From the NCBI RefSeq assembly GCF_002072955.1, contig NZ_LPUF01000001.1:2254896-2318895 (forward strand): a stretch of 64,000 nt of DNA, read 5' to 3'. Below are positions 1 through 64,000 of this stretch, one piece after another; position 1 is the first letter of the stretch, and each line of letters starts with the position of its first letter. Both the position numbers and the translations under genes were made by a program. The notes below the pieces were generated by a model that made no database searches, had not been told where the DNA came from, and worked only from the letters and a program-made list of their open reading frames with translations. This stretch comes from Methyloprofundus sedimenti. GTDB taxonomy: Bacteria; Pseudomonadota; Gammaproteobacteria; Methylococcales; Methylomonadaceae.

Positions 1-3000
1 GTTCAATAATGTCGATGAAGCTAATCCGCCAATAATAATTGCTGCCATAGGCCCCATAATTTCTAATCCCGGGTTATTACTGTTAAATGCAATAGGGGCC
101 ATAGCCAGCGCAGTCACTAATGCCGTCATTAATATAGAGGGTAAACGCTCTTGTGCGCCTTTTAACGCGGTTGTTAAATTCCACGGCAAACCATCCTGTT
201 CAACCAGGTGCTGGTAATGCGATAGCAGCATAATGCTGTTGCGTACAGTAATACCAAATAAGGTAATAAAACCAATAATAGAGCCTATGGATAAAGTACT
301 ATCCATCAAAATAACAGCAATCATTCCGCCTATGAGCGAGAAGGGAATATTGAGCATGGTAATCCAGACATGACGCAGGTTCTGGATAGCAATATAAATA
401 AAAATAAGCACACCTATACCTGCGAGCAGGGCATGTAATATCAGGTCTTTTTTGGCTTGCGCCTGTTCAACGGCTGCTCCGGTAAATTCTACATAGATAT
501 TATTTTCGAAGGCAATATTTTCGTTGACTCGGGTTCTGAGTTCTTGCATAAATGCGGCCATATCATGTCCAGTCACATTACAGGTAATGCTTTGTCGCCT
601 TTGAGCATTTTGATGCAAAATATTGTAACGTCCTTCATTATGTTTAATATCGACTAATTGATTTAAATTTATCAGTTTTCCGGATAATGTTCTTATAGGC
701 AGTTCGCCTATTAATTCAGGTTGATGGCGTAACTGCGGGTCTAAAGTGACGCTAATATTGTAACTGCGATTACCTTGCAGGTGTTTGCCAACCACATATC
801 CAGCATAAGCGGCCTGGACTGTCTGCAACACTTGTGTTGTCTGTACACCCCAGAATTTGAGTTTTTCCTGATTTAACTGAATTTGTATAAACGGTGTGCC
901 AGGAGGTGAGCGCAGTTGTATTTCAGTTGCTCCTGGGATTTCCTGCATCAGGCTTGCTATTTGCTGTGCTTTTATATCCAGCAGGTTTAAATCATTACCA
1001 TAAATATTCACCACGACAGGTGATGTATAGCCAGAAATGGTTTCATCAACACGCTCGATTAAAAAAGTATTGGCCTCATATAACAGGCCAGGAAATTCAG
1101 CCAGAATATCACGTAGTTGTTGTAAAACTGCCTCTTGCTCAGCGCCGGAGAGTGGTTTAAGACGTACTTCATATTCGCTGTAATGGCTGCCGTAGGTATC
1201 AGCGCCTCGTTCTGCACGTCCTGCCCATTGTGAAACAGATTCAATCTGGGGGATTTTGTTGAATTGCCCGGTTATTTGTATGCCCTGACGTATTGATTCC
1301 TGTAGTGACGTTCCCGGTATACTGGTGGTATGAACTATGTAATGACCTTCGCGTAACTCAGGCAGGAATTTATGTCCTAGTGTCGTAAAGCGCATAACTG
1401 TTAATAATGAAATTATCAGACAGACAATGATAATCAGTTTGAAATGTGTAGATATTGTTTTTAACAAACGGCTATAAATCGGGTTTAGATAGGCAATCAC
1501 AGGCGGAATGGCAGTGAGTCGAAGATCTTTGCTTAATAAAACATAACACAGCGCAGGCGTTAATGTTAAAGCAACCAGTAGTGACATTAAGATTGCCAGA
1601 ATATAGGAGTATCCCAGAGGAGCAAATAATCGACCGGCAACACCGTCTAAAGTTAATAGCGGGACAAACACCAGAGCAACAATAAAACTGGCATAAACCA
1701 CAGAACTGCGCACTTCCATCGATGCATCATAAACTATTTTATGGCTAGGCTTTGGGCTTGCTGATAAGCGATTTTCACGTAAACGGCGGAAAATATTTTC
1801 GGTATCAATAATCGCATCATCAACGACTTCTCCTAGCGCAATCGCCAGGCCGCCAAGGACCATAATATTTAGATTTATTTCCAGTTCGAGCAAGACTAGT
1901 ACCGCACTGATTAACGACAAAGGAATGGCAATAGCGGAAATAAAGGCGGTGCGTAAATTATATAAAAACAGATATAAAATGATGACTACAAACAACCCCC
2001 CTAAAAGTAAATGGCTGGCCAGGTTGCTGACCGAGGTTTTAATATAATCAGCGGGTTTGAATAAGTGTGCGTTGAAATCTATTTGCTGTTCTGCAAACAG
2101 GGGATCAAATTCTTTTAAAGCCTGCTCTACTGCATTGGATACCGTCAGCGTATTGGCATCAAATTGCCCAATCACCATCATCACAATACCGCGCTTTCCC
2201 ATAACCTGAGCTGCACCAATGGATGGCTCTGCCGCGTATTGAATACTGGCTATCTCACCTAATAGTAGTGTGCTTTTGTTATCGTATTTTATAATGCTCT
2301 GGCGCAGTTGCTCAGGCGTTGTCCCCAATCCAGCGACTTGCAGAGTAAAGCGCTGGTTGTTGCTTTCTATAAAGCCGCTGCCTTGTATTTTTCCGTTTTG
2401 TGCAGCAGCTGTAATGACTTCTGTCAATGAAATATTATGGCGCTGTAGCTTAAGCGGATCGAGCTGGATTTGTATTTGTCTGATATCGCCGCCAAAAATA
2501 TTAACATCGGCTACACCATGCACTGATAATAAACGCGGTACCAGTATCGTATCGACTAAATCACGTAATTGCATCAGGTCTTTGTGCACAGAACTGAGTC
2601 CAATCGTTAACACTGTCGCTGATGATGAGGTTAATGGCACAGGAATCGGAGCATGCACACCCTCCGGTAGCTGCGTAGTTACAGTAGAGAGACGTTCAGT
2701 AACTAATTGACGATTTCGATAAATATCACTATCTTCAGCAAATATTGCTGTGATTATGGATAGACCTTGAATAGATTCGGAGCGTGTCGATTGTAAACCC
2801 ATTAAACCGCTAAGGGATAATTCAATAGGTTGAGTCACTAATACTTCAACTTGCTCGGCAGAAAAGCCAGGCGACTCTGTTTGAATAATGATTTGTTTCG
2901 GTGAAAATTCGGGGAATACATCTAGCCCGGCATTGATAAAGCGATAGCTACCGTAGATTAATATTAATAAAGCTATGGCGATAACAACGCCATAGAAACG

Positions 3001-3030
3001 TATGGAAAATCTGACTAAATGTGCAAGCAT
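1..3030 (-). CDS. Heavy-metal efflux RND permease (CusA/CzcA type), 3' end cut by window edge
   Basis: Inner-membrane proton-driven RND pump subunit that exports metal cations through a tripartite complex. The frame was read by eye from the minus-strand ATG at 3028-3030 and is still open at base 1, giving 1010 codons against about 1040 usual. The start reads MLAHLVRFSIRFYGVVIA, a typical first membrane helix. An acid-rich TM4 motif, VVDDAIIDTENIFRRL, places the paired Asp at residues 404-405, the position of the proton-relay Asp in CusA. The last residues read GGLASSTLLN, the usual segment just before the final helix, so only about 30 residues are missing. It lies 68 bases after the adaptor gene and is probably co-transcribed with it. 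The exact metal cannot be told. Confidence 0.9.
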   Translation of the reverse strand, partial: MLAHLVRFSIRFYGVVIAIALLILIYGSYRFINAGLDVFPEFSPKQIIIQTESPGFSAEQVEVLVTQPIELSLSGLMGLQSTRSESIQGLSIITAIFAEDSDIYRNRQLVTERLSTVTTQLPEGVHAPIPVPLTSSSATVLTIGLSSVHKDLMQLRDLVDTILVPRLLSVHGVADVNIFGGDIRQIQIQLDPLKLQRHNISLTEVITAAAQNGKIQGSGFIESNNQRFTLQVAGLGTTPEQLRQSIIKYDNKSTLLLGEIASIQYAAEPSIGAAQVMGKRGIVMMVIGQFDANTLTVSNAVEQALKEFDPLFAEQQIDFNAHLFKPADYIKTSVSNLASHLLLGGLFVVIILYLFLYNLRTAFISAIAIPLSLISAVLVLLELEINLNIMVLGGLAIALGEVVDDAIIDTENIFRRLRENRLSASPKPSHKIVYDASMEVRSSVVYASFIVALVFVPLLTLDGVAGRLFAPLGYSYILAILMSLLVALTLTPALCYVLLSKDLRLTAIPPVIAYLNPIYSRLLKTISTHFKLIIIVCLIISLLTVMRFTTLGHKFLPELREGHYIVHTTSIPGTSLQESIRQGIQITGQFNKIPQIESVSQWAGRAERGADTYGSHYSEYEVRLKPLSGAEQEAVLQQLRDILAEFPGLLYEANTFLIERVDETISGYTSPVVVNIYGNDLNLLDIKAQQIASLMQEIPGATEIQLRSPPGTPFIQIQLNQEKLKFWGVQTTQVLQTVQAAYAGYVVGKHLQGNRSYNISVTLDPQLRHQPELIGELPIRTLSGKLINLNQLVDIKHNEGRYNILHQNAQRRQSITCNVTGHDMAAFMQELRTRVNENIAFENNIYVEFTGAAVEQAQAKKDLILHALLAGIGVLIFIYIAIQNLRHVWITMLNIPFSLIGGMIAVILMDSTLSIGSIIGFITLFGITVRNSIMLLSHYQHLVEQDGLPWNLTTALKGAQERLPSILMTALVTALAMAPIAFNSNNPGLEIMGPMAAIIIGGLASSTLLN

Positions 3031-3098
3031 AGTAAAATCAGGAAATTAGCAATGATGTAGGATACGCACTGTGTACCTTACTTTGTAAGGGCAAGATA

Positions 3099-4115
3099 TT
3101 AATCGTCATCATCTTCTGCAGGAATCTGGTTGCGGAATTCTTCTGATAAAAGCATTTGTGCTCCTATGCTTACGAGCTTGTCACCATGCTGTAATTCATT
3201 TTGGATAAAATAGGCATCACTGTGGACAAGTTTTTTCTGGGTGATTTTAACGCGTTTAAACTGTTCATCATCAACTTGCAGATAAACAAAAGCCTGGCCT
3301 AAATGCCATACTAATGCCGATGCAGGAATGATTATCCCGGTTAATTTTTCTTCATTTATGGGTAACCAGGCAGTAACACGCTGATGATAGTGCTGTACAA
3401 CCTGGTCACTCAAGTAGAAAAATGGCGTGCCGGCCTGTTGCTGCTGCTGAGTGTTTTCAAAAATGGGTGCATCAGCTATGAAACTGGCTGATTGCGCTTT
3501 TTCGCGCAACCCAAAGGGCTGTATAAAAATTGTTTTGCCGGGCACCGATATCTGGGGGGGTAGATAAATTAGATACAGCGATCTTTTCAGAGTGCTTAAC
3601 ATATTGTCTGACGGGGGGGCATCATTTAAAAACCAGCTACTTAGAATTTCCCCCCATTTTGCTTGTGCAAATAACTGGATAGTATTTGCTTGTTGTTCAG
3701 CCGTATTAAACAGTGCCTGATCAATTTTTAGCTGAACTTGTTGGTCACGTAATTTAAGTGTGGAAACTGCCTGATCACGTTGCAAACTTTGTAAACGCTG
3801 GACGTTTCTCTGGCTTTGTTGCATTTTTATATATGCTGTTTCTTGTTGCACTTTAGCGAGTAAATAGTCTTTACGAACATTGATTAAAGGGCTTAGGTCT
3901 ACATGAATAGCAAACGTTTCAATTTCTGGGCTAAATTGACTGTTGCGTAACTCCAGGGTTTTTATACCAGTTGCCTGTTGCGTTGTCTGATCGATAAAGA
4001 CGCTAAAATCAGCAGGATTAATGGCGTGATTATTATCGACTTCTGCGTAACTTTTTGGCCCAGCCAGAGCAAGTAGCAGGAAAAAAATGCTAATTATCGG
4101 CAATGATTTAAACAT
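3099..4115 (-). CDS. Periplasmic adaptor (membrane-fusion) subunit of the RND metal efflux pump
   Basis: CzcB/CusB-like adaptor linking the inner-membrane RND permease to an outer-membrane channel. It is 338 aa, with an N-terminal signal-like segment (about residues 1-24, ending SYA). A Gln/Leu-rich alpha-hairpin runs over about residues 70-145, followed by beta-barrel segments. Near the C-terminus, ALVWHLGQAFVYLQVDDEQF resembles the adaptor barrel motif found after the lipoyl half. The acidic tail EDDDD may bind metal, which is inference. It is the first gene of a minus-strand pair with the permease; no outer-membrane partner is adjacent, since gcvH diverges upstream. It is somewhat shorter than the usual 380-420 aa family members. 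Confidence 0.85.
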   Translation of the reverse strand: MFKSLPIISIFFLLLALAGPKSYAEVDNNHAINPADFSVFIDQTTQQATGIKTLELRNSQFSPEIETFAIHVDLSPLINVRKDYLLAKVQQETAYIKMQQSQRNVQRLQSLQRDQAVSTLKLRDQQVQLKIDQALFNTAEQQANTIQLFAQAKWGEILSSWFLNDAPPSDNMLSTLKRSLYLIYLPPQISVPGKTIFIQPFGLREKAQSASFIADAPIFENTQQQQQAGTPFFYLSDQVVQHYHQRVTAWLPINEEKLTGIIIPASALVWHLGQAFVYLQVDDEQFKRVKITQKKLVHSDAYFIQNELQHGDKLVSIGAQMLLSEEFRNQIPAEDDDD

Positions 4116-4255
4116 GATGGTATGACAATATTAAGCTTATTACGATAAATGTAATTTATTATAAGGTATTCGGTTGAATAGTAGCGGTTAATAAGATAAT
4201 TTAGGATAAAATATGCATATCCATAATAATTAAAAATAACACAGGTGATACCGGA

Positions 4256-4636
4256 ATGAGCCAAAATCTTGAAGAGTTAAAGTATGCAGTTACGCATGAG
4301 TGGGCCAAGTTAGAAGACGATAATATTATTAAAGTTGGCATTACTGATTTCGCGCAGGAACAATTAGGCGATCTAGTCTATATAGAGTTACCCGAAGTAG
4401 GTCGTCAATTGGCTGCTGATGAACAATGTGCCGTAGTGGAGTCGGTTAAAACAGCATCAGACTTGTTTTGTCCTGTCGCTGGTGAAGTTATTGCTATTAA
4501 TGAAAGTTTAACTGATGCTCCAGAACAGGTGAATGAGGATGCATTTAATACCTGGTTATTTAGTTTACGCATAAAAAGTATTGATGATCTGGATAGATTA
4601 TTAGATGCAGAGGGTTATGAACAAGTAATTTCCTAA
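4256..4636 (+). CDS. gcvH: Glycine cleavage system H protein
   Basis: Lipoyl carrier that shuttles the aminomethyl group between the P, T and L proteins of the glycine cleavage complex in the cytoplasm. It has 126 aa, the normal family length. The lipoylation motif ESVKTASD is present with the modified lysine at residue 65, and the start segment (YAVTHEWAKLEDDNIIKVGITDFAQ) is characteristic. The gene stands alone: gcvT and gcvP are not in the window. It diverges from the metal-efflux operon, with about 140 bases of AT-rich DNA between them for both promoters. Confidence 0.96.
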   Translation: MSQNLEELKYAVTHEWAKLEDDNIIKVGITDFAQEQLGDLVYIELPEVGRQLAADEQCAVVESVKTASDLFCPVAGEVIAINESLTDAPEQVNEDAFNTWLFSLRIKSIDDLDRLLDAEGYEQVIS

Positions 4637-4682
4637 GCCTTGGTATTTATCTGCATAAATATCAGCAGTTTAAAGACTGTAG

Positions 4683-4723
4683 AAACTATCCACAAAATCT
4701 GTGCATAACTCTGTGGATAGTTT
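4683..4723. promoter_or_regulatory. Perfect 12-bp inverted repeat built from DnaA-box-like nonamers
   Basis: AAACTATCCACA at 4683-4694 is exactly repeated as its reverse complement at 4712-4723 with a 17-base spacer. Each arm contains CTATCCACA (one mismatch to the DnaA box TTATNCACA). The spacer holds a third box, TGTGCATAA at 4700-4708, a full match to the consensus on the minus strand. AT-rich DNA follows. It could bind DnaA, or act as a hairpin between gcvH and dgkA; there is no T-run to make it a normal terminator. Confidence 0.45.
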
Positions 4724-4875
4724 GCAACAAACGATGTTAAAGGACTGTAATAATTACAGTTTTGTTAAATTGACTAATTAATATACATTCATATAAATCA
4801 ATAACCTATGGCGATCAGGTCTTTGTGTTAGCAGAAAATATTACTATAATTTTACTTGACAGGAGTTTGTGGAAA

Positions 4876-5235
4876 ATGGCTGGACAAAATGCAAAAGGTT
4901 TAAAACGTATTGTGAATGCGTTCTTTTTTTCAATCGCTGGATTTAAAGCGACCTGGAAACATGAAGAAGCCTTTAGGCAAGAAGTGCTATTACTAATGGT
5001 AGCAGCCCCTCTGGCGCTTTGGATTACAGAAAATAATATAGAACAGGTTTTACTTATTGGTAGTGTCGTCGGTGTGCTATTAGTTGAACTATTAAATTCT
5101 GCTGTAGAAGCTGCGATTGATAGGATAGGCTTCGAGCATCATGAACTTTCAGGTAGAGCAAAAGATATCGGTTCAGCAGCGGTTATGTTATCGTTAACGT
5201 TGGCCGCTTTGACATGGGCGCTAATTTTAATTTAA
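4876..5235 (+). CDS. dgkA: Diacylglycerol kinase
   Basis: Small trimeric inner-membrane enzyme that phosphorylates diacylglycerol to phosphatidic acid, recycling lipid from periplasmic glucan synthesis. Starting at the ATG at 4876, about 10 bases after an AGGAG, gives 119 aa, matching the E. coli enzyme. An upstream in-frame GTG at 4825 would add 17 residues that do not look like the family. The signature ELLNSAVEAAIDRIG followed by HELSGRAKDIGSAAV holds the catalytic Glu and membrane-interface residues. Three hydrophobic helices are visible. It ends 13 bases before the PfkB kinase gene, so co-transcription is likely. Confidence 0.95.
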   Translation: MAGQNAKGLKRIVNAFFFSIAGFKATWKHEEAFRQEVLLLMVAAPLALWITENNIEQVLLIGSVVGVLLVELLNSAVEAAIDRIGFEHHELSGRAKDIGSAAVMLSLTLAALTWALILI

Positions 5236-5248
5236 TCGGAAATAATAT

Positions 5249-6181
5249 ATGAGTGCATTGGTTTGCGGGTCTATGGCCTACGATACAATTATGGTTTTTC
5301 ATGATAAGTTTAAAAACCATATTCTTCCAGAAAAAGTACATATGTTGAATGTATCTTTTTTAGTGCCGGCGATTCGCAGAGAGTTTGGTGGTTGCGCTGG
5401 TAATATTGCGTATAACTTAAAATTATTGGGCGAGAAACCCAAGATCATGGCGACGGTAGGTCATGATTTTGAACCCTATGCGCAGTGGTTGAGTCAATGC
5501 AAAATAACGCGTGAGTATATTACAAAGCTAGACGACCATTATACAGGGCAGGCTTATATCACCACTGATGAAGATGATAATCAGATTACTGCATTCCATC
5601 CAGGTGCGATGAATGATTCTCACCTTAACTCGGTACCTCAGGATGCAGGTATAGAAATCGGCATTGTTTCTCCTGATGGAAAGTTAGGTATGCAACAGCA
5701 CGCACAAGAATTTGTTGATGCTGGAATACCCTTTATTTTTGACCCTGGCCAGGGTATGCCTATGTTCAGTGGCGAGGAGTTACTAGATTTGCTAGGTTTG
5801 GCAACCTGGGCAACATTCAATGACTATGAGTCTGAATTAATGCAGGATCGTACCGGCTTAACATTAGAGCAAATTGCCGAGCAAGTTGACGCTCTCGTTA
5901 TTACTTTAGGTGGTAAAGGCTCTAAAATTTACACTCAGGGAGAATGTATAAACATACCTTCAGCAAAGGCTAAACAGTTAAGTGATCCTACAGGGTGCGG
6001 TGATGCTTATCGTGCCGGTCTGTTATTTGGTCTCATGAATGAATATGACTGGCCAACAACTGGGCGTATTGCCTCTTTAATGGGCTCAATTAAAATTGAG
6101 CATCATGGTACGCAGAACCATCATTTTACGATGGAGCAATTTAAAGCACGCTATCAACATAGTTTTGGTGAATCATTCTAG
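5249..6181 (+). CDS. PfkB-family carbohydrate/nucleoside kinase
   Basis: Cytoplasmic ribokinase-fold kinase of 310 aa. The N-terminal PfkB signature is seen in the Gly-rich FGGCAGNIAYNLKLLG near residues 46-61, which contributes to the sugar site. The C-terminal signature DPTGCGDAYRAGLLFGL near residues 249-265 carries the catalytic Asp and the anion hole. The overall pattern looks closest to adenosine-kinase-like bacterial members, but the substrate cannot be fixed from sequence. The gene follows dgkA by 13 bases. Confidence 0.85.
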   Translation: MSALVCGSMAYDTIMVFHDKFKNHILPEKVHMLNVSFLVPAIRREFGGCAGNIAYNLKLLGEKPKIMATVGHDFEPYAQWLSQCKITREYITKLDDHYTGQAYITTDEDDNQITAFHPGAMNDSHLNSVPQDAGIEIGIVSPDGKLGMQQHAQEFVDAGIPFIFDPGQGMPMFSGEELLDLLGLATWATFNDYESELMQDRTGLTLEQIAEQVDALVITLGGKGSKIYTQGECINIPSAKAKQLSDPTGCGDAYRAGLLFGLMNEYDWPTTGRIASLMGSIKIEHHGTQNHHFTMEQFKARYQHSFGESF

Positions 6182-6236
6182 ATTGTTTTTTTTATGCTGC
6201 AGAGGAAATACAATCTGTGATGATTAGGGTCACGGA

Positions 6237-6279
6237 TTGCTGGTTGTATAAATTCCTGCGGAAGTCATACAACCAGCAA
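6237..6279 (+). promoter_or_regulatory. 13-bp perfect hairpin in the leader of the HupE-like gene
   Basis: TTGCTGGTTGTAT (6237-6249) pairs without mismatch with ATACAACCAGCAA (6267-6279) across a 17-base loop, ending 16 bases before the ATG at 6296. Part of the loop (TTCCTGC) can also pair with GCAGAGGAA near 6199-6207, so two mutually exclusive folds are possible. No T-run follows, and no clear ribosome binding site precedes the ATG. It could be an attenuator-like leader or a protein-binding palindrome; it does not show the conserved core of a cobalamin riboswitch. Confidence 0.4.
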
Positions 6280-6295
6280 ACCAAAATAAATAGTC

Positions 6296-7018
6296 ATGTT
6301 GAATAACTGTACAACAAAATACCTTATTTCCTTAAAATTTTCTACTTCGCTCTCAGTCGCCGCGTTAACTCTTTTGTGTATTTCCGCAGCCGTAGCTCAT
6401 GGTGTCGATGCTAATACTCAGCAATTTCTACAGGCCAATCATGGTACTGCTATTGGACCATTTCTATATATTGGTGCCAAGCATATGCTCACCGGCTATG
6501 ACCATTTATTATTTCTCCTCGGGGTTATTTTCTTTTTATTTCGTACCCGGGATATATTAATTTATGTCAGCCTGTTTACCTTAGGCCATAGTTTGACACT
6601 GTTTTTTGGTGTGCTGGAAAATATTTCCGTTAATGCTTATTTAGTTGACGCTATTATTGGATTGTCAGTGGTTTATAAGGGCTTTGATAATCTGGGTGGT
6701 TTTCAGCGATTATTTGCTCGCCAACCAAATACTAAAGTAGCTGTGCTGATTTTTGGTTTATTTCATGGCATGGGTTTAGCCACAAAGTTACAGGATTTTG
6801 ATTTGCCAGAACATGATCTGTGGAAGAATTTACTGGCATTTAATCTGGGTGTTGAGATCGGTCAGTTTGTAGCTTTATTATTTATGTTAATACTGTTAAA
6901 TCTCTGGCGGCGTTTTGATAGTTATTTTAGTTTTGCTGTGGTCACTAATACTTTGTTAATGGCTGCGGGTCTGGTTTTATTCGGCTATCAAATGACTGGC
7001 TATGTACTTAACGTGTAA
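6296..7018 (+). CDS. HupE/UreJ-family membrane protein
   Basis: Integral inner-membrane protein of 240 aa resembling HupE/UreJ proteins, some of which carry nickel or cobalt; the function of this subgroup is not established. After a cleavable signal-like segment ending near AVAHG (residue 36), the motif KHMLTGYDHLLFLLGVIFF supplies the His and Asp residues typical of the family. FTLGHSLTL and LFHGMGLA add conserved His. Six or seven hydrophobic helices are visible. The downstream gene starts five bases later, so the pair forms one unit. Confidence 0.8.
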   Translation: MLNNCTTKYLISLKFSTSLSVAALTLLCISAAVAHGVDANTQQFLQANHGTAIGPFLYIGAKHMLTGYDHLLFLLGVIFFLFRTRDILIYVSLFTLGHSLTLFFGVLENISVNAYLVDAIIGLSVVYKGFDNLGGFQRLFARQPNTKVAVLIFGLFHGMGLATKLQDFDLPEHDLWKNLLAFNLGVEIGQFVALLFMLILLNLWRRFDSYFSFAVVTNTLLMAAGLVLFGYQMTGYVLNV

Positions 7019-7023
7019 TACTT

Positions 7024-7569
7024 ATGAATGAAGTAAATATCCCTGTACAATCCTTGAAAACCTTAATCATTAGTATGATTAGTGCGGTTATTCTGGCATT
7101 TTGTATTTTAATAGTTTTTATTGGTCCGGCTGAATATGGCATTGATCCAACTGGCTTAGGAAAGAAACTGGGGTTAACTGTATTAGCAAAACCATTTTCA
7201 GAAAGTGTGAAAAAAGTAATGTCCTGCCCCTCAGGGGAGCAAGCAGCTGACTGGCAAGACATTGTGCAAATTACCATACCTGCAAAATCAGACCTGGAAT
7301 ATAAATTTTATTTGCAAAAGGATGCTTATATAAGGTACGCATGGAACAGTGATGGCGATGCAGTGTATTTTGATTTTCATGGAGAGCCAGCGGGGGATAA
7401 AACGGGATATTTTAAAAGTTATCGTGAAACGACTGCGAACGCATCCGAGGGAGATTTAATGGCACCCTTTACCGGAACGCATGGATGGTACTGGAAAAAT
7501 GATACCAACAAAGCTATTCATGTCATTTTAAAAACTAAAGGCCAGTATAAAATTAAGGGTTTGATTTAG
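7024..7569 (+). CDS. Single-pass membrane anchor protein, partner of the HupE-like protein
   Basis: 181-aa protein with one strong hydrophobic helix at about residues 15-38, flanked by a short cytoplasmic N-terminus and a soluble, probably periplasmic, C-terminal domain of about 140 residues. The soluble part contains the aromatic/His-rich stretches YFDFHGEPAGDKTGYF and FTGTHGWYWKN. I recognise it as the type of protein commonly encoded directly after HupE-like genes in aquatic proteobacteria; its biochemical role is unknown to me. The five-base gap to the HupE-like gene supports a joint function. Confidence 0.65.
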   Translation: MNEVNIPVQSLKTLIISMISAVILAFCILIVFIGPAEYGIDPTGLGKKLGLTVLAKPFSESVKKVMSCPSGEQAADWQDIVQITIPAKSDLEYKFYLQKDAYIRYAWNSDGDAVYFDFHGEPAGDKTGYFKSYRETTANASEGDLMAPFTGTHGWYWKNDTNKAIHVILKTKGQYKIKGLI

Positions 7570-7872
7570 TTATACTTCACGCGGCCACATATGCGGCTTT
7601 CTAGCGGCCGATTTTAGCCGATAGCCGCGTTTCTGAAATAGTTGCGGAGCTTGCTATGCGCCTGTTTCAGAGCCTTGCTCTCGACTAAATTCGACTCGAT
7701 ATAAAATCCGCATCCGTGACCGCGCGAAGCATAATGCGGAGCAGACTTTAGCAGTTTTCCCGTTATTAATAGATAGGTGGGCTAAAGCCTACGCCCCGTT
7801 TTTATGTTAAAATCGGTTTTTTTCACATAATTCATATTGTGAATTGACCAAATACAGTTATAGAGAGGAGCA
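7570..7872. other. Intergenic region with several imperfect palindromes
   Basis: About 300 bases without a convincing gene. Palindromic segments include GCGGC/GCCGC pairs near 7592-7630, CTGAAA/TTTCAG near 7634-7671, CCGCAT/ATGCGG near 7708-7740, and GTGGGC-TAAA-GCCTAC near 7782-7797 followed by CCCCGTTTTT. The last could terminate transcription from the HupE pair. The block is by eye more GC-rich than its flanks and resembles dispersed intergenic repeat DNA. A promoter for yebC probably lies at its right end. Confidence 0.4.
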
Positions 7873-8625
7873 ATGGCAGGACATAGTAAGTGGGCCAATA
7901 TTAAACACCGTAAAGCAGGTCAGGATGCAAAGCGGGGGAAATTATTTACAAAAGTTATTCGTGAAATTTCTGTCGCAGCAAAAACTGGTGGTGCTGATCC
8001 GGCTAGTAATCCTAGCTTACGGACTGCGATTGATAAGGCTCTGGGCGCTAATATGAAGCGTGATACCATTGATAATACCATTAAAAAAGCAACGGGTGCT
8101 ATGGATGGTGTTAATTATGAAGAAGTGCGTTATGAAGGCTATGGGCCCGGTGGGATTGCAGTAATTGTCGATTGTTTAACTGATAACCGTAACCGTACCG
8201 TTGGTGAAGTACGGCATGCTTTTTCTAAAGCGGGGGGGAATCTCGGTACGGATGGTTCCGTTGCCTATATGTTTAATAAAGTTGGCATTTTAAGCTATAC
8301 GAGTGATGTTGATGAAGATGTACTGATGGAAGCCGCTTTAGAGGCCGGTGCTGAAGATGTAATCAGTAACGATGACGGCTCAGTTGATGTCATGACGGCA
8401 TGGGAAGAGTTTTTAAATGTTAAGGAAGAGATGATTCCATTAGATTTCGAACCAGCGGGTGGAGAAGTCACCATGCAAGCAGATATTTTGAACGAACTCG
8501 ATGTCAATGATGCAGAAAAAATATTGCGACTAGTAGATGCCCTGGAAGATCTGGATGATGTACAAAACGTCTATACTAATGCAGATATCAGTGATGAAGT
8601 GATGGCTCAACTGGAAGATGAATAG
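7873..8625 (+). CDS. yebC: YebC/PmpR-family DNA-binding / translation factor
   Basis: Cytoplasmic protein of 250 aa, the family's full length. The N-terminus [23 protein letters not shown] is nearly invariant in the family. Members have been described both as DNA-binding regulators and as factors that relieve ribosome stalling (TACO1-like). The acidic C-terminus ([18 protein letters not shown]) is also typical. A strong ribosome site (GAGAGGAG) lies six bases before the ATG at 7873. It is first in the classic order yebC-ruvC-ruvA and ends only three bases before ruvC. Confidence 0.95.
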
Positions 8626-8628
8626 AAA

Positions 8629-9129
8629 GTGGCCAGAATTTTAGGGATAGACCCGGGTTCACGCCTGACTGGATTTGGTATTATTGACGAAACAGCCACT
8701 GGCTATAAGTATGTAGCCAGTGGCTGTTTGCGTATTAAAGGTGATAAATTCCCGGTGCGCTTAAAGCAGATTTTTGCAGGTATCAGCGATATTGTTGAAG
8801 AATATCAACCCACTGAAATGGCTATAGAACAAGTATTTATGCATAAAAATGCAGATTCTGCATTGAAATTAGGTCAGGCGCGAGGAGCTGCAATTTGTGC
8901 AGTACAATTATTTGATATCCCCGTGTTTGAATATGCTGCCCGTCAGGTGAAACAGGCGGTGGTTGGTAATGGTTCAGCTGACAAATTACAGGTACAACAA
9001 ATGGTGAGAATTTTGCTTGGCTTAAGCGGTGAGTTACAGATAGATGCCAGTGATGCTCTGGGAATCAGTTTATGTCATTCTAATTTTCAGCAAACGCAAA
9101 GACGTTTATCACGAGTTGTGATTTCATGA
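8629..9129 (+). CDS. ruvC: Holliday junction resolvase RuvC
   Basis: Endonuclease that cuts Holliday junctions moved by RuvAB during recombinational repair. The GTG start gives 166 aa (usual about 173). The acidic metal-binding residues are in place: Asp8 in LGIDPGS, Glu67 in AIEQVF, and the pair Asp139/Asp142 in IDASDAL. The segment KNADSALKLGQARG is diagnostic. The stop overlaps the ruvA start by four bases (ATGA), indicating coupled translation. Confidence 0.96.
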   Translation: MARILGIDPGSRLTGFGIIDETATGYKYVASGCLRIKGDKFPVRLKQIFAGISDIVEEYQPTEMAIEQVFMHKNADSALKLGQARGAAICAVQLFDIPVFEYAARQVKQAVVGNGSADKLQVQQMVRILLGLSGELQIDASDALGISLCHSNFQQTQRRLSRVVIS

Positions 9130-9734
9130 TTGGCTTTATACGCGGGAAATTAGTGCTGAAAAGGCCGCCTATGCTAGTGCTGGATGTGCAGGGTGTCGGT
9201 TATGAAATAGAAGCACCGATGAGCACTTTTTATAATCTTCCGGCGATGGGTGAAACGGTACATTTGCATACGCATTTAGTAGTACGCGAGGATGCGCATA
9301 TTCTGTTTGGTTTTTCCACGGAATCAGATAGAGTGATGTTTCGTACTTTAATCAAAGTGAATGGTGTCGGGCCAAAGTTGGCATTGACCATTTTATCTGG
9401 ACAAAGTGCGGATGAATTTCATCGCTGCATTCATGATAATGATGCCGCAGCCTTGGTCCGCTTGCCCGGGGTGGGTAAAAAAACAGCTGAGCGCTTGATT
9501 ATAGAAATGCGCGATAAATTACCGACGCTGGATGAGGTCAATGCCGACAACAGTAACGCAGCACAGGCTAGCACAGGCTTGTCAAGAAACAGTGCCAAAC
9601 AAGAAGCTATCAGTGCTTTATGCTCTCTGGGATATAAAGCACAAGATGCCAGTAAAATGGTGCAAGGTATCGCGCAAGAGGATAAAAGCTGTGAAGATAT
9701 TATCCGTTTGGCTTTACAGGGAAAAACACAGTAA
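9126..9734 (+). CDS. ruvA: Holliday junction branch migration protein RuvA
   Basis: DNA-binding subunit that holds the four-way junction for the RuvB motor. It has 202 aa, the normal length. The N-terminal OB-fold starts MIGFIRGKLV, and two helix-hairpin-helix motifs follow (LIKVNGVGPKLALTILSG near 76-93 and LVRLPGVGKKTAERLIIEM near 111-129). The flexible linker and the C-terminal RuvB-contacting domain (ISALCSLGYKAQDASKMV) complete the protein. ruvB, usually the next gene, is not found after it in this window. Confidence 0.97.
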   Translation: MIGFIRGKLVLKRPPMLVLDVQGVGYEIEAPMSTFYNLPAMGETVHLHTHLVVREDAHILFGFSTESDRVMFRTLIKVNGVGPKLALTILSGQSADEFHRCIHDNDAAALVRLPGVGKKTAERLIIEMRDKLPTLDEVNADNSNAAQASTGLSRNSAKQEAISALCSLGYKAQDASKMVQGIAQEDKSCEDIIRLALQGKTQ

Positions 9735-10112
9735 TTGCATACATTTATACTCCTTGACCAATGTCATCAAATTAAGATACTGGTAATTATAATGAATAAG
9801 AAACAATTGTAGTTTGGGTTATATTTTTATTGAAATATAACCCAATAAAGCTGTTATCACTTAAGACGAGATATACCAAAGGAGTGACGCGCTTTAGCTA
9901 TTACTGAAACAGCAATAGCTAAAGCTAAAGCTATTTGCATTCTTTCATAGTCTTTTCCCCCGTCTTATGTTTGTAACTCTACAATATTCACTTTTTTTAT
10001 TATATTTTTTATTTCTTAATTTAATGGCATTGGCCCCTTTAAAACTTTAAAAGACCAGGATAAAACACGTACAGCATTCTTCCAGAATAGTTGCTGTACG
10101 AGATAACATAAT
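9735..10112. other. ruvA-rlmD spacer with two strong hairpins
   Basis: This 378-base spacer holds a perfect 12-bp hairpin, TGGGTTATATTT (9815-9826) with AAATATAACCCA (9833-9844) and a six-base loop, which may end ruvA transcripts although no long T-run follows. A second hairpin pairs TTTAGCTATT (9893-9902) with AATAGCTAAA (9914-9923). A 27-codon minus-strand ORF (9857-9940, ATG start, hydrophobic N-terminal half) overlaps the second hairpin; I cannot say whether it is translated. The rest is AT-rich and shows nothing I recognise. Confidence 0.5.
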
Positions 10113-11450
10113 ATGGCACGTAGACGATTTCACAAGAAAAGAAAATTACCCGAAGATCCCATAAAAGTTACGATTGAGTCTCTGGCTCATGATGGACGAG
10201 GAGTCGCACATGTTGATGGCAAAGTTATATTTATTGACGAAGCTTTGCCGGGTGAAGAGCTAGAATTTATTTATACTGATAGTCGTAAAGACTATGCGGA
10301 AGGTAAAGTACAAACTTTATTCACACGAGCTTCTGAGCGTGTTGATGCTGAATGTCCGCATTTTGGTAATTGTGGTGGCTGCAGTTTTCAGCATGTCAGT
10401 GATACCGCACAGATCAGTTTTAAACAAGACTTATTGGTAGACCAGTTTCAACGTATCGGGAAAGTCGAAATCCAGGAAATTTGGCAACCATTAACTGGAC
10501 CGCATTGGGGTTACCGGCGCAAAGCACGAATGGGTGTTAAATATGTAGAGAAAAAAGGCCGTGTACTGGTTGGATTCCGCGAACGCCGTAATCAATTTTT
10601 AGCCGAGATCGAAAGTTGTAAAGTAATGCACCCCATAGTGGGTGAAAAATTGATGGATTTATCCGCGATGATTGGTCAATTAAGCATTAAAGATAAAATT
10701 CCGCAAATCGAAGTTGCTATTGGTGATGAGGATTGTGTACTTTCATTTCGAGTGCTGGAACCAGCAACAGATGAAGATAAAGAAATTATGCGTGCCTTTG
10801 GGCATCAGCATAACATTTCCATGTGCTTGCAATCAAAAGGCCCGGATACTATTACCCCAATTGACGGCGAGCCGGAAGTTATACCGACCTATAGTTTGCC
10901 GGATCAAGGCATCACATTTCGTTTTAAACCTGCCATGTTTACTCAGGTAAATTATGAAATTAACCGGCAAATGATTAACCGGGTTATGCAAGAAATGGAT
11001 TTTAATGCACAGGACCGGGTATTAGATTTATTTTGTGGATTGGGTAATTTTACGTTACCTATCGCAACCAAAGCGGGGCATGTCGTAGGGATTGAAGGTG
11101 ACCAGCCTTTAGTCAATCATGCCAAAGAAAATGCTTTATTAAATAAGCTAGGCAATGTTGAATTTTTTGCGGCTGATTTAAGCAAAGATGTTAGCGATCA
11201 AGCCTGGGCAAGGCAAAAGTATAATAAAGTAATGTTAGATCCATCGCGTGCTGGCGCATCAGAGATTCTACATAATCTTAAAAAGTGGGAACCGGAATTA
11301 ATCATGTATGTCTCTTGTAATCCCTCTACCTTAGCCAGAGATGCAGGAATTCTGGTTAATGAATTAGGCTACACTTTAGTTAAAGCGGGTGTTATGGATA
11401 TGTTTCCCCAAACGGGACATGTAGAATCGATCGCCTTATTTAAAAAATAA
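10113..11450 (+). CDS. rlmD: 23S rRNA (uracil(1939)-C(5))-methyltransferase
   Basis: SAM-dependent enzyme that makes 5-methyluridine at position 1939 of 23S rRNA. It has 445 aa. A basic start is followed by a TRAM RNA-binding domain (about 12-70). The Fe-S cluster cysteines come next (CPHFGNCGGC at 81-90, fourth Cys in IESCKVMHP). The SAM-binding motif is VLDLFCGLGNFTLPIA, and the catalytic cysteine lies in MYVSCNPSTLARD. The C-terminal FPQTGHVESIALF is conserved in the family. The L,D-transpeptidase gene begins two bases after the stop, so the two are likely one transcript. Confidence 0.95.
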   Translation: MARRRFHKKRKLPEDPIKVTIESLAHDGRGVAHVDGKVIFIDEALPGEELEFIYTDSRKDYAEGKVQTLFTRASERVDAECPHFGNCGGCSFQHVSDTAQISFKQDLLVDQFQRIGKVEIQEIWQPLTGPHWGYRRKARMGVKYVEKKGRVLVGFRERRNQFLAEIESCKVMHPIVGEKLMDLSAMIGQLSIKDKIPQIEVAIGDEDCVLSFRVLEPATDEDKEIMRAFGHQHNISMCLQSKGPDTITPIDGEPEVIPTYSLPDQGITFRFKPAMFTQVNYEINRQMINRVMQEMDFNAQDRVLDLFCGLGNFTLPIATKAGHVVGIEGDQPLVNHAKENALLNKLGNVEFFAADLSKDVSDQAWARQKYNKVMLDPSRAGASEILHNLKKWEPELIMYVSCNPSTLARDAGILVNELGYTLVKAGVMDMFPQTGHVESIALFKK

Positions 11451-11452
11451 CA

Positions 11453-11953
11453 ATGTTCAATGGTACTTTACCCAATCGATATATCGACGTCTGTATCGCG
11501 ACGCAAACGTTGAATCTTATCGAAAATGGCACTGTGATCCATAGTTATCCCGTTTCGACTGCAAAAAATGGTGCGGGTGAGCGCATGGGCTCGGAGTGCA
11601 CACCGAGAGGCTGGCATAAAGTCAGAGCTAAAATCGGTGATAAACAGCCTTTAAACAGTGTCTTTGTCGGGCGCCGCTCCACAGGCGAAATATACACTCC
11701 CGAACTGGATCAGCAATACCCGGAACGAGACTGGATTTTAACGCGTATTCTTTGGTTAGGTGGCCTGCAGTCGGGCTTTAATCGCTATGGAGCATTAGAT
11801 AGCAGCTGGCGGTATATCTATATTCATGGTTGTCCAGACCATTTGCTGCAAGGGAAACCTGAGTCTCATGGCTGTATTAGAATGCATAATACGGATGTGC
11901 TGAGTTTATTTAATCAGATAAACGCCGGTGAACTGGTTTTTATTCATACATAG
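11453..11953 (+). CDS. L,D-transpeptidase (YkuD domain)
   Basis: Single-domain YkuD protein of 166 aa. The catalytic motif is seen as HGCPDHLLQGKPESHGCIRM, with the His, Ser-His-Gly and nucleophilic Cys in family spacing. Such enzymes form meso-DAP cross-links in peptidoglycan or attach proteins to it. No clear signal peptide is visible at the chosen ATG, which is unusual for an enzyme expected in the periplasm; the true start cannot lie much further upstream because rlmD ends two bases before. Function as a cell-wall enzyme follows from the family; its exact reaction is not known. Confidence 0.88.
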   Translation: MFNGTLPNRYIDVCIATQTLNLIENGTVIHSYPVSTAKNGAGERMGSECTPRGWHKVRAKIGDKQPLNSVFVGRRSTGEIYTPELDQQYPERDWILTRILWLGGLQSGFNRYGALDSSWRYIYIHGCPDHLLQGKPESHGCIRMHNTDVLSLFNQINAGELVFIHT

Positions 11954-12090
11954 CGTGGCGGATTTCAAAGCGTTAATGTTGACAAGGATGGACTTTTGCT
12001 TTTTATGGTAAAAAACTAAAATAGCTGAGCTATTATCATATGTGACACAAGTTGCCCACCCATTTAACTGTTAGCGGACTAAGGTCCACA

Positions 12091-13403
12091 CTATTTTAAA
12101 TAACGGTTGATCGCTTCAAGATCAGCAACAGTTAACGTACTCGCAGCAAACTTTAAGCGTACGCCATTTATTAAAAAAGCATAACGGGATTTTGAATACT
12201 TACTTTGCGCACTAGTATAATTTCTTGTTGTAGAAAGCACATCAACCATGGTTCTTGTGCCTACTTCAAAACCCGCTTCAGTTGCTTCCAGTGAACTTTT
12301 TCCTGATTTAACAGCTGATTTTAATGCGCCTACTTGACTAATAGCAGTGATAACTCCCCGGTAAGAATCTTTTACTTCTTTAGTTACAGCTCTTTGTGTG
12401 GCAACTAAATTCTCTTTTGCCTCGCTAAATTGGTATTCGGCTTGGCGTGTTCTAGAATTGACTGCACCGCCTGAAAAAAGTGGAATATTTAATTGTAAAC
12501 CGATATTTTCAGTATTACCTTGCGCAGCAAGATTTCCGGTCGTATCGTTAAGACCAAATGCACCGACTAAATCCAAAGTAGGGTAATGACCACTACGTTG
12601 TAAGTCAATATTTTCCTGGGCAATCTCAGAGCCACTTTGAGCTACCAAAATAAGTAAATTTTGATTCAGCGCCTGGTTATTCCATTCATCTATATTATTC
12701 GGGACTGGCTCTGGTAGCGGTAAAGTCTCGCCTAATATACTCAGTTCATCTGAAAAGGGCCCAATAATTTCTTTTAAAGCTTCTTTAGCACTTTGCACAG
12801 CATTCTGTGCAGCAATAACATCGGATCTACTTTGATCATAACCTGCTTGTGCCTCATAAACATCGGTAATGGCAATAAGTCCTACATCAAATCGTTGTTG
12901 TGCCTGCTCTAACTGTCTGGCTATGGTTTTCTTTTCAGCAATAGCAAATGTGAGATCATCCTGAGCAGCCAGTACGTTGAAATAAGCAATGGTTGTTTTA
13001 CGCATTAAATTTTGTTGTTCAGCCAGAAACCGGGCGTCAGCTTGAGCAATTTGTAATTCTGATTGAGATAGTTGCACCCACATATCATAATGAAAAATGG
13101 GTTGCGTTAAATTAATGGCAAATTGACTATTCCAATAATTGTTCTGACGAGTTTGTCCGGGGAAGTTATTATTAAAAAAGAATTCTGATATGACCAGTTA
13201 TAACCGCTGGAAGCGCCTGCATTTACTGAAGGTAAAAGTTGAGCTATGCTTTGATCCTTGCTTTCAGCTACCGCCATTTTATTGGCTAGTGAGCGGCGCA
13301 ATATAGGATCATTTTGTAGCGCGAGATCATAGGTTTCCAATAAGTTCTGTGCTGGCAATGCACTAGAAAATAAGAGTAAAAAAGAAATGCTCGTTTTTTT
13401 CAT
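12091..13403 (-). pseudogene. TolC-family outer-membrane efflux channel, frameshifted in a T-run
   Basis: Two minus-strand open segments form one TolC-like protein. The first (13403 to about 13170) has a signal peptide and reads LLETYDLALQNDPILRRSLA. The second (to 12091) covers the rest, with repeated coiled-coil hairpins and the late FEVGTRTMVDVLSTTRNY motif typical of TolC. Frame is lost in the run of six A at 13174-13179 (T on the coding strand). Adding one T would give NSFFNNNFPGQTRQN and join the halves into about 437 aa, the usual TolC length. It is therefore either a sequencing error or a recent inactivation. The gene stands alone with no pump genes beside it. Confidence 0.85.
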
Positions 13404-13486
13404 AAACGCTTTCCAAAGCTAATAACAATAATGCCAATTATTATATAAGTTATGATAGATAAAGTAAGTTTCTTTACACAATTTAT

Positions 13487-14536
13487 TTATGCATGCTGTT
13501 TTAGTGCCCACAATATATGCTCCCTGACCAACTCGGATGACTGATCTAATTTAACGTTTAAAGTCTGTTTAATAACTGTTGATGCTGGCGCATTTCCAAG
13601 GGCAACTGCAATATTACGTAACCACTGTTGATAGCCTATGCGCCTGATGGCAGACCCTTCTGTTTTATCAAAAAACTCGTTTTCTGACCAGTTAAATAAT
13701 TCAATTAAATGCTGTGCATTTAAGTTATGTCTAGGGTTGAAATCTGCTTCGTTACTGAGTTTAGCAAACCGATTCCATGGGCAAATTAACTGACAATCAT
13801 CACAGCCATAGATACGATTACCCATAAGAGGTCTTAAATCTACGGGAATAGAGCCTTTAAGTTCAATTGTTAGATACGAAATACAGCGTCTGGCATCCAC
13901 CTGATAAGGAGCAACAATCGCCTGGGTGGGGCAAATATTAATACAGGCTACGCACTGACCGCAATGGTTTTGGCTGGGAACATTACTTGGCAAAGCTAGC
14001 GATGTATAAATCTCGCCCAGAAAAAACCATGAGCCTGCTTTTTTATTAATAATATTACTGTGTTTACCTATCCAGCCCAAACCTGCTTTTTCAGCAATGG
14101 CTTTTTCAAGCACTGGAGCAGAATCAACAAAAGCCCGATAACCAAAGACACCGACTTCCTGTTCAATACGTTGGGCCAGTTTTTGCAAACGTTTACGTAA
14201 GACTTTATGGTAATCCCGGCCCAGTGCATAACGGGAAATAAAAGCGGCAACCGGGTTATTTAAGGTCGTCTCCATGGACTCATGGTCTTCCGGTAAATAA
14301 TCCATACGTACCGAAATAATGCTCACTGTTTCTGGCTGTAAAAGAGCAGGGCGGCTACGTTTCAAGCCATGCTTATGCATATAGTCCATATCTGCGTGGT
14401 AACCATGCGCTAGCCAATCCTCAAGCCGCTGTTCCGCTTGTTGTAAATTGGTGTCGGTTATGCCTACTTGCTGAAAGCCTAACTCATAGCCCCATTGTTT
14501 TATTTGCCGGGACAGTTCATTGATTGCTGTATCCAT
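13487..14536 (-). CDS. queG: Epoxyqueuosine reductase
   Basis: Cobalamin- and Fe-S-dependent enzyme that reduces epoxyqueuosine to queuosine in tRNA anticodons. The ATG at 14536 gives a family-like start (MDTAINELSRQIKQWGYELGF) and about 349 aa; an ATG 45 bases upstream adds residues not seen in the family and would run into the divergent nnr start. Two [4Fe-4S] motifs are visible: CGQCVACINICPTQAI, and YGCDDCQLICPWN with CIS upstream. The segment FVDSAPVLEKAIAEKAGLGW holds conserved cobalamin-site residues. Its start is only 39 bases from the divergent nnr start, so their promoters must overlap. Confidence 0.95.
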   Translation of the reverse strand: MDTAINELSRQIKQWGYELGFQQVGITDTNLQQAEQRLEDWLAHGYHADMDYMHKHGLKRSRPALLQPETVSIISVRMDYLPEDHESMETTLNNPVAAFISRYALGRDYHKVLRKRLQKLAQRIEQEVGVFGYRAFVDSAPVLEKAIAEKAGLGWIGKHSNIINKKAGSWFFLGEIYTSLALPSNVPSQNHCGQCVACINICPTQAIVAPYQVDARRCISYLTIELKGSIPVDLRPLMGNRIYGCDDCQLICPWNRFAKLSNEADFNPRHNLNAQHLIELFNWSENEFFDKTEGSAIRRIGYQQWLRNIAVALGNAPASTVIKQTLNVKLDQSSELVREHILWALKQHA

Positions 14537-14575
14537 TCTATAATGTGTCAATATTTTATAAACACCCGTCTTAAT

Positions 14576-16039
14576 ATGCAAACTTTACCTACCCAACTGT
14601 ATTCTGCACAACAGGCCAGAGACATAGATCGTATGGCTCAGGAATTGCCTAGTATAACAGGCTTTCAATTGATGACTAAAGCGGCTCAGGCCGGGTTCAA
14701 GGCGATACAAAAGTATTACCCATCTGCCAGTAAAATATCTGTTCTGTGTGGCGCCGGTAATAACGCAGGTGACGGTTATTTAATTGCAGCTATCGCTATA
14801 AAAGCGGGGTATCTGGTACAACTGGTTTCATTAGTTGCAGAGGAAAAATTACATGGGGATGCTGCTCGTGCGAAACAAGAATTTATTGCTGTAGGCGGTA
14901 AGATCTTACAAGATTATTTAGTGATTGATCATGCGACTGATCTAGTGGTTGATGCATTATTCGGTACTGGCTTAGATAGAGCTGTGACGGGGTATTTTGC
15001 AGATGCAATTAGCTATATCAATACGTTATCAATTCCGGTATTGGCCGTCGATATTCCCTCAGGCTTAAATGCAGATACAGGTAATATTATGGGCTGTGCA
15101 ATAGTTGCCAATATGACAATTACCTTTATTGTCTTAAAAAAAGGCTTATATACCGGCCTGGCTGCCGATTATTGTGGCACTATTATTTTTGCAGATTTAG
15201 CCGTGCCCGATACCATTATTCAATCTTTACCTAGTAAAGAACGTTTATTAATTCCTTCTGAACTCACTAAACGCAATGCCAGTGCGCATAAAGGTCATTT
15301 TGGTCATGTATTAATAGTGGGCGGGGATTATGGCTATGCAGGTGCTGTGCATTTGGCAGCGGTTGCAGCACTTAATAGCGGTGCGGGTCTGGTAAGTGTT
15401 GCTACACGAAGAGAACATGCGTTACAAACGCATATATGTAGCCCTGAATTAATGGGACATGCGCTAGAACAGTTAGCTGATATTACTGAATTACTTGCTA
15501 AAGCAACAGTTCTGGTTTTAGGGCCTGGCATGGCTCAAGGTGCATGGGCGAAAAGTATCTGGCCGACACTGATAGCATTGGATTTGCCTCGCGTTATTGA
15601 TGCTGATGCGTTGAATTTATTGGCTAATGAGCCTACTTATTCTGATAACTGGATTTTAACGCCACACCCGGGCGAAGCCGCACGATTATTACACTGCTCA
15701 ACAGCTGATATATTGCAGGATCGATATGCAGCTGTACGCATATTACAAAAAGAATATGGAGGTGTATGTATTTTAAAAGGTTCTGGAACACTGATATGTG
15801 CTGGTGATGAAGTAGATGTTAACACCACAGGTAATCCAGGCATGGCCTCCGGTGGCATGGGCGATGTTTTATCAGGCCTGATCGGTAGTTTGCTGGCGCA
15901 GAAATATTCGCTAATCGAAGCGGCGAGACAGGGCGTTTATTTACACGGTCTTGCCGCAGACAAAGCAGCAGCGAGCAAAGGTCAACGCGGCTTACGTGCC
16001 AGTAATGTTTTACAATTTTTAACGGAAGTGGTTAATTGA
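14576..16039 (+). CDS. nnr: Bifunctional NAD(P)H-hydrate epimerase / ADP-dependent dehydratase
   Basis: Repairs hydrated NAD(P)H. The N-terminal half (about 1-215) is the epimerase (YjeF N-terminal fold), with CGAGNNAGDGYLIA near the nucleotide site and VVDALFGTGL. The C-terminal half is the ribokinase-like dehydratase, with HKGHFGHVLIVGGDYGYAGA, LTPHPGEAARLL and GNPGMASGGMGDVLSGLIG as signatures. The ATG at 14576 (MQTLPTQLYSAQQ) gives 487 aa; a more upstream in-frame ATG at 14495 would extend into queG. The stop is followed within two bases by the tsaE start. Confidence 0.95.
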   Translation: MQTLPTQLYSAQQARDIDRMAQELPSITGFQLMTKAAQAGFKAIQKYYPSASKISVLCGAGNNAGDGYLIAAIAIKAGYLVQLVSLVAEEKLHGDAARAKQEFIAVGGKILQDYLVIDHATDLVVDALFGTGLDRAVTGYFADAISYINTLSIPVLAVDIPSGLNADTGNIMGCAIVANMTITFIVLKKGLYTGLAADYCGTIIFADLAVPDTIIQSLPSKERLLIPSELTKRNASAHKGHFGHVLIVGGDYGYAGAVHLAAVAALNSGAGLVSVATRREHALQTHICSPELMGHALEQLADITELLAKATVLVLGPGMAQGAWAKSIWPTLIALDLPRVIDADALNLLANEPTYSDNWILTPHPGEAARLLHCSTADILQDRYAAVRILQKEYGGVCILKGSGTLICAGDEVDVNTTGNPGMASGGMGDVLSGLIGSLLAQKYSLIEAARQGVYLHGLAADKAAASKGQRGLRASNVLQFLTEVVN

Positions 16040-16041
16040 TC

Positions 16042-16476
16042 ATGCAATTTTTATTAAGCACATCAGCAGAAACCGAAGCTTTTGGCGCAAAATTATTTCA
16101 CGCTCTTCCTGAAAAATGTGTCGTTTTTCTTAACGGTAATCTAGGCGCGGGAAAGACAACTTTGGTGCGTGGATTTATGCGCGCAGCAGGGCATACATCC
16201 ACAGTAAAAAGTCCGACTTATAATATAGTTGAAGAATATAAATTAAATAATCGCCTGTTTTTTCATTTCGATTTATATCGCTTGATGGATCCAGAAGAGC
16301 TTGAATGGATCGGCATAAATGATTATTTACAGGAAAACAGTATCTGTTTTATAGAGTGGCCTGAAAAAGGCGAGGGATATTTAGGCGCTGCTGATGTCAT
16401 TTTATCGTTAACAACGACAGAAAATGGACACTTACTGGTGATTAAAAAAATACCAGAGGGAGTTGAGATTCATTAA
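16042..16476 (+). CDS. tsaE: tRNA threonylcarbamoyladenosine biosynthesis ATPase TsaE
   Basis: ATPase of the TsaB-TsaD-TsaE complex that makes t6A37 in tRNAs reading ANN codons. It has 144 aa from the ATG at 16042; a TTG two codons earlier overlaps the nnr stop and is less likely. The P-loop NGNLGAGKTTLVRGF lies near residues 34-48. SPTYNIVEEY and FHFDLYRL are family motifs, and CFIEWPEKGEGYL is a late conserved block. Its place directly after nnr is a common bacterial order. Confidence 0.95.
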   Translation: MQFLLSTSAETEAFGAKLFHALPEKCVVFLNGNLGAGKTTLVRGFMRAAGHTSTVKSPTYNIVEEYKLNNRLFFHFDLYRLMDPEELEWIGINDYLQENSICFIEWPEKGEGYLGAADVILSLTTTENGHLLVIKKIPEGVEIH

Positions 16477-16496
16477 CTCTAAAGAAAAGAGTTAAT
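16472..16496 (+). terminator. Possible terminator hairpin at the end of tsaE
   Basis: ATTAACTCT (16472-16480) pairs with AGAGTTAAT (16488-16496) around a seven-base A-rich loop; the stem includes the tsaE stop codon. The following CAGGTTTCATCTTCTTTTATT is T-rich but interrupted, so termination may be partial. Confidence 0.45.
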
Positions 16497-16626
16497 CAGG
16501 TTTCATCTTCTTTTATTAAAATGCTAATTCAACGAACGAGTTAGTTTTAATTAGTGTAATATTCCAGAAAAATAATATATGCTCACAGAGTGTTTCCAAT
16601 AAAAATAACAACAGCATTCAGACATC

Positions 16627-19062
16627 ATGAATAGATATATCAGTACTAGAATCTATACTATATTAGTAGTTCTTATCATTATTAGTGGCTGTACGACGGT
16701 GTACCAAAAAGCTCAATCGCCTGATTTTGATGCTTTATACGGGCCTTCTTATCCAAAGCAACGCTCACTGCCACCGGATACAAAGCTGGCTAAAGGTGCA
16801 ATTTCCTATCACCAAGACATCAAGCCTATTTTAGACACACGATGTGTCGCCTGTCATGCCTGCTACGATGCCCCTTGTCAATTAAAACTTGGATCTACAG
16901 CAGGTCTGGACAGGGGAGCTACCAAGCAAGTGGTATATGATGGTGCCAGATTAACGACTGTGTCACCAACCCGTTTATTTATTGATGCAACAAGTACTGA
17001 AGGCTGGCGTAATAAAGATTTTTACCCGGTATTGAATGAACGAGAAGATTCAGCCCAGGCAAATTTAAACAATGCGTTGCTAGCAAAAATATTACTTTTG
17101 AAACGTGATAATCCATTGCCTGAGTCAGGAAAGCTGTCGGATTCATTCGATCTCAGTCTGGAAAGAGAATTATCATGTCCAACTGTTGATGAATTTGCAG
17201 AATTTCAACAGAATCATCCAGATTGGGGGATGCCTTATGCCATGCCAGGATTGTCTCTAAAGCAGGAATACACTGTAATGCAATGGTTGCAGGAAGGTGC
17301 AAAATTTGATGCCGGGCCTGTTCCTTCAAAAGGTGCAGTTAAAGCAATTGCAGAATGGGAAAAGTTTTTCAATCGCCAGTCTTTAAAACAACAACTGGTT
17401 TCGCGTTATGTTTATGAACATCTGTTTCTTGGCCATATTCATTTCCAGGGACATTCTAAAAAAGAATTTTATCGTTTAGTACGTTCGACCACGCCACCTG
17501 GCGAAGCTATTCAAGAAATTCCCACTGCGCTTCCCTACGATGATCCTGGTGTTGCTAAGTTTTATTATCGCTTACGTCCGGTTTTAGGTGTTATAGTCGA
17601 TAAAACGCATTTTGTATATGAATTTAGTCAGGACAAAATGCGGCGCTATAAAGAGTTATTTTTTCAAACTGACTATAGCGTCACTAAACTGCCTTCATAT
17701 GAACCTCAAATTGCAGCTAACCCATTTACAAGCTTCACTGAATTGCCAAAAAATGCACGTTATCAATTTTTGCTGGATGATGCCCAGTATTTTATTTCAG
17801 GATTTATAAAAGGACCTGTTTGTAGAGGGCAGGTTGCTCTAAATGTAATACGCGATAGATTCTGGGTAGTTTTCTTTAAACCAGGCGGTCGCAATAACTT
17901 ACCTGGATTCAGTGAGAAATTTGATACTTTCCTGAAAGAACAAGATCCAATATTAAGCCTGCCAGGGGTTGCTGGGGATCAGTTAGGGCTATTTGGCTGG
18001 CGAAAATATAATAAGCTTGCTGAAGATTATCTGAAAAATAAGAACACCTTTGCCAATCAACTTATTGATGAGTATGGTGGTTTTACCATTGATGATATCT
18101 GGGATGGAGAAGGAGTCAATCAGAATGCCGCGTTAACGGTTTTCAGACACTTCAATAGTGCAACAGTAGTCAAAGGTTTAGTTGGAGACACACCTTTAAC
18201 TGGCTGGGTTCTTGATTATGCCCTTTTTGAACGGATTCATTATTTGCTAGTGGCGGGCTTTAATGTTTATGCCTCTGTGGATAATCAATTGGCAACCCGA
18301 ATGTATATGGATTTTTTGCGTATGGATGGAGAGGATAACTTTCTAAGACTACTACCTGATGATCAACGTAAAAAAATATATGACTCTTGGTATAAAGGGA
18401 TTAGTGGAGATATTGTTACTTACTTTGATAAACCCTATTACAGCGCGGGTTATGAGACTGGCGTCATATACAAAACGAGTCATTATAAGCAAGAGTTTTT
18501 TGATCAGGTCAAGCATCGATTAGGTAAAGCTGTGAGCGAGAAGTATGCTTTAGATCGATGTAGTCAGGAAGCCTGCAAAAAAAGCAAAGCATCAGAGTTC
18601 CAAAGAAAAGCAGATATTGCCATGGTTGAACTCTCTAAACTTAAAGGAGAAGAGCTGGACTTGTTGCCGGAAGTGGCTTTCGTCAAGGTGAGTAATAAGC
18701 AGAACAAAACGGCACAGATTTACACACTATTATTAAATAAAGCACTGGAAAATGTTGCGATTATGATAGCCGAGGAATTGCGACGCGAGCCAGCTCTCGA
18801 TACGTTGACAGTAGTGCCCGGATTTATAGGTAGTTATCCGAACTATTTCTTTCATGTAGAAACAGAACAATTAGCTGACTTTATTGCAGCCATCAAATAT
18901 GCACGTACTCCCGAAGATGTAGAGTCGTTTTACCGTAAATATGGCATTCGCCGTACCAATCCAGAAATCTGGCAATATGTTGACTGGTTTAACGAAGAGC
19001 AAAAAAACTATCGTGGCCTGGAAGCAGGCTTATTTGATTTAAATAGATATAACAATTTTTAG
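16627..19062 (+). CDS. cti: Fatty acid cis/trans isomerase (haem-containing lipoprotein)
   Basis: Periplasmic haem enzyme that turns cis-unsaturated membrane fatty acids into trans forms, stiffening the membrane quickly under solvent or heat stress. It has 811 aa. A lipobox (IIISGC, lipidated Cys22) replaces the simple signal peptide, suggesting membrane anchoring. One c-type haem motif CVACH is at residues 73-77, directly after YHQDIKPILDTR, as in known Cti proteins. The long central region with WGMPYAMPGL and PGGRNNLPGFSEKF is family-specific. A haem-peroxidase gene follows on the same strand after about 140 bases. Confidence 0.93.
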   Translation: MNRYISTRIYTILVVLIIISGCTTVYQKAQSPDFDALYGPSYPKQRSLPPDTKLAKGAISYHQDIKPILDTRCVACHACYDAPCQLKLGSTAGLDRGATKQVVYDGARLTTVSPTRLFIDATSTEGWRNKDFYPVLNEREDSAQANLNNALLAKILLLKRDNPLPESGKLSDSFDLSLERELSCPTVDEFAEFQQNHPDWGMPYAMPGLSLKQEYTVMQWLQEGAKFDAGPVPSKGAVKAIAEWEKFFNRQSLKQQLVSRYVYEHLFLGHIHFQGHSKKEFYRLVRSTTPPGEAIQEIPTALPYDDPGVAKFYYRLRPVLGVIVDKTHFVYEFSQDKMRRYKELFFQTDYSVTKLPSYEPQIAANPFTSFTELPKNARYQFLLDDAQYFISGFIKGPVCRGQVALNVIRDRFWVVFFKPGGRNNLPGFSEKFDTFLKEQDPILSLPGVAGDQLGLFGWRKYNKLAEDYLKNKNTFANQLIDEYGGFTIDDIWDGEGVNQNAALTVFRHFNSATVVKGLVGDTPLTGWVLDYALFERIHYLLVAGFNVYASVDNQLATRMYMDFLRMDGEDNFLRLLPDDQRKKIYDSWYKGISGDIVTYFDKPYYSAGYETGVIYKTSHYKQEFFDQVKHRLGKAVSEKYALDRCSQEACKKSKASEFQRKADIAMVELSKLKGEELDLLPEVAFVKVSNKQNKTAQIYTLLLNKALENVAIMIAEELRREPALDTLTVVPGFIGSYPNYFFHVETEQLADFIAAIKYARTPEDVESFYRKYGIRRTNPEIWQYVDWFNEEQKNYRGLEAGLFDLNRYNNF

Positions 19063-19148
19063 TAATGTATGTGATGGTTGAGTTAAGCCTTTTAACCCTG
19101 TAATAGGCGAAATACAGGTAGGAGAAATTAATAATATATACCATAATT

Positions 19149-19167
19149 GATAATGATTCTCATTAGC
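19149..19167 (+). promoter_or_regulatory. Fur-box-like operator before the di-haem peroxidase
   Basis: GATAATGATTCTCATTAGC matches the 19-base Fur consensus GATAATGATAATCATTATC at 16 of 19 positions and is centred 47 bases before the peroxidase ATG. The placement suits iron-dependent repression or activation. Binding itself is inferred. Confidence 0.65.
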
Positions 19168-19204
19168 GATATAATTTATATTATTTCGCATACGGGCATT
19201 ATTT

Positions 19205-20392
19205 ATGATTTTCAAACCAACCTCTATTTCAACGGCAATACTTCTTTTAATGGTCGTTTTTCAGGCAGAAGCAGGTCAGAACCAACACACCAACAAAAGA
19301 AGCGAGCTCGGAAAACAACTTTTTTTTGATACTAATTTATCCAACCCTCCAGGGCAATCCTGTGCGAGTTGTCATGATCCAAAACATGGTTTTATTGATT
19401 CAACTGTATCGACTCCAACCTCAGAAGGTGTTACTGCAGGGCGTTTTGGTAGCCGTAACACACCAACAGCTATGTACATGGCTTTTAGTCCCAAGTTCCA
19501 TTACGACGAAGAGGAGGAACTGTATATAGGAGGGCAATTTTTAGACGGTCGTGCTGCAACACTTGAAGAACAAGCGCAAATGCCTTTTTTGAATCACCTA
19601 GAAATGGCAAATACCAATAAACAAATGGTTGTAGATAAAGTACGTTCAGCCAACTACTCAAAGTTATTCAAGCGAGTTTTCGGAAAACATGGGTTTGATA
19701 ATACAGAGCAAGCCTACAGCAATATAGCCAATGCTATCGCTGCTTTTGAACGCACAGAAAAATTTAATCGTTTTACTTCCAAATATGATTACTATTTGGC
19801 CGGTAAGGCAAGATTTACTGAACAAGAAGAGCATGGACTAGCACTGTTCGAGCGTGAGGATAAAGGTAACTGTGCAGCCTGTCACCCAAGTCAATCAGGG
19901 CCAGAAGGTGAATCACCCCTGTTTACTGATTTTTCTTATGATAATCTTGGTGTTCCTCGAAATCCTGATAATTTTTTCTATGCGATGTCAGTGGAATATA
20001 ATGTTGAAGGTGAGGCGTTTGTTGATGTGGGTTTAGCGGCCAATCCTGTCGTGAAAGCAACGGGGCAAACTGAACAGGAAAAAGGTAAGATTAAAGTGCC
20101 TACTTTGCGTAATGTAGCTATAACAGGCCCCTGGATGCATAATGGTTACTTCCAAACACTACAAGGTGTGGTCGAATTTTACAATACTCGCGATGTGCGC
20201 AATGTTTGTGCAGAAGCAAATATTACCCAGGCTCTGGCACAAAGCAAAGATTGTTGGCCAATGGCGGAAGTGGCAGAAAATGTCAACGATAGCGAGTTAG
20301 GCAATTTGAATTTAACGGAAGATGAAGTGCAGGATATTGTTGCTTTCTTAAAAACGCTAACTGATGGTTATCACCCCTTAAAGAATAAATAA
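19205..20392 (+). CDS. Di-haem cytochrome c peroxidase / MauG-family protein
   Basis: Exported protein of 395 aa with a signal peptide (about 1-23, ending AEA). Two c-type haem motifs, CASCH (53-57) and CAACH (223-227), stand in the spacing of the bacterial CcpA/MauG family. The start of the mature part (LGKQLFFDTNLSNPPGQSCASCHDP) and the later KVPTLRNVAITGPWMHNGYFQTLQGVVEFYN are diagnostic. Members reduce hydrogen peroxide or carry out long-range oxidations in the periplasm; which applies here is open. It is preceded by a Fur-like operator and followed by a strong terminator, so it is a single-gene unit. Confidence 0.92.
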   Translation: MIFKPTSISTAILLLMVVFQAEAGQNQHTNKRSELGKQLFFDTNLSNPPGQSCASCHDPKHGFIDSTVSTPTSEGVTAGRFGSRNTPTAMYMAFSPKFHYDEEEELYIGGQFLDGRAATLEEQAQMPFLNHLEMANTNKQMVVDKVRSANYSKLFKRVFGKHGFDNTEQAYSNIANAIAAFERTEKFNRFTSKYDYYLAGKARFTEQEEHGLALFEREDKGNCAACHPSQSGPEGESPLFTDFSYDNLGVPRNPDNFFYAMSVEYNVEGEAFVDVGLAANPVVKATGQTEQEKGKIKVPTLRNVAITGPWMHNGYFQTLQGVVEFYNTRDVRNVCAEANITQALAQSKDCWPMAEVAENVNDSELGNLNLTEDEVQDIVAFLKTLTDGYHPLKNK

Positions 20393-20425
20393 AAGCATCT
20401 ATGCTATGCTGATTATCATTTCTTA

Positions 20426-20453
20426 TACCCCATCAGTTTGATGGGGTATTTTT
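20426..20453 (+). terminator. Rho-independent terminator after the di-haem peroxidase
   Basis: A perfect 10-bp stem, TACCCCATCA / TGATGGGGTA, with a three-base loop is followed directly by TTTTT. It ends the peroxidase transcript just before oxyR. Confidence 0.9.
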
Positions 20454-20473
20454 AAGCTATTATTGGGGTGCTT

Positions 20474-21354
20474 GTGAACTTACGAGATTTGTATTATCTG
20501 GTTGCTGTAGATGATTTGCGCAGCTTTATTCAGGCAGCAGAACAATGCTGCATTACCCAGCCGACTCTCAGCACCCAAATCAAAAAATGGAAGAAAGTCT
20601 TGGAGTGCAAATTTTCGAGCGTTCCAATAAAAAAGTTATTCCTACCGAAACCGGCGCAACCGTCATTGCTTCGGCCAGGCGCATTTTAAATGAAATTCAA
20701 CAAATCAACGAACTGGCAGAATTGGCTCAGGACCCTTTATCCGGTAATTTCAGATTAGGTGCTTTTCCAACTTTATCGACTTATATTTTTCCTGATTTAG
20801 TCCCCGCCATCAAACAGCAGTTACCTAAGATACGTTTGATACTTATTGAAGAAAAAACCGACACGCTGATAGAACAGCTAAAACAAGGTAAACTTGATGT
20901 CGCCTTGCTTTCCTTACCAATAAACGGAGACACCTTGCAATATGAACATCTTTTTGAAGATGTTTTTAAGTTGGCAGTGGCAACTGATCATCCACTGGCG
21001 AGCAAAAAAATTATTAAACAATCTGATCTCCGTCAACAACAGCTATTATTACTGGATGAAGGACATTGTTTGCGTGGTCAGGCTTTACAATTCTGCCAGC
21101 TCAATGGTGCCGAAGAGCAGCAGGATGTAAGGGCTACGGGTCTGGAAACCCTCAGACAAATGGTTAGAGCGGGTACCGGAATTACTTTCATTCCTGAAAT
21201 TGCAATGCGTAAGCCAGACCCCGGTATCTGCTACTTGTCTTTTGCTGAACCTGTACCGAGTCGCAATATTGGCCTGGTTTGGCGCAAAACCAGTGCAAAA
21301 ACGCATTTAATCAAGCAATTCATTTCATTGATCAAAAACACTGCAAACAGTTAA
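20474..21354 (+). pseudogene. oxyR: Hydrogen-peroxide-sensing LysR regulator OxyR, frameshifted in an A-run
   Basis: The product resembles OxyR throughout, but in two frames. 20474-20587 encodes the start of the HTH (MNLRDLYYLVAVDDLRSFIQ, GTG start, with GGGG seven bases upstream). From 20582 another frame continues MEESLGVQIFERSNKKVIPTETG. The switch lies in six A at 20582-20587; seven A would restore QIKKMEESLGV and a product of about 294 aa. The peroxide-sensing cysteine pair is intact in EGHCLRGQALQFC. Either a sequencing error or a real inactivation is possible. Its position among peroxidase, peroxiredoxin and glutathione reductase genes fits its regulon. Confidence 0.88.
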
Positions 21355-21480
21355 GCCGCCTCATGCATTGACTGTATCAATGATTCCTATAGTAACAATC
21401 AATTTTTAATCCTCTGCTAGCATTGCTAGAATGTCCTTGAGCTGAATGGGGATAATAAAACGTCTGCTATTAATTTCCTC

Positions 21481-21617
21481 GAACTGAAAACGATAGTGGC
21501 GCATAATCGCAATGAAGAGAAAGAACATGTGATCATGTTACTCGAATGGATAAAGCATTACATGATTGTCTCTTTAGCGATATACCTAACGCTCATTTAA
21601 CCTTAGCTATTAATTAA
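21481..21617 (+). pseudogene. Remnant of an encapsulin-cargo-type ferritin-like protein
   Basis: In the 275-base gap between oxyR and the peroxiredoxin gene, one frame reads ELKTIVAHNRNEEKEHVIML and continues LEW. This resembles the AHNRDEEKEHAAM-LEW core of encapsulated ferritins, including the iron-binding Glu and Glu-x-x-His. From the shared ATGGATAAAG, a second frame reads KALHDCLFSDIPNAHLTLA, resembling the family's DYLFTD C-terminal region. Roughly ten codons that normally sit between these parts are missing, and no start codon or N-terminal helix is found. It is thus a truncated and internally deleted relic. The identification rests on my memory of the family motif. Confidence 0.6.
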
Positions 21618-21629
21618 CAGGATAAACTA

Positions 21630-22154
21630 ATGAACTCAATCGTACCTGATGTTATTTTCAAAACACGTGTCCGTGATGAAAGTCTCGGTGGTGATAACCC
21701 TTTTCGCTGGCAAGATGTCAGCACGGATGATATTTTCAAAGGCAAAAAAATAGCTTTATTTGCTCTCCCTGGTGCATTTACACCGACCTGTTCCAGTACC
21801 CATTTGCCTGGCTTCGAAGCCAAATACCAGGAATTTATTGATCAAGGTGTCGATGAAGTTTATTGTTTAAGTGTCAACGATGCCTTCACCATGTTTCAGT
21901 GGAGTAAACACTTGGGTGTAAGCCATGTGAAATTGTTGCCGGACGGCAATGCCGATTTTACCCGTGCGATGGGTATGCTGGTTAAAAAAGAAAATCTGGG
22001 CTTTGGTTATCGCTCCTGGCGTTACTCGATGCTGGTTGATAATAAACACATTGTTCAAATGTTCAGTGAGCCTGGTAAAAGTGATAATTGTCCAGATGAT
22101 CCATTTGAAGTCAGTGGCGCGGATACATTACTGAATTATTTAAAACAACGCTGA
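21630..22154 (+). CDS. Type II (Prx5-like) peroxiredoxin
   Basis: Thiol peroxidase of 174 aa that reduces hydrogen peroxide and organic peroxides in the cytoplasm. The peroxidatic cysteine, Cys54, lies in PGAFTPTCSSTHLPGF, the classic Prx5 active site. Arg in FGYRSWRYSMLVDN and the thioredoxin-fold core follow. Many relatives use glutathione/glutaredoxin, and here glutathione reductase is encoded 80 bases downstream, consistent with that reductant. No fused glutaredoxin domain is present. Confidence 0.93.
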   Translation: MNSIVPDVIFKTRVRDESLGGDNPFRWQDVSTDDIFKGKKIALFALPGAFTPTCSSTHLPGFEAKYQEFIDQGVDEVYCLSVNDAFTMFQWSKHLGVSHVKLLPDGNADFTRAMGMLVKKENLGFGYRSWRYSMLVDNKHIVQMFSEPGKSDNCPDDPFEVSGADTLLNYLKQR

Positions 22155-22233
22155 TTTTTCTGTCCGTGAACCGATTTAATCAATTTATGGGCTATTATGT
22201 ATAAATATTTTTTGACTGACTAAGGAATAACTG

Positions 22234-23583
22234 ATGTCTCAATATGACTACGACTTATTTGTTATAGGCGCTGGTTCTGGCGGTGTTCGAGCCGCTAGAA
22301 CGGTTGCGGATCTTGGTGCAAAAGTCGCTATTGCTGAACATCAATATCTTGGCGGCACCTGTGTGAACGTGGGCTGTGTGCCAAAAAAACTGTTTGTTTA
22401 TGCGTCACATTTTCATGAAGATTTTCAGGCTGCAAAAGGCTTTGGCTGGAATGTGCAACAGGCACAATTCAATTGGACGCGATTGATGGCGCAGAAAAAT
22501 CAGGAAATTCAGCGATTACAGGGGATTTACGGCAACTTGCTGGATAATTCAGGCGTTACGCTGATTGAAGGTCAGGCAAGCTTAATAGATGCACATACGC
22601 TAAAAGTAGGTGACCAGCAATTCAGCAGCCAGCGTATTTTGATCGCTACCGGTGGCAAACCGTTTATACCTGATATTAGCGGTAAACAGCATATCAAAAC
22701 TTCAGATGATATTTTCGCCCTTAAGCAATTACCTGAGCGTATAGTGATTGTTGGCGGTGGTTATATTGCGGTTGAATTTGCAGGCATTATGAATGGTCTG
22801 GGAGTAAAAACAACACTCTGTTATCGTAGCGAAAAACTACTGAGAGGTTTTGATGATGAGGTCAGGGAATTTGCTGCTGAAGAAATGCGTAAAAAAGGTA
22901 TTGATATTCGATACAACACCTCCATCAATGCTATCGAAGCTTTTGATAACGGACTTATCGCCCATATTGATAATCAACAGACGCTTGAAACCGACTTGAT
23001 TTTATATGCGACGGGTCGCACGCCAAACATTGAAGGCCTGGGGCTAGAAGCGATCGGTGTGTCATTAAAAGATAGCGGTGCAATTAAAGTGGATGAACAC
23101 TATCAAAGCAATATTCCATCTATCTATGCACTAGGCGATGTGACCCATCGCATAAATTTAACCCCTGTTGCCACTGCCGAAGCAATGGCTTTGGTCAATG
23201 AACTGTATGGCAATCGATTCACACCCGTTGATTACGAGCACATTCCAACAGCTGTTTTCAGCCAGCCTAATATTGCAACGGTTGGGTTAACCGAAACAGA
23301 AGCGAGAAAACGCTATAGTGATATTGATAGTTATAAATCCGTGTTTACTCCGATGAAACACACACTTTCAGGACTTAACGAGAAATCGTTGATGAAAATG
23401 CTGGTCAGACGCAGTACCGATCAAGTGCTCGGTATTCACATGGTTGGGCCGGAAGCAGGTGAAATTATCCAAGGAATGGCCGTTGCACTGCGTGCAGGTG
23501 CAACTAAATCCGTTTTTGATTCGACCATTGGCATTCACCCAACGGCGGCAGAAGAATTTGTAACGATGCGCAATCCACAATAA
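22234..23583 (+). CDS. gorA: Glutathione-disulfide reductase
   Basis: NADPH-dependent flavoenzyme of 449 aa that regenerates reduced glutathione. The FAD-binding GxGxxG (VIGAGSGGVRAA) is near the start, and the redox-active pair Cys43/Cys48 lies in GGTCVNVGCVPKK. A second dinucleotide fold follows (IVIVGGGYIAVEFAG), with the family's ATGRTPN and GDVTHRINLTPVA. The dimer-interface catalytic His435 is in GIHPTAAEE. CYRSEKLLRGFD contains the Arg used for the NADPH phosphate in glutathione reductases, which separates it from lipoamide dehydrogenase. Confidence 0.95.
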   Translation: MSQYDYDLFVIGAGSGGVRAARTVADLGAKVAIAEHQYLGGTCVNVGCVPKKLFVYASHFHEDFQAAKGFGWNVQQAQFNWTRLMAQKNQEIQRLQGIYGNLLDNSGVTLIEGQASLIDAHTLKVGDQQFSSQRILIATGGKPFIPDISGKQHIKTSDDIFALKQLPERIVIVGGGYIAVEFAGIMNGLGVKTTLCYRSEKLLRGFDDEVREFAAEEMRKKGIDIRYNTSINAIEAFDNGLIAHIDNQQTLETDLILYATGRTPNIEGLGLEAIGVSLKDSGAIKVDEHYQSNIPSIYALGDVTHRINLTPVATAEAMALVNELYGNRFTPVDYEHIPTAVFSQPNIATVGLTETEARKRYSDIDSYKSVFTPMKHTLSGLNEKSLMKMLVRRSTDQVLGIHMVGPEAGEIIQGMAVALRAGATKSVFDSTIGIHPTAAEEFVTMRNPQ

Positions 23584-23640
23584 TTTAAGAGAGATAGATA
23601 CTTCATAAGCATCACTTATATTCACTTGATTTATAAACAA

Positions 23641-24329
23641 TGTATGAAGGTTTTAAAAAGTAGACATAACTATTTTAATCATAAAGGCGTACATTTCATC
23701 GTTTTGAACAGTATAAGAACTTATGATGATTGGACCTATAACCGTTGGCCTACTGCAGAACAGCGCATGAGCGAAATGGCCGGGCTGGATAATCCTAACG
23801 GTTCACCGTTTATGGTGGGGGATGAACAAAGGAAATAGCTGAAAGGTGACCTCGATAAAGTAGCAGAAGCAACGCATGTCGTGGTCTTTTCGCATTCCCC
23901 CCCTACAAAAAATTTATAAAGGCTGGAATTTTTGGACACCGAAGATGTCGAGCAAATTCAGGCCTTGTTAAAACCCTTTAACAAAGTCTCCGTGATTTAT
24001 GGGCATGTGCATCAGACCCGAATTCATACAATCAAATTGGCAATATCAGTTTCCATTCGGTAATGGCCACTTCCTGACCGTGGCCTTATCCGGCCGCTTA
24101 TGCCCAAGCGAAACAGTATTTTTCCAAAATTGACCGTGCCAATGAATAGAGCCGACTCGTTCTTTGAGCGAGATGTCACTGGCTGGTAATTTATCAATAT
24201 GGATAACGGTCATGTCGATCTGAATTTTACGCTGCATAACAATACAGACCGTAGCGTCAAATTTAGCAAGGTCGATAAACAAGCAGAAGATACACAGTAT
24301 AAATCCAAAGACTCACGTAGTCATCGATG
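23641..24329 (+). pseudogene. Decayed periplasmic metallophosphoesterase
   Basis: Pieces of a calcineurin-like phosphoesterase can be read across several frames: GVHFIVLNSIRTYDDWTYN, then QRMSEMAGLDNPNGSPFMVG, VVVFSHSPP, a metal-binding IYGHVHQ, KLTVPMNRADSFFERD and INMDNGHVDLNFTLHNNTD. A TAG at 23836 replaces an expected Trp codon (RK-stop-LKGDL). At least three frame changes follow, and the N-terminal half, including the first metal ligands and signal peptide, is gone. The order of pieces is intact, so this is in-place decay. It is followed immediately by a decayed cytochrome gene, and the two were probably once co-transcribed. Confidence 0.8.
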
Positions 24330-24659
24330 ATTCAGGCTGATGAATTTAAAGATCAGGACTTACAGCGCTGGCAACAACAATTTATGGAGATTGTGCAACA
24401 AGGCCGGGTATTATGGACCAGCGGGGAGCTAGGCAGTAACGGTGTTGCCCCGAATGCCGCGAACACCCACCCGGAAACCTATCCAAAATATCAAAAACAA
24501 ATTGGCAAAGTCATCTCCTCTAGGAAATGATTAACTGGTGTTTGCGCAACCCTTTGGAAGATCAGCCATTAGCAGCTGATTGATCATAAAATGACTGCAT
24601 TACAAGCTTATGTGCTTCATGAACGTCGTGGTGTGCCATTGAATCCCGGTAAACATTAA
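24327..24659 (+). pseudogene. Decayed small cytochrome c gene with its haem motif deleted
   Basis: The first open part reads DEFKDQDLQRWQQQFMEIV, then LWTSGELGSNGV joined directly to APNAANTHPETYPK. In relatives I recall, a CxxCH haem site sits between NGV and PNAANT, so an in-frame deletion seems to have removed it. Downstream pieces NWCLRNPLEDQPLA and LQAYVLHERRGVPLNPGKH lie in two other frames, ending at the TAA at 24657-24659. The protein could not bind haem even if translated. It belongs with the metallophosphoesterase relic before it. Confidence 0.75.
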
Positions 24660-24975
24660 CCCCTCCCGCACAACCAAGTGTTCAAAAGTAGGCAGGGCAG
24701 GGAAGCTACTTTTGAACCAAGAAAAAATATGGGTTACAGGTTGTCAGTTAATACGCCCAAAATTGATAATTCTTAGTGGGTACTTATTTAAGGCTCTGAA
24801 TAAACCTTAAATAAGCAACAAGAATTGATAATATGACTAACAGATCATGCAATTAACTGACTATTTGCGAAAACAACCTGAACTTCCATTAGCCCTAATA
24901 TAGGATCTGTTTCCTGAATTTCCAGGGGAATAACGGTGTCCGCTAACAAACGCAGGGCAGTCTAGTTCAGCATAG
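24660..24975. other. Gene-free spacer with two perfect inverted repeats
   Basis: GTTCAAAAGTAG (24680-24691) pairs perfectly with CTACTTTTGAAC (24706-24717) around a 14-base loop. CTTATTTAAGG (24783-24793) pairs perfectly with CCTTAAATAAG (24805-24815) around an 11-base loop, and AATTGATAAT occurs on both sides of it as a direct repeat. No T-run follows either. Short open stretches near 24847-24905 are not recognisable. It probably acts as transcription boundary between the decayed genes and the convergent oxidoreductase, or is relic mobile DNA. Confidence 0.5.
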
Positions 24976-27900
24976 TTATACTAATACCCGCTCAATCCCA
25001 CCTTTGGATGCCTGTTTGATATAAGTCTGCATCCAGTCCTTACCTAAGACATTACGCGCAATTTCTACCACGATATAATCAACGTCGAGTTGTTCATCAC
25101 CATCTTCAAAGCGTTGTAGGCCCTGCACACAAGATGGGCAAGAAGTGAGCATTTTAATGGGTGCAACTGGGTTTTCAGCGCGCAGCTTGGCCTTGTCATT
25201 TTCCAGTTCTTCGGCTTTGCGATAACGCACCCCGGTAGAAACATCCGGTCGACCAACGGCTAAAGTGCCAGATTCCCCACAACAACGATCAGATTTATGC
25301 ACGCTGGTACCCATTAATGCATTGACGGTTTTCATCGGATCTTGCTGCTTTAGTGGTGTATGGCAAGGGTCATGGTACATATATTGGGTGCCACTGAGGC
25401 CTTCCAGTTTGACACCTTTTTCCAGTAAGTATTCATGAATATCAATCATTCGACACCCCGGAAAAATCTTGTCGAATTCATAATCTTCCAGTTGATCCAG
25501 ACAAGTCCCGCAACTGACAACAACAGTTTTAATATCCAGATAGTTTAATGTGTTAGCAACACGATGAAACAGGATACGATTATCAGTTGTAATTTGATCT
25601 GCCTTATCGAATTCGCCAGCAGCACGTTGAGGAAAACCACAGCATAAATATCCCGGTGGTAATACAGTTTGTACGCCAACTTCATACAACATCGCCTGAG
25701 TAGCTAAGCCAACCTGAGAGAACAAGCGCTCTGAACCACAACCCGGGAAATAAAATACCGCCTCGGAATTGGTACGTGTTTTAATCGGGTCGCGAATAAT
25801 AGGAACAATATCATTACTTTCTATACCTAGCAGTGCTCTGGCCGTTTTACTGGGTAATTTGCCCGGCATTTTACGGTTGGTGAAATGCACCACATATTCT
25901 TGCATATTGGGTTTGCCAGTTGATGATGGCGGTTGTTTGAGTTGCGCTTTACCCCAGGGTCGGATAAAGAAATTACCGATCCGTTGCGCTTTATAAGACC
26001 ATTCAATCAATACTTTACGCATCAATTTAACGCTATTCGGATGATCGGTGGATAAAAAAGCGATAGCCAGAGTTTTCACTGGATTAAAGCTCTGCTTACC
26101 CATTTTACGTAGCAAGTTACGCATATTCATCGACACATCACCGAAATCTATATCCACTGGACAAGGACTTTCACATTTGTGACATACGGTGCAATGGTCG
26201 GCTACATCTTCAAACTCGTTCCAGTGCGTAATAGAAATACCGCGTCGGGTTTGTTCTTCGTATAAAAATGCTTCAATCAGCAGCGATGTAGCCAGAATTT
26301 TATTACGAGGTGAATACAATAAGTTAGCACGTGGAACATGCGTAGAGCATACTGGTTTACATTTTCCACAGCGCAGACAATCTTTTATGGAATCCGAGAT
26401 AGCGCCGATTTCACTTTGTTGCATAATCAGTGATTCATAACCCATTAAACTAAATGAGGTCGTATAAGCTGCACGTAAATCGGCCCCTGGCATGAGCTTT
26501 CCGGCGTTAAAACGGTCTTCCGGATCGACTTGTTTTTTGTAGCTATGAAAACTGGCTAGTTCTTCTTGAGTGAGAAATTCGTATTTGGTTATGCCTATAC
26601 CATGTTCCCCCGAGATAACACCGCCCAGTGAACGTGCAAGAACCATGATGCGTGCTACTGCCTCGTTGGCTTCCTGTAACATTTCATAATGATCAGAATT
26701 GACCGGTAAATTAGTGTGTACATTACCGTCACCAGCATGCATATGCAGTGCGACAAACACACGAGCACGCAAAATATCTTTATGCGTCATTTCCAGCCGC
26801 TCTATGATCAGCTTGAAATTATCGCCTTCGAAAATCTCTTTCAAACTCAGCAATAATTCCTGTTTCCAGGAAACTCGTATCGAATGATCCTGTATACGAT
26901 GAAACAAGGAGGGTTGTTCTGTGCGGTTAGTAAATTCACCTACACTAATACCCAGCTGTTCAAAAGCTGCTTCAGCCTTGGGTAAGGGCGTATCTAAATT
27001 GTCATACAACCACTGCCAGCGTTTGCGTACCTGTTCGACGGTATTGAGTGCTAATTCGCGTCGATCGCCAATTAGTTCAGCTTTATTAATATCATCTTCA
27101 TAGTGACGTAACGGTAGCTCTCCTTGCAGGAAGTGACTTAGCGCACTACACAGGCGTATTTTGTTACGCAATGATAATTCGATATTGATACGTTCGATAC
27201 CATCACAATAATCACCCATGCGCGGCAGTGGAATAACGACATCTTCATTGATTTTGAAAGCATTCGTGTGTTTTGCGATAGCAGCGGTACGCGATCGATC
27301 CAGCCAGAAAGTCTTGCGTGCCTCGGGGCTGACAGCGATAAAACCTTCAGCACCTCTGGCGTTACACACGCGTATAACTTCGGAGGCCGCTAAAGCGACC
27401 TGGTTTTCATTATCACCGACAATGTCGCCGATTAACACCATTTTCGGACGGCCAAGATGCTTGGCTTTGCTCGCATATCCGACGGCTTTGACATAGCGAT
27501 CATCCAGGTGTTCAAGCCCGGCTAACATAATCCGTGTCTCGCCTTCTTTAGGTAAGGCGTTTAGATAATCACGAATCTCTACAATGGCAGGCACAGCTTC
27601 TCTGACCTGGCCATAAAATTCCACGCAGATAGTACGTGTATGCGCTGGCATCTTGTGTAAAATCCAGCGCGCCGAGGTAATGATACCGTCGCAGCCTTCT
27701 TTTTGGATACCCGGTAACCCGCCAAGAAATTTGTCTGTAACGTCTTTACCTAATTCGCCTTTGCGGAATTGTGTGCCAGGAATAAGCAGTGGTTCTTCGG
27801 AAAGTAATTTTTTACCGCTGGCATCAAAACGTTTGAGTACAAAGTTAACTTGATCCTGGTCATGAATTTTACCCAGATTGTGCTGGAAGCGCTCAACCTC

Positions 27901-28892
27901 AAGCCAGTTCCCATCCGGCGTAACCATACGCCAGGAAACCAAATTATCCAGTGCAGTTCCCCATAGCACAGCTTTTTTACCACCGGCGTTCATGGCTACA
28001 TTTCCACCTATGCAAGAGGCATCTGCAGAAGTGGGATCACAGGCAAATACCAGTCCGGCACTGTCGGCAATATCCATAACACGTCGTGTAACGACACCCG
28101 CACCGGTATAAATCGTTGCATAGGTCTGATCAATACCTGGCAATGAGCTGGCATGATCTATCTGACCAATTTCCATTAGTTTTTCGGTGTTAATCACCGC
28201 AGAAAAGGGTGTTAATGGCACAGCACCGCCGGTGTAGCCAGTACCACCTCCACGTGGAATAATGGTTAAATTAAGTTTGATACAATCTCTAACCAGTTTT
28301 CCAACTTCCTCTTCAGTGCGTGGATAAAGCACAACAAAAGGATATTCAACGCGCCAATCCGTCGCATCTGTCACATGCGAGACACGAGCAAAACCATCGA
28401 AACAGATGTTGTCTTTGCGCGTATGCTTAGATAAGAGCGCCAAGGATTTGCTACGCATTTTTTCGGTACTTTTGAAGTGTGCTTCAAAGTTATCGACTGC
28501 TTGACGCGCGGCTTCGATTAATATTACTACTCTTTTTGTCCGATCAGCCCCTTCTGCTTCATATTCGGAGCTGCGCTTCTCCATTTGTGACAATCTATGG
28601 CGTAAAGCTTCAAGCAGCGATTTACGTCTTTTGCGGTTGTCAAGCAAGTCATCCTCGAGATATGGATTACGCTGTACGGCCCAGATATCGCCAAGCACTT
28701 CGAAAAGCATCTGCGCAGAACGTCCAGTGACACGCTCATCGCGTAGCGAATCCAGAACTTGCCAATTGTCCTCGCCTAATAGGCGGATGACTATTTCGCG
28801 GTCGGAAAAAGACGTGTAGTTATAAGGGATTTCGCGTAACCGTACTGGTGACGCTGCCGAAGATAATAGGGGGATTTTGTATCCACTGTCAT
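24976..28892 (-). CDS. Giant FAD-linked oxidase / Fe-S oxidoreductase (DUF3683 type)
   Basis: Multi-domain flavoprotein related to D-lactate/glycolate dehydrogenases. In order: an N-terminal DUF3683-like domain; FAD-binding domain ([37 protein letters not shown]); FAD-oxidase C-terminal part with GDGNVHTN and SGEHGIG; two [4Fe-4S] motifs ([22 protein letters not shown]); and two CCG domains ([21 protein letters not shown]). It has 1244 aa from the ATG at 28710. Family-like sequence ([17 protein letters not shown]) continues upstream in frame to about 28870 without a start. The ATG at 28892 comes into frame only if the run of five G at 28869-28873 had six, giving about 1305 aa. The substrate is unknown. 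Confidence 0.88.
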
Positions 28893-29239
28893 GCTAAGTA
28901 ATGGCGTGGTGAAGAAAACTTATTTTAGCATTTTCGAAGGCTATCCGTAAACATCCAACTCTAGGAATAGAGCAGGGTAGCGGCGTTTTTCAAGCCGCTT
29001 TTCTCATTATATTTTCTAGGGTTTTAGAGGGTTAATAGCTAGTCGTGTTGAGTGTCAGTGTTTTAATTTTGTGCATTTAAGATTAATATCTTAGGCAGTT
29101 TATGGCAAAGTATATAATTTAATTTTTTATTTTATGCACATTAACCACTGGCATATTGTCTCTGCTTCATCTGGTTATTTTCTGGCTATGAACTATTATT
29201 TTCATAATCTCGTATACGCTAAATAAGGATATAACAAAC
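28893..29239 (+). other. Divergent spacer with tandem hairpins and a terminator
   Basis: This 347-base spacer separates the minus-strand oxidoreductase from the plus-strand CoA-disulfide reductase. It holds CTCTA-GGAA-TAGAG (28959-28972, GNRA-type loop). Seven bases later comes AGCGGC (28979-28984) with GCCGCT (28994-28999) and a T-run to 29002, a plus-strand terminator shape. No gene on the plus strand precedes it, so it may end a small RNA or a leader transcript. The remaining 230 bases are AT-rich and presumably contain the promoter of the next operon. Confidence 0.45.
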
Positions 29240-30973
29240 ATGTCAAAAAAGAGAATATTAATTGTTGGTGGTGTTGCAGGAGGCGCTACTTGCGCTGCCA
29301 GGATACGCAGATTAAATGAAGCGTGTGAGATTATCATTTTTGAAATGGGCTCTTATGTCTCATTCGCTAATTGTGGTTTGCCTTATTTTATCGGTGATGT
29401 CATAGTCGAAGAAGACGCATTACTGGTTGCGACCCCCGCTTTATTTGAAAATCGATTTAATATTCGTGTTTGCACTGATACTCAGGTTATGTCGATAGAC
29501 AGGGAAAACCAGCGCATTAACGTGTGTGACTTAAAATCCGGTGAACAGCGCAATGAGCATTATGATGCACTGGTATTATCCACAGGTTCTCAATCGGTAT
29601 GGCCTGATATAAAAGGTCTGGATTTACCGGGGGTGCATGTCTTAAGAACCATTCCTGATAGTCGAAAAATTCGTGCGCAATTAGATAATATAGAGCGTGC
29701 AGTTGTTATGGGTGCCGGATATCTAGGACTGGAATTGGCTGAAAACCTGACAAAAAGAGCAGTACAGGTCACAGTATTACAATCTTCTGATCAGGTCATG
29801 CCCAGTCTGGATAAAGAAATGGCAGCCTATGTCGCTAAGCATTTGCGACTACATGGGCTAGAACTAAAATTAAGCTGTCAGACTTCGGCTATCACACAGA
29901 ATAGCGATCATTCATTACAGGTCTCACTAAGTTCTGGTGAACAATTAAATGTTGATGCAGTGATGATCTCTATTGGTGTCAAGCCTCGTGCTGAACTGGC
30001 CATACAGGCAGGCCTGGAGGTGGGTAGCCATGGAGGCATTCGCGTAAATGAATATCTGCAAACCAGCGATCCTAATATCTGGGCTGTTGGCGATGTGGTT
30101 GAAGTGAAGAATGTGATCACCAATGAATGGCAGTTGTTTCCTTTGGCAGGACCGGCCAATAAACAGGGAAGGCTGGCTGCTACAGATATTGTTAGAAAAA
30201 AGCTAGACACTATTCAAGCGGTACCTTACAGAGGAGTTCTAGGTACCACAGTCTGCGGTCTTTTTGGTTTAACCGTCGCTACGACAGGGGTTAATGAAAA
30301 AACACTGAAACAATGTCCCGGCATTGAGTATGAAAAAGTCTATTTACATCCCAGTAATCACGTTGGATATTATCCAGGTGCTAAACCGATTCATATTAAA
30401 ATGCTTTATGACGTACGCAACGGCAAGATTCTTGGCGCACAAGCGCTGGGTGAATCAGGTGTGGCAAGGAGAATTGATGTGCTGGCATCTTTTATACAGA
30501 TGGGCGGTACAGTTTTTGATCTGGAAGAAGCCGAGCTGTGCTACGCGCCGCAATTCGGCGCTACCAAAGATCCGGTAAATCTGGCAGGAATGATTGCTGC
30601 AAATCATTTACGTGGCAATCACCCGCTGGCTAAATGGGAAGATCTGGCAGATACGCATACTCAAGTTACTGACGAGCAGGATGATGTTGATCAAATGCTG
30701 GCATTTATTATGGATGATCCATATTCACAGGCTCAAATTATTGACGTGCGTACAGTTACCGAGTTTGCAGGGAAACATATTCCGCAAGCCATCAACATTC
30801 CACTGGATTCATTACGCGACCGTTTGCATGAATTATCACAGGAGCGTGAAATCTGGGTTGTCTGTGGTGTCGGACAACGAGCCTATAACGCAACACGCAT
30901 TTTGCAACAGCATGGCTTTCGCGTACGTAATCTTTCCGGTGGCATGCAAACATATGCAAGCTACGAGGAATAG
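29240..30973 (+). CDS. CoA-disulfide reductase with C-terminal rhodanese domain
   Basis: NAD(P)H-dependent flavoenzyme of 577 aa. The N-terminal FAD fold (RILIVGGVAGGATCAARIRR) is followed by the single redox cysteine in SFANCGLPYF (about residue 44), as in CoA-disulfide reductases, which hold a Cys-SSCoA. A second dinucleotide fold comes next (AVVMGAGYLGLELAENL), then a dimerisation domain, and from about 460 a rhodanese domain with active-site loop VVCGVGQRAYNA. Such fusions reduce CoA disulfides or CoA-persulfides and polysulfide, passing sulfur to the rhodanese Cys. It is 33 bases before the P-type ATPase and may lead that operon. Confidence 0.9.
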   Translation: MSKKRILIVGGVAGGATCAARIRRLNEACEIIIFEMGSYVSFANCGLPYFIGDVIVEEDALLVATPALFENRFNIRVCTDTQVMSIDRENQRINVCDLKSGEQRNEHYDALVLSTGSQSVWPDIKGLDLPGVHVLRTIPDSRKIRAQLDNIERAVVMGAGYLGLELAENLTKRAVQVTVLQSSDQVMPSLDKEMAAYVAKHLRLHGLELKLSCQTSAITQNSDHSLQVSLSSGEQLNVDAVMISIGVKPRAELAIQAGLEVGSHGGIRVNEYLQTSDPNIWAVGDVVEVKNVITNEWQLFPLAGPANKQGRLAATDIVRKKLDTIQAVPYRGVLGTTVCGLFGLTVATTGVNEKTLKQCPGIEYEKVYLHPSNHVGYYPGAKPIHIKMLYDVRNGKILGAQALGESGVARRIDVLASFIQMGGTVFDLEEAELCYAPQFGATKDPVNLAGMIAANHLRGNHPLAKWEDLADTHTQVTDEQDDVDQMLAFIMDDPYSQAQIIDVRTVTEFAGKHIPQAINIPLDSLRDRLHELSQEREIWVVCGVGQRAYNATRILQQHGFRVRNLSGGMQTYASYEE

Positions 30974-31006
30974 CGTTACACTTGCACTTAAACACTATCA
31001 AGAGTA

Positions 31007-33472
31007 ATGAATATGTCTAAAACACAAGAATTTAGCCATTTTATAATTAAGCATCAGTTGCAGCGACGCATTAGAATTATTGTGCCAAGTCTTTTTCGGG
31101 ATAAGGAACGTGCGACTATTTTGCAGATTGTGTTGTTAAAAAGAGCAGCGATTGAAGAAGTAAGTTGTGTCTGGCAAATTAATTCCCTCACTATTTATTT
31201 TGATCCTGAACAACTACCTAAAGAAAACTTGTTCAAACTATTAGAGACTGTGCTGGCCAATTTTTCTAAAAAACCGCATGCCAGCATCAGTAAATTTTCC
31301 GCACACCATAAACACCCCGACGGCCCTAAACAGGATGTCGTGTTTGGTATAGGCGGCATGAGCTGTGCTTCCTGTGCCTTATTTCTGGAAATGGTACTCT
31401 CCAGAAACCTTAATAACCAGCATGTCAGCATCAATTATATTTCCGAAACAGGTAATGTCAGCGGTTATTTGACCAAGGAGGAAATATTTAAAATAGTTCA
31501 TGATAGTGGCTATCAGGCATACTCAATCGATACTCTGGCAGAAAGAAAATTATTACTCAAATTCAGTCACAATCACTTACTCAGCACTAAAAAACGCTTG
31601 CTGATCATTACACTACTGGATGTGCCCGTTTTGCTTGCCAGTTTATTTTTTAAAACCAGTAAACGGATGCGATTGATACAGGCACTGTTCAGTTTTCCGG
31701 TGGTATTTTTAGGCGGTGGCGGGGAAATCTTTAAAAAATCCTGGATTCAGGCAAAACAGGGAACCTTGAATATGGATACGCTGGTTGCCATAGGGGCGGG
31801 TTCGGCTTATATGGTCAGTATTCCTGCATTATTCAATGTACGAAAACACGCTTATTTTGAAGCAGCTACTGCAATTATCGGATTTGTCCAGGTGGGTCGA
31901 TATCTGGAGGAATTGGCTAAAAGTAAAATGGTTCATGATGTTGAAGAGCTGGTTAATATGCAGCCGCAAAATGCAACGCTATTAGAAGGTAGAATTGAAA
32001 GCATTATAAGCATAGATAAAATAGCGATAGATAATGTGCTTTTAATCCGCCCAGGCGAGAGAATTCCTGTTGATGGTATCGTGTTGAGCGGGCTTTCCAG
32101 TGTCGATGAGTCAATGGTTACAGGCGCTAATGCGCCCTGCATAAAAGAAAAAGGACACAAACTGTTTGATGGCAGTATTAATGGCAGTGGTGTATTGCGC
32201 ATGCAAGCAACTGCAATTGGTAAAGATACTGTACTAGCAGGCCTTGTGCATATGATTGATCAAACCCAGAGTTCGAAATTACAAATTCAGAAAACGGTCG
32301 ATATTATATCCTCGCATTTAACACCCGCGATTATGTTTTTATCTGTGCTCACATTTGGAGGCTGGGTGATCAGGGGCGAAGCTGTTGCACATGCCTTTGC
32401 CAATGCAATTTCTGTGTTGCTAATTTCTTGCCCCTGCGCTTTAGGTTTGGCGACTCCTGCAGCGACCAGTGTCAGTTCAGGACAGGCTGCGAAGCGCAAA
32501 ATCTATATACGCAATGGCAATGCATTGGAACAAATGGCCGTAATAGATACCATTATTTTTGATAAAACCGGCACGCTAACAGAAGGTCATGCCAAAGTCG
32601 TTGGCTATTTGAATATTTCAGATTTGCAGGACGATTATCTGTTGCAGCTTGCTGCTTCTGTGGAATTTAATTCAGAACATTTGTTGGGCAAAGCCGTGGT
32701 TGAGTATGTAAGAAGTTTGGATCTGCCATTATTTCAAGCGACTAAATTTCATTCTATTCCAGATCAGGGGGTACGCGCGGAAGTCAATGGACATGGTATT
32801 ATGCTGGGTAATGAAAGCTGGCTGCAACAACAGAAAATTGATATGTCGGTTGTCCAAGACACCGCCGCAAATTGGGCTAAACAGGGAAACAACCTGATTT
32901 ATCTGGTTGTCGATAATAAACTTGCGGCATTGCTATCATTAACTGACCAAATAAGAAAAGGTGCCAGACAGTTGATGATTGATTTACATAAGCAAGGTAT
33001 TGAAACGCTGATGCTTACAGGGGACACCAAAGCTTCGGCACAAGTTGTAGCGGATTTGGCTGGAATTGAATCAGTGACTGCCAATGCGAGCCCGGCCAGA
33101 AAAATTCAGTTTATTAGGGATCTACAGACACGGGGTAGAGTGGTGGCCATGGTCGGTGATGGCATTAATGATGCTCCCGCTCTTGCGGCAGCAAATGTTA
33201 GTCTGGTGGTTGGAAATGCTACCGGGATAGCGATTGAAACTGCTGATTATATTCTGGTTGATAGTGATATAAGTAAAGTGGCTGAAGTACTGGATCTCAG
33301 TAAGCAGACATTAACGGTGGTTCAGCAAAATCTGTTTTGGGCATTTGCTTACAATGCGATAGCAATACCCGTCGCCATGACCGGTAAATTAAGCCCGATG
33401 ATTTCATCAGCGGCGATGGCCTTAAGTTCAGTGTCTGTTATTGCCAATTCACTGCGGTTGAATAAAAAATAA
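31007..33472 (+). CDS. Copper-type P1B ATPase with altered actuator motif
   Basis: Membrane ATPase of 821 aa. A degenerate metal-binding-like domain (20-90, no CxxC) is followed by a second with GMSCASC (117-123). The membrane site CPC is at 475-477, with MxxSS (MALSS) in the last helix, both typical of Cu+ pumps. Phosphorylation motif DKTGT (519-523), TGDT (671-674) and hinge GDGIND (717-722) are intact. However, the actuator loop reads VDESMVTGANAP, so the TGE glutamate needed for dephosphorylation is Ala374, and SEHP is SEHL (556-559). It may turn over slowly or act as a sensor; this is inference. An MlaE-like gene follows after 164 bases. Confidence 0.9.
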   Translation: MNMSKTQEFSHFIIKHQLQRRIRIIVPSLFRDKERATILQIVLLKRAAIEEVSCVWQINSLTIYFDPEQLPKENLFKLLETVLANFSKKPHASISKFSAHHKHPDGPKQDVVFGIGGMSCASCALFLEMVLSRNLNNQHVSINYISETGNVSGYLTKEEIFKIVHDSGYQAYSIDTLAERKLLLKFSHNHLLSTKKRLLIITLLDVPVLLASLFFKTSKRMRLIQALFSFPVVFLGGGGEIFKKSWIQAKQGTLNMDTLVAIGAGSAYMVSIPALFNVRKHAYFEAATAIIGFVQVGRYLEELAKSKMVHDVEELVNMQPQNATLLEGRIESIISIDKIAIDNVLLIRPGERIPVDGIVLSGLSSVDESMVTGANAPCIKEKGHKLFDGSINGSGVLRMQATAIGKDTVLAGLVHMIDQTQSSKLQIQKTVDIISSHLTPAIMFLSVLTFGGWVIRGEAVAHAFANAISVLLISCPCALGLATPAATSVSSGQAAKRKIYIRNGNALEQMAVIDTIIFDKTGTLTEGHAKVVGYLNISDLQDDYLLQLAASVEFNSEHLLGKAVVEYVRSLDLPLFQATKFHSIPDQGVRAEVNGHGIMLGNESWLQQQKIDMSVVQDTAANWAKQGNNLIYLVVDNKLAALLSLTDQIRKGARQLMIDLHKQGIETLMLTGDTKASAQVVADLAGIESVTANASPARKIQFIRDLQTRGRVVAMVGDGINDAPALAAANVSLVVGNATGIAIETADYILVDSDISKVAEVLDLSKQTLTVVQQNLFWAFAYNAIAIPVAMTGKLSPMISSAAMALSSVSVIANSLRLNKK

Positions 33473-33636
33473 ACATAAAGGCAATGTCATTAAATTTAAT
33501 CCAGAAAGGGTGATTTATGCCCTGAATTCACTTGATTAAGTAGCTATCGCACATGTTACGGTATTGATATTGAGTAAATTATAGGTAGTGCCAATTAAAC
33601 TTCCCATAGTTCGTATGGAATATCAAGGATTAAACT

Positions 33637-34419
33637 ATGAATTTTTTCGGTTGGGTTGGCCAAAGCTGTATTGCGTCGTTCCTTTACATCATTGACTTCA
33701 CTTGTTTTCTGACGCAGACACTTGCCGTATGGCAGCCTCACCGTAATGTTTTTAACAGGGCGGTCTATTCCAATTTGCTCGGCCAGCTCATTTATACAGG
33801 AATTGATGCAATTGCGATGATTTCATTTCTGGCTGTGCTGGTTGGAATTGGAGCAACTTCTCAACTAATTTATATCATGCAGGCCATAACCGGTGCCGGT
33901 GATTTGACTGAAATTCTTGCCAGACTTGTGGTCAGTGAGCTTGGTCCGCTGATTACCGGAGTCATTCTCGTTGGCCGATCGTGTTCAGCTATTGCTGTTG
34001 ATTTGGGAAATACCAAAGTCCGTGGCGAAATTGAACCACTGGAGTTTCTAGGTATTGATGTAGCTGATTATTTTGTTGTTCCCAGAATAATTTGTATGAT
34101 GATTAGTCAAGTAACACTAGCCCTGTACTTTTCAATTTTGATGGTATTAAGTGGGGTATTTTTTAGTGCATTTATCTATCATTTTTCAGCACAGGAATCA
34201 TTGTTGCAATTGCTAAATAAAATGACTGTCAATGTAGTCATGATTTTTATGCTTAAAAACCTTATTTTTGGTTTGGTAATTGGCGCTCTGGCTTGTTTTC
34301 ATGGGCTTTTAGTAGAAAATTCTCCGACTCAGGTACCGCAACAGATGCAAAAGGCTGTGGTGAGAAGTCTGGTATTTTTATTCCTGGCAGATGGCTATTT
34401 TTTACTCGTCACCTTATGA
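33637..34419 (+). CDS. MlaE-family ABC permease
   Basis: Inner-membrane permease of 260 aa of the MlaE/TrnI family, which moves phospholipids or other lipids between membranes with an MCE protein. Five to six hydrophobic segments are visible. The family's central block is seen as ELGPLITGVILVGRSCSAIAVDLGNTKVRGEIEPLEFLGID, which contains the cytoplasmic coupling helix with Glu and Arg/Lys. It is not obviously degenerate. Its stop overlaps the start of the next gene by ATGA, indicating coupled translation with the MlaF-like protein. Confidence 0.88.
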   Translation: MNFFGWVGQSCIASFLYIIDFTCFLTQTLAVWQPHRNVFNRAVYSNLLGQLIYTGIDAIAMISFLAVLVGIGATSQLIYIMQAITGAGDLTEILARLVVSELGPLITGVILVGRSCSAIAVDLGNTKVRGEIEPLEFLGIDVADYFVVPRIICMMISQVTLALYFSILMVLSGVFFSAFIYHFSAQESLLQLLNKMTVNVVMIFMLKNLIFGLVIGALACFHGLLVENSPTQVPQQMQKAVVRSLVFLFLADGYFLLVTL

Positions 34420-35195
34420 CTGCTGTTACTATTACAGATACCATCAAGGCATATGCAGCTACTCCAGATCCGGGAGATAGTAGTTTGATGTTTCCTTCTT
34501 TAGACTGTCGGATACACTCTAATAGTCTGACCTGTCTGGTAGGGCCCCATCGCTTCCAGTTGAGAGCCTATTTGGAAATGTTAGCCGGCATCAGTAAACC
34601 AAAACAGGGCGAGGTAAAGGTTTTTGGACATATGATCTCAGAGCTTGATAAAGCAGCCTGGCGGAATCTCCGATCGCAAATAGGCTATCTTTCCGGAGCC
34701 TCCCCTTTGTTGTCAGTACAGCACGGATTGATGAATGTGATGTTACCGCTGCTTTATCATCGTCATCTTTCATTCCGCGAGACGGCTGATAAAGCGAGAG
34801 CTTTAATGACTGAATTAAACTGTGATTTTGAGCCGACAACGTTTCCGGCACTGTTAAACAGTTTTCAGCGATCACAGCTCGCCCTGGCGCGTGCCTTAAT
34901 TCTTGATCCTTCCTTACTAATTCTGGATGTCCCATTTCATGACCTCGGAGCGAAGCAGCGAGAGCAAATGGGTAGTTTACTGGGAAAATATAAACACCAT
35001 CGTGCCGTATGCATGATTGGTGGACTTCAATATGCTCACTTTCTGGAGCAGCATGCGAACCAGATTATTTTTATTTCCGAGCATAAAATAATAAATTTCA
35101 GTAGTTGGCAGGCATTTATGCAAACTGAAGACCAGGAAGTTAAGGACTTGATGAATGTTTTTCAGAGTACACCATGGGGCTTAAATGAAAACTGA
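34416..35195 (+). CDS. MlaF-like ABC protein lacking all ATPase motifs (pseudo-ATPase)
   Basis: 259-aa protein with the overall layout of MlaF. An upstream in-frame ATG at 34293 exists, but the ATGA overlap with the permease stop marks 34416 as the start. Where Walker A should be, it has VGPHRFQLRAYL (42-53), with no GKS/T. The signature LSGG is LNSF (147-150). Walker B keeps LLILD (167-171), but the catalytic Glu is Val172. The H-loop position reads MIGGLQ, with no His, and the Q-loop Gln is absent. ALARALILDPSLLILD and GEVKVFG still identify the fold. The frame is clean and both neighbours overlap it, so it is unlikely to be a dead gene; it probably serves as a structural, non-hydrolysing subunit. 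Confidence 0.85.
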   Translation: MTAVTITDTIKAYAATPDPGDSSLMFPSLDCRIHSNSLTCLVGPHRFQLRAYLEMLAGISKPKQGEVKVFGHMISELDKAAWRNLRSQIGYLSGASPLLSVQHGLMNVMLPLLYHRHLSFRETADKARALMTELNCDFEPTTFPALLNSFQRSQLALARALILDPSLLILDVPFHDLGAKQREQMGSLLGKYKHHRAVCMIGGLQYAHFLEQHANQIIFISEHKIINFSSWQAFMQTEDQEVKDLMNVFQSTPWGLNEN

Positions 35196-36204
35196 TCCAG
35201 CAAGAAAAACCGGACCTTATATGCATAAGGTTACTTACAATTACCGTGAGCGGATTGTAGGCTTTTTTGTTATTTCTGCTTTTGTATTGTTCTCGCTACT
35301 TATCATCATCAGTGGTAGAAACCAGCATTTTTTTGAAAAACAAGTGACTTATTATATGGATGTTACCAGTACCGAAGGAATTAGCCAGGGGAGTGTTGTC
35401 AAGGCATTAGGAAATGAAGTAGGAACAGTAACAGCCATGAATCTCAGAGAAAACAGTAAAATTCGGGTTACGATTGAAGTTTATGCAGGAAGCCAGGCTT
35501 TTATTAGAACCGGAGCAAAGGTAATAGTTAACAGGTTAACCAATATTAGCGAAGCATTAATTGAAATAAAGTCTGATTCGATAAATGCACCCGTGTTAGC
35601 GGAAGGAAGTGTTATACCCGTAGATGAGACCCCATCATTAAATGATTTGTTACTGGGTGTTGCACATATTATTCAGGCAGCAGACAGGCATGACCTATTA
35701 AACAAGCTAGAAACTCTATTACCAAAACTGGAAGTAACCATAGAAAATGCACATAAAATTATCGCACAAATAGCGACTGGGCATGGAGTTCTCGGGGCGG
35801 CCGTTTTCGACAAACAGGTGGAAAAAGAGTTAAAGGTTGTTGTTACCTCAGGTGCAGAAATTTTGCAGGAAGCTAAAGGCACTGTCGGTCTAGCTAAACA
35901 GAGACTGATTCAAATGGAACCTTTGTTAAATGATGCTCAATATATAAGCCAGGATATACGTATTGCCTCACAAAATATTCCAGCGATGGTTAAAAATCTG
36001 AACGAAATCATTGAAAAAACTAACACCGCTATAACGCTGATCAACAGCGAATTAGAACATATTCCGGGCACAATTATTGATACTAGAAGAACTTTAAGCA
36101 AAACTGATCACTTAATAGATAGCGTTCAAAGTACATGGCCCTTGTCGAATGATATTGATAAAAATAAACTTAATCTGCTGATTCCAGTACACCCTCTACC
36201 ATGA
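35185..36204 (+). CDS. MlaD-like MCE-domain protein
   Basis: 339-aa protein with a short cytoplasmic N-terminus, one membrane helix (about residues 28-45) and a periplasmic MCE domain (about 55-130: YYMDVTSTEGISQGSVVKAL, GTVTAMNL, RLTNISEALIEIKS). A long helical, coiled-coil-prone tail follows. MCE proteins bind lipid and form the periplasmic tunnel for MlaE/MlaF. The start at 35185 overlaps the MlaF-like stop by 11 bases and has a GGGGC upstream; an internal ATG at 35221 is an alternative. The stop overlaps the next start by four bases. Confidence 0.9.
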   Translation: MKTDPARKTGPYMHKVTYNYRERIVGFFVISAFVLFSLLIIISGRNQHFFEKQVTYYMDVTSTEGISQGSVVKALGNEVGTVTAMNLRENSKIRVTIEVYAGSQAFIRTGAKVIVNRLTNISEALIEIKSDSINAPVLAEGSVIPVDETPSLNDLLLGVAHIIQAADRHDLLNKLETLLPKLEVTIENAHKIIAQIATGHGVLGAAVFDKQVEKELKVVVTSGAEILQEAKGTVGLAKQRLIQMEPLLNDAQYISQDIRIASQNIPAMVKNLNEIIEKTNTAITLINSELEHIPGTIIDTRRTLSKTDHLIDSVQSTWPLSNDIDKNKLNLLIPVHPLP

Positions 36205-37151
36205 TAAGGACATATATCAAGGCATGTTTGCTAATCTTTTCTTTCATGCTTTCAGCTTGTGGCGGTAATACTGTTACCAAATCGCCAGTCATACTGGATG
36301 CAGAAAGTGATATGAATAATGGTTTGCAAGCATTTGCGGATGCTGACTGGAGCAGTGCTCAAAGTTTTTTTAGCAGGGCATTGTCACTATACGAAGGAAT
36401 AGACAGTCAAAAGGGTATTCTATATAGTCATATTAATCTGGCTGAAGTGGGGTTATCTGTTGGTAACTATCAGGCAACTCAGTTACATCTGGAGCGTGCC
36501 GGCATAATTGCAAAAAATGTCGAATTCCAGGATTATCAACCACGTATTACCCTGCTATTAGCGCAAAGTATACTTCAACAACAAGACTATGTTCAGGCTG
36601 AAAAAATATTGCAAGCGTTGCTTCCAGAGTTCAATGAACTGATACCCGTCAATACACCTGACACAATACAGTTGACTGCTATTGCAAGCCGAACCAGAAT
36701 TGCATTTGCGCAGCAACAGGACGAGTCAAAATGGACTCAACGCTATGCTCAAGCATTGACCAAATCGGATAGCAATTCTGTTGCTCTAGAAAGCCGTTTG
36801 CTGCGTTTTCAGGCTGAACTACTGCGGAGGGAACAGCATTTTAGAGACGCTGAATCTCATTTGCAGCGTGCGCTTACCGGGTATAAAGCGATTTCTTCAC
36901 GTGCGGATATCGCAGCGACACTTGCAGAGTTAGGATGTCTTTCGGCCCAGGGTCATTGGCAGGATGCGCAGGGATATTTTATTCGATCCAATAAGGTATT
37001 TAGTTATATTGGAGATATTGACGCTATTATCAATAATACAAAACTCCTGATTAGAGTGGAGTTGCAATTGGGAAATCTTGAGCGCTGTAACTCATTAACA
37101 AAGCGGCTGACAGAAATACAAAAAGAACATCTGCAAGAAGTGGAGAAATAG
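36201..37151 (+). CDS. TPR-like lipoprotein, last gene of the MCE operon
   Basis: 316-aa predicted lipoprotein: signal peptide with lipobox LSAC (Cys20). The rest is helical with TPR-like repeats, such as MNNGLQAFADADWSSAQSFFSRALSLYEG, LYSHINLAEVGLSVGNYQATQLHLERAG and AESHLQRALTGYKAI. ATGA overlap with the MlaD-like gene shows translational coupling. MCE operons often end with an outer-membrane lipoprotein, but those I know carry a different (ABC-type auxiliary) domain, so the TPR form is unusual. It may bridge the MCE complex to the outer membrane; this is inference. Confidence 0.7.
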   Translation: MIRTYIKACLLIFSFMLSACGGNTVTKSPVILDAESDMNNGLQAFADADWSSAQSFFSRALSLYEGIDSQKGILYSHINLAEVGLSVGNYQATQLHLERAGIIAKNVEFQDYQPRITLLLAQSILQQQDYVQAEKILQALLPEFNELIPVNTPDTIQLTAIASRTRIAFAQQQDESKWTQRYAQALTKSDSNSVALESRLLRFQAELLRREQHFRDAESHLQRALTGYKAISSRADIAATLAELGCLSAQGHWQDAQGYFIRSNKVFSYIGDIDAIINNTKLLIRVELQLGNLERCNSLTKRLTEIQKEHLQEVEK

Positions 37152-37345
37152 CCCGAATCCAGAAGAGTGTGCGGGCTGAACAAGGTCGACACTTCCAGTA
37201 AAAAATTACCAGCTATATGCATTAATTTGGCTCCGTTTCCCTGATTTTCAGCGAGGGAAGCCTCTATTTAAATGCGCTGGAAAATTGAACTGGATTTTTT
37301 TACCCATTAAAATTCATAACAGAGTCGCATACCAGACAGGATCAT

Positions 37346-38512
37346 TCATCTGACTGCCACCGTATTCGCCACGATAATTTTTGCGATCATTTGTTCGACA
37401 CCGTCCAATTCATCACTGAACACATCGGTCCGATAGGCCGTGCCAGCAGTATTCACTTCGGAATTCAGCATCGGCTCGCCAGGCTCGCTGGTATTAACCC
37501 GGGTCAGAGTCGAAAGACCGGGCAGCAGTGGATTTTGCCGGAGCTCTTCGGCATCAATTGCGATACGTATGGGAACCCGCTCGGTAATATGGATAAAATT
37601 GCCGTTTGCGTTGTTGGTCGGCAATAAGGCGAAACTGCTACCGGTACCCGGATTTATCCCGATCACCCGTCCGTGATAAAGCATAGCCTTACCATATGCA
37701 TCAACCCTGATTTCGGCGCTCTGTCCCGGTCTGATGGCGGCCAACTTGGTTTCCAAAAAGTTGGCCTCGACCCAGACATCGTACATCGGCACAATGACCA
37801 TAAGCTGCGCTCCTGCCTCGACCAGATTGCCAACCTGGGCTTTACGCTTGGCCACAAAACCCGATATCGGTGCCACCACATTACGCCGATGATAAGCCAG
37901 AAAAGCCCGGCGTAACTTGCTCTTGGCTTTTTCCACTGCTGGATGATGCGCTACGCTCTGACCTAATATTTGTGCTTCGATACCAGACTTCTCAGCCTTG
38001 ATAGCAGCAATGGATGCTTCCAAAGCGCGCACCTGGTCCCGCGCATTCTGCACCTGTTGTTCCGATACCGCACCTTCACGCACTGCCAGATCAAACCGGC
38101 GCAGATCATGCTGGACTTTGGTAAATTCCGCTTTACGTGCTTCCATCCGTTGTTGCAGAGTATCGATACGAGTTTTCAAGGTGACGATGTCGCGCAGCGT
38201 TTCAGCTAATTCGGCCTGTGCCTGTTGCAGATCTATCTGCGCCCGGGCACCATCTAGCTTAACCAGTACTTGGCCCGCTTGCACATATTGGGTATTTTCC
38301 GCCAGAATTTCAACAACAGTACCATCGGTCTGCGCTTTCAAACTAATCAGATGGCCGGTGATAAATGCGTCATCGGTGGTCTCCCAATCTCGATTGAGAT
38401 ACCACCAACGTACGAAATAGGCCATGCTGGCCAGTAGTATGATGGCTGTTACCATAATTAATCGGCGTCTGCGTTGCCTGATAATGGCTTTTGGTCGAAT
38501 CAATTTTTGCAT
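37346..38512 (-). CDS. HlyD/EmrA-family efflux adaptor
   Basis: Periplasmic adaptor of a tripartite drug pump. The ATG at 38512 gives 388 aa; a GTG 12 bases earlier is possible. A basic N-terminus precedes one membrane helix (about 18-38). The motif WETTDDAFITGHLISLKAQTDGTV opens the lipoyl domain, as in EmrA. A long alpha-hairpin (about 75-185) and the second lipoyl half (VVAPISGFVAKRKAQVGNLV) follow. It overlaps the end of the outer-membrane channel gene, completing a lipoprotein / small protein / MFS / channel / adaptor operon read leftward. Confidence 0.92.
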   Translation of the reverse strand: MQKLIRPKAIIRQRRRRLIMVTAIILLASMAYFVRWWYLNRDWETTDDAFITGHLISLKAQTDGTVVEILAENTQYVQAGQVLVKLDGARAQIDLQQAQAELAETLRDIVTLKTRIDTLQQRMEARKAEFTKVQHDLRRFDLAVREGAVSEQQVQNARDQVRALEASIAAIKAEKSGIEAQILGQSVAHHPAVEKAKSKLRRAFLAYHRRNVVAPISGFVAKRKAQVGNLVEAGAQLMVIVPMYDVWVEANFLETKLAAIRPGQSAEIRVDAYGKAMLYHGRVIGINPGTGSSFALLPTNNANGNFIHITERVPIRIAIDAEELRQNPLLPGLSTLTRVNTSEPGEPMLNSEVNTAGTAYRTDVFSDELDGVEQMIAKIIVANTVAVR

Positions 38513-39975
38513 GGTTTGTCGCACACCTTCTCGTTGTTGTTAAAACCTCCTCCCAACGCTCTGATTACCTGTACCGCTGCTTTTAAATACTCTCCCTGCA
38601 AAGCGCTAAGAAATAGCCGTTGTTGATAATCTGCGACCTGCATCTGTAGTAATTCATTCTGATCGGTGAGTCCCTGCTTGACTTTGACCTCAGCAATCTG
38701 AAGTTTTTTCAGCATTGCTGCAAGTGTCTGTTGCTGCTCAGTCAGTCGGACATCAATGTCTTGCCAGCGGGCCAGCGTATCGGCCACGTCTTTAACGGCA
38801 TGCAGTAATTGGCTGTTATATTTATATGTCGCTTCGTCATAAGCAGCTTCCTGGTAATCGAGGTTGGCGCGCAATCGCCCCCCCTCGAAAATCGGAAAAG
38901 TGACGGAGGGCCCCACCGCATAAGCTAAGCTGGATCCCTCCAACAATATGTCGGTCATGCTGACGCTATGCAGACCGACAAAAGAAACCAAATTGACATC
39001 CGGGTAAAATTCGGTCTCAGCTACCTTGATTTCCTGCGCAGCCGCCTCCACATACAACCGTGCTGCCTGAAGATCGGGCCGATGCGCCAACAGGTGCAGT
39101 GGCAGATCGCTTGGCAGGGGTAATTTTTCCGGTAATATGGTAGGGCTAGCCACGATATCTCGCCCCCAATCGGGCCCCTTGCCGGCCAGCGCGGCTAAAA
39201 TATTTTGTTGCAACGCAATTTGAGTTTGCAACGCGGAAACTTGTTGTTGAACGTTATGCAATTCAACTTCGGCGCTGAGTAATGGATCATTTGCAATTAA
39301 ACCGGAAGCGAACAAGACCTGATTCAGCCGTAATAACCGTTGGTGACAGACGAGAATCTGCTCCTCAAATTTTAATGTTTCGCTGGTTATGGCCAAGTCA
39401 AAATAAGCCTGAGCAACAGCCGCTGACAGTAACAAGCGGGCGTCAACCTGCTCCATTGCAGCGGCCATCGATCTACCAATAGCGGCTTGTAGCGCTGCTT
39501 TGTCTTTCCCCCACAGATCTAGGTGATAGCGTAATACCAAAGGATTGATCAATAATTGGCGAAAATCATCGCCAGCCAGTTTGGCTTGCACACCGTTGGC
39601 TGAAAAGCGCTGAAACCTAAAACTAACATTGGCACGCACGGTTGGATACTGTTCGGCTGCCTGTGCGTCGACAAGTGACTGTGATTGTTGCAAACGGGAC
39701 GCAACTTCCTTAAGCTGTGGACTATCGCTCACGGCGGTCTCAATTAAATCGGATAATTTTGGCATTGCAAAGACCGTCCACCAGTCCTTCGCCGGCCATT
39801 GATCGTTGCCAGGCAGATTTTGTCGAGCCGGTGTCAGCGTTTTGTCCAGTTCCGGTAACGTCATCATTTCAGCCCGTTCGTCCGCTTCAGGAAACAGTGC
39901 GCAAGAAGTCAACATGAGCAGCAGCAACACATTGATTAAGTGCAATACATAATGCCATGGCTGTGTATCGCTCAT
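38500..39975 (-). CDS. Outer-membrane efflux channel (NodT/OprM-like lipoprotein)
   Basis: TolC-type channel of 491 aa for the MFS pump. The ATG at 39975 overlaps the MFS stop (ATGA) and yields MSDTQPWHYVLHLINVLLLLMLTSCALF, a signal with lipobox LTSC. An in-frame ATG at 40047 would give 515 aa but places the signal internally. NodT-family blocks include WWTVFAMPKLSDLIETAVSDSPQLKEV, RPDLQAARLYVEAA and AYAVGPSVTFPIFEGGRLRANL. It ends overlapping the adaptor start. Confidence 0.92.
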   Translation of the reverse strand: MSDTQPWHYVLHLINVLLLLMLTSCALFPEADERAEMMTLPELDKTLTPARQNLPGNDQWPAKDWWTVFAMPKLSDLIETAVSDSPQLKEVASRLQQSQSLVDAQAAEQYPTVRANVSFRFQRFSANGVQAKLAGDDFRQLLINPLVLRYHLDLWGKDKAALQAAIGRSMAAAMEQVDARLLLSAAVAQAYFDLAITSETLKFEEQILVCHQRLLRLNQVLFASGLIANDPLLSAEVELHNVQQQVSALQTQIALQQNILAALAGKGPDWGRDIVASPTILPEKLPLPSDLPLHLLAHRPDLQAARLYVEAAAQEIKVAETEFYPDVNLVSFVGLHSVSMTDILLEGSSLAYAVGPSVTFPIFEGGRLRANLDYQEAAYDEATYKYNSQLLHAVKDVADTLARWQDIDVRLTEQQQTLAAMLKKLQIAEVKVKQGLTDQNELLQMQVADYQQRLFLSALQGEYLKAAVQVIRALGGGFNNNEKVCDKPCKN

Positions 39976-41552
39976 ACTTCCCTCACCATCAAACCCATGA
40001 CTCGACGTCGTATAGCCTGCGCCAGGGTTCGTTTGCTCGATTCCCATGTCGGATTAGCAAACCAGACCAAAATAGCCAAACCAAGAAAGATGCAAGCCGC
40101 CAGCCAATAAGCGTCATTTAATGCTAGAATCGTAGCCTGTTGATTCGCCATCCCACCCAATTTGGTGAAAGCTTCAGCATCGGACAAACCGGCACCGTTC
40201 AATTTGGTTATAATCTGGCTGAAAGAGTGGTCGTGCGGCGTTTGCATTTCGGCGAACCGGTTCAGATGCAACGGGGTGCGCTGATAAAGCACAATACCTT
40301 GCAGGGTAATGCCGAATGCGCCACCGGCAATACGTACCAGGCTCGCCAGCTCAACCGCCCGCCACTGTCGTTGTGGAGGCAACCCATGCAGCAGCAATGC
40401 AGTTAGGGGCGTAAAAAAACTGCCCAGACAGATACCTTCCAATAATTTGGGCCAAAATAATTGTGCATAAGCATCCTGGTGATCGAAACGACTCAACCAG
40501 AAATAGGTCACGGCAAAGCCGAGCAGATTTAATGAAGCCAGCAGGCGGGCATCGTAGCGCTTGACGATCTCGTGAAATACGCCGGCTACAGGCTTGGCGA
40601 AAATAGCCATCGGCAAAAACACCAGTCCCGCCAGAAAGGATGAATAGCCCAGCGTCAACTGCAGTTGCACAATCAACATCGACAACAAGCCTTGAAAACA
40701 GAGAAAACCTAAAAATAAACTCAAGACGCCGATGGTGAAATTACGGTAGGCAAATAAACTAATATCCAGAAATGGTTCGCGCGTGCCCAATTCCCATATC
40801 ACCCAATAAATCAGAGTAATCAGAGTAAGGGCTAGCAACGTCATCAAATAGGTGGAATTACCCCAGTCCTTATCGTTACCCTGATTAAGCAAAGTTTGCA
40901 GACTGCCTAACATCAGAGCCAACAACAGGAAACCCGGCATATCGAAGCGACGGCGAATTTTACGTGCACCACGTTTATATAACAGCGCACCAACCATGCC
41001 GGCAATGGCTAAAGCGACGGGGATATTGAATAGAAATAGCCAGCGCCAGCCTAAGATGTCGGCAATCCAGCCGCCGCATGGCGGACCCAAGGTGAATGGG
41101 GTCAGCGTAAACAAACTCCAGACACCGATCCCCACTGATTTACGTCGATCCGGGTACTCTTTCAAAATCATGGATTGCCCCAAAGGTAGTGTCAGTCCCC
41201 CGGAAAAACCCAAAACTATACGCGCCGCTAAAAATCCATACAATGAACTGCAATAGGCGCAAGCCACCGAAGCTGCGGCAAAAATAACAAATGCCCAGAT
41301 GAAAGGCCGGTATTCTCCGATGCGTCGTGAAAACCAGATTCCCACCGGAAACGACAATGCCAGGCCGATCATGTAATCGGTTTGCGTCCAGGTCGCAAAA
41401 CTAGGCGGTATGTCTAGACCTCCGGCAATGCGCGGCAACATTGCGATGTAGGCTCCGGCATTGAATAAAACTAAGGCATGCCCGAGGCCCAGACAAATAT
41501 TGAACAATACGAAACGCCAACCGCGCAGTCGCTTGTTATAACCTATCATCAT
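39972..41552 (-). CDS. MFS drug efflux permease (EmrB/DHA2 family)
   Basis: Inner-membrane proton antiporter of 526 aa with about 14 hydrophobic helices, as in DHA2 drug exporters. The loop 2-3 motif appears in modified form (GIWFSRRIGEYRPF), and motif C-like GPPCGGWIADILGWRWLFLFNIPV is clear. With adaptor and outer-membrane channel encoded next, it forms an EmrAB-TolC-like pump. It overlaps the end of the 61-aa ORF upstream. Substrate unknown; the divergent LysR gene is the likely regulator. Confidence 0.92.
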   Translation of the reverse strand: MMIGYNKRLRGWRFVLFNICLGLGHALVLFNAGAYIAMLPRIAGGLDIPPSFATWTQTDYMIGLALSFPVGIWFSRRIGEYRPFIWAFVIFAAASVACAYCSSLYGFLAARIVLGFSGGLTLPLGQSMILKEYPDRRKSVGIGVWSLFTLTPFTLGPPCGGWIADILGWRWLFLFNIPVALAIAGMVGALLYKRGARKIRRRFDMPGFLLLALMLGSLQTLLNQGNDKDWGNSTYLMTLLALTLITLIYWVIWELGTREPFLDISLFAYRNFTIGVLSLFLGFLCFQGLLSMLIVQLQLTLGYSSFLAGLVFLPMAIFAKPVAGVFHEIVKRYDARLLASLNLLGFAVTYFWLSRFDHQDAYAQLFWPKLLEGICLGSFFTPLTALLLHGLPPQRQWRAVELASLVRIAGGAFGITLQGIVLYQRTPLHLNRFAEMQTPHDHSFSQIITKLNGAGLSDAEAFTKLGGMANQQATILALNDAYWLAACIFLGLAILVWFANPTWESSKRTLAQAIRRRVMGLMVREV

Positions 41553-41721
41553 TCAGCAAATCGGGTAGTATCGAACCAGAACATAGCGGCGAACCATTAG
41601 GGCGTGCCCAACAAACCTTGTAGTTTTGATATTCAATTGTATCGTTGTCTTTATATAGCCCCTGACACGTAACAAAGGTCCGCATTTCATCTATATAGTC
41701 ACTTGGATCTGTGTGTTTCAT
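41536..41721 (-). CDS. 61-aa small protein inside the efflux operon
   Basis: I do not recognise this protein. It is polar, has no membrane helix, is acidic at the N-terminus (MKHTDPSDYIDEM), and carries three cysteines (in TCQG, VCWA and PLCSG). Its ATG overlaps the stop of the lipoprotein gene by four bases (ATGA), and its end overlaps the MFS start by 17 bases. This double overlap is the main reason to accept it as real. It might be a metal- or redox-responsive accessory, or only a coupling ORF. Confidence 0.6.
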   Translation of the reverse strand: MKHTDPSDYIDEMRTFVTCQGLYKDNDTIEYQNYKVCWARPNGSPLCSGSILPDLLNDDRL

Positions 41722-42605
41722 GAAGATACCGTATTATGCTTACCCTGTAAGCCTAGCTCTTGAAAATACTGCATCAGCATTTGCATTCCCATTTCGCTGA
41801 CCTTAGCCTTAAATTTTACTCCCTGGTAAGCCAATAAAGCTTGCGCCGTGGTTTCATAAAGCCGGGTTGACTGACTGTTTCGCGCAACCACTTTTCCTGT
41901 ATCGGCATCAATTAATTTGACTAATAATTGCAAGGCAATTTGTCCCTCAAAAATTTTGTAATGGCCAATACCTATTTCAAGTACCGCATCGACAGAACTA
42001 GCCTGCAATTGGTTTATATCAATGGCGGAATCATTCTTTTCGTACCATTGCTGGATGGCCTCCCGCCAACTATCGAGATAGGGGCTACTACGATCATCGC
42101 TGGACAACGGTAAATTAACCGTGGCAGGGTACTCCGGTGTTTTGATGTGCATTGCGTTCAGTTGTGTTATGGCCTGGTCCGACACGGCCAGAGTTGGCAT
42201 CCAATCACCCGTCTTATAGAAAGCTTGTCGGCATTGGTCATTAGCCTGTGCATTCGTGACTTGCGTATAACTCACTACCGTCACGCTATCACCTTCACCG
42301 ACCAGGCCGGTAATCAGAATTCCACCCGGATTACGATATATTTTTTGTTGTTTTTCCATCGGCAATGTGATGTCTTCGTATTCTTGGTACACTGGCATCC
42401 GAGTTGTAAGCAAATCCGGTGTCACTTCGAGAGGCGGTGCTTCTACTGCCACGACCAGAATTGATCTTATTTCAGCGATAGCTGGCTTAGGATCTTGTTG
42501 TAGCGCACCGGTGGACTGACATCCGATCAGCGCAGACAATATTGACAGCCAGATTAGACAATTCTTAACGTGCGTCCGGCTGGGTAGCATAAATTGATTA
42601 AACAT
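41718..42605 (-). CDS. Lipoprotein of unknown function, first gene of the efflux operon
   Basis: 295-aa predicted lipoprotein. The signal peptide ends in the lipobox LIGC (about residue 29), followed by QSTGALQQDPKP. The mature part has an alternating beta/alpha look, with EIRSILVVAVEAPPLEV, DAVLEIGIGHYKIFEGQIALQLLVKLIDADTGKVVAR and YETTAQALLAYQG. The pattern recalls periplasmic lipoproteins of the penicillin-binding-activator or CsgG-like type, but I cannot assign a family. It sits behind a strong ribosome site that can be folded into a hairpin. Confidence 0.65.
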   Translation of the reverse strand: MFNQFMLPSRTHVKNCLIWLSILSALIGCQSTGALQQDPKPAIAEIRSILVVAVEAPPLEVTPDLLTTRMPVYQEYEDITLPMEKQQKIYRNPGGILITGLVGEGDSVTVVSYTQVTNAQANDQCRQAFYKTGDWMPTLAVSDQAITQLNAMHIKTPEYPATVNLPLSSDDRSSPYLDSWREAIQQWYEKNDSAIDINQLQASSVDAVLEIGIGHYKIFEGQIALQLLVKLIDADTGKVVARNSQSTRLYETTAQALLAYQGVKFKAKVSEMGMQMLMQYFQELGLQGKHNTVSS

Positions 42606-42613
42606 TGTAAAAA

Positions 42614-42635
42614 CCTCCCCATTAAGTGATGGGAA
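42614..42635 (-). promoter_or_regulatory. Strong ribosome binding site folded into a hairpin
   Basis: On the minus strand the leader reads TTCCCAT-cactta-ATGGGGAGG, then eight bases to the ATG at 42605. The Shine-Dalgarno GGGGAGG forms the 3' arm of a seven-pair stem (one G-T pair). Melting this stem would free the site, so translation of the efflux operon may be controlled by structure or temperature. This is inference from base pairing only. Confidence 0.4.
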
Positions 42636-42774
42636 ACTCCGAATTAATCAGCGTTTTCCCCTAATACAGCCGCCACCTGGCGCAAGATATTCGTGCGGGT
42701 CGGCCGGCATGCTGTACTGACTAATGGTCTGAATCAACGACCAATCGTCTTGAAAATATACTATATACCCAGCA

Positions 42775-42786
42775 TCTTATATAAGA
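42775..42786. promoter_or_regulatory. 12-bp palindrome between efflux operon and LysR gene
   Basis: TCTTATATAAGA is a perfect palindrome 53 bases before the LysR ATG, in the 233-base divergent promoter region. Its place fits an operator for the LysR protein or the -10 region of either promoter. No proof of binding. Confidence 0.4.
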
Positions 42787-42838
42787 CAAACGATTTTTAT
42801 TGGACTTTAATATCGGAAAAGGCGATACTAAAAAAACT

Positions 42839-43711
42839 ATGGATATTGAACAAATCAGAACTTTTTTAAGCGTCGCTGCAAATGGTAGCTTTCAAGAAGC
42901 GGCCAATCGGCTATATGTCACGCAGTCGACAGTGAGTACCCGTATTCAGCGCTTAGAGTCTTATTTACGCGTCCGCCTGTTTGTGCGCAATCGATCGGGA
43001 GCACATCTGACGCAGCAGGGACAACGATTTTTGCGCCATGCGAAATCCCTGTTGCTGACATTGGAACAGGCACGTCATGATATCGGTCTGCCCAGCCGGT
43101 TTCGAGCCAGCATAACCGTAGGTGCGCGCATCGCCTTGTGGGAAGAATTACTGCCACACTGGATCGGTGAAATACGCCAACAGTCGCCGGATGTTTCCAT
43201 CCGGTGCGATATTGGTTTTGAGGAGGATTTAATGCGCAGATTGATCGAAGGCAACATCGACATCGGGCTGATGTACACGCCGCAACACAGCCCCGGACTT
43301 AAGATCGAGCATTTGTTTGATGAAATGCTGGTACTGGTCACCACCACACCAGACATTCCCTGGCCGGACGATAATTATATCTATGTGGATTGGGGGCCGG
43401 CATTTTATGCACAACACAGCAGCAGCTATCCCAACCTGGAACGCTCCGCGCAAGTGGTCAACATAGGTTGGCTGGGGATCCAATTGATAAGGAATAATGG
43501 CGGCTCATGTTTTCTACCGATACGCATGGCCGAGCCGTTTATTCGCAATAAATCGCTTTATACGGTCCCCGACAGCCCGCAATTCAGATTGCCGGCCTAT
43601 ATGGTTTTTCCTCAGGATCGAGATTGCATGGTGCTACAACAATTACTTGATGAGCTACGTACTCTGGCAGCGACGGAACGCAATAAAAGCTACGAGTCCA
43701 TTACCGGATAA
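42839..43711 (+). CDS. LysR-family regulator divergent to the efflux operon
   Basis: Transcriptional activator/repressor. The ATG at 42839 gives MDIEQIRTFLSVAANGSFQEAANRLYVTQSTVSTRIQRLE, a full N-terminal winged HTH, and 290 aa; an upstream in-frame start at 42800 adds 13 untypical residues. The effector domain follows (ITVGARIALWEELLPHWIGEIRQ, EGNIDIGLMYTPQ). LysR proteins usually control the divergent neighbour, here the five-gene efflux operon. Base composition of this gene and the operon looks more GC-rich than flanking genes, suggesting they arrived together. Confidence 0.9.
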   Translation: MDIEQIRTFLSVAANGSFQEAANRLYVTQSTVSTRIQRLESYLRVRLFVRNRSGAHLTQQGQRFLRHAKSLLLTLEQARHDIGLPSRFRASITVGARIALWEELLPHWIGEIRQQSPDVSIRCDIGFEEDLMRRLIEGNIDIGLMYTPQHSPGLKIEHLFDEMLVLVTTTPDIPWPDDNYIYVDWGPAFYAQHSSSYPNLERSAQVVNIGWLGIQLIRNNGGSCFLPIRMAEPFIRNKSLYTVPDSPQFRLPAYMVFPQDRDCMVLQQLLDELRTLAATERNKSYESITG

Positions 43712-44190
43712 ATCAGCACGGCATATATTAGACAAGGCCATTAGCAGGATATAGGAAAGAACTAGGAATTTGATATCGGTATATAAAAGTGATATCCCTC
43801 GCCTCATAGAAATCGAACAGGAAACGAAGAAGCTTTAGCGGAAGAGTGGTGTTCGCCACTCCCTTCACTGCGTGATCGTAAGGCCGGATCTTTTGTCGAA
43901 GTCTGAGCAATAGCGTGGGTGGAGCAAAAATACACGGCATTCCGACACGGCGTTAAATCATTTATGGTAGGAATGCGAAGCCAGTACCGAGCTTACGATG
44001 GTACCAACGCAGATAGACCCCACGCAATTTTTCGCTACGTAGGCGAGACGCGGGACCACTTTGTAGCAATGAGAGCTAAACCGCAGCATTACCCGGCGTT
44101 CCAGGATGAGTCCTGCTAACTATTATCCAACTTCTCAAAGAAGCCAAGGCGATAGCAATTCATATCAATGATTAATTATTTTTTATAGAG
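43712..44190 (+). other. Spacer with a group II intron-like fragment
   Basis: No credible gene in about 480 bases. Roughly 43815-43908 resembles, base for base over long stretches, the reverse complement of 63000-63086 in the group II intron at 61-63 kb: GGAAACGAAG-AGCTTTAGCGGA, then GGCCGG-TCTTTTGTCGAA and TCTGAGC are shared. Between them lies a hairpin GAGTGG/CCACTC here, where the intron has GGT/ACC, as if the pairing were kept. The rest up to 44120 is GC-rich and structured but not matched by me to the intron; an open stretch at 43919-44119 gives no recognisable protein. Confidence 0.55.
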
Positions 44191-45480
44191 CTAAGGCTCT
44201 ATATCAGCAACAACTTTAAGCACAGCATCAATCAGCTGGTTAAGTTCTGTACTTGAGATAATAAAAGGCGGCATTAGGTAAATAAGTTTATTGAAGGGTC
44301 GCACCCAGACACCGGCATCAACAAATTTAGGCTGTAAAGTCTTTAAGTCTACTGGATGATGCAGTTCAATAACACCGATAGCACCTAAAACACGCACGTC
44401 CTTTACATGTGCGTAGTGCGCGCAAGCTTGCAGACCAGTCGCTAATGTTTGCTCTATAGTGCGAACTGTTTGTTGCCAGGGTGAATTCAGTAACAGCTTT
44501 AAACTTGCCAGGGCAGTGGCACAGGCAAGTGGGTTAGCCATAAAAGTCGGACCATGCATAAATAAGCCAGGCTCACCCAGGCGAATGGTATCTGCGATTT
44601 CCTGAGTTGCCAAAGTGGCTGCCAACGTCATATAACCGCCGGTCAAGGCTTTGCCCAGGCAGAGTATATCCGGTGCTATTTCTGCATGTTCACAGGCAAA
44701 TAACTTGCCGGTACGACCAAACCCTGTCGCAATTTCATCTACAATCAACAGTACGTCATATTGGGTACATAGTTCTCGCACTTGCTGTAGATATTCGGGA
44801 GAATAAAAACGCATTCCACCTGCGCCTTGAACAATAGGTTCAAGAATAATGGCAGCGATTTGCGCATGATTTTCTTTTAGCTGATTTTCAAGTGGCGCAA
44901 TATCCTCAGGTGTACATGGCTGGGTAAAGGTACAGTTGGGTGCAGCGGCAAAAAGCTGCTTAATTAGAGTATTGGCAAATAAGCTATGCATCCCATTAAC
45001 TGGGTCGCTAACCGACATGGCCCCGAAGGTATCACCGTGATAGCCATGGCGTATAGTGAGTAGCTTCGCTTTTTGAGACTGGTTTTTGGCATACCAGTAC
45101 TGAATTGCCATTTTCATGGCTACTTCTATAGCAACTGAACCAGAATCAGCAAAGAAAACTGTTTGCAAGGGCTCAGGGGTGATTTTTACTAATTGTAATG
45201 CCAGATCAACAGCGGGCTGGTGCGTCAAGCCACCGAACATAATATGAGCCATATCATGTAATTGTGTGCTAATCGCCTGGTTTAAAACCGGGTGATTATA
45301 ACCATGTATGGCACTCCACCAGGATGACATGCCATCGATCAAGACACGACCATCCATTAGCGTAATGCGTACACCTTGAGCTGATTTTACCGGGTAAATA
45401 GGTGTGTCGGCTTGTATGGCACTGTAAGGATGCCATACATGTTGCCGGTCTTGCTCTAAGAGAGCGTTTTGTGATTGCAC
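44191..45480 (-). CDS. bioA: Adenosylmethionine-8-amino-7-oxononanoate aminotransferase
   Basis: PLP enzyme of biotin synthesis that uses SAM as amino donor to make 7,8-diaminopelargonate. It has 429 aa, the family length. HVWHPYSAIQ at the start and GMSSWWSAIHGYNHP near residue 50 are BioA-specific. LLIVDEIATGFGRTGKLFACEHA holds the cofactor Asp, and LCLGKALTGGYMTLAATL holds the PLP lysine. The gene stands alone; other bio genes are not in the window. Confidence 0.95.
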   Translation of the reverse strand: MQSQNALLEQDRQHVWHPYSAIQADTPIYPVKSAQGVRITLMDGRVLIDGMSSWWSAIHGYNHPVLNQAISTQLHDMAHIMFGGLTHQPAVDLALQLVKITPEPLQTVFFADSGSVAIEVAMKMAIQYWYAKNQSQKAKLLTIRHGYHGDTFGAMSVSDPVNGMHSLFANTLIKQLFAAAPNCTFTQPCTPEDIAPLENQLKENHAQIAAIILEPIVQGAGGMRFYSPEYLQQVRELCTQYDVLLIVDEIATGFGRTGKLFACEHAEIAPDILCLGKALTGGYMTLAATLATQEIADTIRLGEPGLFMHGPTFMANPLACATALASLKLLLNSPWQQTVRTIEQTLATGLQACAHYAHVKDVRVLGAIGVIELHHPVDLKTLQPKFVDAGVWVRPFNKLIYLMPPFIISSTELNQLIDAVLKVVADIEP

Positions 45481-45600
45481 GAGTTAAAGGGTGTCTCAGA
45501 GTAGTTGAGTAAGAGTCAGCGGTCTAAATATTTGCAACTTAGGATCAGGTTTGCCAGGCAGTGACTCTAACTGCTTTGCTCTACCCACCCATTTATTGGT

Positions 45601-46035
45601 TTAACCCATCTGTTTTTCACGGATTTCATCCAGTGTTTTACAATCTATACACTGATCTGCCGTAGGTCGAGCTTCTAAACGTCGTACTCCAATTTCTATA
45701 CCACATGATTCGCAATAGCCGTAGTCGTCTGTGTCGATCATAGCTAAAGCATCATTGATTTTTTTAAGCAGTTTTCTTTCTCTATCTCGTGTTCTTAATT
45801 CAAGACTAAATTCAGACTCTTGTGATGCGCGATCATTTGGATCAGGATAATTTGCGGCATCGTCGCGCATATGGTCAACGGTACGATCCACTTCACGCAT
45901 TAAGTCATTTTTCCAGTTGGTTAAAACTGCTCTAAAATGTGCTTTTTGCGCTTCATTCATATATTCTTCGCCTTTACTTTCTTCATATGGCTTAAAATTG
46001 AAAGGCGTACTTTCAGCTATCGTGCTGTTAGTCAT
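45601..46035 (-). CDS. dksA: RNA polymerase-binding transcription factor DksA
   Basis: Secondary-channel regulator that works with ppGpp to shift transcription during starvation. It has 144 aa. The coiled-coil contains ANYPDPNDRASQESEFSLELRTRDRER, with the Asp-rich tip that reaches the polymerase active site. The zinc finger CESCGIEIGVRRLEARPTADQCIDC has all four cysteines. It diverges from the aminotransferase gene at 46149. Confidence 0.95.
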   Translation of the reverse strand: MTNSTIAESTPFNFKPYEESKGEEYMNEAQKAHFRAVLTNWKNDLMREVDRTVDHMRDDAANYPDPNDRASQESEFSLELRTRDRERKLLKKINDALAMIDTDDYGYCESCGIEIGVRRLEARPTADQCIDCKTLDEIREKQMG

Positions 46036-46148
46036 CCACTAACTCCAGGTTTATTATAAAAAACTGCGCATTTTTATCAGGATAATAACAATTAAGCAAG
46101 AAATATTGCTATTATTTATCGATTAAATTTTTATTAAAAGAGGCTTAT

Positions 46149-47318
46149 ATGCAGGTAGCAAGCAGGATGGAGGCGATTACGCCTTTTTATGTCATGGAGT
46201 TATTAGCTCGAGCAAAACAGCTAGAAGCACAAGGGCGCGATATCATCCATATGGAAATAGGCGAACCTGACTTTACAACGCCTCAGCCGATCATTGATGC
46301 CGGGGTAGCTTATATCAAAGCAGGGCATGTAAAATATACTCCGGCTGCAGGTTTGCCTGAATTAAGGCAGAAAATTGCCGATTATTATTGGCAGCGTTAC
46401 CGGGTTACTGTGCCGATACAACGTATATTTATCACCCCGGGTGCAACAGGTGCATTCCTGCTTGCTTTGGGCGTGAGTTTAAATTCGGGTGATGAGGTTT
46501 TATTATCTGACCCATGCTATCCCTGCAATGAGAATTTCATTCATCTATTTGATGCTAAAGTTAAGCATGTGCCGGTATATGCAGATACAGCGTATCAATT
46601 ATCTGCAGATTTATTACAACAGCATTGGCAAGCGCTAACGCGTGCAATTTTAATTGCCTCGCCTTCGAATCCAACGGGCACTATTATTCAAGCAGCTGAA
46701 TTAGAAAAATGTATTCATTTTGTTAATACCAGGCAAGGCTTGCTATATTCTGATGAAATATATCATGGACTGGAGTATGAACCGGGTGTTACCAGCGCAC
46801 TGGCATTTAGTGACCAGGTGTTTGTTATTAATAGTTTTTCCAAATATTTTGGTATGACAGGCTGGCGGGTAGGGTGGTTAATCGTGCCTGAGGCATATAG
46901 CCCGGCAACAGAAAAATTAGCACAAAATATTTTTATTTCAACTTGCAGTCAATCACAATACGCAGCTTTGGCAGCTTTTGACGAGCAAACACTAGCAGAG
47001 TTAGAAAAGAGACGTCAGGACTTTTCCCTTAAAAGAGATTTTTTGTATGCACATTTATTACGCCTGGGGTTTAATATTCCGGTAAAACCTGCAGGCGCAT
47101 TTTATATTTATGCTGATTGCAGTCAATTTAGCAATGATAGCCAGCAATTTGCACAGCAATTATTAGAAACTGAAGGGCTTGCTGTCACGCCAGGTAAAGA
47201 TTTTGGCTATAATGAACATGAAAAGTACCTGCGTTTTGCATACACTGGCTCAATGGAAAATATTTCCGCGGGCATGCAACGCCTAGAGCGTTTTATATCA
47301 TCCAAACAGACGAGTTAA
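46149..47318 (+). CDS. Class I/II PLP-dependent aminotransferase
   Basis: Cytoplasmic aminotransferase of 389 aa with the AspC/AlaT fold. MEIGEPDFTTPQPIIDAG opens the family; ASPSNPTGTII contains the cofactor-binding Asn; YSDEIYHGLEY the Asp and Tyr; and NSFSKYFGMTGWRVGWLI the PLP lysine. The final RFAYTGSMENI contains the carboxylate-binding Arg. The precise amino acid substrate (aspartate, alanine or another) cannot be decided from sequence. The rhodanese gene begins four bases after the stop, indicating one transcript. Confidence 0.9.
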   Translation: MQVASRMEAITPFYVMELLARAKQLEAQGRDIIHMEIGEPDFTTPQPIIDAGVAYIKAGHVKYTPAAGLPELRQKIADYYWQRYRVTVPIQRIFITPGATGAFLLALGVSLNSGDEVLLSDPCYPCNENFIHLFDAKVKHVPVYADTAYQLSADLLQQHWQALTRAILIASPSNPTGTIIQAAELEKCIHFVNTRQGLLYSDEIYHGLEYEPGVTSALAFSDQVFVINSFSKYFGMTGWRVGWLIVPEAYSPATEKLAQNIFISTCSQSQYAALAAFDEQTLAELEKRRQDFSLKRDFLYAHLLRLGFNIPVKPAGAFYIYADCSQFSNDSQQFAQQLLETEGLAVTPGKDFGYNEHEKYLRFAYTGSMENISAGMQRLERFISSKQTS

Positions 47319-47322
47319 AAAA

Positions 47323-47649
47323 ATGGCTATAACACAAGTGTCGCCCATTAGTTTACAACAGCAGTTACTGGAAAATCCGCAGGCTTATGTGTTGCTCGAT
47401 GTACGTGAGCCTTTCGAATACGCAATAGCAAATTTAGAAAATAGCATATTAATTCCGATGAATCAGGTTCCTGATCGTCTGGATGAGCTGGAAAAACAAC
47501 AAGCCATCGTGGTCATCTGTCATCATGGTATACGCAGTGAGAATGTTGCATATTATCTTGATCAACAAGGATTTTCCCGGATTTTTAATTTAACCGGGGG
47601 CATAGATGCCTGGGCACGTTCCTGCGATGCTAAAATGGCTTTGTATTAA
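47323..47649 (+). CDS. Single-domain rhodanese-like sulfurtransferase
   Basis: 108-aa GlpE/PspE-like protein. The motif VLLDVREPFEYAIANLENSILIPM is the standard rhodanese start, and the catalytic cysteine is in VVICHHGIRSENVA. FNLTGGIDAW closes the domain. No signal peptide is seen, so it is probably cytoplasmic. It moves sulfane sulfur; partner unknown. Four-base spacing from the aminotransferase suggests joint expression. Confidence 0.92.
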   Translation: MAITQVSPISLQQQLLENPQAYVLLDVREPFEYAIANLENSILIPMNQVPDRLDELEKQQAIVVICHHGIRSENVAYYLDQQGFSRIFNLTGGIDAWARSCDAKMALY

Positions 47650-47662
47650 GCTGACGATTTAT

Positions 47663-47733
47663 ATTGGATAATATTCTTATTTCTGTCGGAGTTAAAAAGT
47701 AACAGCTTGAATTTTTACCCTCCGATTTCCAAT
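47663..47733. other. Nested stem-loop between rhodanese gene and proA
   Basis: Three pairs of arms fit inside each other: ATTGGA (47663-47668) with TCCAAT (47728-47733); TCGGAG (47686-47691) with CTCCGA (47720-47725); TAAAAA (47693-47698) with TTTTTA (47712-47717). No T-run follows on the plus strand. It may be a terminator for the aminotransferase-rhodanese unit, or a structured leader for proA. Confidence 0.35.
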
Positions 47734-47877
47734 AAACGACTTGCAGATTGTCTGCTCTGCTTGTGCAGTTTGCGTACCGGGCTATCAAATTATTGCTAAT
47801 TAAGAATATAATACGCCACCATAAATTGCTAAATGCATTATCTACGCAAGTGAACAGAACAACACACTGAGTAAAAA

Positions 47878-49134
47878 ATGAATATTAAAGACTATATGAT
47901 CAGCCTGGGGCAGCAAGCAAAAGTTGCAGGCAGAGAGCTTAGCCGTGCTGATTCGGGTAAAAAAAATGCCGCATTGCTAGCGATTGCCGAACAACTGGCC
48001 AGTCAGGCAGATTATCTGGCCAAAGAAAACGCTAAAGATATACAGGCAGGAAAAGAAAAAGGCCTCGATCCAGCCCTTATAGACAGGCTGGAATTAACAC
48101 CAGCCAGAATCCAGGCTATGATTGATGGCTTGCAAGAGGTTGCAGCTTTGCCTGATCCAATTGGCGCAATATCAAATTTGAATTATCGTCCTAGTGGCAT
48201 TCAGGTTGGCCAAATGCGTGTTCCTTTAGGTGTTATCGGGATTATTTATGAATCACGACCAAATGTGACAGTTGATGCAGCGGCTTTATGTTTAAAATCA
48301 GGTAATGCCTGTATTTTACGCGGTGGCTCTGAATCAATTCATTCCAATCAGGCAATTGCCCGCTGTATTGAGCAGGGCCTTACTGTAGCTGGCTTACCAG
48401 TAGAGAGTGTCCAGGTAGTGGCAACCACCGATAGAGAAGCAGTTGGTGAACTGATTACCTTGTCTGCTTATGTCGATGTGATCGTACCGCGGGGTGGTAA
48501 AAGTCTTATTGCACGTATTTCTAAAGAGGCCACGATCCCGGTTATTAAGCATTTAGACGGCATTTGTCATGTTTATATTGATGCAACAGCTGATATTGAA
48601 AAAGCGATTAATATTGCTGTAAATGCTAAAACGCATCGTTATGGTGTCTGTAATGCCATGGAGACCCTGCTTGTCGCAGAATCCATTGCGATGCAGGTTT
48701 TGCCGGAATTAGCAAAAAAATACAAGACAGCCGGTGTAGAATTGCGTGGCTGCCTGAAAACCTGTTCTATTATGCCTGATTGTATTCGGGCAGCTGAAGA
48801 AGATTGGGCGACAGAATATTTGGCGCCGATATTGTCGATTAAAATCGTTGCTGATATTGATGAGGCAATGATGCATATCAGTGAATTTAGCTCGGGTCAT
48901 ACTGAATCAATTATCACCGAAAACTATACTTTAGCGCGTCGCTTTTTGCGTGAAGTTGATTCCAGCTCAGTAATGATTAATGCTTCAACTCGTTTTGCGG
49001 ATGGTTTCGAATATGGACTGGGTGCTGAAATCGGTATCAGCACAGATAAGTTGCATGCACGTGGGCCAGTTGGCTTAGAGGGCTTAACCAGCCTAAAATA
49101 TATTGTTCTTGGAGATGGGCATATCCGTCAGTAA
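47878..49134 (+). CDS. proA: Glutamate-5-semialdehyde dehydrogenase (gamma-glutamyl phosphate reductase)
   Basis: NADPH-dependent second enzyme of proline synthesis, 418 aa. The catalytic cysteine is in [16 protein letters not shown]. Family blocks include [35 protein letters not shown] and [38 protein letters not shown] closes the protein. nadD starts at the base after its stop codon, so the two are co-transcribed with rsfS. proB is not adjacent. Confidence 0.96.
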
Positions 49135-49758
49135 ATGATTGGTATTTACGGGGGTACTTTTAACCCGGTGCATTACGGGCATTTGCGCACTGCACTGGAA
49201 GTAAGCGAGATTTTTGCTCTGCATGAATTACGCTTATTACCCTGTGCCCAACCAGCTCACAGGACTGAGCCTGAAGTCAGTGCGGAAGCACGCGTACAGA
49301 TGTTACAAATGGCGATCAAAGATTATCCGCAATTTAGCTGTGATACGCGCGAACTGGAACGGGCAGGACCTTCATATATGGTCGATACACTCGCGTCGAT
49401 TCGTTCAGAGATTGATGATGATATGCCATTGCTGTTATTTATCGGAACAGATGCGTTTAATAGTCTGACTTCCTGGCATCGTTGGCAGGCTTTGTTTGAT
49501 TACGCCCATATTGTGGTTATGACACGACCTGGTTATAAGCCAGACTCTCTGATAAATTTTTACCTGGATAGGCAAGTTGATGATAGACATTCGTTAAAAT
49601 CATGTCCTAGTGGTAAAATCTATTTCCAGCAAGTGACGCAATTAGAAATTTCAGCATCGTTTATCCGAAAAGCCGTTGCTGAGCAAAAAAACATCAGTTT
49701 TTTATTGCCTGAGTCCGTCATTGAATATATACAGGCAAAGCGATTATATCGAGCCTGA
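49135..49758 (+). CDS. nadD: Nicotinate-nucleotide adenylyltransferase
   Basis: Joins nicotinate mononucleotide to AMP in NAD synthesis. It has 207 aa. The start MIGIYGGTFNPVHYGHLRTALE contains the nucleotide-binding GGTFNPxHxGH. ELERAGPSYMVDTL, FIGTDAFNSLTSWHRW and the late SASFIRK (the ISxxxxR motif) are conserved. The order proA-nadD-rsfS is common in gammaproteobacteria. Confidence 0.96.
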   Translation: MIGIYGGTFNPVHYGHLRTALEVSEIFALHELRLLPCAQPAHRTEPEVSAEARVQMLQMAIKDYPQFSCDTRELERAGPSYMVDTLASIRSEIDDDMPLLLFIGTDAFNSLTSWHRWQALFDYAHIVVMTRPGYKPDSLINFYLDRQVDDRHSLKSCPSGKIYFQQVTQLEISASFIRKAVAEQKNISFLLPESVIEYIQAKRLYRA

Positions 49759-49782
49759 ACAGAATTAAACAAAGGAAAATGA

Positions 49783-50142
49783 ATGCAAGCAGATGAATTA
49801 TTAGCTATTGTAACCAATGAGCTAAATGAACGAAAAGCAGAAAATATCACGACTATTGACGTGATAGGTAAAACCAGTTTTACGGATTATATGGTAATCG
49901 CGACCGGCACTTCTGATCGACATATTAAAGCTTTAAGTAATTATGTCGCGATGGCATTAAAAGAAAAAGGTGTTAGTCCTCGAGGCGTGGAAGGCGCACA
50001 AGGTTCTGAATGGGTGCTAATGGATTTAGGCGATGTTATTGTGCATATAATGACTGCTCAAACAAGAGAGTTTTATCAATTGGAAAAGCTCTGGAGTGTT
50101 GAGAATCTGATGAATAATGAAGAGTTGAGCTATGATGAATAA
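49783..50142 (+). CDS. rsfS: Ribosome silencing factor
   Basis: Binds ribosomal protein L14 and blocks subunit joining in starvation. It has 119 aa, with TDYMVIATGTSDRHIKALSNYV and GVEGAQGSEWVLMDLGDVIVHIM as the family signature, ending FYQLEKLW. A good ribosome site (AAAGGAAA) precedes the ATG. The end overlaps the DUF3617 gene by 11 bases; rlmH, often next, is absent here. Confidence 0.96.
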   Translation: MQADELLAIVTNELNERKAENITTIDVIGKTSFTDYMVIATGTSDRHIKALSNYVAMALKEKGVSPRGVEGAQGSEWVLMDLGDVIVHIMTAQTREFYQLEKLWSVENLMNNEELSYDE

Positions 50143-50554
50143 ATACCTGGTAACACTACTTTTAACTATATTTGCAAACACTGTTTTTGCTGAAATGCCT
50201 GATATTCAAGAAGGTTTATGGGAAGTCACTTCCGTAGCGAATATACCCGCAATGCCAATGAAAATGCCAGAAGTCACTATGGAGCGTTGCTTTACTAAAC
50301 AAAACATGAATCCGGAAAATATTTTACAGCAAAACAATTGTCAGATAAATAAAATGGATATTCAGAATAATCAGGCAAAATGGAGCATGACCTGTGAACA
50401 GCAAGGCATGACCATGCAAGGCGCAGGAGATATTCAGTATCACAAAAATGATTTTTCCGGGACATTTGATATGACCATGTCGGGTGCACCAGAAGGTGAT
50501 ATGAGCATTCAAACACAAATAACAGGACGTTATATAGGTGTGTGCCCTGAGTAA
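50132..50554 (+). CDS. DUF3617-type exported protein
   Basis: 140-aa protein with a cleavable signal peptide (about 1-21, ending VFA). The start of the mature part, MPDIQEGLWEVTSVANIPAMP, and the four cysteines (RCFT, NNCQ, MTCEQ, GVCPE) fit the DUF3617 family, whose function is unknown. It is probably periplasmic. Its start (50132, or the next codon 50135) overlaps the rsfS stop region, so it may be translated by coupling. Confidence 0.82.
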   Translation: MMNKYLVTLLLTIFANTVFAEMPDIQEGLWEVTSVANIPAMPMKMPEVTMERCFTKQNMNPENILQQNNCQINKMDIQNNQAKWSMTCEQQGMTMQGAGDIQYHKNDFSGTFDMTMSGAPEGDMSIQTQITGRYIGVCPE

Positions 50555-50649
50555 ATCAGGAAGCTATAAAACAACTGTAAGTCGTGGCAGTATTGTTTTG
50601 TTTACTTATAATGTTTTAAAACTATTTTTTAAATTTCCGAGAGTTCTTC

Positions 50650-51525
50650 ATGATTTTAGGTAGTATAGTAGCGTTAGTCACCCCAATGTTTGATAACGGC
50701 GATGTGGATAAGCACAGCCTTAAAAAATTAGTAGAATTTCACATAGAGCAAGATACCGATGCTATTGTTGCAATGGGAACCACCGGTGAATCCGCTACGT
50801 TAAATGATCATGAACACATGGATGTAGTAAAAGCCGTCGTTGATTATGTTGCCGGGCGAATTCCTGTTATAGCTGGAACAGGTGCGAATTCGACCAGTGA
50901 AGCAATTACTTTAACCCGGGCGGCAAAACAGGTCGGCGCTGATGCCTGTTTACTAGTGACCCCTTATTATAATAAACCGACGCAGGAAGGACTCTATCTG
51001 CATTATAAAGCGATTGCAGAGGCCGTAGACATTCCACAGATTCTGTATAATGTTCCCGGTAGAACAGCATGCGATATGTTGCCTGAAACAATTGGTCGCC
51101 TGGCAAAAATTGATCATATTATTGGCGTTAAAGAAGCTACCGGTGATTTATCCCGTGTGTCTGCCATCCGCGATTTATGCGGTGATGATTTCGCATTATA
51201 TACCGGCGATGATGCGAGTAGTTGTGAGTTTTGTCTGTTAGGCGGCAATGGTACGATTACAGTTTCCGGCAATGTCGCTCCGCGACTGGTGCACCAAATG
51301 GCTACCGCAGCGATAAATGGAGATCGTGAGACCGCAACAAGTATTGATGCCAGCTTGCGGGGTTTACATAAACAGCTGTTTATACAATCCAACCCCATTC
51401 CCGTTAAATGGGCTGTTGCTGAAATGGGCTTAATACACAAAGGAATACGTCTTCCTTTAACATGGCTGACTGAAGATTGTTTTGATATAGTCCGTTCGGC
51501 TATGCAACAAGCATCAGTCCTTTAA
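50650..51525 (+). CDS. dapA: 4-hydroxy-tetrahydrodipicolinate synthase
   Basis: Condenses pyruvate with aspartate semialdehyde in lysine and meso-DAP synthesis. It has 291 aa, the usual size. The Schiff-base lysine is in [14 protein letters not shown], the catalytic Tyr in [12 protein letters not shown], and [14 protein letters not shown] is the pyruvate-binding loop. bamC follows after 21 bases, the standard dapA-bamC order. Confidence 0.97.
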
Positions 51526-51546
51526 TCCTGGCATAAATAATACGGC

Positions 51547-52122
51547 ATGAAACTGATTAAACTTTTTATTATATTTACTTTTACATTTGTAGCAGCTTGC
51601 AGCCAGTTTTTTCCAGATAAAGAAAAAGACTACGTTAATAGTAAAGAAATTCCTCCACTACAAATTCCTCCCGGGATGCAAGCCGACAAACTAGCTGCTG
51701 AATCAGAAGCAGTGGTCGTACCGCTTACTTTAGGCAAATCCATTGAATACATCGACCAGGGTGAAAATAATACCTATTTACGTATTAATTCACCTTTTGC
51801 GCATGTCTGGCGCATAGTGGGTAAGGCATTAACAGAGCGAGCAATAGAAATTACCGATAAAAACCGCTCACTAGCAACCTATTATGTGCAGTATGACCCG
51901 GAAATCCAAATGGTTAGTGATGGAGGTTTTTGGGATGAATTTGTTTTTTTCTTCGGCAGCGATGCGAACCAGGAACTTCCTTATCAGGTTTTTTTAACAG
52001 AATCAGAGTTAGGCACTGATATATTTGTGCGTGATCAACTAGGAAATAATTTATCTCAAGGTGATGGTATAAAACTGTTGAATTTATTATTTGCAACCAT
52101 CAAAGATGATTTTGATAACTAA
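51547..52122 (+). CDS. bamC: Outer-membrane protein assembly factor BamC (short form)
   Basis: Lipoprotein of the BAM complex. It has 191 aa against about 340 in E. coli; only the N-terminal lipobox (VAAC, about Cys18), the unstructured BamD-binding segment (KEIPPLQIPPGM) and the first helix-grip domain (SPFAHVWRIVGKALTERAIEITDKNRSLATYYVQY) are seen. Short BamC forms occur in several gammaproteobacteria. Position after dapA supports the call. Confidence 0.88.
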   Translation: MKLIKLFIIFTFTFVAACSQFFPDKEKDYVNSKEIPPLQIPPGMQADKLAAESEAVVVPLTLGKSIEYIDQGENNTYLRINSPFAHVWRIVGKALTERAIEITDKNRSLATYYVQYDPEIQMVSDGGFWDEFVFFFGSDANQELPYQVFLTESELGTDIFVRDQLGNNLSQGDGIKLLNLLFATIKDDFDN

Positions 52123-52273
52123 TTGCAACTGAGTATCCTCACAGGTTAATGGGGAATACCATTTGCGTTGCATGTATATAGAAATACAGAGCATTCCTGA
52201 ATGGACTTCCCGTGAGGGAACAAAATATAGATTTACTACACCCTTACGATTTAATTACTGACGCCCCATAGCT

Positions 52274-55200
52274 ATGCTTAAAATCCCTGGTAGTTCCGCA
52301 TTATCAAAATTTAGAATCCAAAAATTACTAACTGACTTACAAACAATAGAACCTTCTATTAGCCATATTTCAGCGTCTTATGTACATTTTGCAGAAGTTC
52401 AACATGAACTCAGTGCAGCAGATGACAAGATTTTGCGCAAGTTATTAGCTTACGGCTCGGAAACAGAAAATAGACAACAGAAGGGGAATATAACTTACTG
52501 GGTTGTACCTCGACCTGGAACGATTTCACCCTGGTCCAGTAAAGCAACAGAAATTGCTCAGCGCTGTGGTTTAGGTATTGGACGTCTGGAACGAGGCACT
52601 GAGTTTACTCTTGACTGCGCAGTCGCTATTGATCAAGCAAAACGGCATGCCATACATGCTTTATTACATGACCGGATGATGCAAACGGTTGTTGATACAC
52701 TTGAGCAACTGGATTTATTTGTCCAGCATCAGCCACTCCCTTTAAGCACTGTTGCTATTATTGAATGTGGACGTGATGCATTAGTGCAGGCAAATAGTGA
52801 TTTAGGTCTGGCTCTATCGGATGACGAAATTGATTATTTAGTCGATAGTTTTAAAGCACTGAGCCGCAATCCTAGTGATGTTGAGTTAATGATGTTTGCT
52901 CAGGCAAACTCTGAACATTGTCGGCATAAAATTTTTAATGCTAGCTGGACGATCGATGGTATCGATCAGGCAAAATCATTATTCAGCATGATTCGTAATA
53001 CCGCTGAGAAAAATCCGGAGGGTATTCTTTCAGCTTACAGTGATAACGCTTCAGTTGCCCAGGGATCGTTAGCCGATGTATTTATTCGTAACCCGATAAG
53101 CGGTGAATATTCGTATACGCAAGAAGATGCGCATTTATTAATGAAGGTGGAAACTCACAACCATCCAACAGCTATCTCCCCTTACCCTGGTGCAGCGACA
53201 GGTTCAGGTGGAGAAATTCGCGATGAAGGCGCAACAGGCCGGGGTTCAGCGACCAAAGCAGGGCTAACAGGATTTACCGTTTCACATTTAAAAATCCCTG
53301 GCTTTGAGCAGCCTTGGGAAACCAAATTTGGTAAGCCCGAGCGTATTGCTTCAGCTCTAGATATTATGCTGGAAGGGCCACTCGGTGGCGCTGCATTTAA
53401 TAATGAATTTGGGCGGCCTAATATTGCCGGTTACTTTCGTAGCTTTGAACAAGTGGTTGAGGGCAGTGGAGGCGATCAATTACACGGCTATCACAAGCCA
53501 ATTATGATAGCCGGTGGTATGGGCAATATACGCCCTATGCTGGTAAATAAACATAAAATCCCTGCTGGCTCGCTGATTATTATTTTAGGCGGCCCGGCTA
53601 TGTTAATTGGCCTGGGTGGTAGCGCTGCCTCGTCACAAGCTTCTGGTGAAAGTGCAGCAGAACTGGATTTTGCCTCTGTGCAACGTGAAAACCCTGAAAT
53701 GGAACGTCGTTGTCAGGAAGTTATTAATCATTGTAATGCTTTAGGTAACGAGACCCCCATAGTTTCTATTCATGATATAGGTGCAGGTGGTTTGTCGAAT
53801 GCCGTACCGGAAATTATTCATGATTGCGAGCAAGGGGGGCGCTTTGAACTGCGCAAGGTAAATAGCGATGATAAAGGCATGTCACCAATGCAGATATGGT
53901 GCAATGAAGCGCAAGAGCGCTATGTCGTCGCAATAAAACCGGAAGCTTTAGAATTATTTGAGTCTTTTTGTGTGCGTGAACATTGTCTGTATGCCGTTAT
54001 CGGTGAAGCAACAGATGCAGAGCATTTAACATTGACGGATGAACTATTTGGCGACAAACCTGTTGATCTTCCTATGTCGGTGCTGTTTGGTAAATCACCA
54101 AAATTGCATCGTGATGTGACTCATCTGGTAACAGAGCATAAAGCACTGGATTTCTCAGGGATAGCAATAAAAGATGCTGTGGAGCGTGTATTGTCGTTTC
54201 CAGCGGTCGCCGATAAAAGTTTTTTAATTCATATCGGTGATCGCTCGGTAACCGGGCTAGTTGCCAGGGATCAAATGGTAGGTCCATGGCAAGTGCCTGT
54301 TGCGGATGTCGCCGTCACGGCTTCAGGCTTTCATGCAACAACAGGCGAAGCAATGGCAATGGGTGAGCGCACCCCGTTAGCCGTTATCAATGCGCCTGCT
54401 TCGGGTCGTATGGCAATTGCCGAATCTCTCAGCAATTTAGCCGCGGCGAAAATCGAATCGCTCAAGCATGTTAAAATTTCTGCAAACTGGATGGCAGCGG
54501 CTGGAAGCCCAGGTGAAGATGCGGCATTATTTGATACTGTAAGAACAGTGGGTATGGAAATCTGTCCTGAATTAGGTATTGCCATACCTGTCGGTAAGGA
54601 TTCCTTATCAATGAAAACTGTATGGAATGAGGCCGAGCGTGAAACCACGATGACTTCACCGCTATCATTGATTATTACCGCATTTGCACCGGTTACTGAT
54701 ATTACCCGTACCCTGACGCCCGAATTAAAAAATGCAGACAGTGTGTTAATGCTGATTGATTTAGGGCAGGGGAGAAACCGTTTAGGCGGCTCAGTGTTAG
54801 CGCAAGTGTATCAACAAATGGGGTGTGAAGTCCCTGATTTAGATGATACTGCCTTATTCAAAGCATTTTTCAATAGCATTCAGGCACTCACCGCAGACGA
54901 TAAACTATTGGCTTATCATGACCGTTCAGATGGTGGTTTATTAGCAACGGTTGCGGAAATGATTTTTGCTGGACGCAAAGGAGCTGAGCTTGAACTGGAT
55001 CGGCTAGGTGAAGATGTTCTGGGCACTTTATTTAATGAAGAGCTCGGAGCAGTTGTTCAGGTCAGGCAAAACGATTGTGATGCAGTGCTAGATGTATTTG
55101 AAACCGCAGGCCTGGCAGATTGTACGCATCTGATCGGCTGGGTAACAGAAGAAAATCAGCAACTCACTATTAGTTATGCAGGTGACGTCATCTATTCCGC

Positions 55201-56140
55201 TGGTCGCGCTGAATTACAACACACCTGGTCTGAAGTCAGTTATCGTATGCAAGCCTTACGCGATAATCCAGATTGTGCAAAACAACAATTTGAGCGCATT
55301 GCCGATAATAAAGATCCGGGGTTAACAGCGAGCCTGAGTTTTGATGTGACTGAAAATATAGCTGCGCCATTTGCTGCCGTGCGTCCACGTGTTGCTATAT
55401 TAAGAGAGCAGGGCGTTAATGGTCATATCGAAATGGCCGCGGCTTTTGATAAAGCGGGTTTTACCAGTATCGATGTGCATATGACCGATATAATCAGCGC
55501 TAGAGTCAGTTTAAAAGACTTTGTAGGTCTGGTTGCCTGTGGCGGCTTTTCTTATGGGGATGTTTTAGGCGCCGGCGGTGGCTGGGCAAAATCAATTTTA
55601 TTTAATGAGCGCGCCAGAAATGAATTTTCGGACTTTTTTCGCCGTAGCGATACTTTTGGTTTGGGCGTCTGTAATGGCTGCCAAATGCTATCCGGCTTAA
55701 AAGAACTCATTCCCGGCGCTGAGCATTGGCCCAAGTTTATGCGCAATCACTCAGAACAGTTTGAAGCACGCGTGGCGATGGTGAAGATTCAGGATTCACC
55801 CTCCATATTACTCAAAGGAATGGCCGGTTCAAGCATGCCAGTAGTCATTGCACACGGGGAAGGACGGGCAGAGTTTTCTGGAAATGATCAGGGACAGGCA
55901 TTAGTCGCTTTGAATTATATAGATAATTATGGTGAGCTGACAGAAGGCTTTCCCATGAACCCCAATGGTTCACCTGATGGTATTACGGGGCTAACAACGA
56001 CAGATGGTCGTTTTACTATTATGATGCCACATCCAGAGCGATGCTTTAGAACCCTGCAAAATTCATGGCAGCCTGCTGACTGGAGCGAAGACGGTGCGTG
56101 GTTAAGAATGTTTAGAAATGCACGCGTCTGGGTTGGTTAA
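52274..56140 (+). CDS. purL: Phosphoribosylformylglycinamidine synthase
   Basis: Large single-chain FGAM synthetase of purine synthesis, 1288 aa. The N-terminal FGAR-AT domain is followed by two AIR-synthetase-like halves ([47 protein letters not shown]). The C-terminal class I glutaminase has its catalytic Cys in [12 protein letters not shown] and His/Glu in MMPHPERC. The single-chain form is typical of gammaproteobacteria. It has its own 150-base upstream region, which includes a small TTCCC-GTGA-GGGAA hairpin at 52207-52220. Confidence 0.98.
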
Positions 56141-56187
56141 TAATTTGATTTACACCCTTTTTTAGTAAAGAGCATTAATTAATTGAA

Positions 56188-56724
56188 ATGAGTGTACTTG
56201 TTTTACAAATTATTATTAAACAATGGGATAAGAGCCAGAGATCAGACACGCATAAAAAAATGCGCGCGAATATCCCTGATAGATACCCACTTATTTTTCC
56301 ACCTGCATTGTATGTTTTTGGTTCGCACTGTGTCATAGATCAGCATGGTGATGATATTCAAGGCAGCCGCATCAAGTATATTAAAGATGTTGAAGGAAAG
56401 ATAAGGCTTGACCGGTTTCAAGTCACTGCAGACAATAACATTGACTATTACGGCTCTCAATCGAAACAGATTCCCAGGAGAATTGGTTCTCTGAATAATC
56501 AATGGATACAATGCAAATACAACTGCAGATACAGCATCTTTGAATCCGATATGTATTATTGGCTGTATGAAGAAGTCACCTTAAATGCCGTATGTTTAGA
56601 TACAGTTAATGAGAATCTGTTTTTAAATGCCGAACCTGACATTATTTATGAAGATTATATTGATCTGGCTAAAAGGCAGTACCCGAATTCATATAATAAC
56701 TGCAACACCTCTTTAAAGGGTTAG
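56188..56724 (+). pseudogene. Unknown protein, 3' end replaced by an IS30 insertion
   Basis: I do not recognise this 178-aa reading frame. It is soluble-looking, rich in Tyr, Asn and Asp, with four cysteines after residue 100, and an alternative start at 56260. The left inverted repeat of the IS30 element begins at about 56684, inside the frame, so the last 13 codons come from the IS. Beyond the right end (after 57774), the DNA continues open for a further dozen codons before a stop, consistent with only the extreme C-terminus being displaced. It may therefore still be functional. Confidence 0.6.
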
Positions 56725-57774
56725 ATGGTATAGTTTCCGTCGACTAAAACCTGAAACTAAAAAGAGGTGCTCAATGAACACGTTTAACCATCTAACCCAA
56801 GAGGAAAGATTTTACATTTATACGCAACTAAAACAAGGCGTTTCTAAGAATCAAATAGCCATCACATTGGGGCGTCATAAATCGACTATTGGACGTGAAA
56901 TTACGCGTAATACAGGTCAGTGTGGTTATCGTTACAAGCAAGCTGAGAGAATAGCTAAACAACGCCATATTGATAAGCCCAAAAACATCAAGATGACGGC
57001 TGAGTTACAACAGATAATAACGCCTTTAATCAAAGAGAAATGGAGCCCTGACTGTATTTCAGGACGCTTAAAACAACAAGGTAAGGACTCCGTCAGTCAT
57101 GAGACTATTTACCGTTATATTTTAGCTAACAAAGCAGCCGGTGGCGATTTGTATACTTATTTGAGGCATCAAGCCAAACCTTATCGTAAGCGATATGGAA
57201 AAAATGATTATCGCGGAACGATACCCAGCCGTGTTGATATTGATGAGCGACCACAAGTGGTTGATGATAAAACGCGTTTAGGTGATTGGGAAGCAGATAC
57301 TGTTATCGGTAAAGGACATAAAGGCGTATTGGTGACGCTGACTGAACGGGTCTCAAAGCTCAACTTCGCCATCTCAATTGAGCGTAAAGAATCTGAATTA
57401 ACGAAAGAGGCGATTATCAATGCTCTTGAGCCTTTTAAACGTTGGGTTCACACGATTACCTTTGATAATGGACGTGAGTTTTGTGGGCATGAAGCCATTG
57501 CAAAAACACTTGACTGCGGCACTTATTTTGCCAAACCGTATCATTCGTGGCAACGAGGTTTAAATGAAAACCACAATGGCTTATTAAGGCAATACTTCCC
57601 TAAAAAAGAACCTTTGGATAAGGTAACTCAAGATGAGGTTGATAGTGCCATTACAGCACTTAATCATCGTCCAAGAAAAGGGTTAAATTACAGAACTCCA
57701 TGGGAAGTATTTTGCCAAATAACGGGGGTTGATATAAATAAATCACAGGGTGTTGCATTAATTGCTTGAATTCG
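56684..57774 (+). mobile_element. IS30-family insertion sequence
   Basis: About 1091 bases. Left end CGAATTCATATAATAACTGCAACACC and right end (reverse complement) CGAATTCAAGCAATTAATGCAACACC match at 21 of 26 positions, with perfect outer 8 and inner 9 bases. They flank one intact transposase gene. Target duplication cannot be defined with certainty; GTA/TAC-like bases lie on both sides. The short, near-complete repeats and open transposase suggest a recent insertion. Confidence 0.85.
56774..57769 (+). CDS. IS30-family transposase
   Basis: 331-aa DDE transposase. An N-terminal HTH (LTQEERFYIYTQLKQGVSKNQIAITLGRHKSTIGREI) binds the ends. The DDE residues are seen in GDWEADTVIGKGHKG, ITFDNGREFCGHE and RGLNENHNGLLRQYFPK. 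Frame intact, ribosome site AAAGAGG about seven bases before the ATG. It occupies almost the whole element. Confidence 0.95.
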   Translation: MNTFNHLTQEERFYIYTQLKQGVSKNQIAITLGRHKSTIGREITRNTGQCGYRYKQAERIAKQRHIDKPKNIKMTAELQQIITPLIKEKWSPDCISGRLKQQGKDSVSHETIYRYILANKAAGGDLYTYLRHQAKPYRKRYGKNDYRGTIPSRVDIDERPQVVDDKTRLGDWEADTVIGKGHKGVLVTLTERVSKLNFAISIERKESELTKEAIINALEPFKRWVHTITFDNGREFCGHEAIAKTLDCGTYFAKPYHSWQRGLNENHNGLLRQYFPKKEPLDKVTQDEVDSAITALNHRPRKGLNYRTPWEVFCQITGVDINKSQGVALIA

Positions 57775-58014
57775 CGGTAATACAGTTAGAGGAAAATCAA
57801 TAATACTTCTTTAATTTAACATAATATACATTATGCGAAGTCATATAATGACATTATAAATATCCCAGATCAATGCAATATTAGAATTTATCCCTTCAAC
57901 ACTTTCAAACAACCTTATCCTAAGTCTTGACTATCAATAAGCTAACGAATGGATTAAACTGCAAATCAGTACGATCAAATATGAATATCATATTAACTCA
58001 AGCAAAATAAAATC

Positions 58015-58809
58015 ATGATTTCACCTAGACTCAGTGCAAAAATAGAATCTGACGAACCTTCCATGAAAATAGCTGTTCTTATTGATGCAGATAATGCCCA
58101 GGCAGCTGTCATTGAAAAGTTATTAGCTGAAGTTGCGCGATTTGGAGAAGCTACTGTAAAACGTATTTATGGTGATTTCACATCACCAAGCAGCGCATCA
58201 TGGAAAAAAGTACTTCAGGAATTTGCCATAAAACCTGTTCAGCAGTTTGCTTACACAACAGGAAAAAATGCTACCGACAGTGCATTGATTATTGATGCAA
58301 TGGATTTGTTATATACGAGAAATTTTGACGGATTCTGTTTAGTGACAAGTGATAGTGATTTTACTGGTCTAGCCATGCGTATACGCGAAGAAGGCCTTAC
58401 TGTTCTTGGCTTTGGTGAGCAGAAAACGCCTGCTGCATTTAAAAACTCTTGCCATAAATTTATATTTACGGAGGTATTACGCCCCGAATTAGAGAAAGTG
58501 ATAAGTGTAAATAAACAGCAAACTAAAACCATCTCTGATAGTGCCAGTGACGTAACTAAAAAAATCAAACCTTCATTTCCTAAAAAGTTTATTTTGGATG
58601 CTCTTGAACAATCAAGTGATGATGAAGGTTGGGCTCAATTAGGTACATTCGGTAGCTACTTAACAAAACTACAGCCAGATTTTGATTCAAGAAATTTTGG
58701 CTTCAAAAAACTCTCTGATTTAGTTAAGGCAAAAACCAATCTGTTCGTTATAGACCATCGTGAAACACCGGGTTCCAGCTTTAAACAGCTATATATTAAA
58801 GCAAAGTAA
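58015..58809 (+). CDS. NYN-domain nuclease-like protein with LOTUS/OST-HTH domain
   Basis: 264 aa. The N-terminal NYN domain (MKIAVLIDADNAQAAVIEKLL, then ATDSALIIDAMDLLY and CLVTSDSDFTGLAMRIREEG) carries the four acidic residues of PIN-like metal-dependent RNases. The C-terminal region (FPKKFILDALEQSSDDEGWAQLGTFGSYLTKLQPDFDSRNFGFKKLSDLV) is a LOTUS/OST-HTH RNA-binding domain. The start may be 58015 or the ATG at 58063. Such proteins are thought to process RNA, but substrates in bacteria are largely unknown. It lies just right of the IS30 element. Confidence 0.88.
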   Translation: MISPRLSAKIESDEPSMKIAVLIDADNAQAAVIEKLLAEVARFGEATVKRIYGDFTSPSSASWKKVLQEFAIKPVQQFAYTTGKNATDSALIIDAMDLLYTRNFDGFCLVTSDSDFTGLAMRIREEGLTVLGFGEQKTPAAFKNSCHKFIFTEVLRPELEKVISVNKQQTKTISDSASDVTKKIKPSFPKKFILDALEQSSDDEGWAQLGTFGSYLTKLQPDFDSRNFGFKKLSDLVKAKTNLFVIDHRETPGSSFKQLYIKAK

Positions 58810-58848
58810 CCTCTCACATACTTAAACATAAATAAATTAAATGCAGCT

Positions 58849-59967
58849 ATGAGACATCCAGAATTTCCCTTATCCGCTGAACTTATTTATCTTAACCATG
58901 CTGCCGTTGCCCCGTGGCCAAAACGAACGAGTACAGCCGTTAGCAAATTTGCACAACAAAATACCCTTTATGGTTCATCTTGTTATCTAGACTGGCTGCA
59001 AAAAGAAACGCAATTACGTGTTCAGTTACAAACCTTATTAAACGCTCCTGACGCCACTGATATTGCCTTGGTGAAAAATACCTCAGAAGCCCTGTCCTTT
59101 GTCGCATATGGTCTGGACTGGCACTCTGGCGATAATATTGTTTCCAGTAACGAAGAATTTCCCTCTAACCGAATCGTCTGGCAATCTTTAAGCGAGCTAG
59201 GTGTTGAGTTTCGTGAAGCAGATTTAGCACAGGCCGCAACACCCGAAGATGCACTGTTTGCATTAGTGGATAAACAAACCCGATTAATAACGATTAGTTC
59301 TATCCAGTTTGCCAGTGGTTTACGCCTGGATATAGATAGAATTGGCCAGTTCTGTCAACAAAATAATATTCTTTTCTGTATAGATGCTATTCAAAGTCTC
59401 GGGGCTGTGCAATTTGATGTACAAAAATGCCAGGCTGATTTCGTTATGGCAGATGGCCATAAATGGATGCTAGGTCCCGAAGGTTTGGGAGTCTTTTATA
59501 CCAGCCCTGCGTCTCGAGAAAAATTAAAGCTGACTCAATATGGCTGGCATATGATGGACAATACTCATAATTATGAAAATAAACCCTGGTCTATCCACCC
59601 GACAGCACAACGTTTTGAATGTGGCAGTCCTAATACACTGGGTATTCATGCATTATCTGCCAGCTTATCCTTATTACTAGAGACAGGAATGGAGACAGTT
59701 GAAAAGCAGGTTTTGGCCAATGCCCGCTATTTAATGGCAGCGATAAAATCACGCCCTTATTTACAGCTATTGACGGATGAAACAGCAAAATTACAATCAG
59801 GTATTGTTGTGTTTAAGCATAAGCAACTGAGTAAAGAAGCCTTATATGCGCATCTGCAGAAAAATCATGTTGTATGCGCAATGCGTGGCGAAGGTATTCG
59901 TTTTTCAGCACATTTTTATAATTCGACGCAAGAATTAGATAAAGCGATGCTATTAATTCCTGATTGA
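58849..59967 (+). CDS. Class V aminotransferase-fold PLP enzyme
   Basis: 372-aa PLP enzyme of the cysteine-desulfurase/isopenicillin-epimerase fold. YLNHAAVAPWPKRT is the typical start; VKNTSEALSFVAYGL and FCIDAIQSLGAVQFD hold cofactor contacts; the PLP lysine is in ADGHKWMLGPEGLGVFY. No clear cysteine-desulfurase active-site loop is visible, so the reaction is open (desulfurase, selenocysteine lyase or other). It lies 39 bases after the NYN gene. Confidence 0.85.
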   Translation: MRHPEFPLSAELIYLNHAAVAPWPKRTSTAVSKFAQQNTLYGSSCYLDWLQKETQLRVQLQTLLNAPDATDIALVKNTSEALSFVAYGLDWHSGDNIVSSNEEFPSNRIVWQSLSELGVEFREADLAQAATPEDALFALVDKQTRLITISSIQFASGLRLDIDRIGQFCQQNNILFCIDAIQSLGAVQFDVQKCQADFVMADGHKWMLGPEGLGVFYTSPASREKLKLTQYGWHMMDNTHNYENKPWSIHPTAQRFECGSPNTLGIHALSASLSLLLETGMETVEKQVLANARYLMAAIKSRPYLQLLTDETAKLQSGIVVFKHKQLSKEALYAHLQKNHVVCAMRGEGIRFSAHFYNSTQELDKAMLLIPD

Positions 59968-59978
59968 AAATAGCATCC

Positions 59979-60064
59979 GTAGGATGGGCAAAGGAGCGTT
60001 ATCCCGTGCCCATCACTCATACAGTGTAAAAGATGGGCACGAAAAAGCCCTTTGCCCATCCTAC
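59979..60064. repeat. Long two-part palindromic repeat before pyrF
   Basis: Outer arms GTAGGATGGGCAAAG (59979-59993) and CTTTGCCCATCCTAC (60050-60064) pair perfectly over 15 bp. Inner arms CGTGCCCATC (60005-60014) and GATGGGCACG (60032-60041) pair over 10 bp. GATGGGCA thus occurs four times in alternating orientation. The shape is that of a REP- or MITE-like intergenic element. It could also end transcription from the class V gene. Confidence 0.7.
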
Positions 60065-60169
60065 AAGTCAAGTATACACAGGGCTTAAACAAAAAAAGTT
60101 ACAGCTTAATAACATAGGTTAAAATAACGCCTCTAATCCAGGCAAATACAAGACAACATATTCACAATT

Positions 60170-60898
60170 ATGACTCATCACTCTATTTCTACTAAACCCA
60201 TCCCGACTAACGAAAGACTCATTATGGCTCTGGATTTCCCTAGCATACCTGAAGCACAGGCATTGGTTGAGGAGCTGGGTGATTCAGTCGTTTTTTATAA
60301 AGTGGGTATGGAAATATTTATGGCAGGAGACTATTTCGCATTTATTGAATGGCTAAAAGCCAGACACAAAAAAATATTTGTCGATTTAAAGTTTTTTGAT
60401 ATACCTGCTACTGTTGGCCGCGCTATAAAAGCACTGAGTAGTAAAGGCGTAGATATGGCGACGATTCATGGCAATGATTCGATTATGCAAGCAGCAGCTA
60501 AAGAAAAAGAGGATTTAAAAGTTCTGGCGGTCACGGCATTAACCAGTTTAGATCGAGGCGATCTGGACGATCTGGGGTTTCAATGTGATGTACAGCAGCT
60601 GGTTCTGTCACGCGCAAAACGGGCTTTAGCTATAGGCTGTGATGGTATTGTATCTTCCGGTTTAGAAGTACCGATGCTACGAGAAAATCTGGATCATAAA
60701 TTATTAGTGATTACCCCCGGAGTTCGCCCCGTAGACAATCGAGTTGAAGATGACCAAAAACGTGTGGTCACTGTAGAACAGGCTTTCCAGAATGGTGCAG
60801 ATTATATTGTGATTGGCCGTCCAATTCGTGATGCAGAAAACAGAAAACAAATGGCTGATAAAATTCAGGCACAAATTGCGTCTCAGTTTAAGTGCTAG
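60170..60898 (+). CDS. pyrF: Orotidine 5'-phosphate decarboxylase
   Basis: Last enzyme of UMP synthesis, 242 aa. The catalytic Lys/Asp set is in IFVDLKFFDIPATVGRAI; the start MALDFPSIPEAQALVEEL and phosphate-binding VVITPGVRPVD and YIVIGRPI complete the barrel signature. The N-terminus is about 18 residues longer than usual before RLIMALDF, so a later start is possible. A group II intron lies directly downstream in the opposite direction. Confidence 0.96.
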   Translation: MTHHSISTKPIPTNERLIMALDFPSIPEAQALVEELGDSVVFYKVGMEIFMAGDYFAFIEWLKARHKKIFVDLKFFDIPATVGRAIKALSSKGVDMATIHGNDSIMQAAAKEKEDLKVLAVTALTSLDRGDLDDLGFQCDVQQLVLSRAKRALAIGCDGIVSSGLEVPMLRENLDHKLLVITPGVRPVDNRVEDDQKRVVTVEQAFQNGADYIVIGRPIRDAENRKQMADKIQAQIASQFKC

Positions 60899-60987
60899 AT
60901 AAATACCTGACGTGAATTTTTAGCTGCATTTGTCGGGTTATAGTTTATAAATCGGGTCAGAGGGAGCCCCGCAGCTCCCGTCTGCCC

Positions 60988-61023
60988 ACAGAACCGTGCG
61001 TACGGGTCCGTACACGGCTCCTC
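60988..61023 (-). ncRNA. Group II intron domain V
   Basis: The minus strand reads GAGCCGTGTACGG, a short ACC turn, then CGTACGCACGGTTC, forming the conserved 30-34-base catalytic hairpin with the AGC triad at its foot. It directly touches the RT stop codon, as in many bacterial introns. Confidence 0.85.
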
Positions 61024-62335
61024 ACGCAAGACGTATCCATTGAGAAACTTCAAACCAATGCTCTAACTTTCGGTCGGATCGTATTTCCTGCCCTTTCAGA
61101 TTTATAAACCAACTGTTCGGATAAGCCCTCGTCACTGCTCGCGCATTGGAGAGTTGCCACCGTTTGTTGTTTGAAAAGACGGCTTTTGATGCTTGTTTTC
61201 GTGGTACGCCCCGTTTGACCAGTTTTCGATATAGATGCTGTTTTCTCTTTTGTTGATCGACTATTCGTGATCGTAGTCGTCGCCTGATATGGGCTTCGAT
61301 TTTATTCAATTGTGAGGGGTAGTAAGTCAAACTGTAGTAATTTGACCAGCCCACATACCATTGATTGATCTCGTCCAGTGATGTATCCAGAGTCTGATGT
61401 GTACCTCGCGGTGTCAGTGCTTCGATTTTACTCATGGCTGTTTGCAGGGCTTTATGCGCAATGGCAATTGTCCCCTTAACCACGGTAAAACCTAAAAACT
61501 TTACCGCATCGGATTTAGCCACCTGGCTTTTCTCCTGATTCACTTTCAGTTTCAGCTTCTTTTCGATGAATTGGCTGACTTTTTCCATCACTCGATCTGC
61601 CGCTTTTTGCGATTTTACGAAGATATTACAGTCGTCCGCGTACCTGCAAAATTCCAGTCCACGTTTTTCCAATTCCTGATCCAGTTCATCCAGAACGATA
61701 TTGCTCAGCAAGGGACTGAGTGAGCCCCCTTGCATTGCGCCTTCCTTGCTGGGGTTGACGATGCCATTGATCATGACGCCGCTACGCAACCTGTTTCCGA
61801 CTAGGCGAAGTATCCGTTTGTCGGATATTTTCTCGCCCATTCGGGCTATCAGCCTGTCGTGATGGATTCTATCAAAAAACTTGGATAGATCTATATCCAC
61901 CACGTAGGGCTTGCCACTGTTCACTATCTGTTGTGCCGCTTGTACCGCTTCGTGCTGGCTTCGCCCTGGGCGAAATCCATAGCTGTGCGGTGAAAAATGC
62001 GGATCAAAGACCGGTTCCAGCAGTAGCTTTAATATTGTTTGTACCACTCGATCCCGTACCGTCGGTATGCCGAGTAGTCGTACACCTTTGCCTCCCGGCT
62101 TGGCTATTTCTACTCGACGGACTGGCGAGGGTTGATAAGTCCAGTTTGCGAGTTCCTCTTGCAACTGACTTAGCTCTTCGTCTAAACGAGTTTCAAAGTC
62201 TGCAATGGTTATTCCGTCTATGCCGGGTTTACCTTTGTTTTTCTTTACCTGTTTAAAAGCGACGCCCAAGTATAAGGTTGAGCATAACTGGTCGAAAAGT
62301 CTGGGTTCCTCTATTAATAGGTCGTGTTCGTTCAT
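61022..62335 (-). CDS. ltrA: Group II intron reverse transcriptase/maturase
   Basis: 437 aa. RT domains: GKPGIDGITI (RT0-1), GVRLLGIPTVRDRVVQ (RT2), YGFRPGRSQHEAVQAA (RT2a-3), VVDIDLSKFFDRI (RT3), GAMQGGSLSPLLSNIVLDELDQEL (RT4) and catalytic FCRYADDCNIF (RT5). VKFLGFTV (RT7) and the maturase domain (LDEINQWYVGWSNYY) follow. No endonuclease domain is visible at the C-terminus (ends VSQWIRLA), so integration would be endonuclease-independent. The frame is intact, so the element may be active. Confidence 0.95.
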   Translation of the reverse strand: MNEHDLLIEEPRLFDQLCSTLYLGVAFKQVKKNKGKPGIDGITIADFETRLDEELSQLQEELANWTYQPSPVRRVEIAKPGGKGVRLLGIPTVRDRVVQTILKLLLEPVFDPHFSPHSYGFRPGRSQHEAVQAAQQIVNSGKPYVVDIDLSKFFDRIHHDRLIARMGEKISDKRILRLVGNRLRSGVMINGIVNPSKEGAMQGGSLSPLLSNIVLDELDQELEKRGLEFCRYADDCNIFVKSQKAADRVMEKVSQFIEKKLKLKVNQEKSQVAKSDAVKFLGFTVVKGTIAIAHKALQTAMSKIEALTPRGTHQTLDTSLDEINQWYVGWSNYYSLTYYPSQLNKIEAHIRRRLRSRIVDQQKRKQHLYRKLVKRGVPRKQASKAVFSNNKRWQLSNARAVTRAYPNSWFINLKGQEIRSDRKLEHWFEVSQWIRLA

Positions 62336-63217
62336 TTCACTTTTTTTTCTTTCTTTTGCAATGGGCTTTCTTCAATCTCGCACAACCGATTCGTTCACTG
62401 TTTACGACGCGAATAGAGGGTTGTTCCTGTTAGGCTGATCTCAGTCCATCAGTTTATAATCAACGGCCATGGCCGCTTACGTGTTCCGCCCTTCACCTCC
62501 AACGTCCTGTTGCTGATTTGATGTTTTACCCTCCTTCATGTCACCATGAATTCATCGGCACCAAACTTTACGATTACTATGGCTTCATCTGAAAACCCTC
62601 GGTTCATAACGTCTACATTACTGTAGCGCTTAGGGCTTAAGGAGTCGCAGTTACTCCGACCCAAAGCCGACGGCTCTTCACTGGGTAAGATAGTCAACTA
62701 TCTCTCGATCTACCTACCTTCAATACAACAACACGTTACGGTGAGAATATTGGACTTCGGTGGTCGCGGGCACCTTATCCCCTTGTTGCCGCCTTACGAA
62801 GGTTCACTTTCGTTTAGGTGATCGATTTGGCTAGAGCTTCCTTCAGATTCCGCATTGGCTCCCAATAACCGTGTTTCCCTGTTGGGTAGCTACCGGGAGT
62901 TTCTTTGGACACCCTTGCTTTCGCCTACTTTTTCCCTTCTCACAGGGCAAAGGCTGGACTTCCACCAGCTAGCTGACTATCATGCCAGTCACACCGCTCA
63001 GATTTCGACAAAACACCCGGCCTACGACTATGCGAAGGTCGGTGAACGTTACCCATCCGCTAAAGCTGCTTCGTTTCCTGTCTGCCCTCCAAGCAATGAA
63101 TACTTACCTTGTAGTTACTGACTTGATGGGCCAGGGTATCAATCCAGTTACCTGTGATTGCTCCGGGGCGCCTCAGGTTTTTGGTTAGAACATAGCGAGA
63201 TTCAGTTCCCGGTATAG

Positions 63218-63349
63218 AAAATCACCATTGCTGGAAATATTAAAGATATATACCAGCATATACTGGCAGTAGTTAAAGCTATAGACCATCACAGAAATAT
63301 CCGCACAGGCTCTATTTTAATTGAAGAAATGGCTATTGCCGGGGAATAA
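63218..63349 (+). pseudogene. Short open remnant, unrecognised
   Basis: A 43-codon stretch without start codon, bounded by TAG and TAA, reads IKDIYQHILAVVKAIDHHRN and ends SILIEEMAIAGE. It has protein-like composition but no family I know. It lies between the intron's 5' end and the next gene and could be the tail of a gene broken by intron arrival or deletion. Confidence 0.3.
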
Positions 63350-63834
63350 AAGTCTATCTACCCATACAATCAGCTAGAGTAAAAAAACTTCAGCTTTTGT
63401 TAATACCAGCACCAGCAAAAGCTATTGCTCTCCTTTTATAACTACAATAAATCCTACTACCTGCCTTTCTTTACTTCATACGCATTGGTCACGGGCGATG
63501 TTTAGCACTTTAACAATATACTTTCGGCACAAATAGCAGAAATTAAAAAACAATTATGTGATCATGCATTAAATGGTACTATGATTTACATCTCAGGTTA
63601 TTTACTTGGAAAACCGGCCTCGCTTACGAAAATTTTACTTAATAATCAAATAACTTAATGAGTCTCAAGCTATCTCTTTATTGCTTTGCGATAATAATGG
63701 CACCGACACTTAAAACTTCAAATGGAATAGCTGATATTAAACCGATCCAAGCTTTCGAGCATATCGAATACTTATTATGAATTTTTTAAGGCCTATAGTT
63801 TGGCGACCCATCAAATAAATCTGGTATAAATTTT
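63350..63834. other. AT-rich spacer without recognisable gene
   Basis: About 485 bases. It holds one 8-bp hairpin (AGCTTTTG at 63392-63399 with CAAAAGCT at 63416-63423) and a 43-codon open stretch ending near 63657 that I do not recognise. The promoter of the PAS-domain gene should lie at the right end. Confidence 0.4.
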
Positions 63835-64000
63835 ATGTCTTTAGAAAAAAAGAACGTAACTGAAAAAAAGAAAAATGCTGCCATAGAAGAAAGCTTCAGA
63901 TATATTTTTGAAAATTCACTCAACGAAATTTTTGTATTTGATGCAGAAACCTTTAAATTTATTAAAGCCAATCGAGGGGCCTGTAAAAATATCGGTTACA
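63835..64000 (+). CDS. PAS-domain signalling protein, 3' part beyond window
   Basis: Open frame from ATG 63835 to the window edge (55 codons). A basic start (MSLEKKNVTEKKKNAAIEE) is followed by SFRYIFENSLNEIFVFDAET and FKFIKANRGACKNIGY, the standard opening of a PAS sensor domain. A TAG 36 bases upstream in frame fixes the start region. Most such proteins are histidine kinases or diguanylate cyclases; the output domain lies outside the window. Confidence 0.75.
   Translation, partial: MSLEKKNVTEKKKNAAIEESFRYIFENSLNEIFVFDAETFKFIKANRGACKNIGY

Follow-up and report, generated by a model that had tools for sequence, protein, structure and literature searches.

An MCE operon of Methyloprofundus sedimenti encodes an intact MlaF-like protein, here called pseudo-MlaF, in which the motifs needed for ATP hydrolysis have been replaced. 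The operon lies in a stretch of 64,000 nucleotides, referred to as the window, which is the whole DNA analysed. The reading that we consider likely is that pseudo-MlaF is a pseudo-ATPase and serves as a clamp, within an MCE conduit for lipids that runs without ATP hydrolysis. Beyond what had been noticed from the letters of the window, which formed the original prediction, the loss was found to be subfamily-wide and seemingly staged, and the branch of the window goes together with a TRAP transporter.

Operon organisation

In the window, an MlaE permease and an MCE-domain protein recognised by Pfam share one operon, as in Mla-type MCE systems (Table 1), and knowledge of the MCE family suggests that the substrate would be a lipid. 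The mlaD-like protein combines the MCE domain with a long C-terminal extension conserved among orthologues. The TPR lipoprotein carries a lipobox-like Cys20, invariant across 17 aligned rows, and would be expected at the outer membrane given that Gly, not Asp, follows this residue. Neither mlaB nor mlaC was seen in the window operon, and no STAS domain was found by Pfam on the mlaE-like permease.

Table 1. Genes of the MCE operon, with positions in the window
Feature	Position	Strand	Length	Evidence
mlaE-like permease	33637..34419	+	260 aa	Pfam MlaE, 147.6 bits; presumed coupling-helix segment conserved
pseudo-MlaF gene	34416..35195	+	259 aa	ABC-ATPase fold; motif alignment, Pfam, AlphaFold2, Foldseek
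long mlaD-like MCE protein	35185..36204	+	339 aa	Pfam MlaD, 42.7 bits, residues 53-129
TPR lipoprotein	36201..37151	+	316 aa	Pfam TPR_12, 37.3 bits

Loss of the ATPase motifs in an intact frame

The pseudo-MlaF frame opens with ATG, contains zero internal stops and shares 4 bases with mlaE and 11 with mlaD, which agrees with the clean, overlapping frame originally described. The intact MlaF of locus L001, from the same genome, served as reference for the motif alignment, and the motif names are given to the positions of pseudo-MlaF that we take to correspond to them. Walker A reads GPSGTGKTT in the reference and GPHRFQLRA in pseudo-MlaF, with the Gly, Lys and Thr of the P-loop gone; the Q-loop Gln is replaced by Gly94, the signature LSGG by LNSF, the catalytic Glu by Val172, the D-loop Asp by Gly178 and the H-loop His by Gln205, while the Walker B Asp171 is retained. 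The original prediction had stated that every ATPase motif is replaced, and the replacements that it named are right by this alignment.

By descent and fold, pseudo-MlaF belongs to the MlaF/ABC-ATPase family, as it scores above the cut-off of Pfam ABC_tran (34.5 bits, E 3.6e-8, cut-off 25) and its top Foldseek match is an MlaFEDB chain. As an active ATPase it does not, since Walker A, the Q-loop Gln, the signature, the catalytic Glu and the H-loop His are missing, five out of five. The NCBIfam MlaF model yields only 38.8 bits against a cut-off of 441, and LolD and other models score higher. Judged from these residues, ATP binding and hydrolysis in the manner of ABC proteins are not to be expected of pseudo-MlaF, and the window operon would not be an Mla-type system powered by ATP hydrolysis in its own nucleotide-binding domain (NBD). 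In E. coli, the MlaF mutants K47A and E170Q (Walker A or B mutants) are described in PMC7367683 as giving no complementation, and therefore pseudo-MlaF should not support an ATP cycle.

Predicted fold and probable docking on the permease

The structure predicted by AlphaFold2 from the family alignment (pLDDT 90.1, pTM 0.87) has its best Foldseek match in 6xbd_I, an MlaFEDB chain (E 2.7e-18, TM 0.85). MlaFB (6xgz) and the Mce1 complex (8fed) are the other leading matches, the 6xbd and 6xgz chains being taken as MlaF from their length and title. Generic ABC ATPases come close behind in the Foldseek list (MacB, E 5.5e-17 and up), and a PDB profile search with the family returned at least 500 sequences, the best 60 being ABC proteins in general, with no discrimination among them. 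The fold thus firmly indicates an ABC ATPase, whereas MlaF is indicated just by the ranking of the matches.

Segment 98-116, after the Q-loop, presumably faces the coupling helix of MlaE, a reading taken from general ABC structures. It is the best kept of six segments measured, with a mean majority residue of 0.74 versus 0.49 for the whole protein, and N107, Y114 and H115 are kept in 36 of the 36 subfamily members. In the presumed coupling-helix segment of MlaE, the subfamily has an invariant Glu (35/35, compared with three canonical MlaE); the coupling helix of E. coli MlaE is reported to join TM2 and TM3 (PMC7790496). Pseudo-MlaF probably still docks on the MlaE permease.

Proposed mechanism

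Because these segments of pseudo-MlaF and MlaE are retained, pseudo-MlaF is most likely a structural clamp or gate, which would hold the MlaE dimer and aid assembly of the MlaE-MlaD complex. Lipid would pass along the MlaD/MCE tube without ATP hydrolysis, the long C-terminal extension of MlaD may reach the TPR lipoprotein, and the net direction would have to be set by a difference in concentration or by some other source of energy. In the branch of the window, a co-inherited TRAP transporter (AdeT1_2, fused DctQM, helical lipoprotein) might draw the substrate from the periplasm with ion-gradient energy. The data themselves comprise the loss of motifs, the selection, the operon, an MlaF-like fold by prediction, the conserved segments and a link to TRAP that is both statistical and physical; docking, complex assembly, the lipid substrate, and passive or TRAP-driven transport are the elements that we infer.

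MCE systems without an ATPase are known. PqiA and LetA are described in PMC12436622 as having no ATPase domain, and for PqiA the driving options named by the authors of PMC10897342 are passive transport, an unknown ATPase and the PMF. Among the power options put forward in the original prediction, a non-hydrolysing subunit and passive transport fit the present data, whereas a borrowed ATPase is less likely, since each intact MlaF of the genome lies beside its own MlaE.

Orthologues in Methylococcales

Ten of 11 loci from close relatives carry a close form of the protein, with 60-75% identity over the best segment, and the remaining locus holds a generic ABC ATPase; the sources were a Methyloprofundus MAG, Methylomonas, other Methylococcaceae and Methylococcales MAGs, one Gammaproteobacteria MAG and the Bathymodiolus platifrons symbiont. 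A family profile search of 311 Methylococcales genomes (E 1e-30) located 27 places in 25 genomes. Group I, the close form in which GPHRxQLR or a very similar sequence stands in place of Walker A, is present in 16 genomes, while groups II and III comprise six and four places, respectively. None of the places inspected individually in the three groups has Walker A, the signature or the catalytic Glu. Beyond these groups, G070 retains Walker A and the Glu.

Homologues with the same loss, which the original prediction had proposed to look for beside MlaE and MlaD genes and across species, were found in a recurrent four-gene operon, and the motif loss is common to all 16 Methylococcales genomes with a group I orthologue, G007 being scored to codon 199, before the H-loop. 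The group I copy of G007, which matches locus L045 of the Bathymodiolus platifrons symbiont, is frameshifted. At the loci of this symbiont (L037/L045, L123), the listed mlaE frame extends over only 200 aa and a helical lipoprotein gene of the TRAP cluster is broken in two; the MCE system is in apparent decay in this host-bound organism.

A wider subfamily and apparently staged loss

At class level, 30 matches were obtained among 369 genomes (E 1e-26 or better), and the window and ten other contexts were inspected. Seven of these ten have the four-gene operon, with a short TPR gene (136 aa) in G393, and G492, G471 and G454 are ordinary ABC ATPases with intact motifs. The phylum-level search gave 49 matches among 299 genomes (1e-33 or better), of which the window, G676, G836, G706, G951, G816 and G471 were inspected, the other 42 scoring near ordinary ABC ATPases; one of the five new contexts has the operon, that of G676, which belongs to another class. 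In the order of G435, nine of 20 genomes were matched, and all eight inspected have the operon, the ninth being G965. Searches for more relatives of G676 and of G393 gave only each genome itself. The MCE subfamily, in which the sequence of the sole NBD predicts an inactive enzyme, thus extends beyond Methylococcales to further orders of the class and to a single member of a different class.

The usual layout of the subfamily comprises four genes, for MlaE, the MlaF-like subunit, a long MlaD and a TPR lipoprotein. Exceptions are G106 (L112) and G070 (L113), with no mlaD or TPR gene seen alongside and with contigs that continue, and G012 (L117), which has pseudo-mlaF, mlaD and the TPR gene with no mlaE seen next to them; some further loci are cut by contig ends. 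At L112, mlaE and pseudo-mlaF stand alone and adjoin genes resembling mobile elements.

Motifs were counted over 36 members, leaving out G644, whose MlaF-like N-terminus is out of frame, and the partial L036 copy. Walker A is present in 4/36, the Q-loop Gln and the signature in 0/36 each, the Walker B Asp in 21/36, the catalytic Glu in 5/36 and the H-loop His in 3/36, and 31 of the 36 lack all five of Walker A, Q-loop Gln, signature, Glu and His. All seven canonical controls have all six motifs scored. The four with Walker A (G393, G350, G676 and G070) also have the Glu and have lost the signature and the Q-loop Gln. These MlaF-like subunits, encoded at L196, L157, L156 and L113 (the last in G070), are possibly ATP-binding, non-hydrolysing intermediates.

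In the MlaE tree, built without the partial G107 and with no MlaE row from G012, the 35 subfamily rows fall on one side of a branch versus three canonical MlaE (support 100/100), and the 13 rows of group I cluster in a single clade (100/100). Walker A changes five times on the best tree and two to five times over 1000 bootstrap trees, with G644 and G446 unscored and with counts that do not separate gain from loss. Forcing the rows without Walker A into one clade was rejected with a p-AU of 0.002, an optimistic value as the clade was named post hoc. The distribution suggests an early loss of signature and Q-loop followed by several later losses of the P-loop, on a tree whose basal MlaE branches are unresolved and long.

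Alternative readings and selection

A working ATPase could be borrowed, with a canonical MlaF from another Mla locus pairing with pseudo-MlaF, so that a live half joins a dead one as in heterodimeric ABC exporters, or sometimes replacing it. The MCE ATPase MceG is shared in mycobacteria, which provides a precedent; the genome of the window has three intact MlaF genes, and the presumed coupling-helix segment is kept in MlaE. These genes, however, belong to three further MCE loci of the ordinary kind, where each intact MlaF lies beside its own MlaE, and the fourth-best match of the MlaF model in the genome is far weaker, at 118.7 bits. Moreover, a pair of a live and a dead subunit needs complementary motifs on the dead half, and the 31 members above keep none; in the subfamily loci inspected that have mlaE on the contig, an NBD-like gene directly follows it. 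A borrowed motor is therefore improbable.

About equally improbable is a pseudo-MlaF that still holds ATP, or some other nucleotide, in a modified pocket and uses it for structure or regulation with no turnover. Across the subfamily, the Walker B Asp is found in 21 members and a full P-loop in four, so that some members may bind nucleotide. The four members outside group I with Walker A and Glu make it plausible that the ancestor bound ATP, and the altered P-loop GPHRxQLR is well conserved in group I, as if selected. In the branch of the window, however, the P-loop Lys has become Leu and the Ser/Thr has become Arg, and a nucleotide pocket of this composition is not known to us.

Nei-Gojobori estimates of dN/dS for the pseudo-MlaF gene are 0.06-0.15 in the seven pairs with finite dS, with one further pair at saturation; mlaE gives 0.02-0.15 in eight pairs and mlaD 0.07-0.14 in five of seven, with two saturated, all values being approximate with synonymous sites near saturation in most pairs. 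A ratio near 1, as named in the original prediction for relaxed selection, was not found. Because orthologues in separate assemblies carry the same changes and dN/dS is so low, a pseudogene at an early stage, or an error in sequencing or assembly, is very unlikely and was rejected: the frameshifted symbiont copy and some loci without neighbouring genes indicate that the system can decay, but the operon is retained in most loci. The original prediction had argued against a pseudogene from the clean frame. The clamp without ATP hydrolysis remains the preferred reading.

Association with a TRAP transporter

Many group I operons adjoin genes for a fused DctQM permease, an AdeT1_2 (PF19582) binding protein and a helical lipoprotein. 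At L043, PF19582 scores 302 bits and DctM 57 bits, as befits a TRAP cluster, and the same cluster occurs in the genome of the window (G000), on contig C4, separate from the MCE operon. This cluster (L106:8671-15383) contains two AdeT1_2 genes, two helical lipoprotein genes and one DctQM permease gene, and neither lipoprotein is matched by any Pfam or NCBIfam model.

AdeT1_2 is found in 20 of the 311 Methylococcales genomes, namely in 14 of the 16 genomes that have a group I gene versus 6 of the 295 others (Fisher p 7e-18, kinship ignored); group I occurs without it in G006 (66% complete) and G192 (85%). In ten of the 14, no more than 4 kb separates the AdeT gene from that of pseudo-MlaF, and in G000, G007, G269 and G301 the two are on different contigs. 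L044, apparently a contig of G269, has a DctQM piece upstream, the DctQM frame of L125 ends 10 bases before mlaE, and at L040 and L049 the MCE genes are inside the TRAP cluster, between the lipoprotein gene and AdeT-DctQM. Among nine genomes of genus g3 matched by the family profile, eight combine group I with AdeT1_2, and both are missing from the remaining one (G266).

No TRAP gene was seen on nine group II/III contigs or at 14 loci outside groups I-III, several of these contigs being short, nor on the group I loci L035, L036, L050 and L124. Outside Methylococcales, AdeT1_2 is present in 4 of 273 genomes of the class, and no MlaE or MlaD was seen near it at the ten loci inspected. TRAP is therefore not the general energy source of the subfamily, as none was seen at group II/III contigs and loci outside groups I-III. 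In the branch of the window, a TRAP transporter as energy source is plausible. The further idea of a hybrid MCE-TRAP lipid machine, in which the motor was lost in stages and an ion-driven TRAP transporter now pulls transport, is tentative and rather doubtful.

The cluster resembles TPAT-type TRAP systems (TatT, TatP, TatQM), described in PMC5812351, in which a binding protein, fused DctQM and an extra helical lipoprotein gene are clustered; in contrast to these, the group I cluster goes with an MCE operon and its lipoprotein has no significant TatT match by Pfam, NCBIfam, PDB profile search or Foldseek. The label TatT, given from the position in the cluster, was dropped. Searching the genome of the window with PF16811 (TatT) gave other loci only, below the cut-off, and the model of the lipoprotein (pLDDT 76) had nothing in Foldseek at E 0.001, with BstC (7t1s) at rank 40 (E 0.2). 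A weak PF16811 match below the cut-off, perhaps BstC-like, lies elsewhere in the genome (contig C1:336458-336769, L228). BstC is a sterol-transport protein of Methylococcus capsulatus classed with TRAP T-components in PMC10942540, and a hydrophobic substrate is thereby conceivable, although none of the searches above relates the lipoprotein of the cluster to BstC.

Comparison with known transport systems

The degenerate nucleotide site of heterodimeric ABC exporters, which keep one working site per transporter, recalls the lost catalytic residues of pseudo-MlaF, but in the window operon the only NBD gene is predicted to be dead. MlaFEDB of E. coli, Pseudomonas and Acinetobacter shares with the window an MlaE permease, an MlaF fold and the MCE protein MlaD in one operon, and the 6xbd and 6xgz chains are the closest to the predicted structure; it differs in that the window has an MlaF-like subunit without the ATPase motif set, a long MlaD, a TPR lipoprotein gene after it, and no mlaB or mlaC seen in the operon. 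The chimeric Mla-Pqi system Mpc of Brucella likewise has four genes, which encode a permease, an MlaF homologue, an MlaD homologue of 331 aa and a lipoprotein according to PMC12436622, whose authors propose that the system bridges the periplasm. The same source describes a well-conserved ABC transporter with the ATPase MpcF, a permease that bears a STAS domain and a lipoprotein resembling PqiC, whereas in the window operon the ATPase motifs are gone, the permease has no STAS domain by Pfam and the lipoprotein is of TPR type. PqiABC and LetAB are alike in being MCE systems described as lacking an ATPase (PMC10897342, PMC12436622), but PqiA and LetA are without an NBD and are not MlaE-like, while the window operon pairs an ABC-type permease with an apparently dead NBD.

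Neither a dead-NBD MCE system nor an MCE-TRAP cluster was found in the titles and abstract openings of the open-access papers that the searches listed, a scope that leaves subscription papers and preprints mostly outside. Catalytic mutants of E. coli MlaF are reported not to support Mla function (PMC7367683), yet judged from its residues a conserved MCE subfamily exists with a dead NBD. The subfamily is thus a natural test of the role of the MlaF fold apart from hydrolysis. It also offers a test of possible working modes of MCE systems that lack an ATPase, Pqi and Let among them, and of the direction and energy of MCE lipid transport, and its members with Walker A and without signature may represent intermediate states. 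The TRAP link, if functional, would mean that a primary active transporter has been recruited as part of a secondary active one.

Genomic surroundings of the operon

A P-type ATPase gene upstream of the operon (31007-33472) was considered as a partner motor and rejected: tblastn found no relative of it on L125 or on the 11 group I contigs with MCE genes that were checked (L035, L036, L037, L039, L040, L042, L043, L046, L047, L049 and L050). Distant P-type ATPases on L109 (group II; 35% identity, about 1.4 kb before mlaE) and L124 (group I; 30% identity, about 6 kb from mlaE) are taken as chance neighbours.

About 15 kb from the MCE operon, the window also holds a membrane-lipid gene, that of a fatty acid cis/trans isomerase (CTI, 897 bits; 16627-19062, + strand). 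An outer membrane efflux gene (PF02321; 12091-13403, - strand) is seen as two neighbouring frames (330 and 98 aa), which suggests an interruption. Mobile elements are represented by a transposase-like gene (56774-57769, + strand), with HTH_38 and an integrase-core match below the cut-off, and by a group II intron (60951-62865, - strand), with a reverse transcriptase/maturase (RVT_1, GIIM) and two Rfam intron matches.
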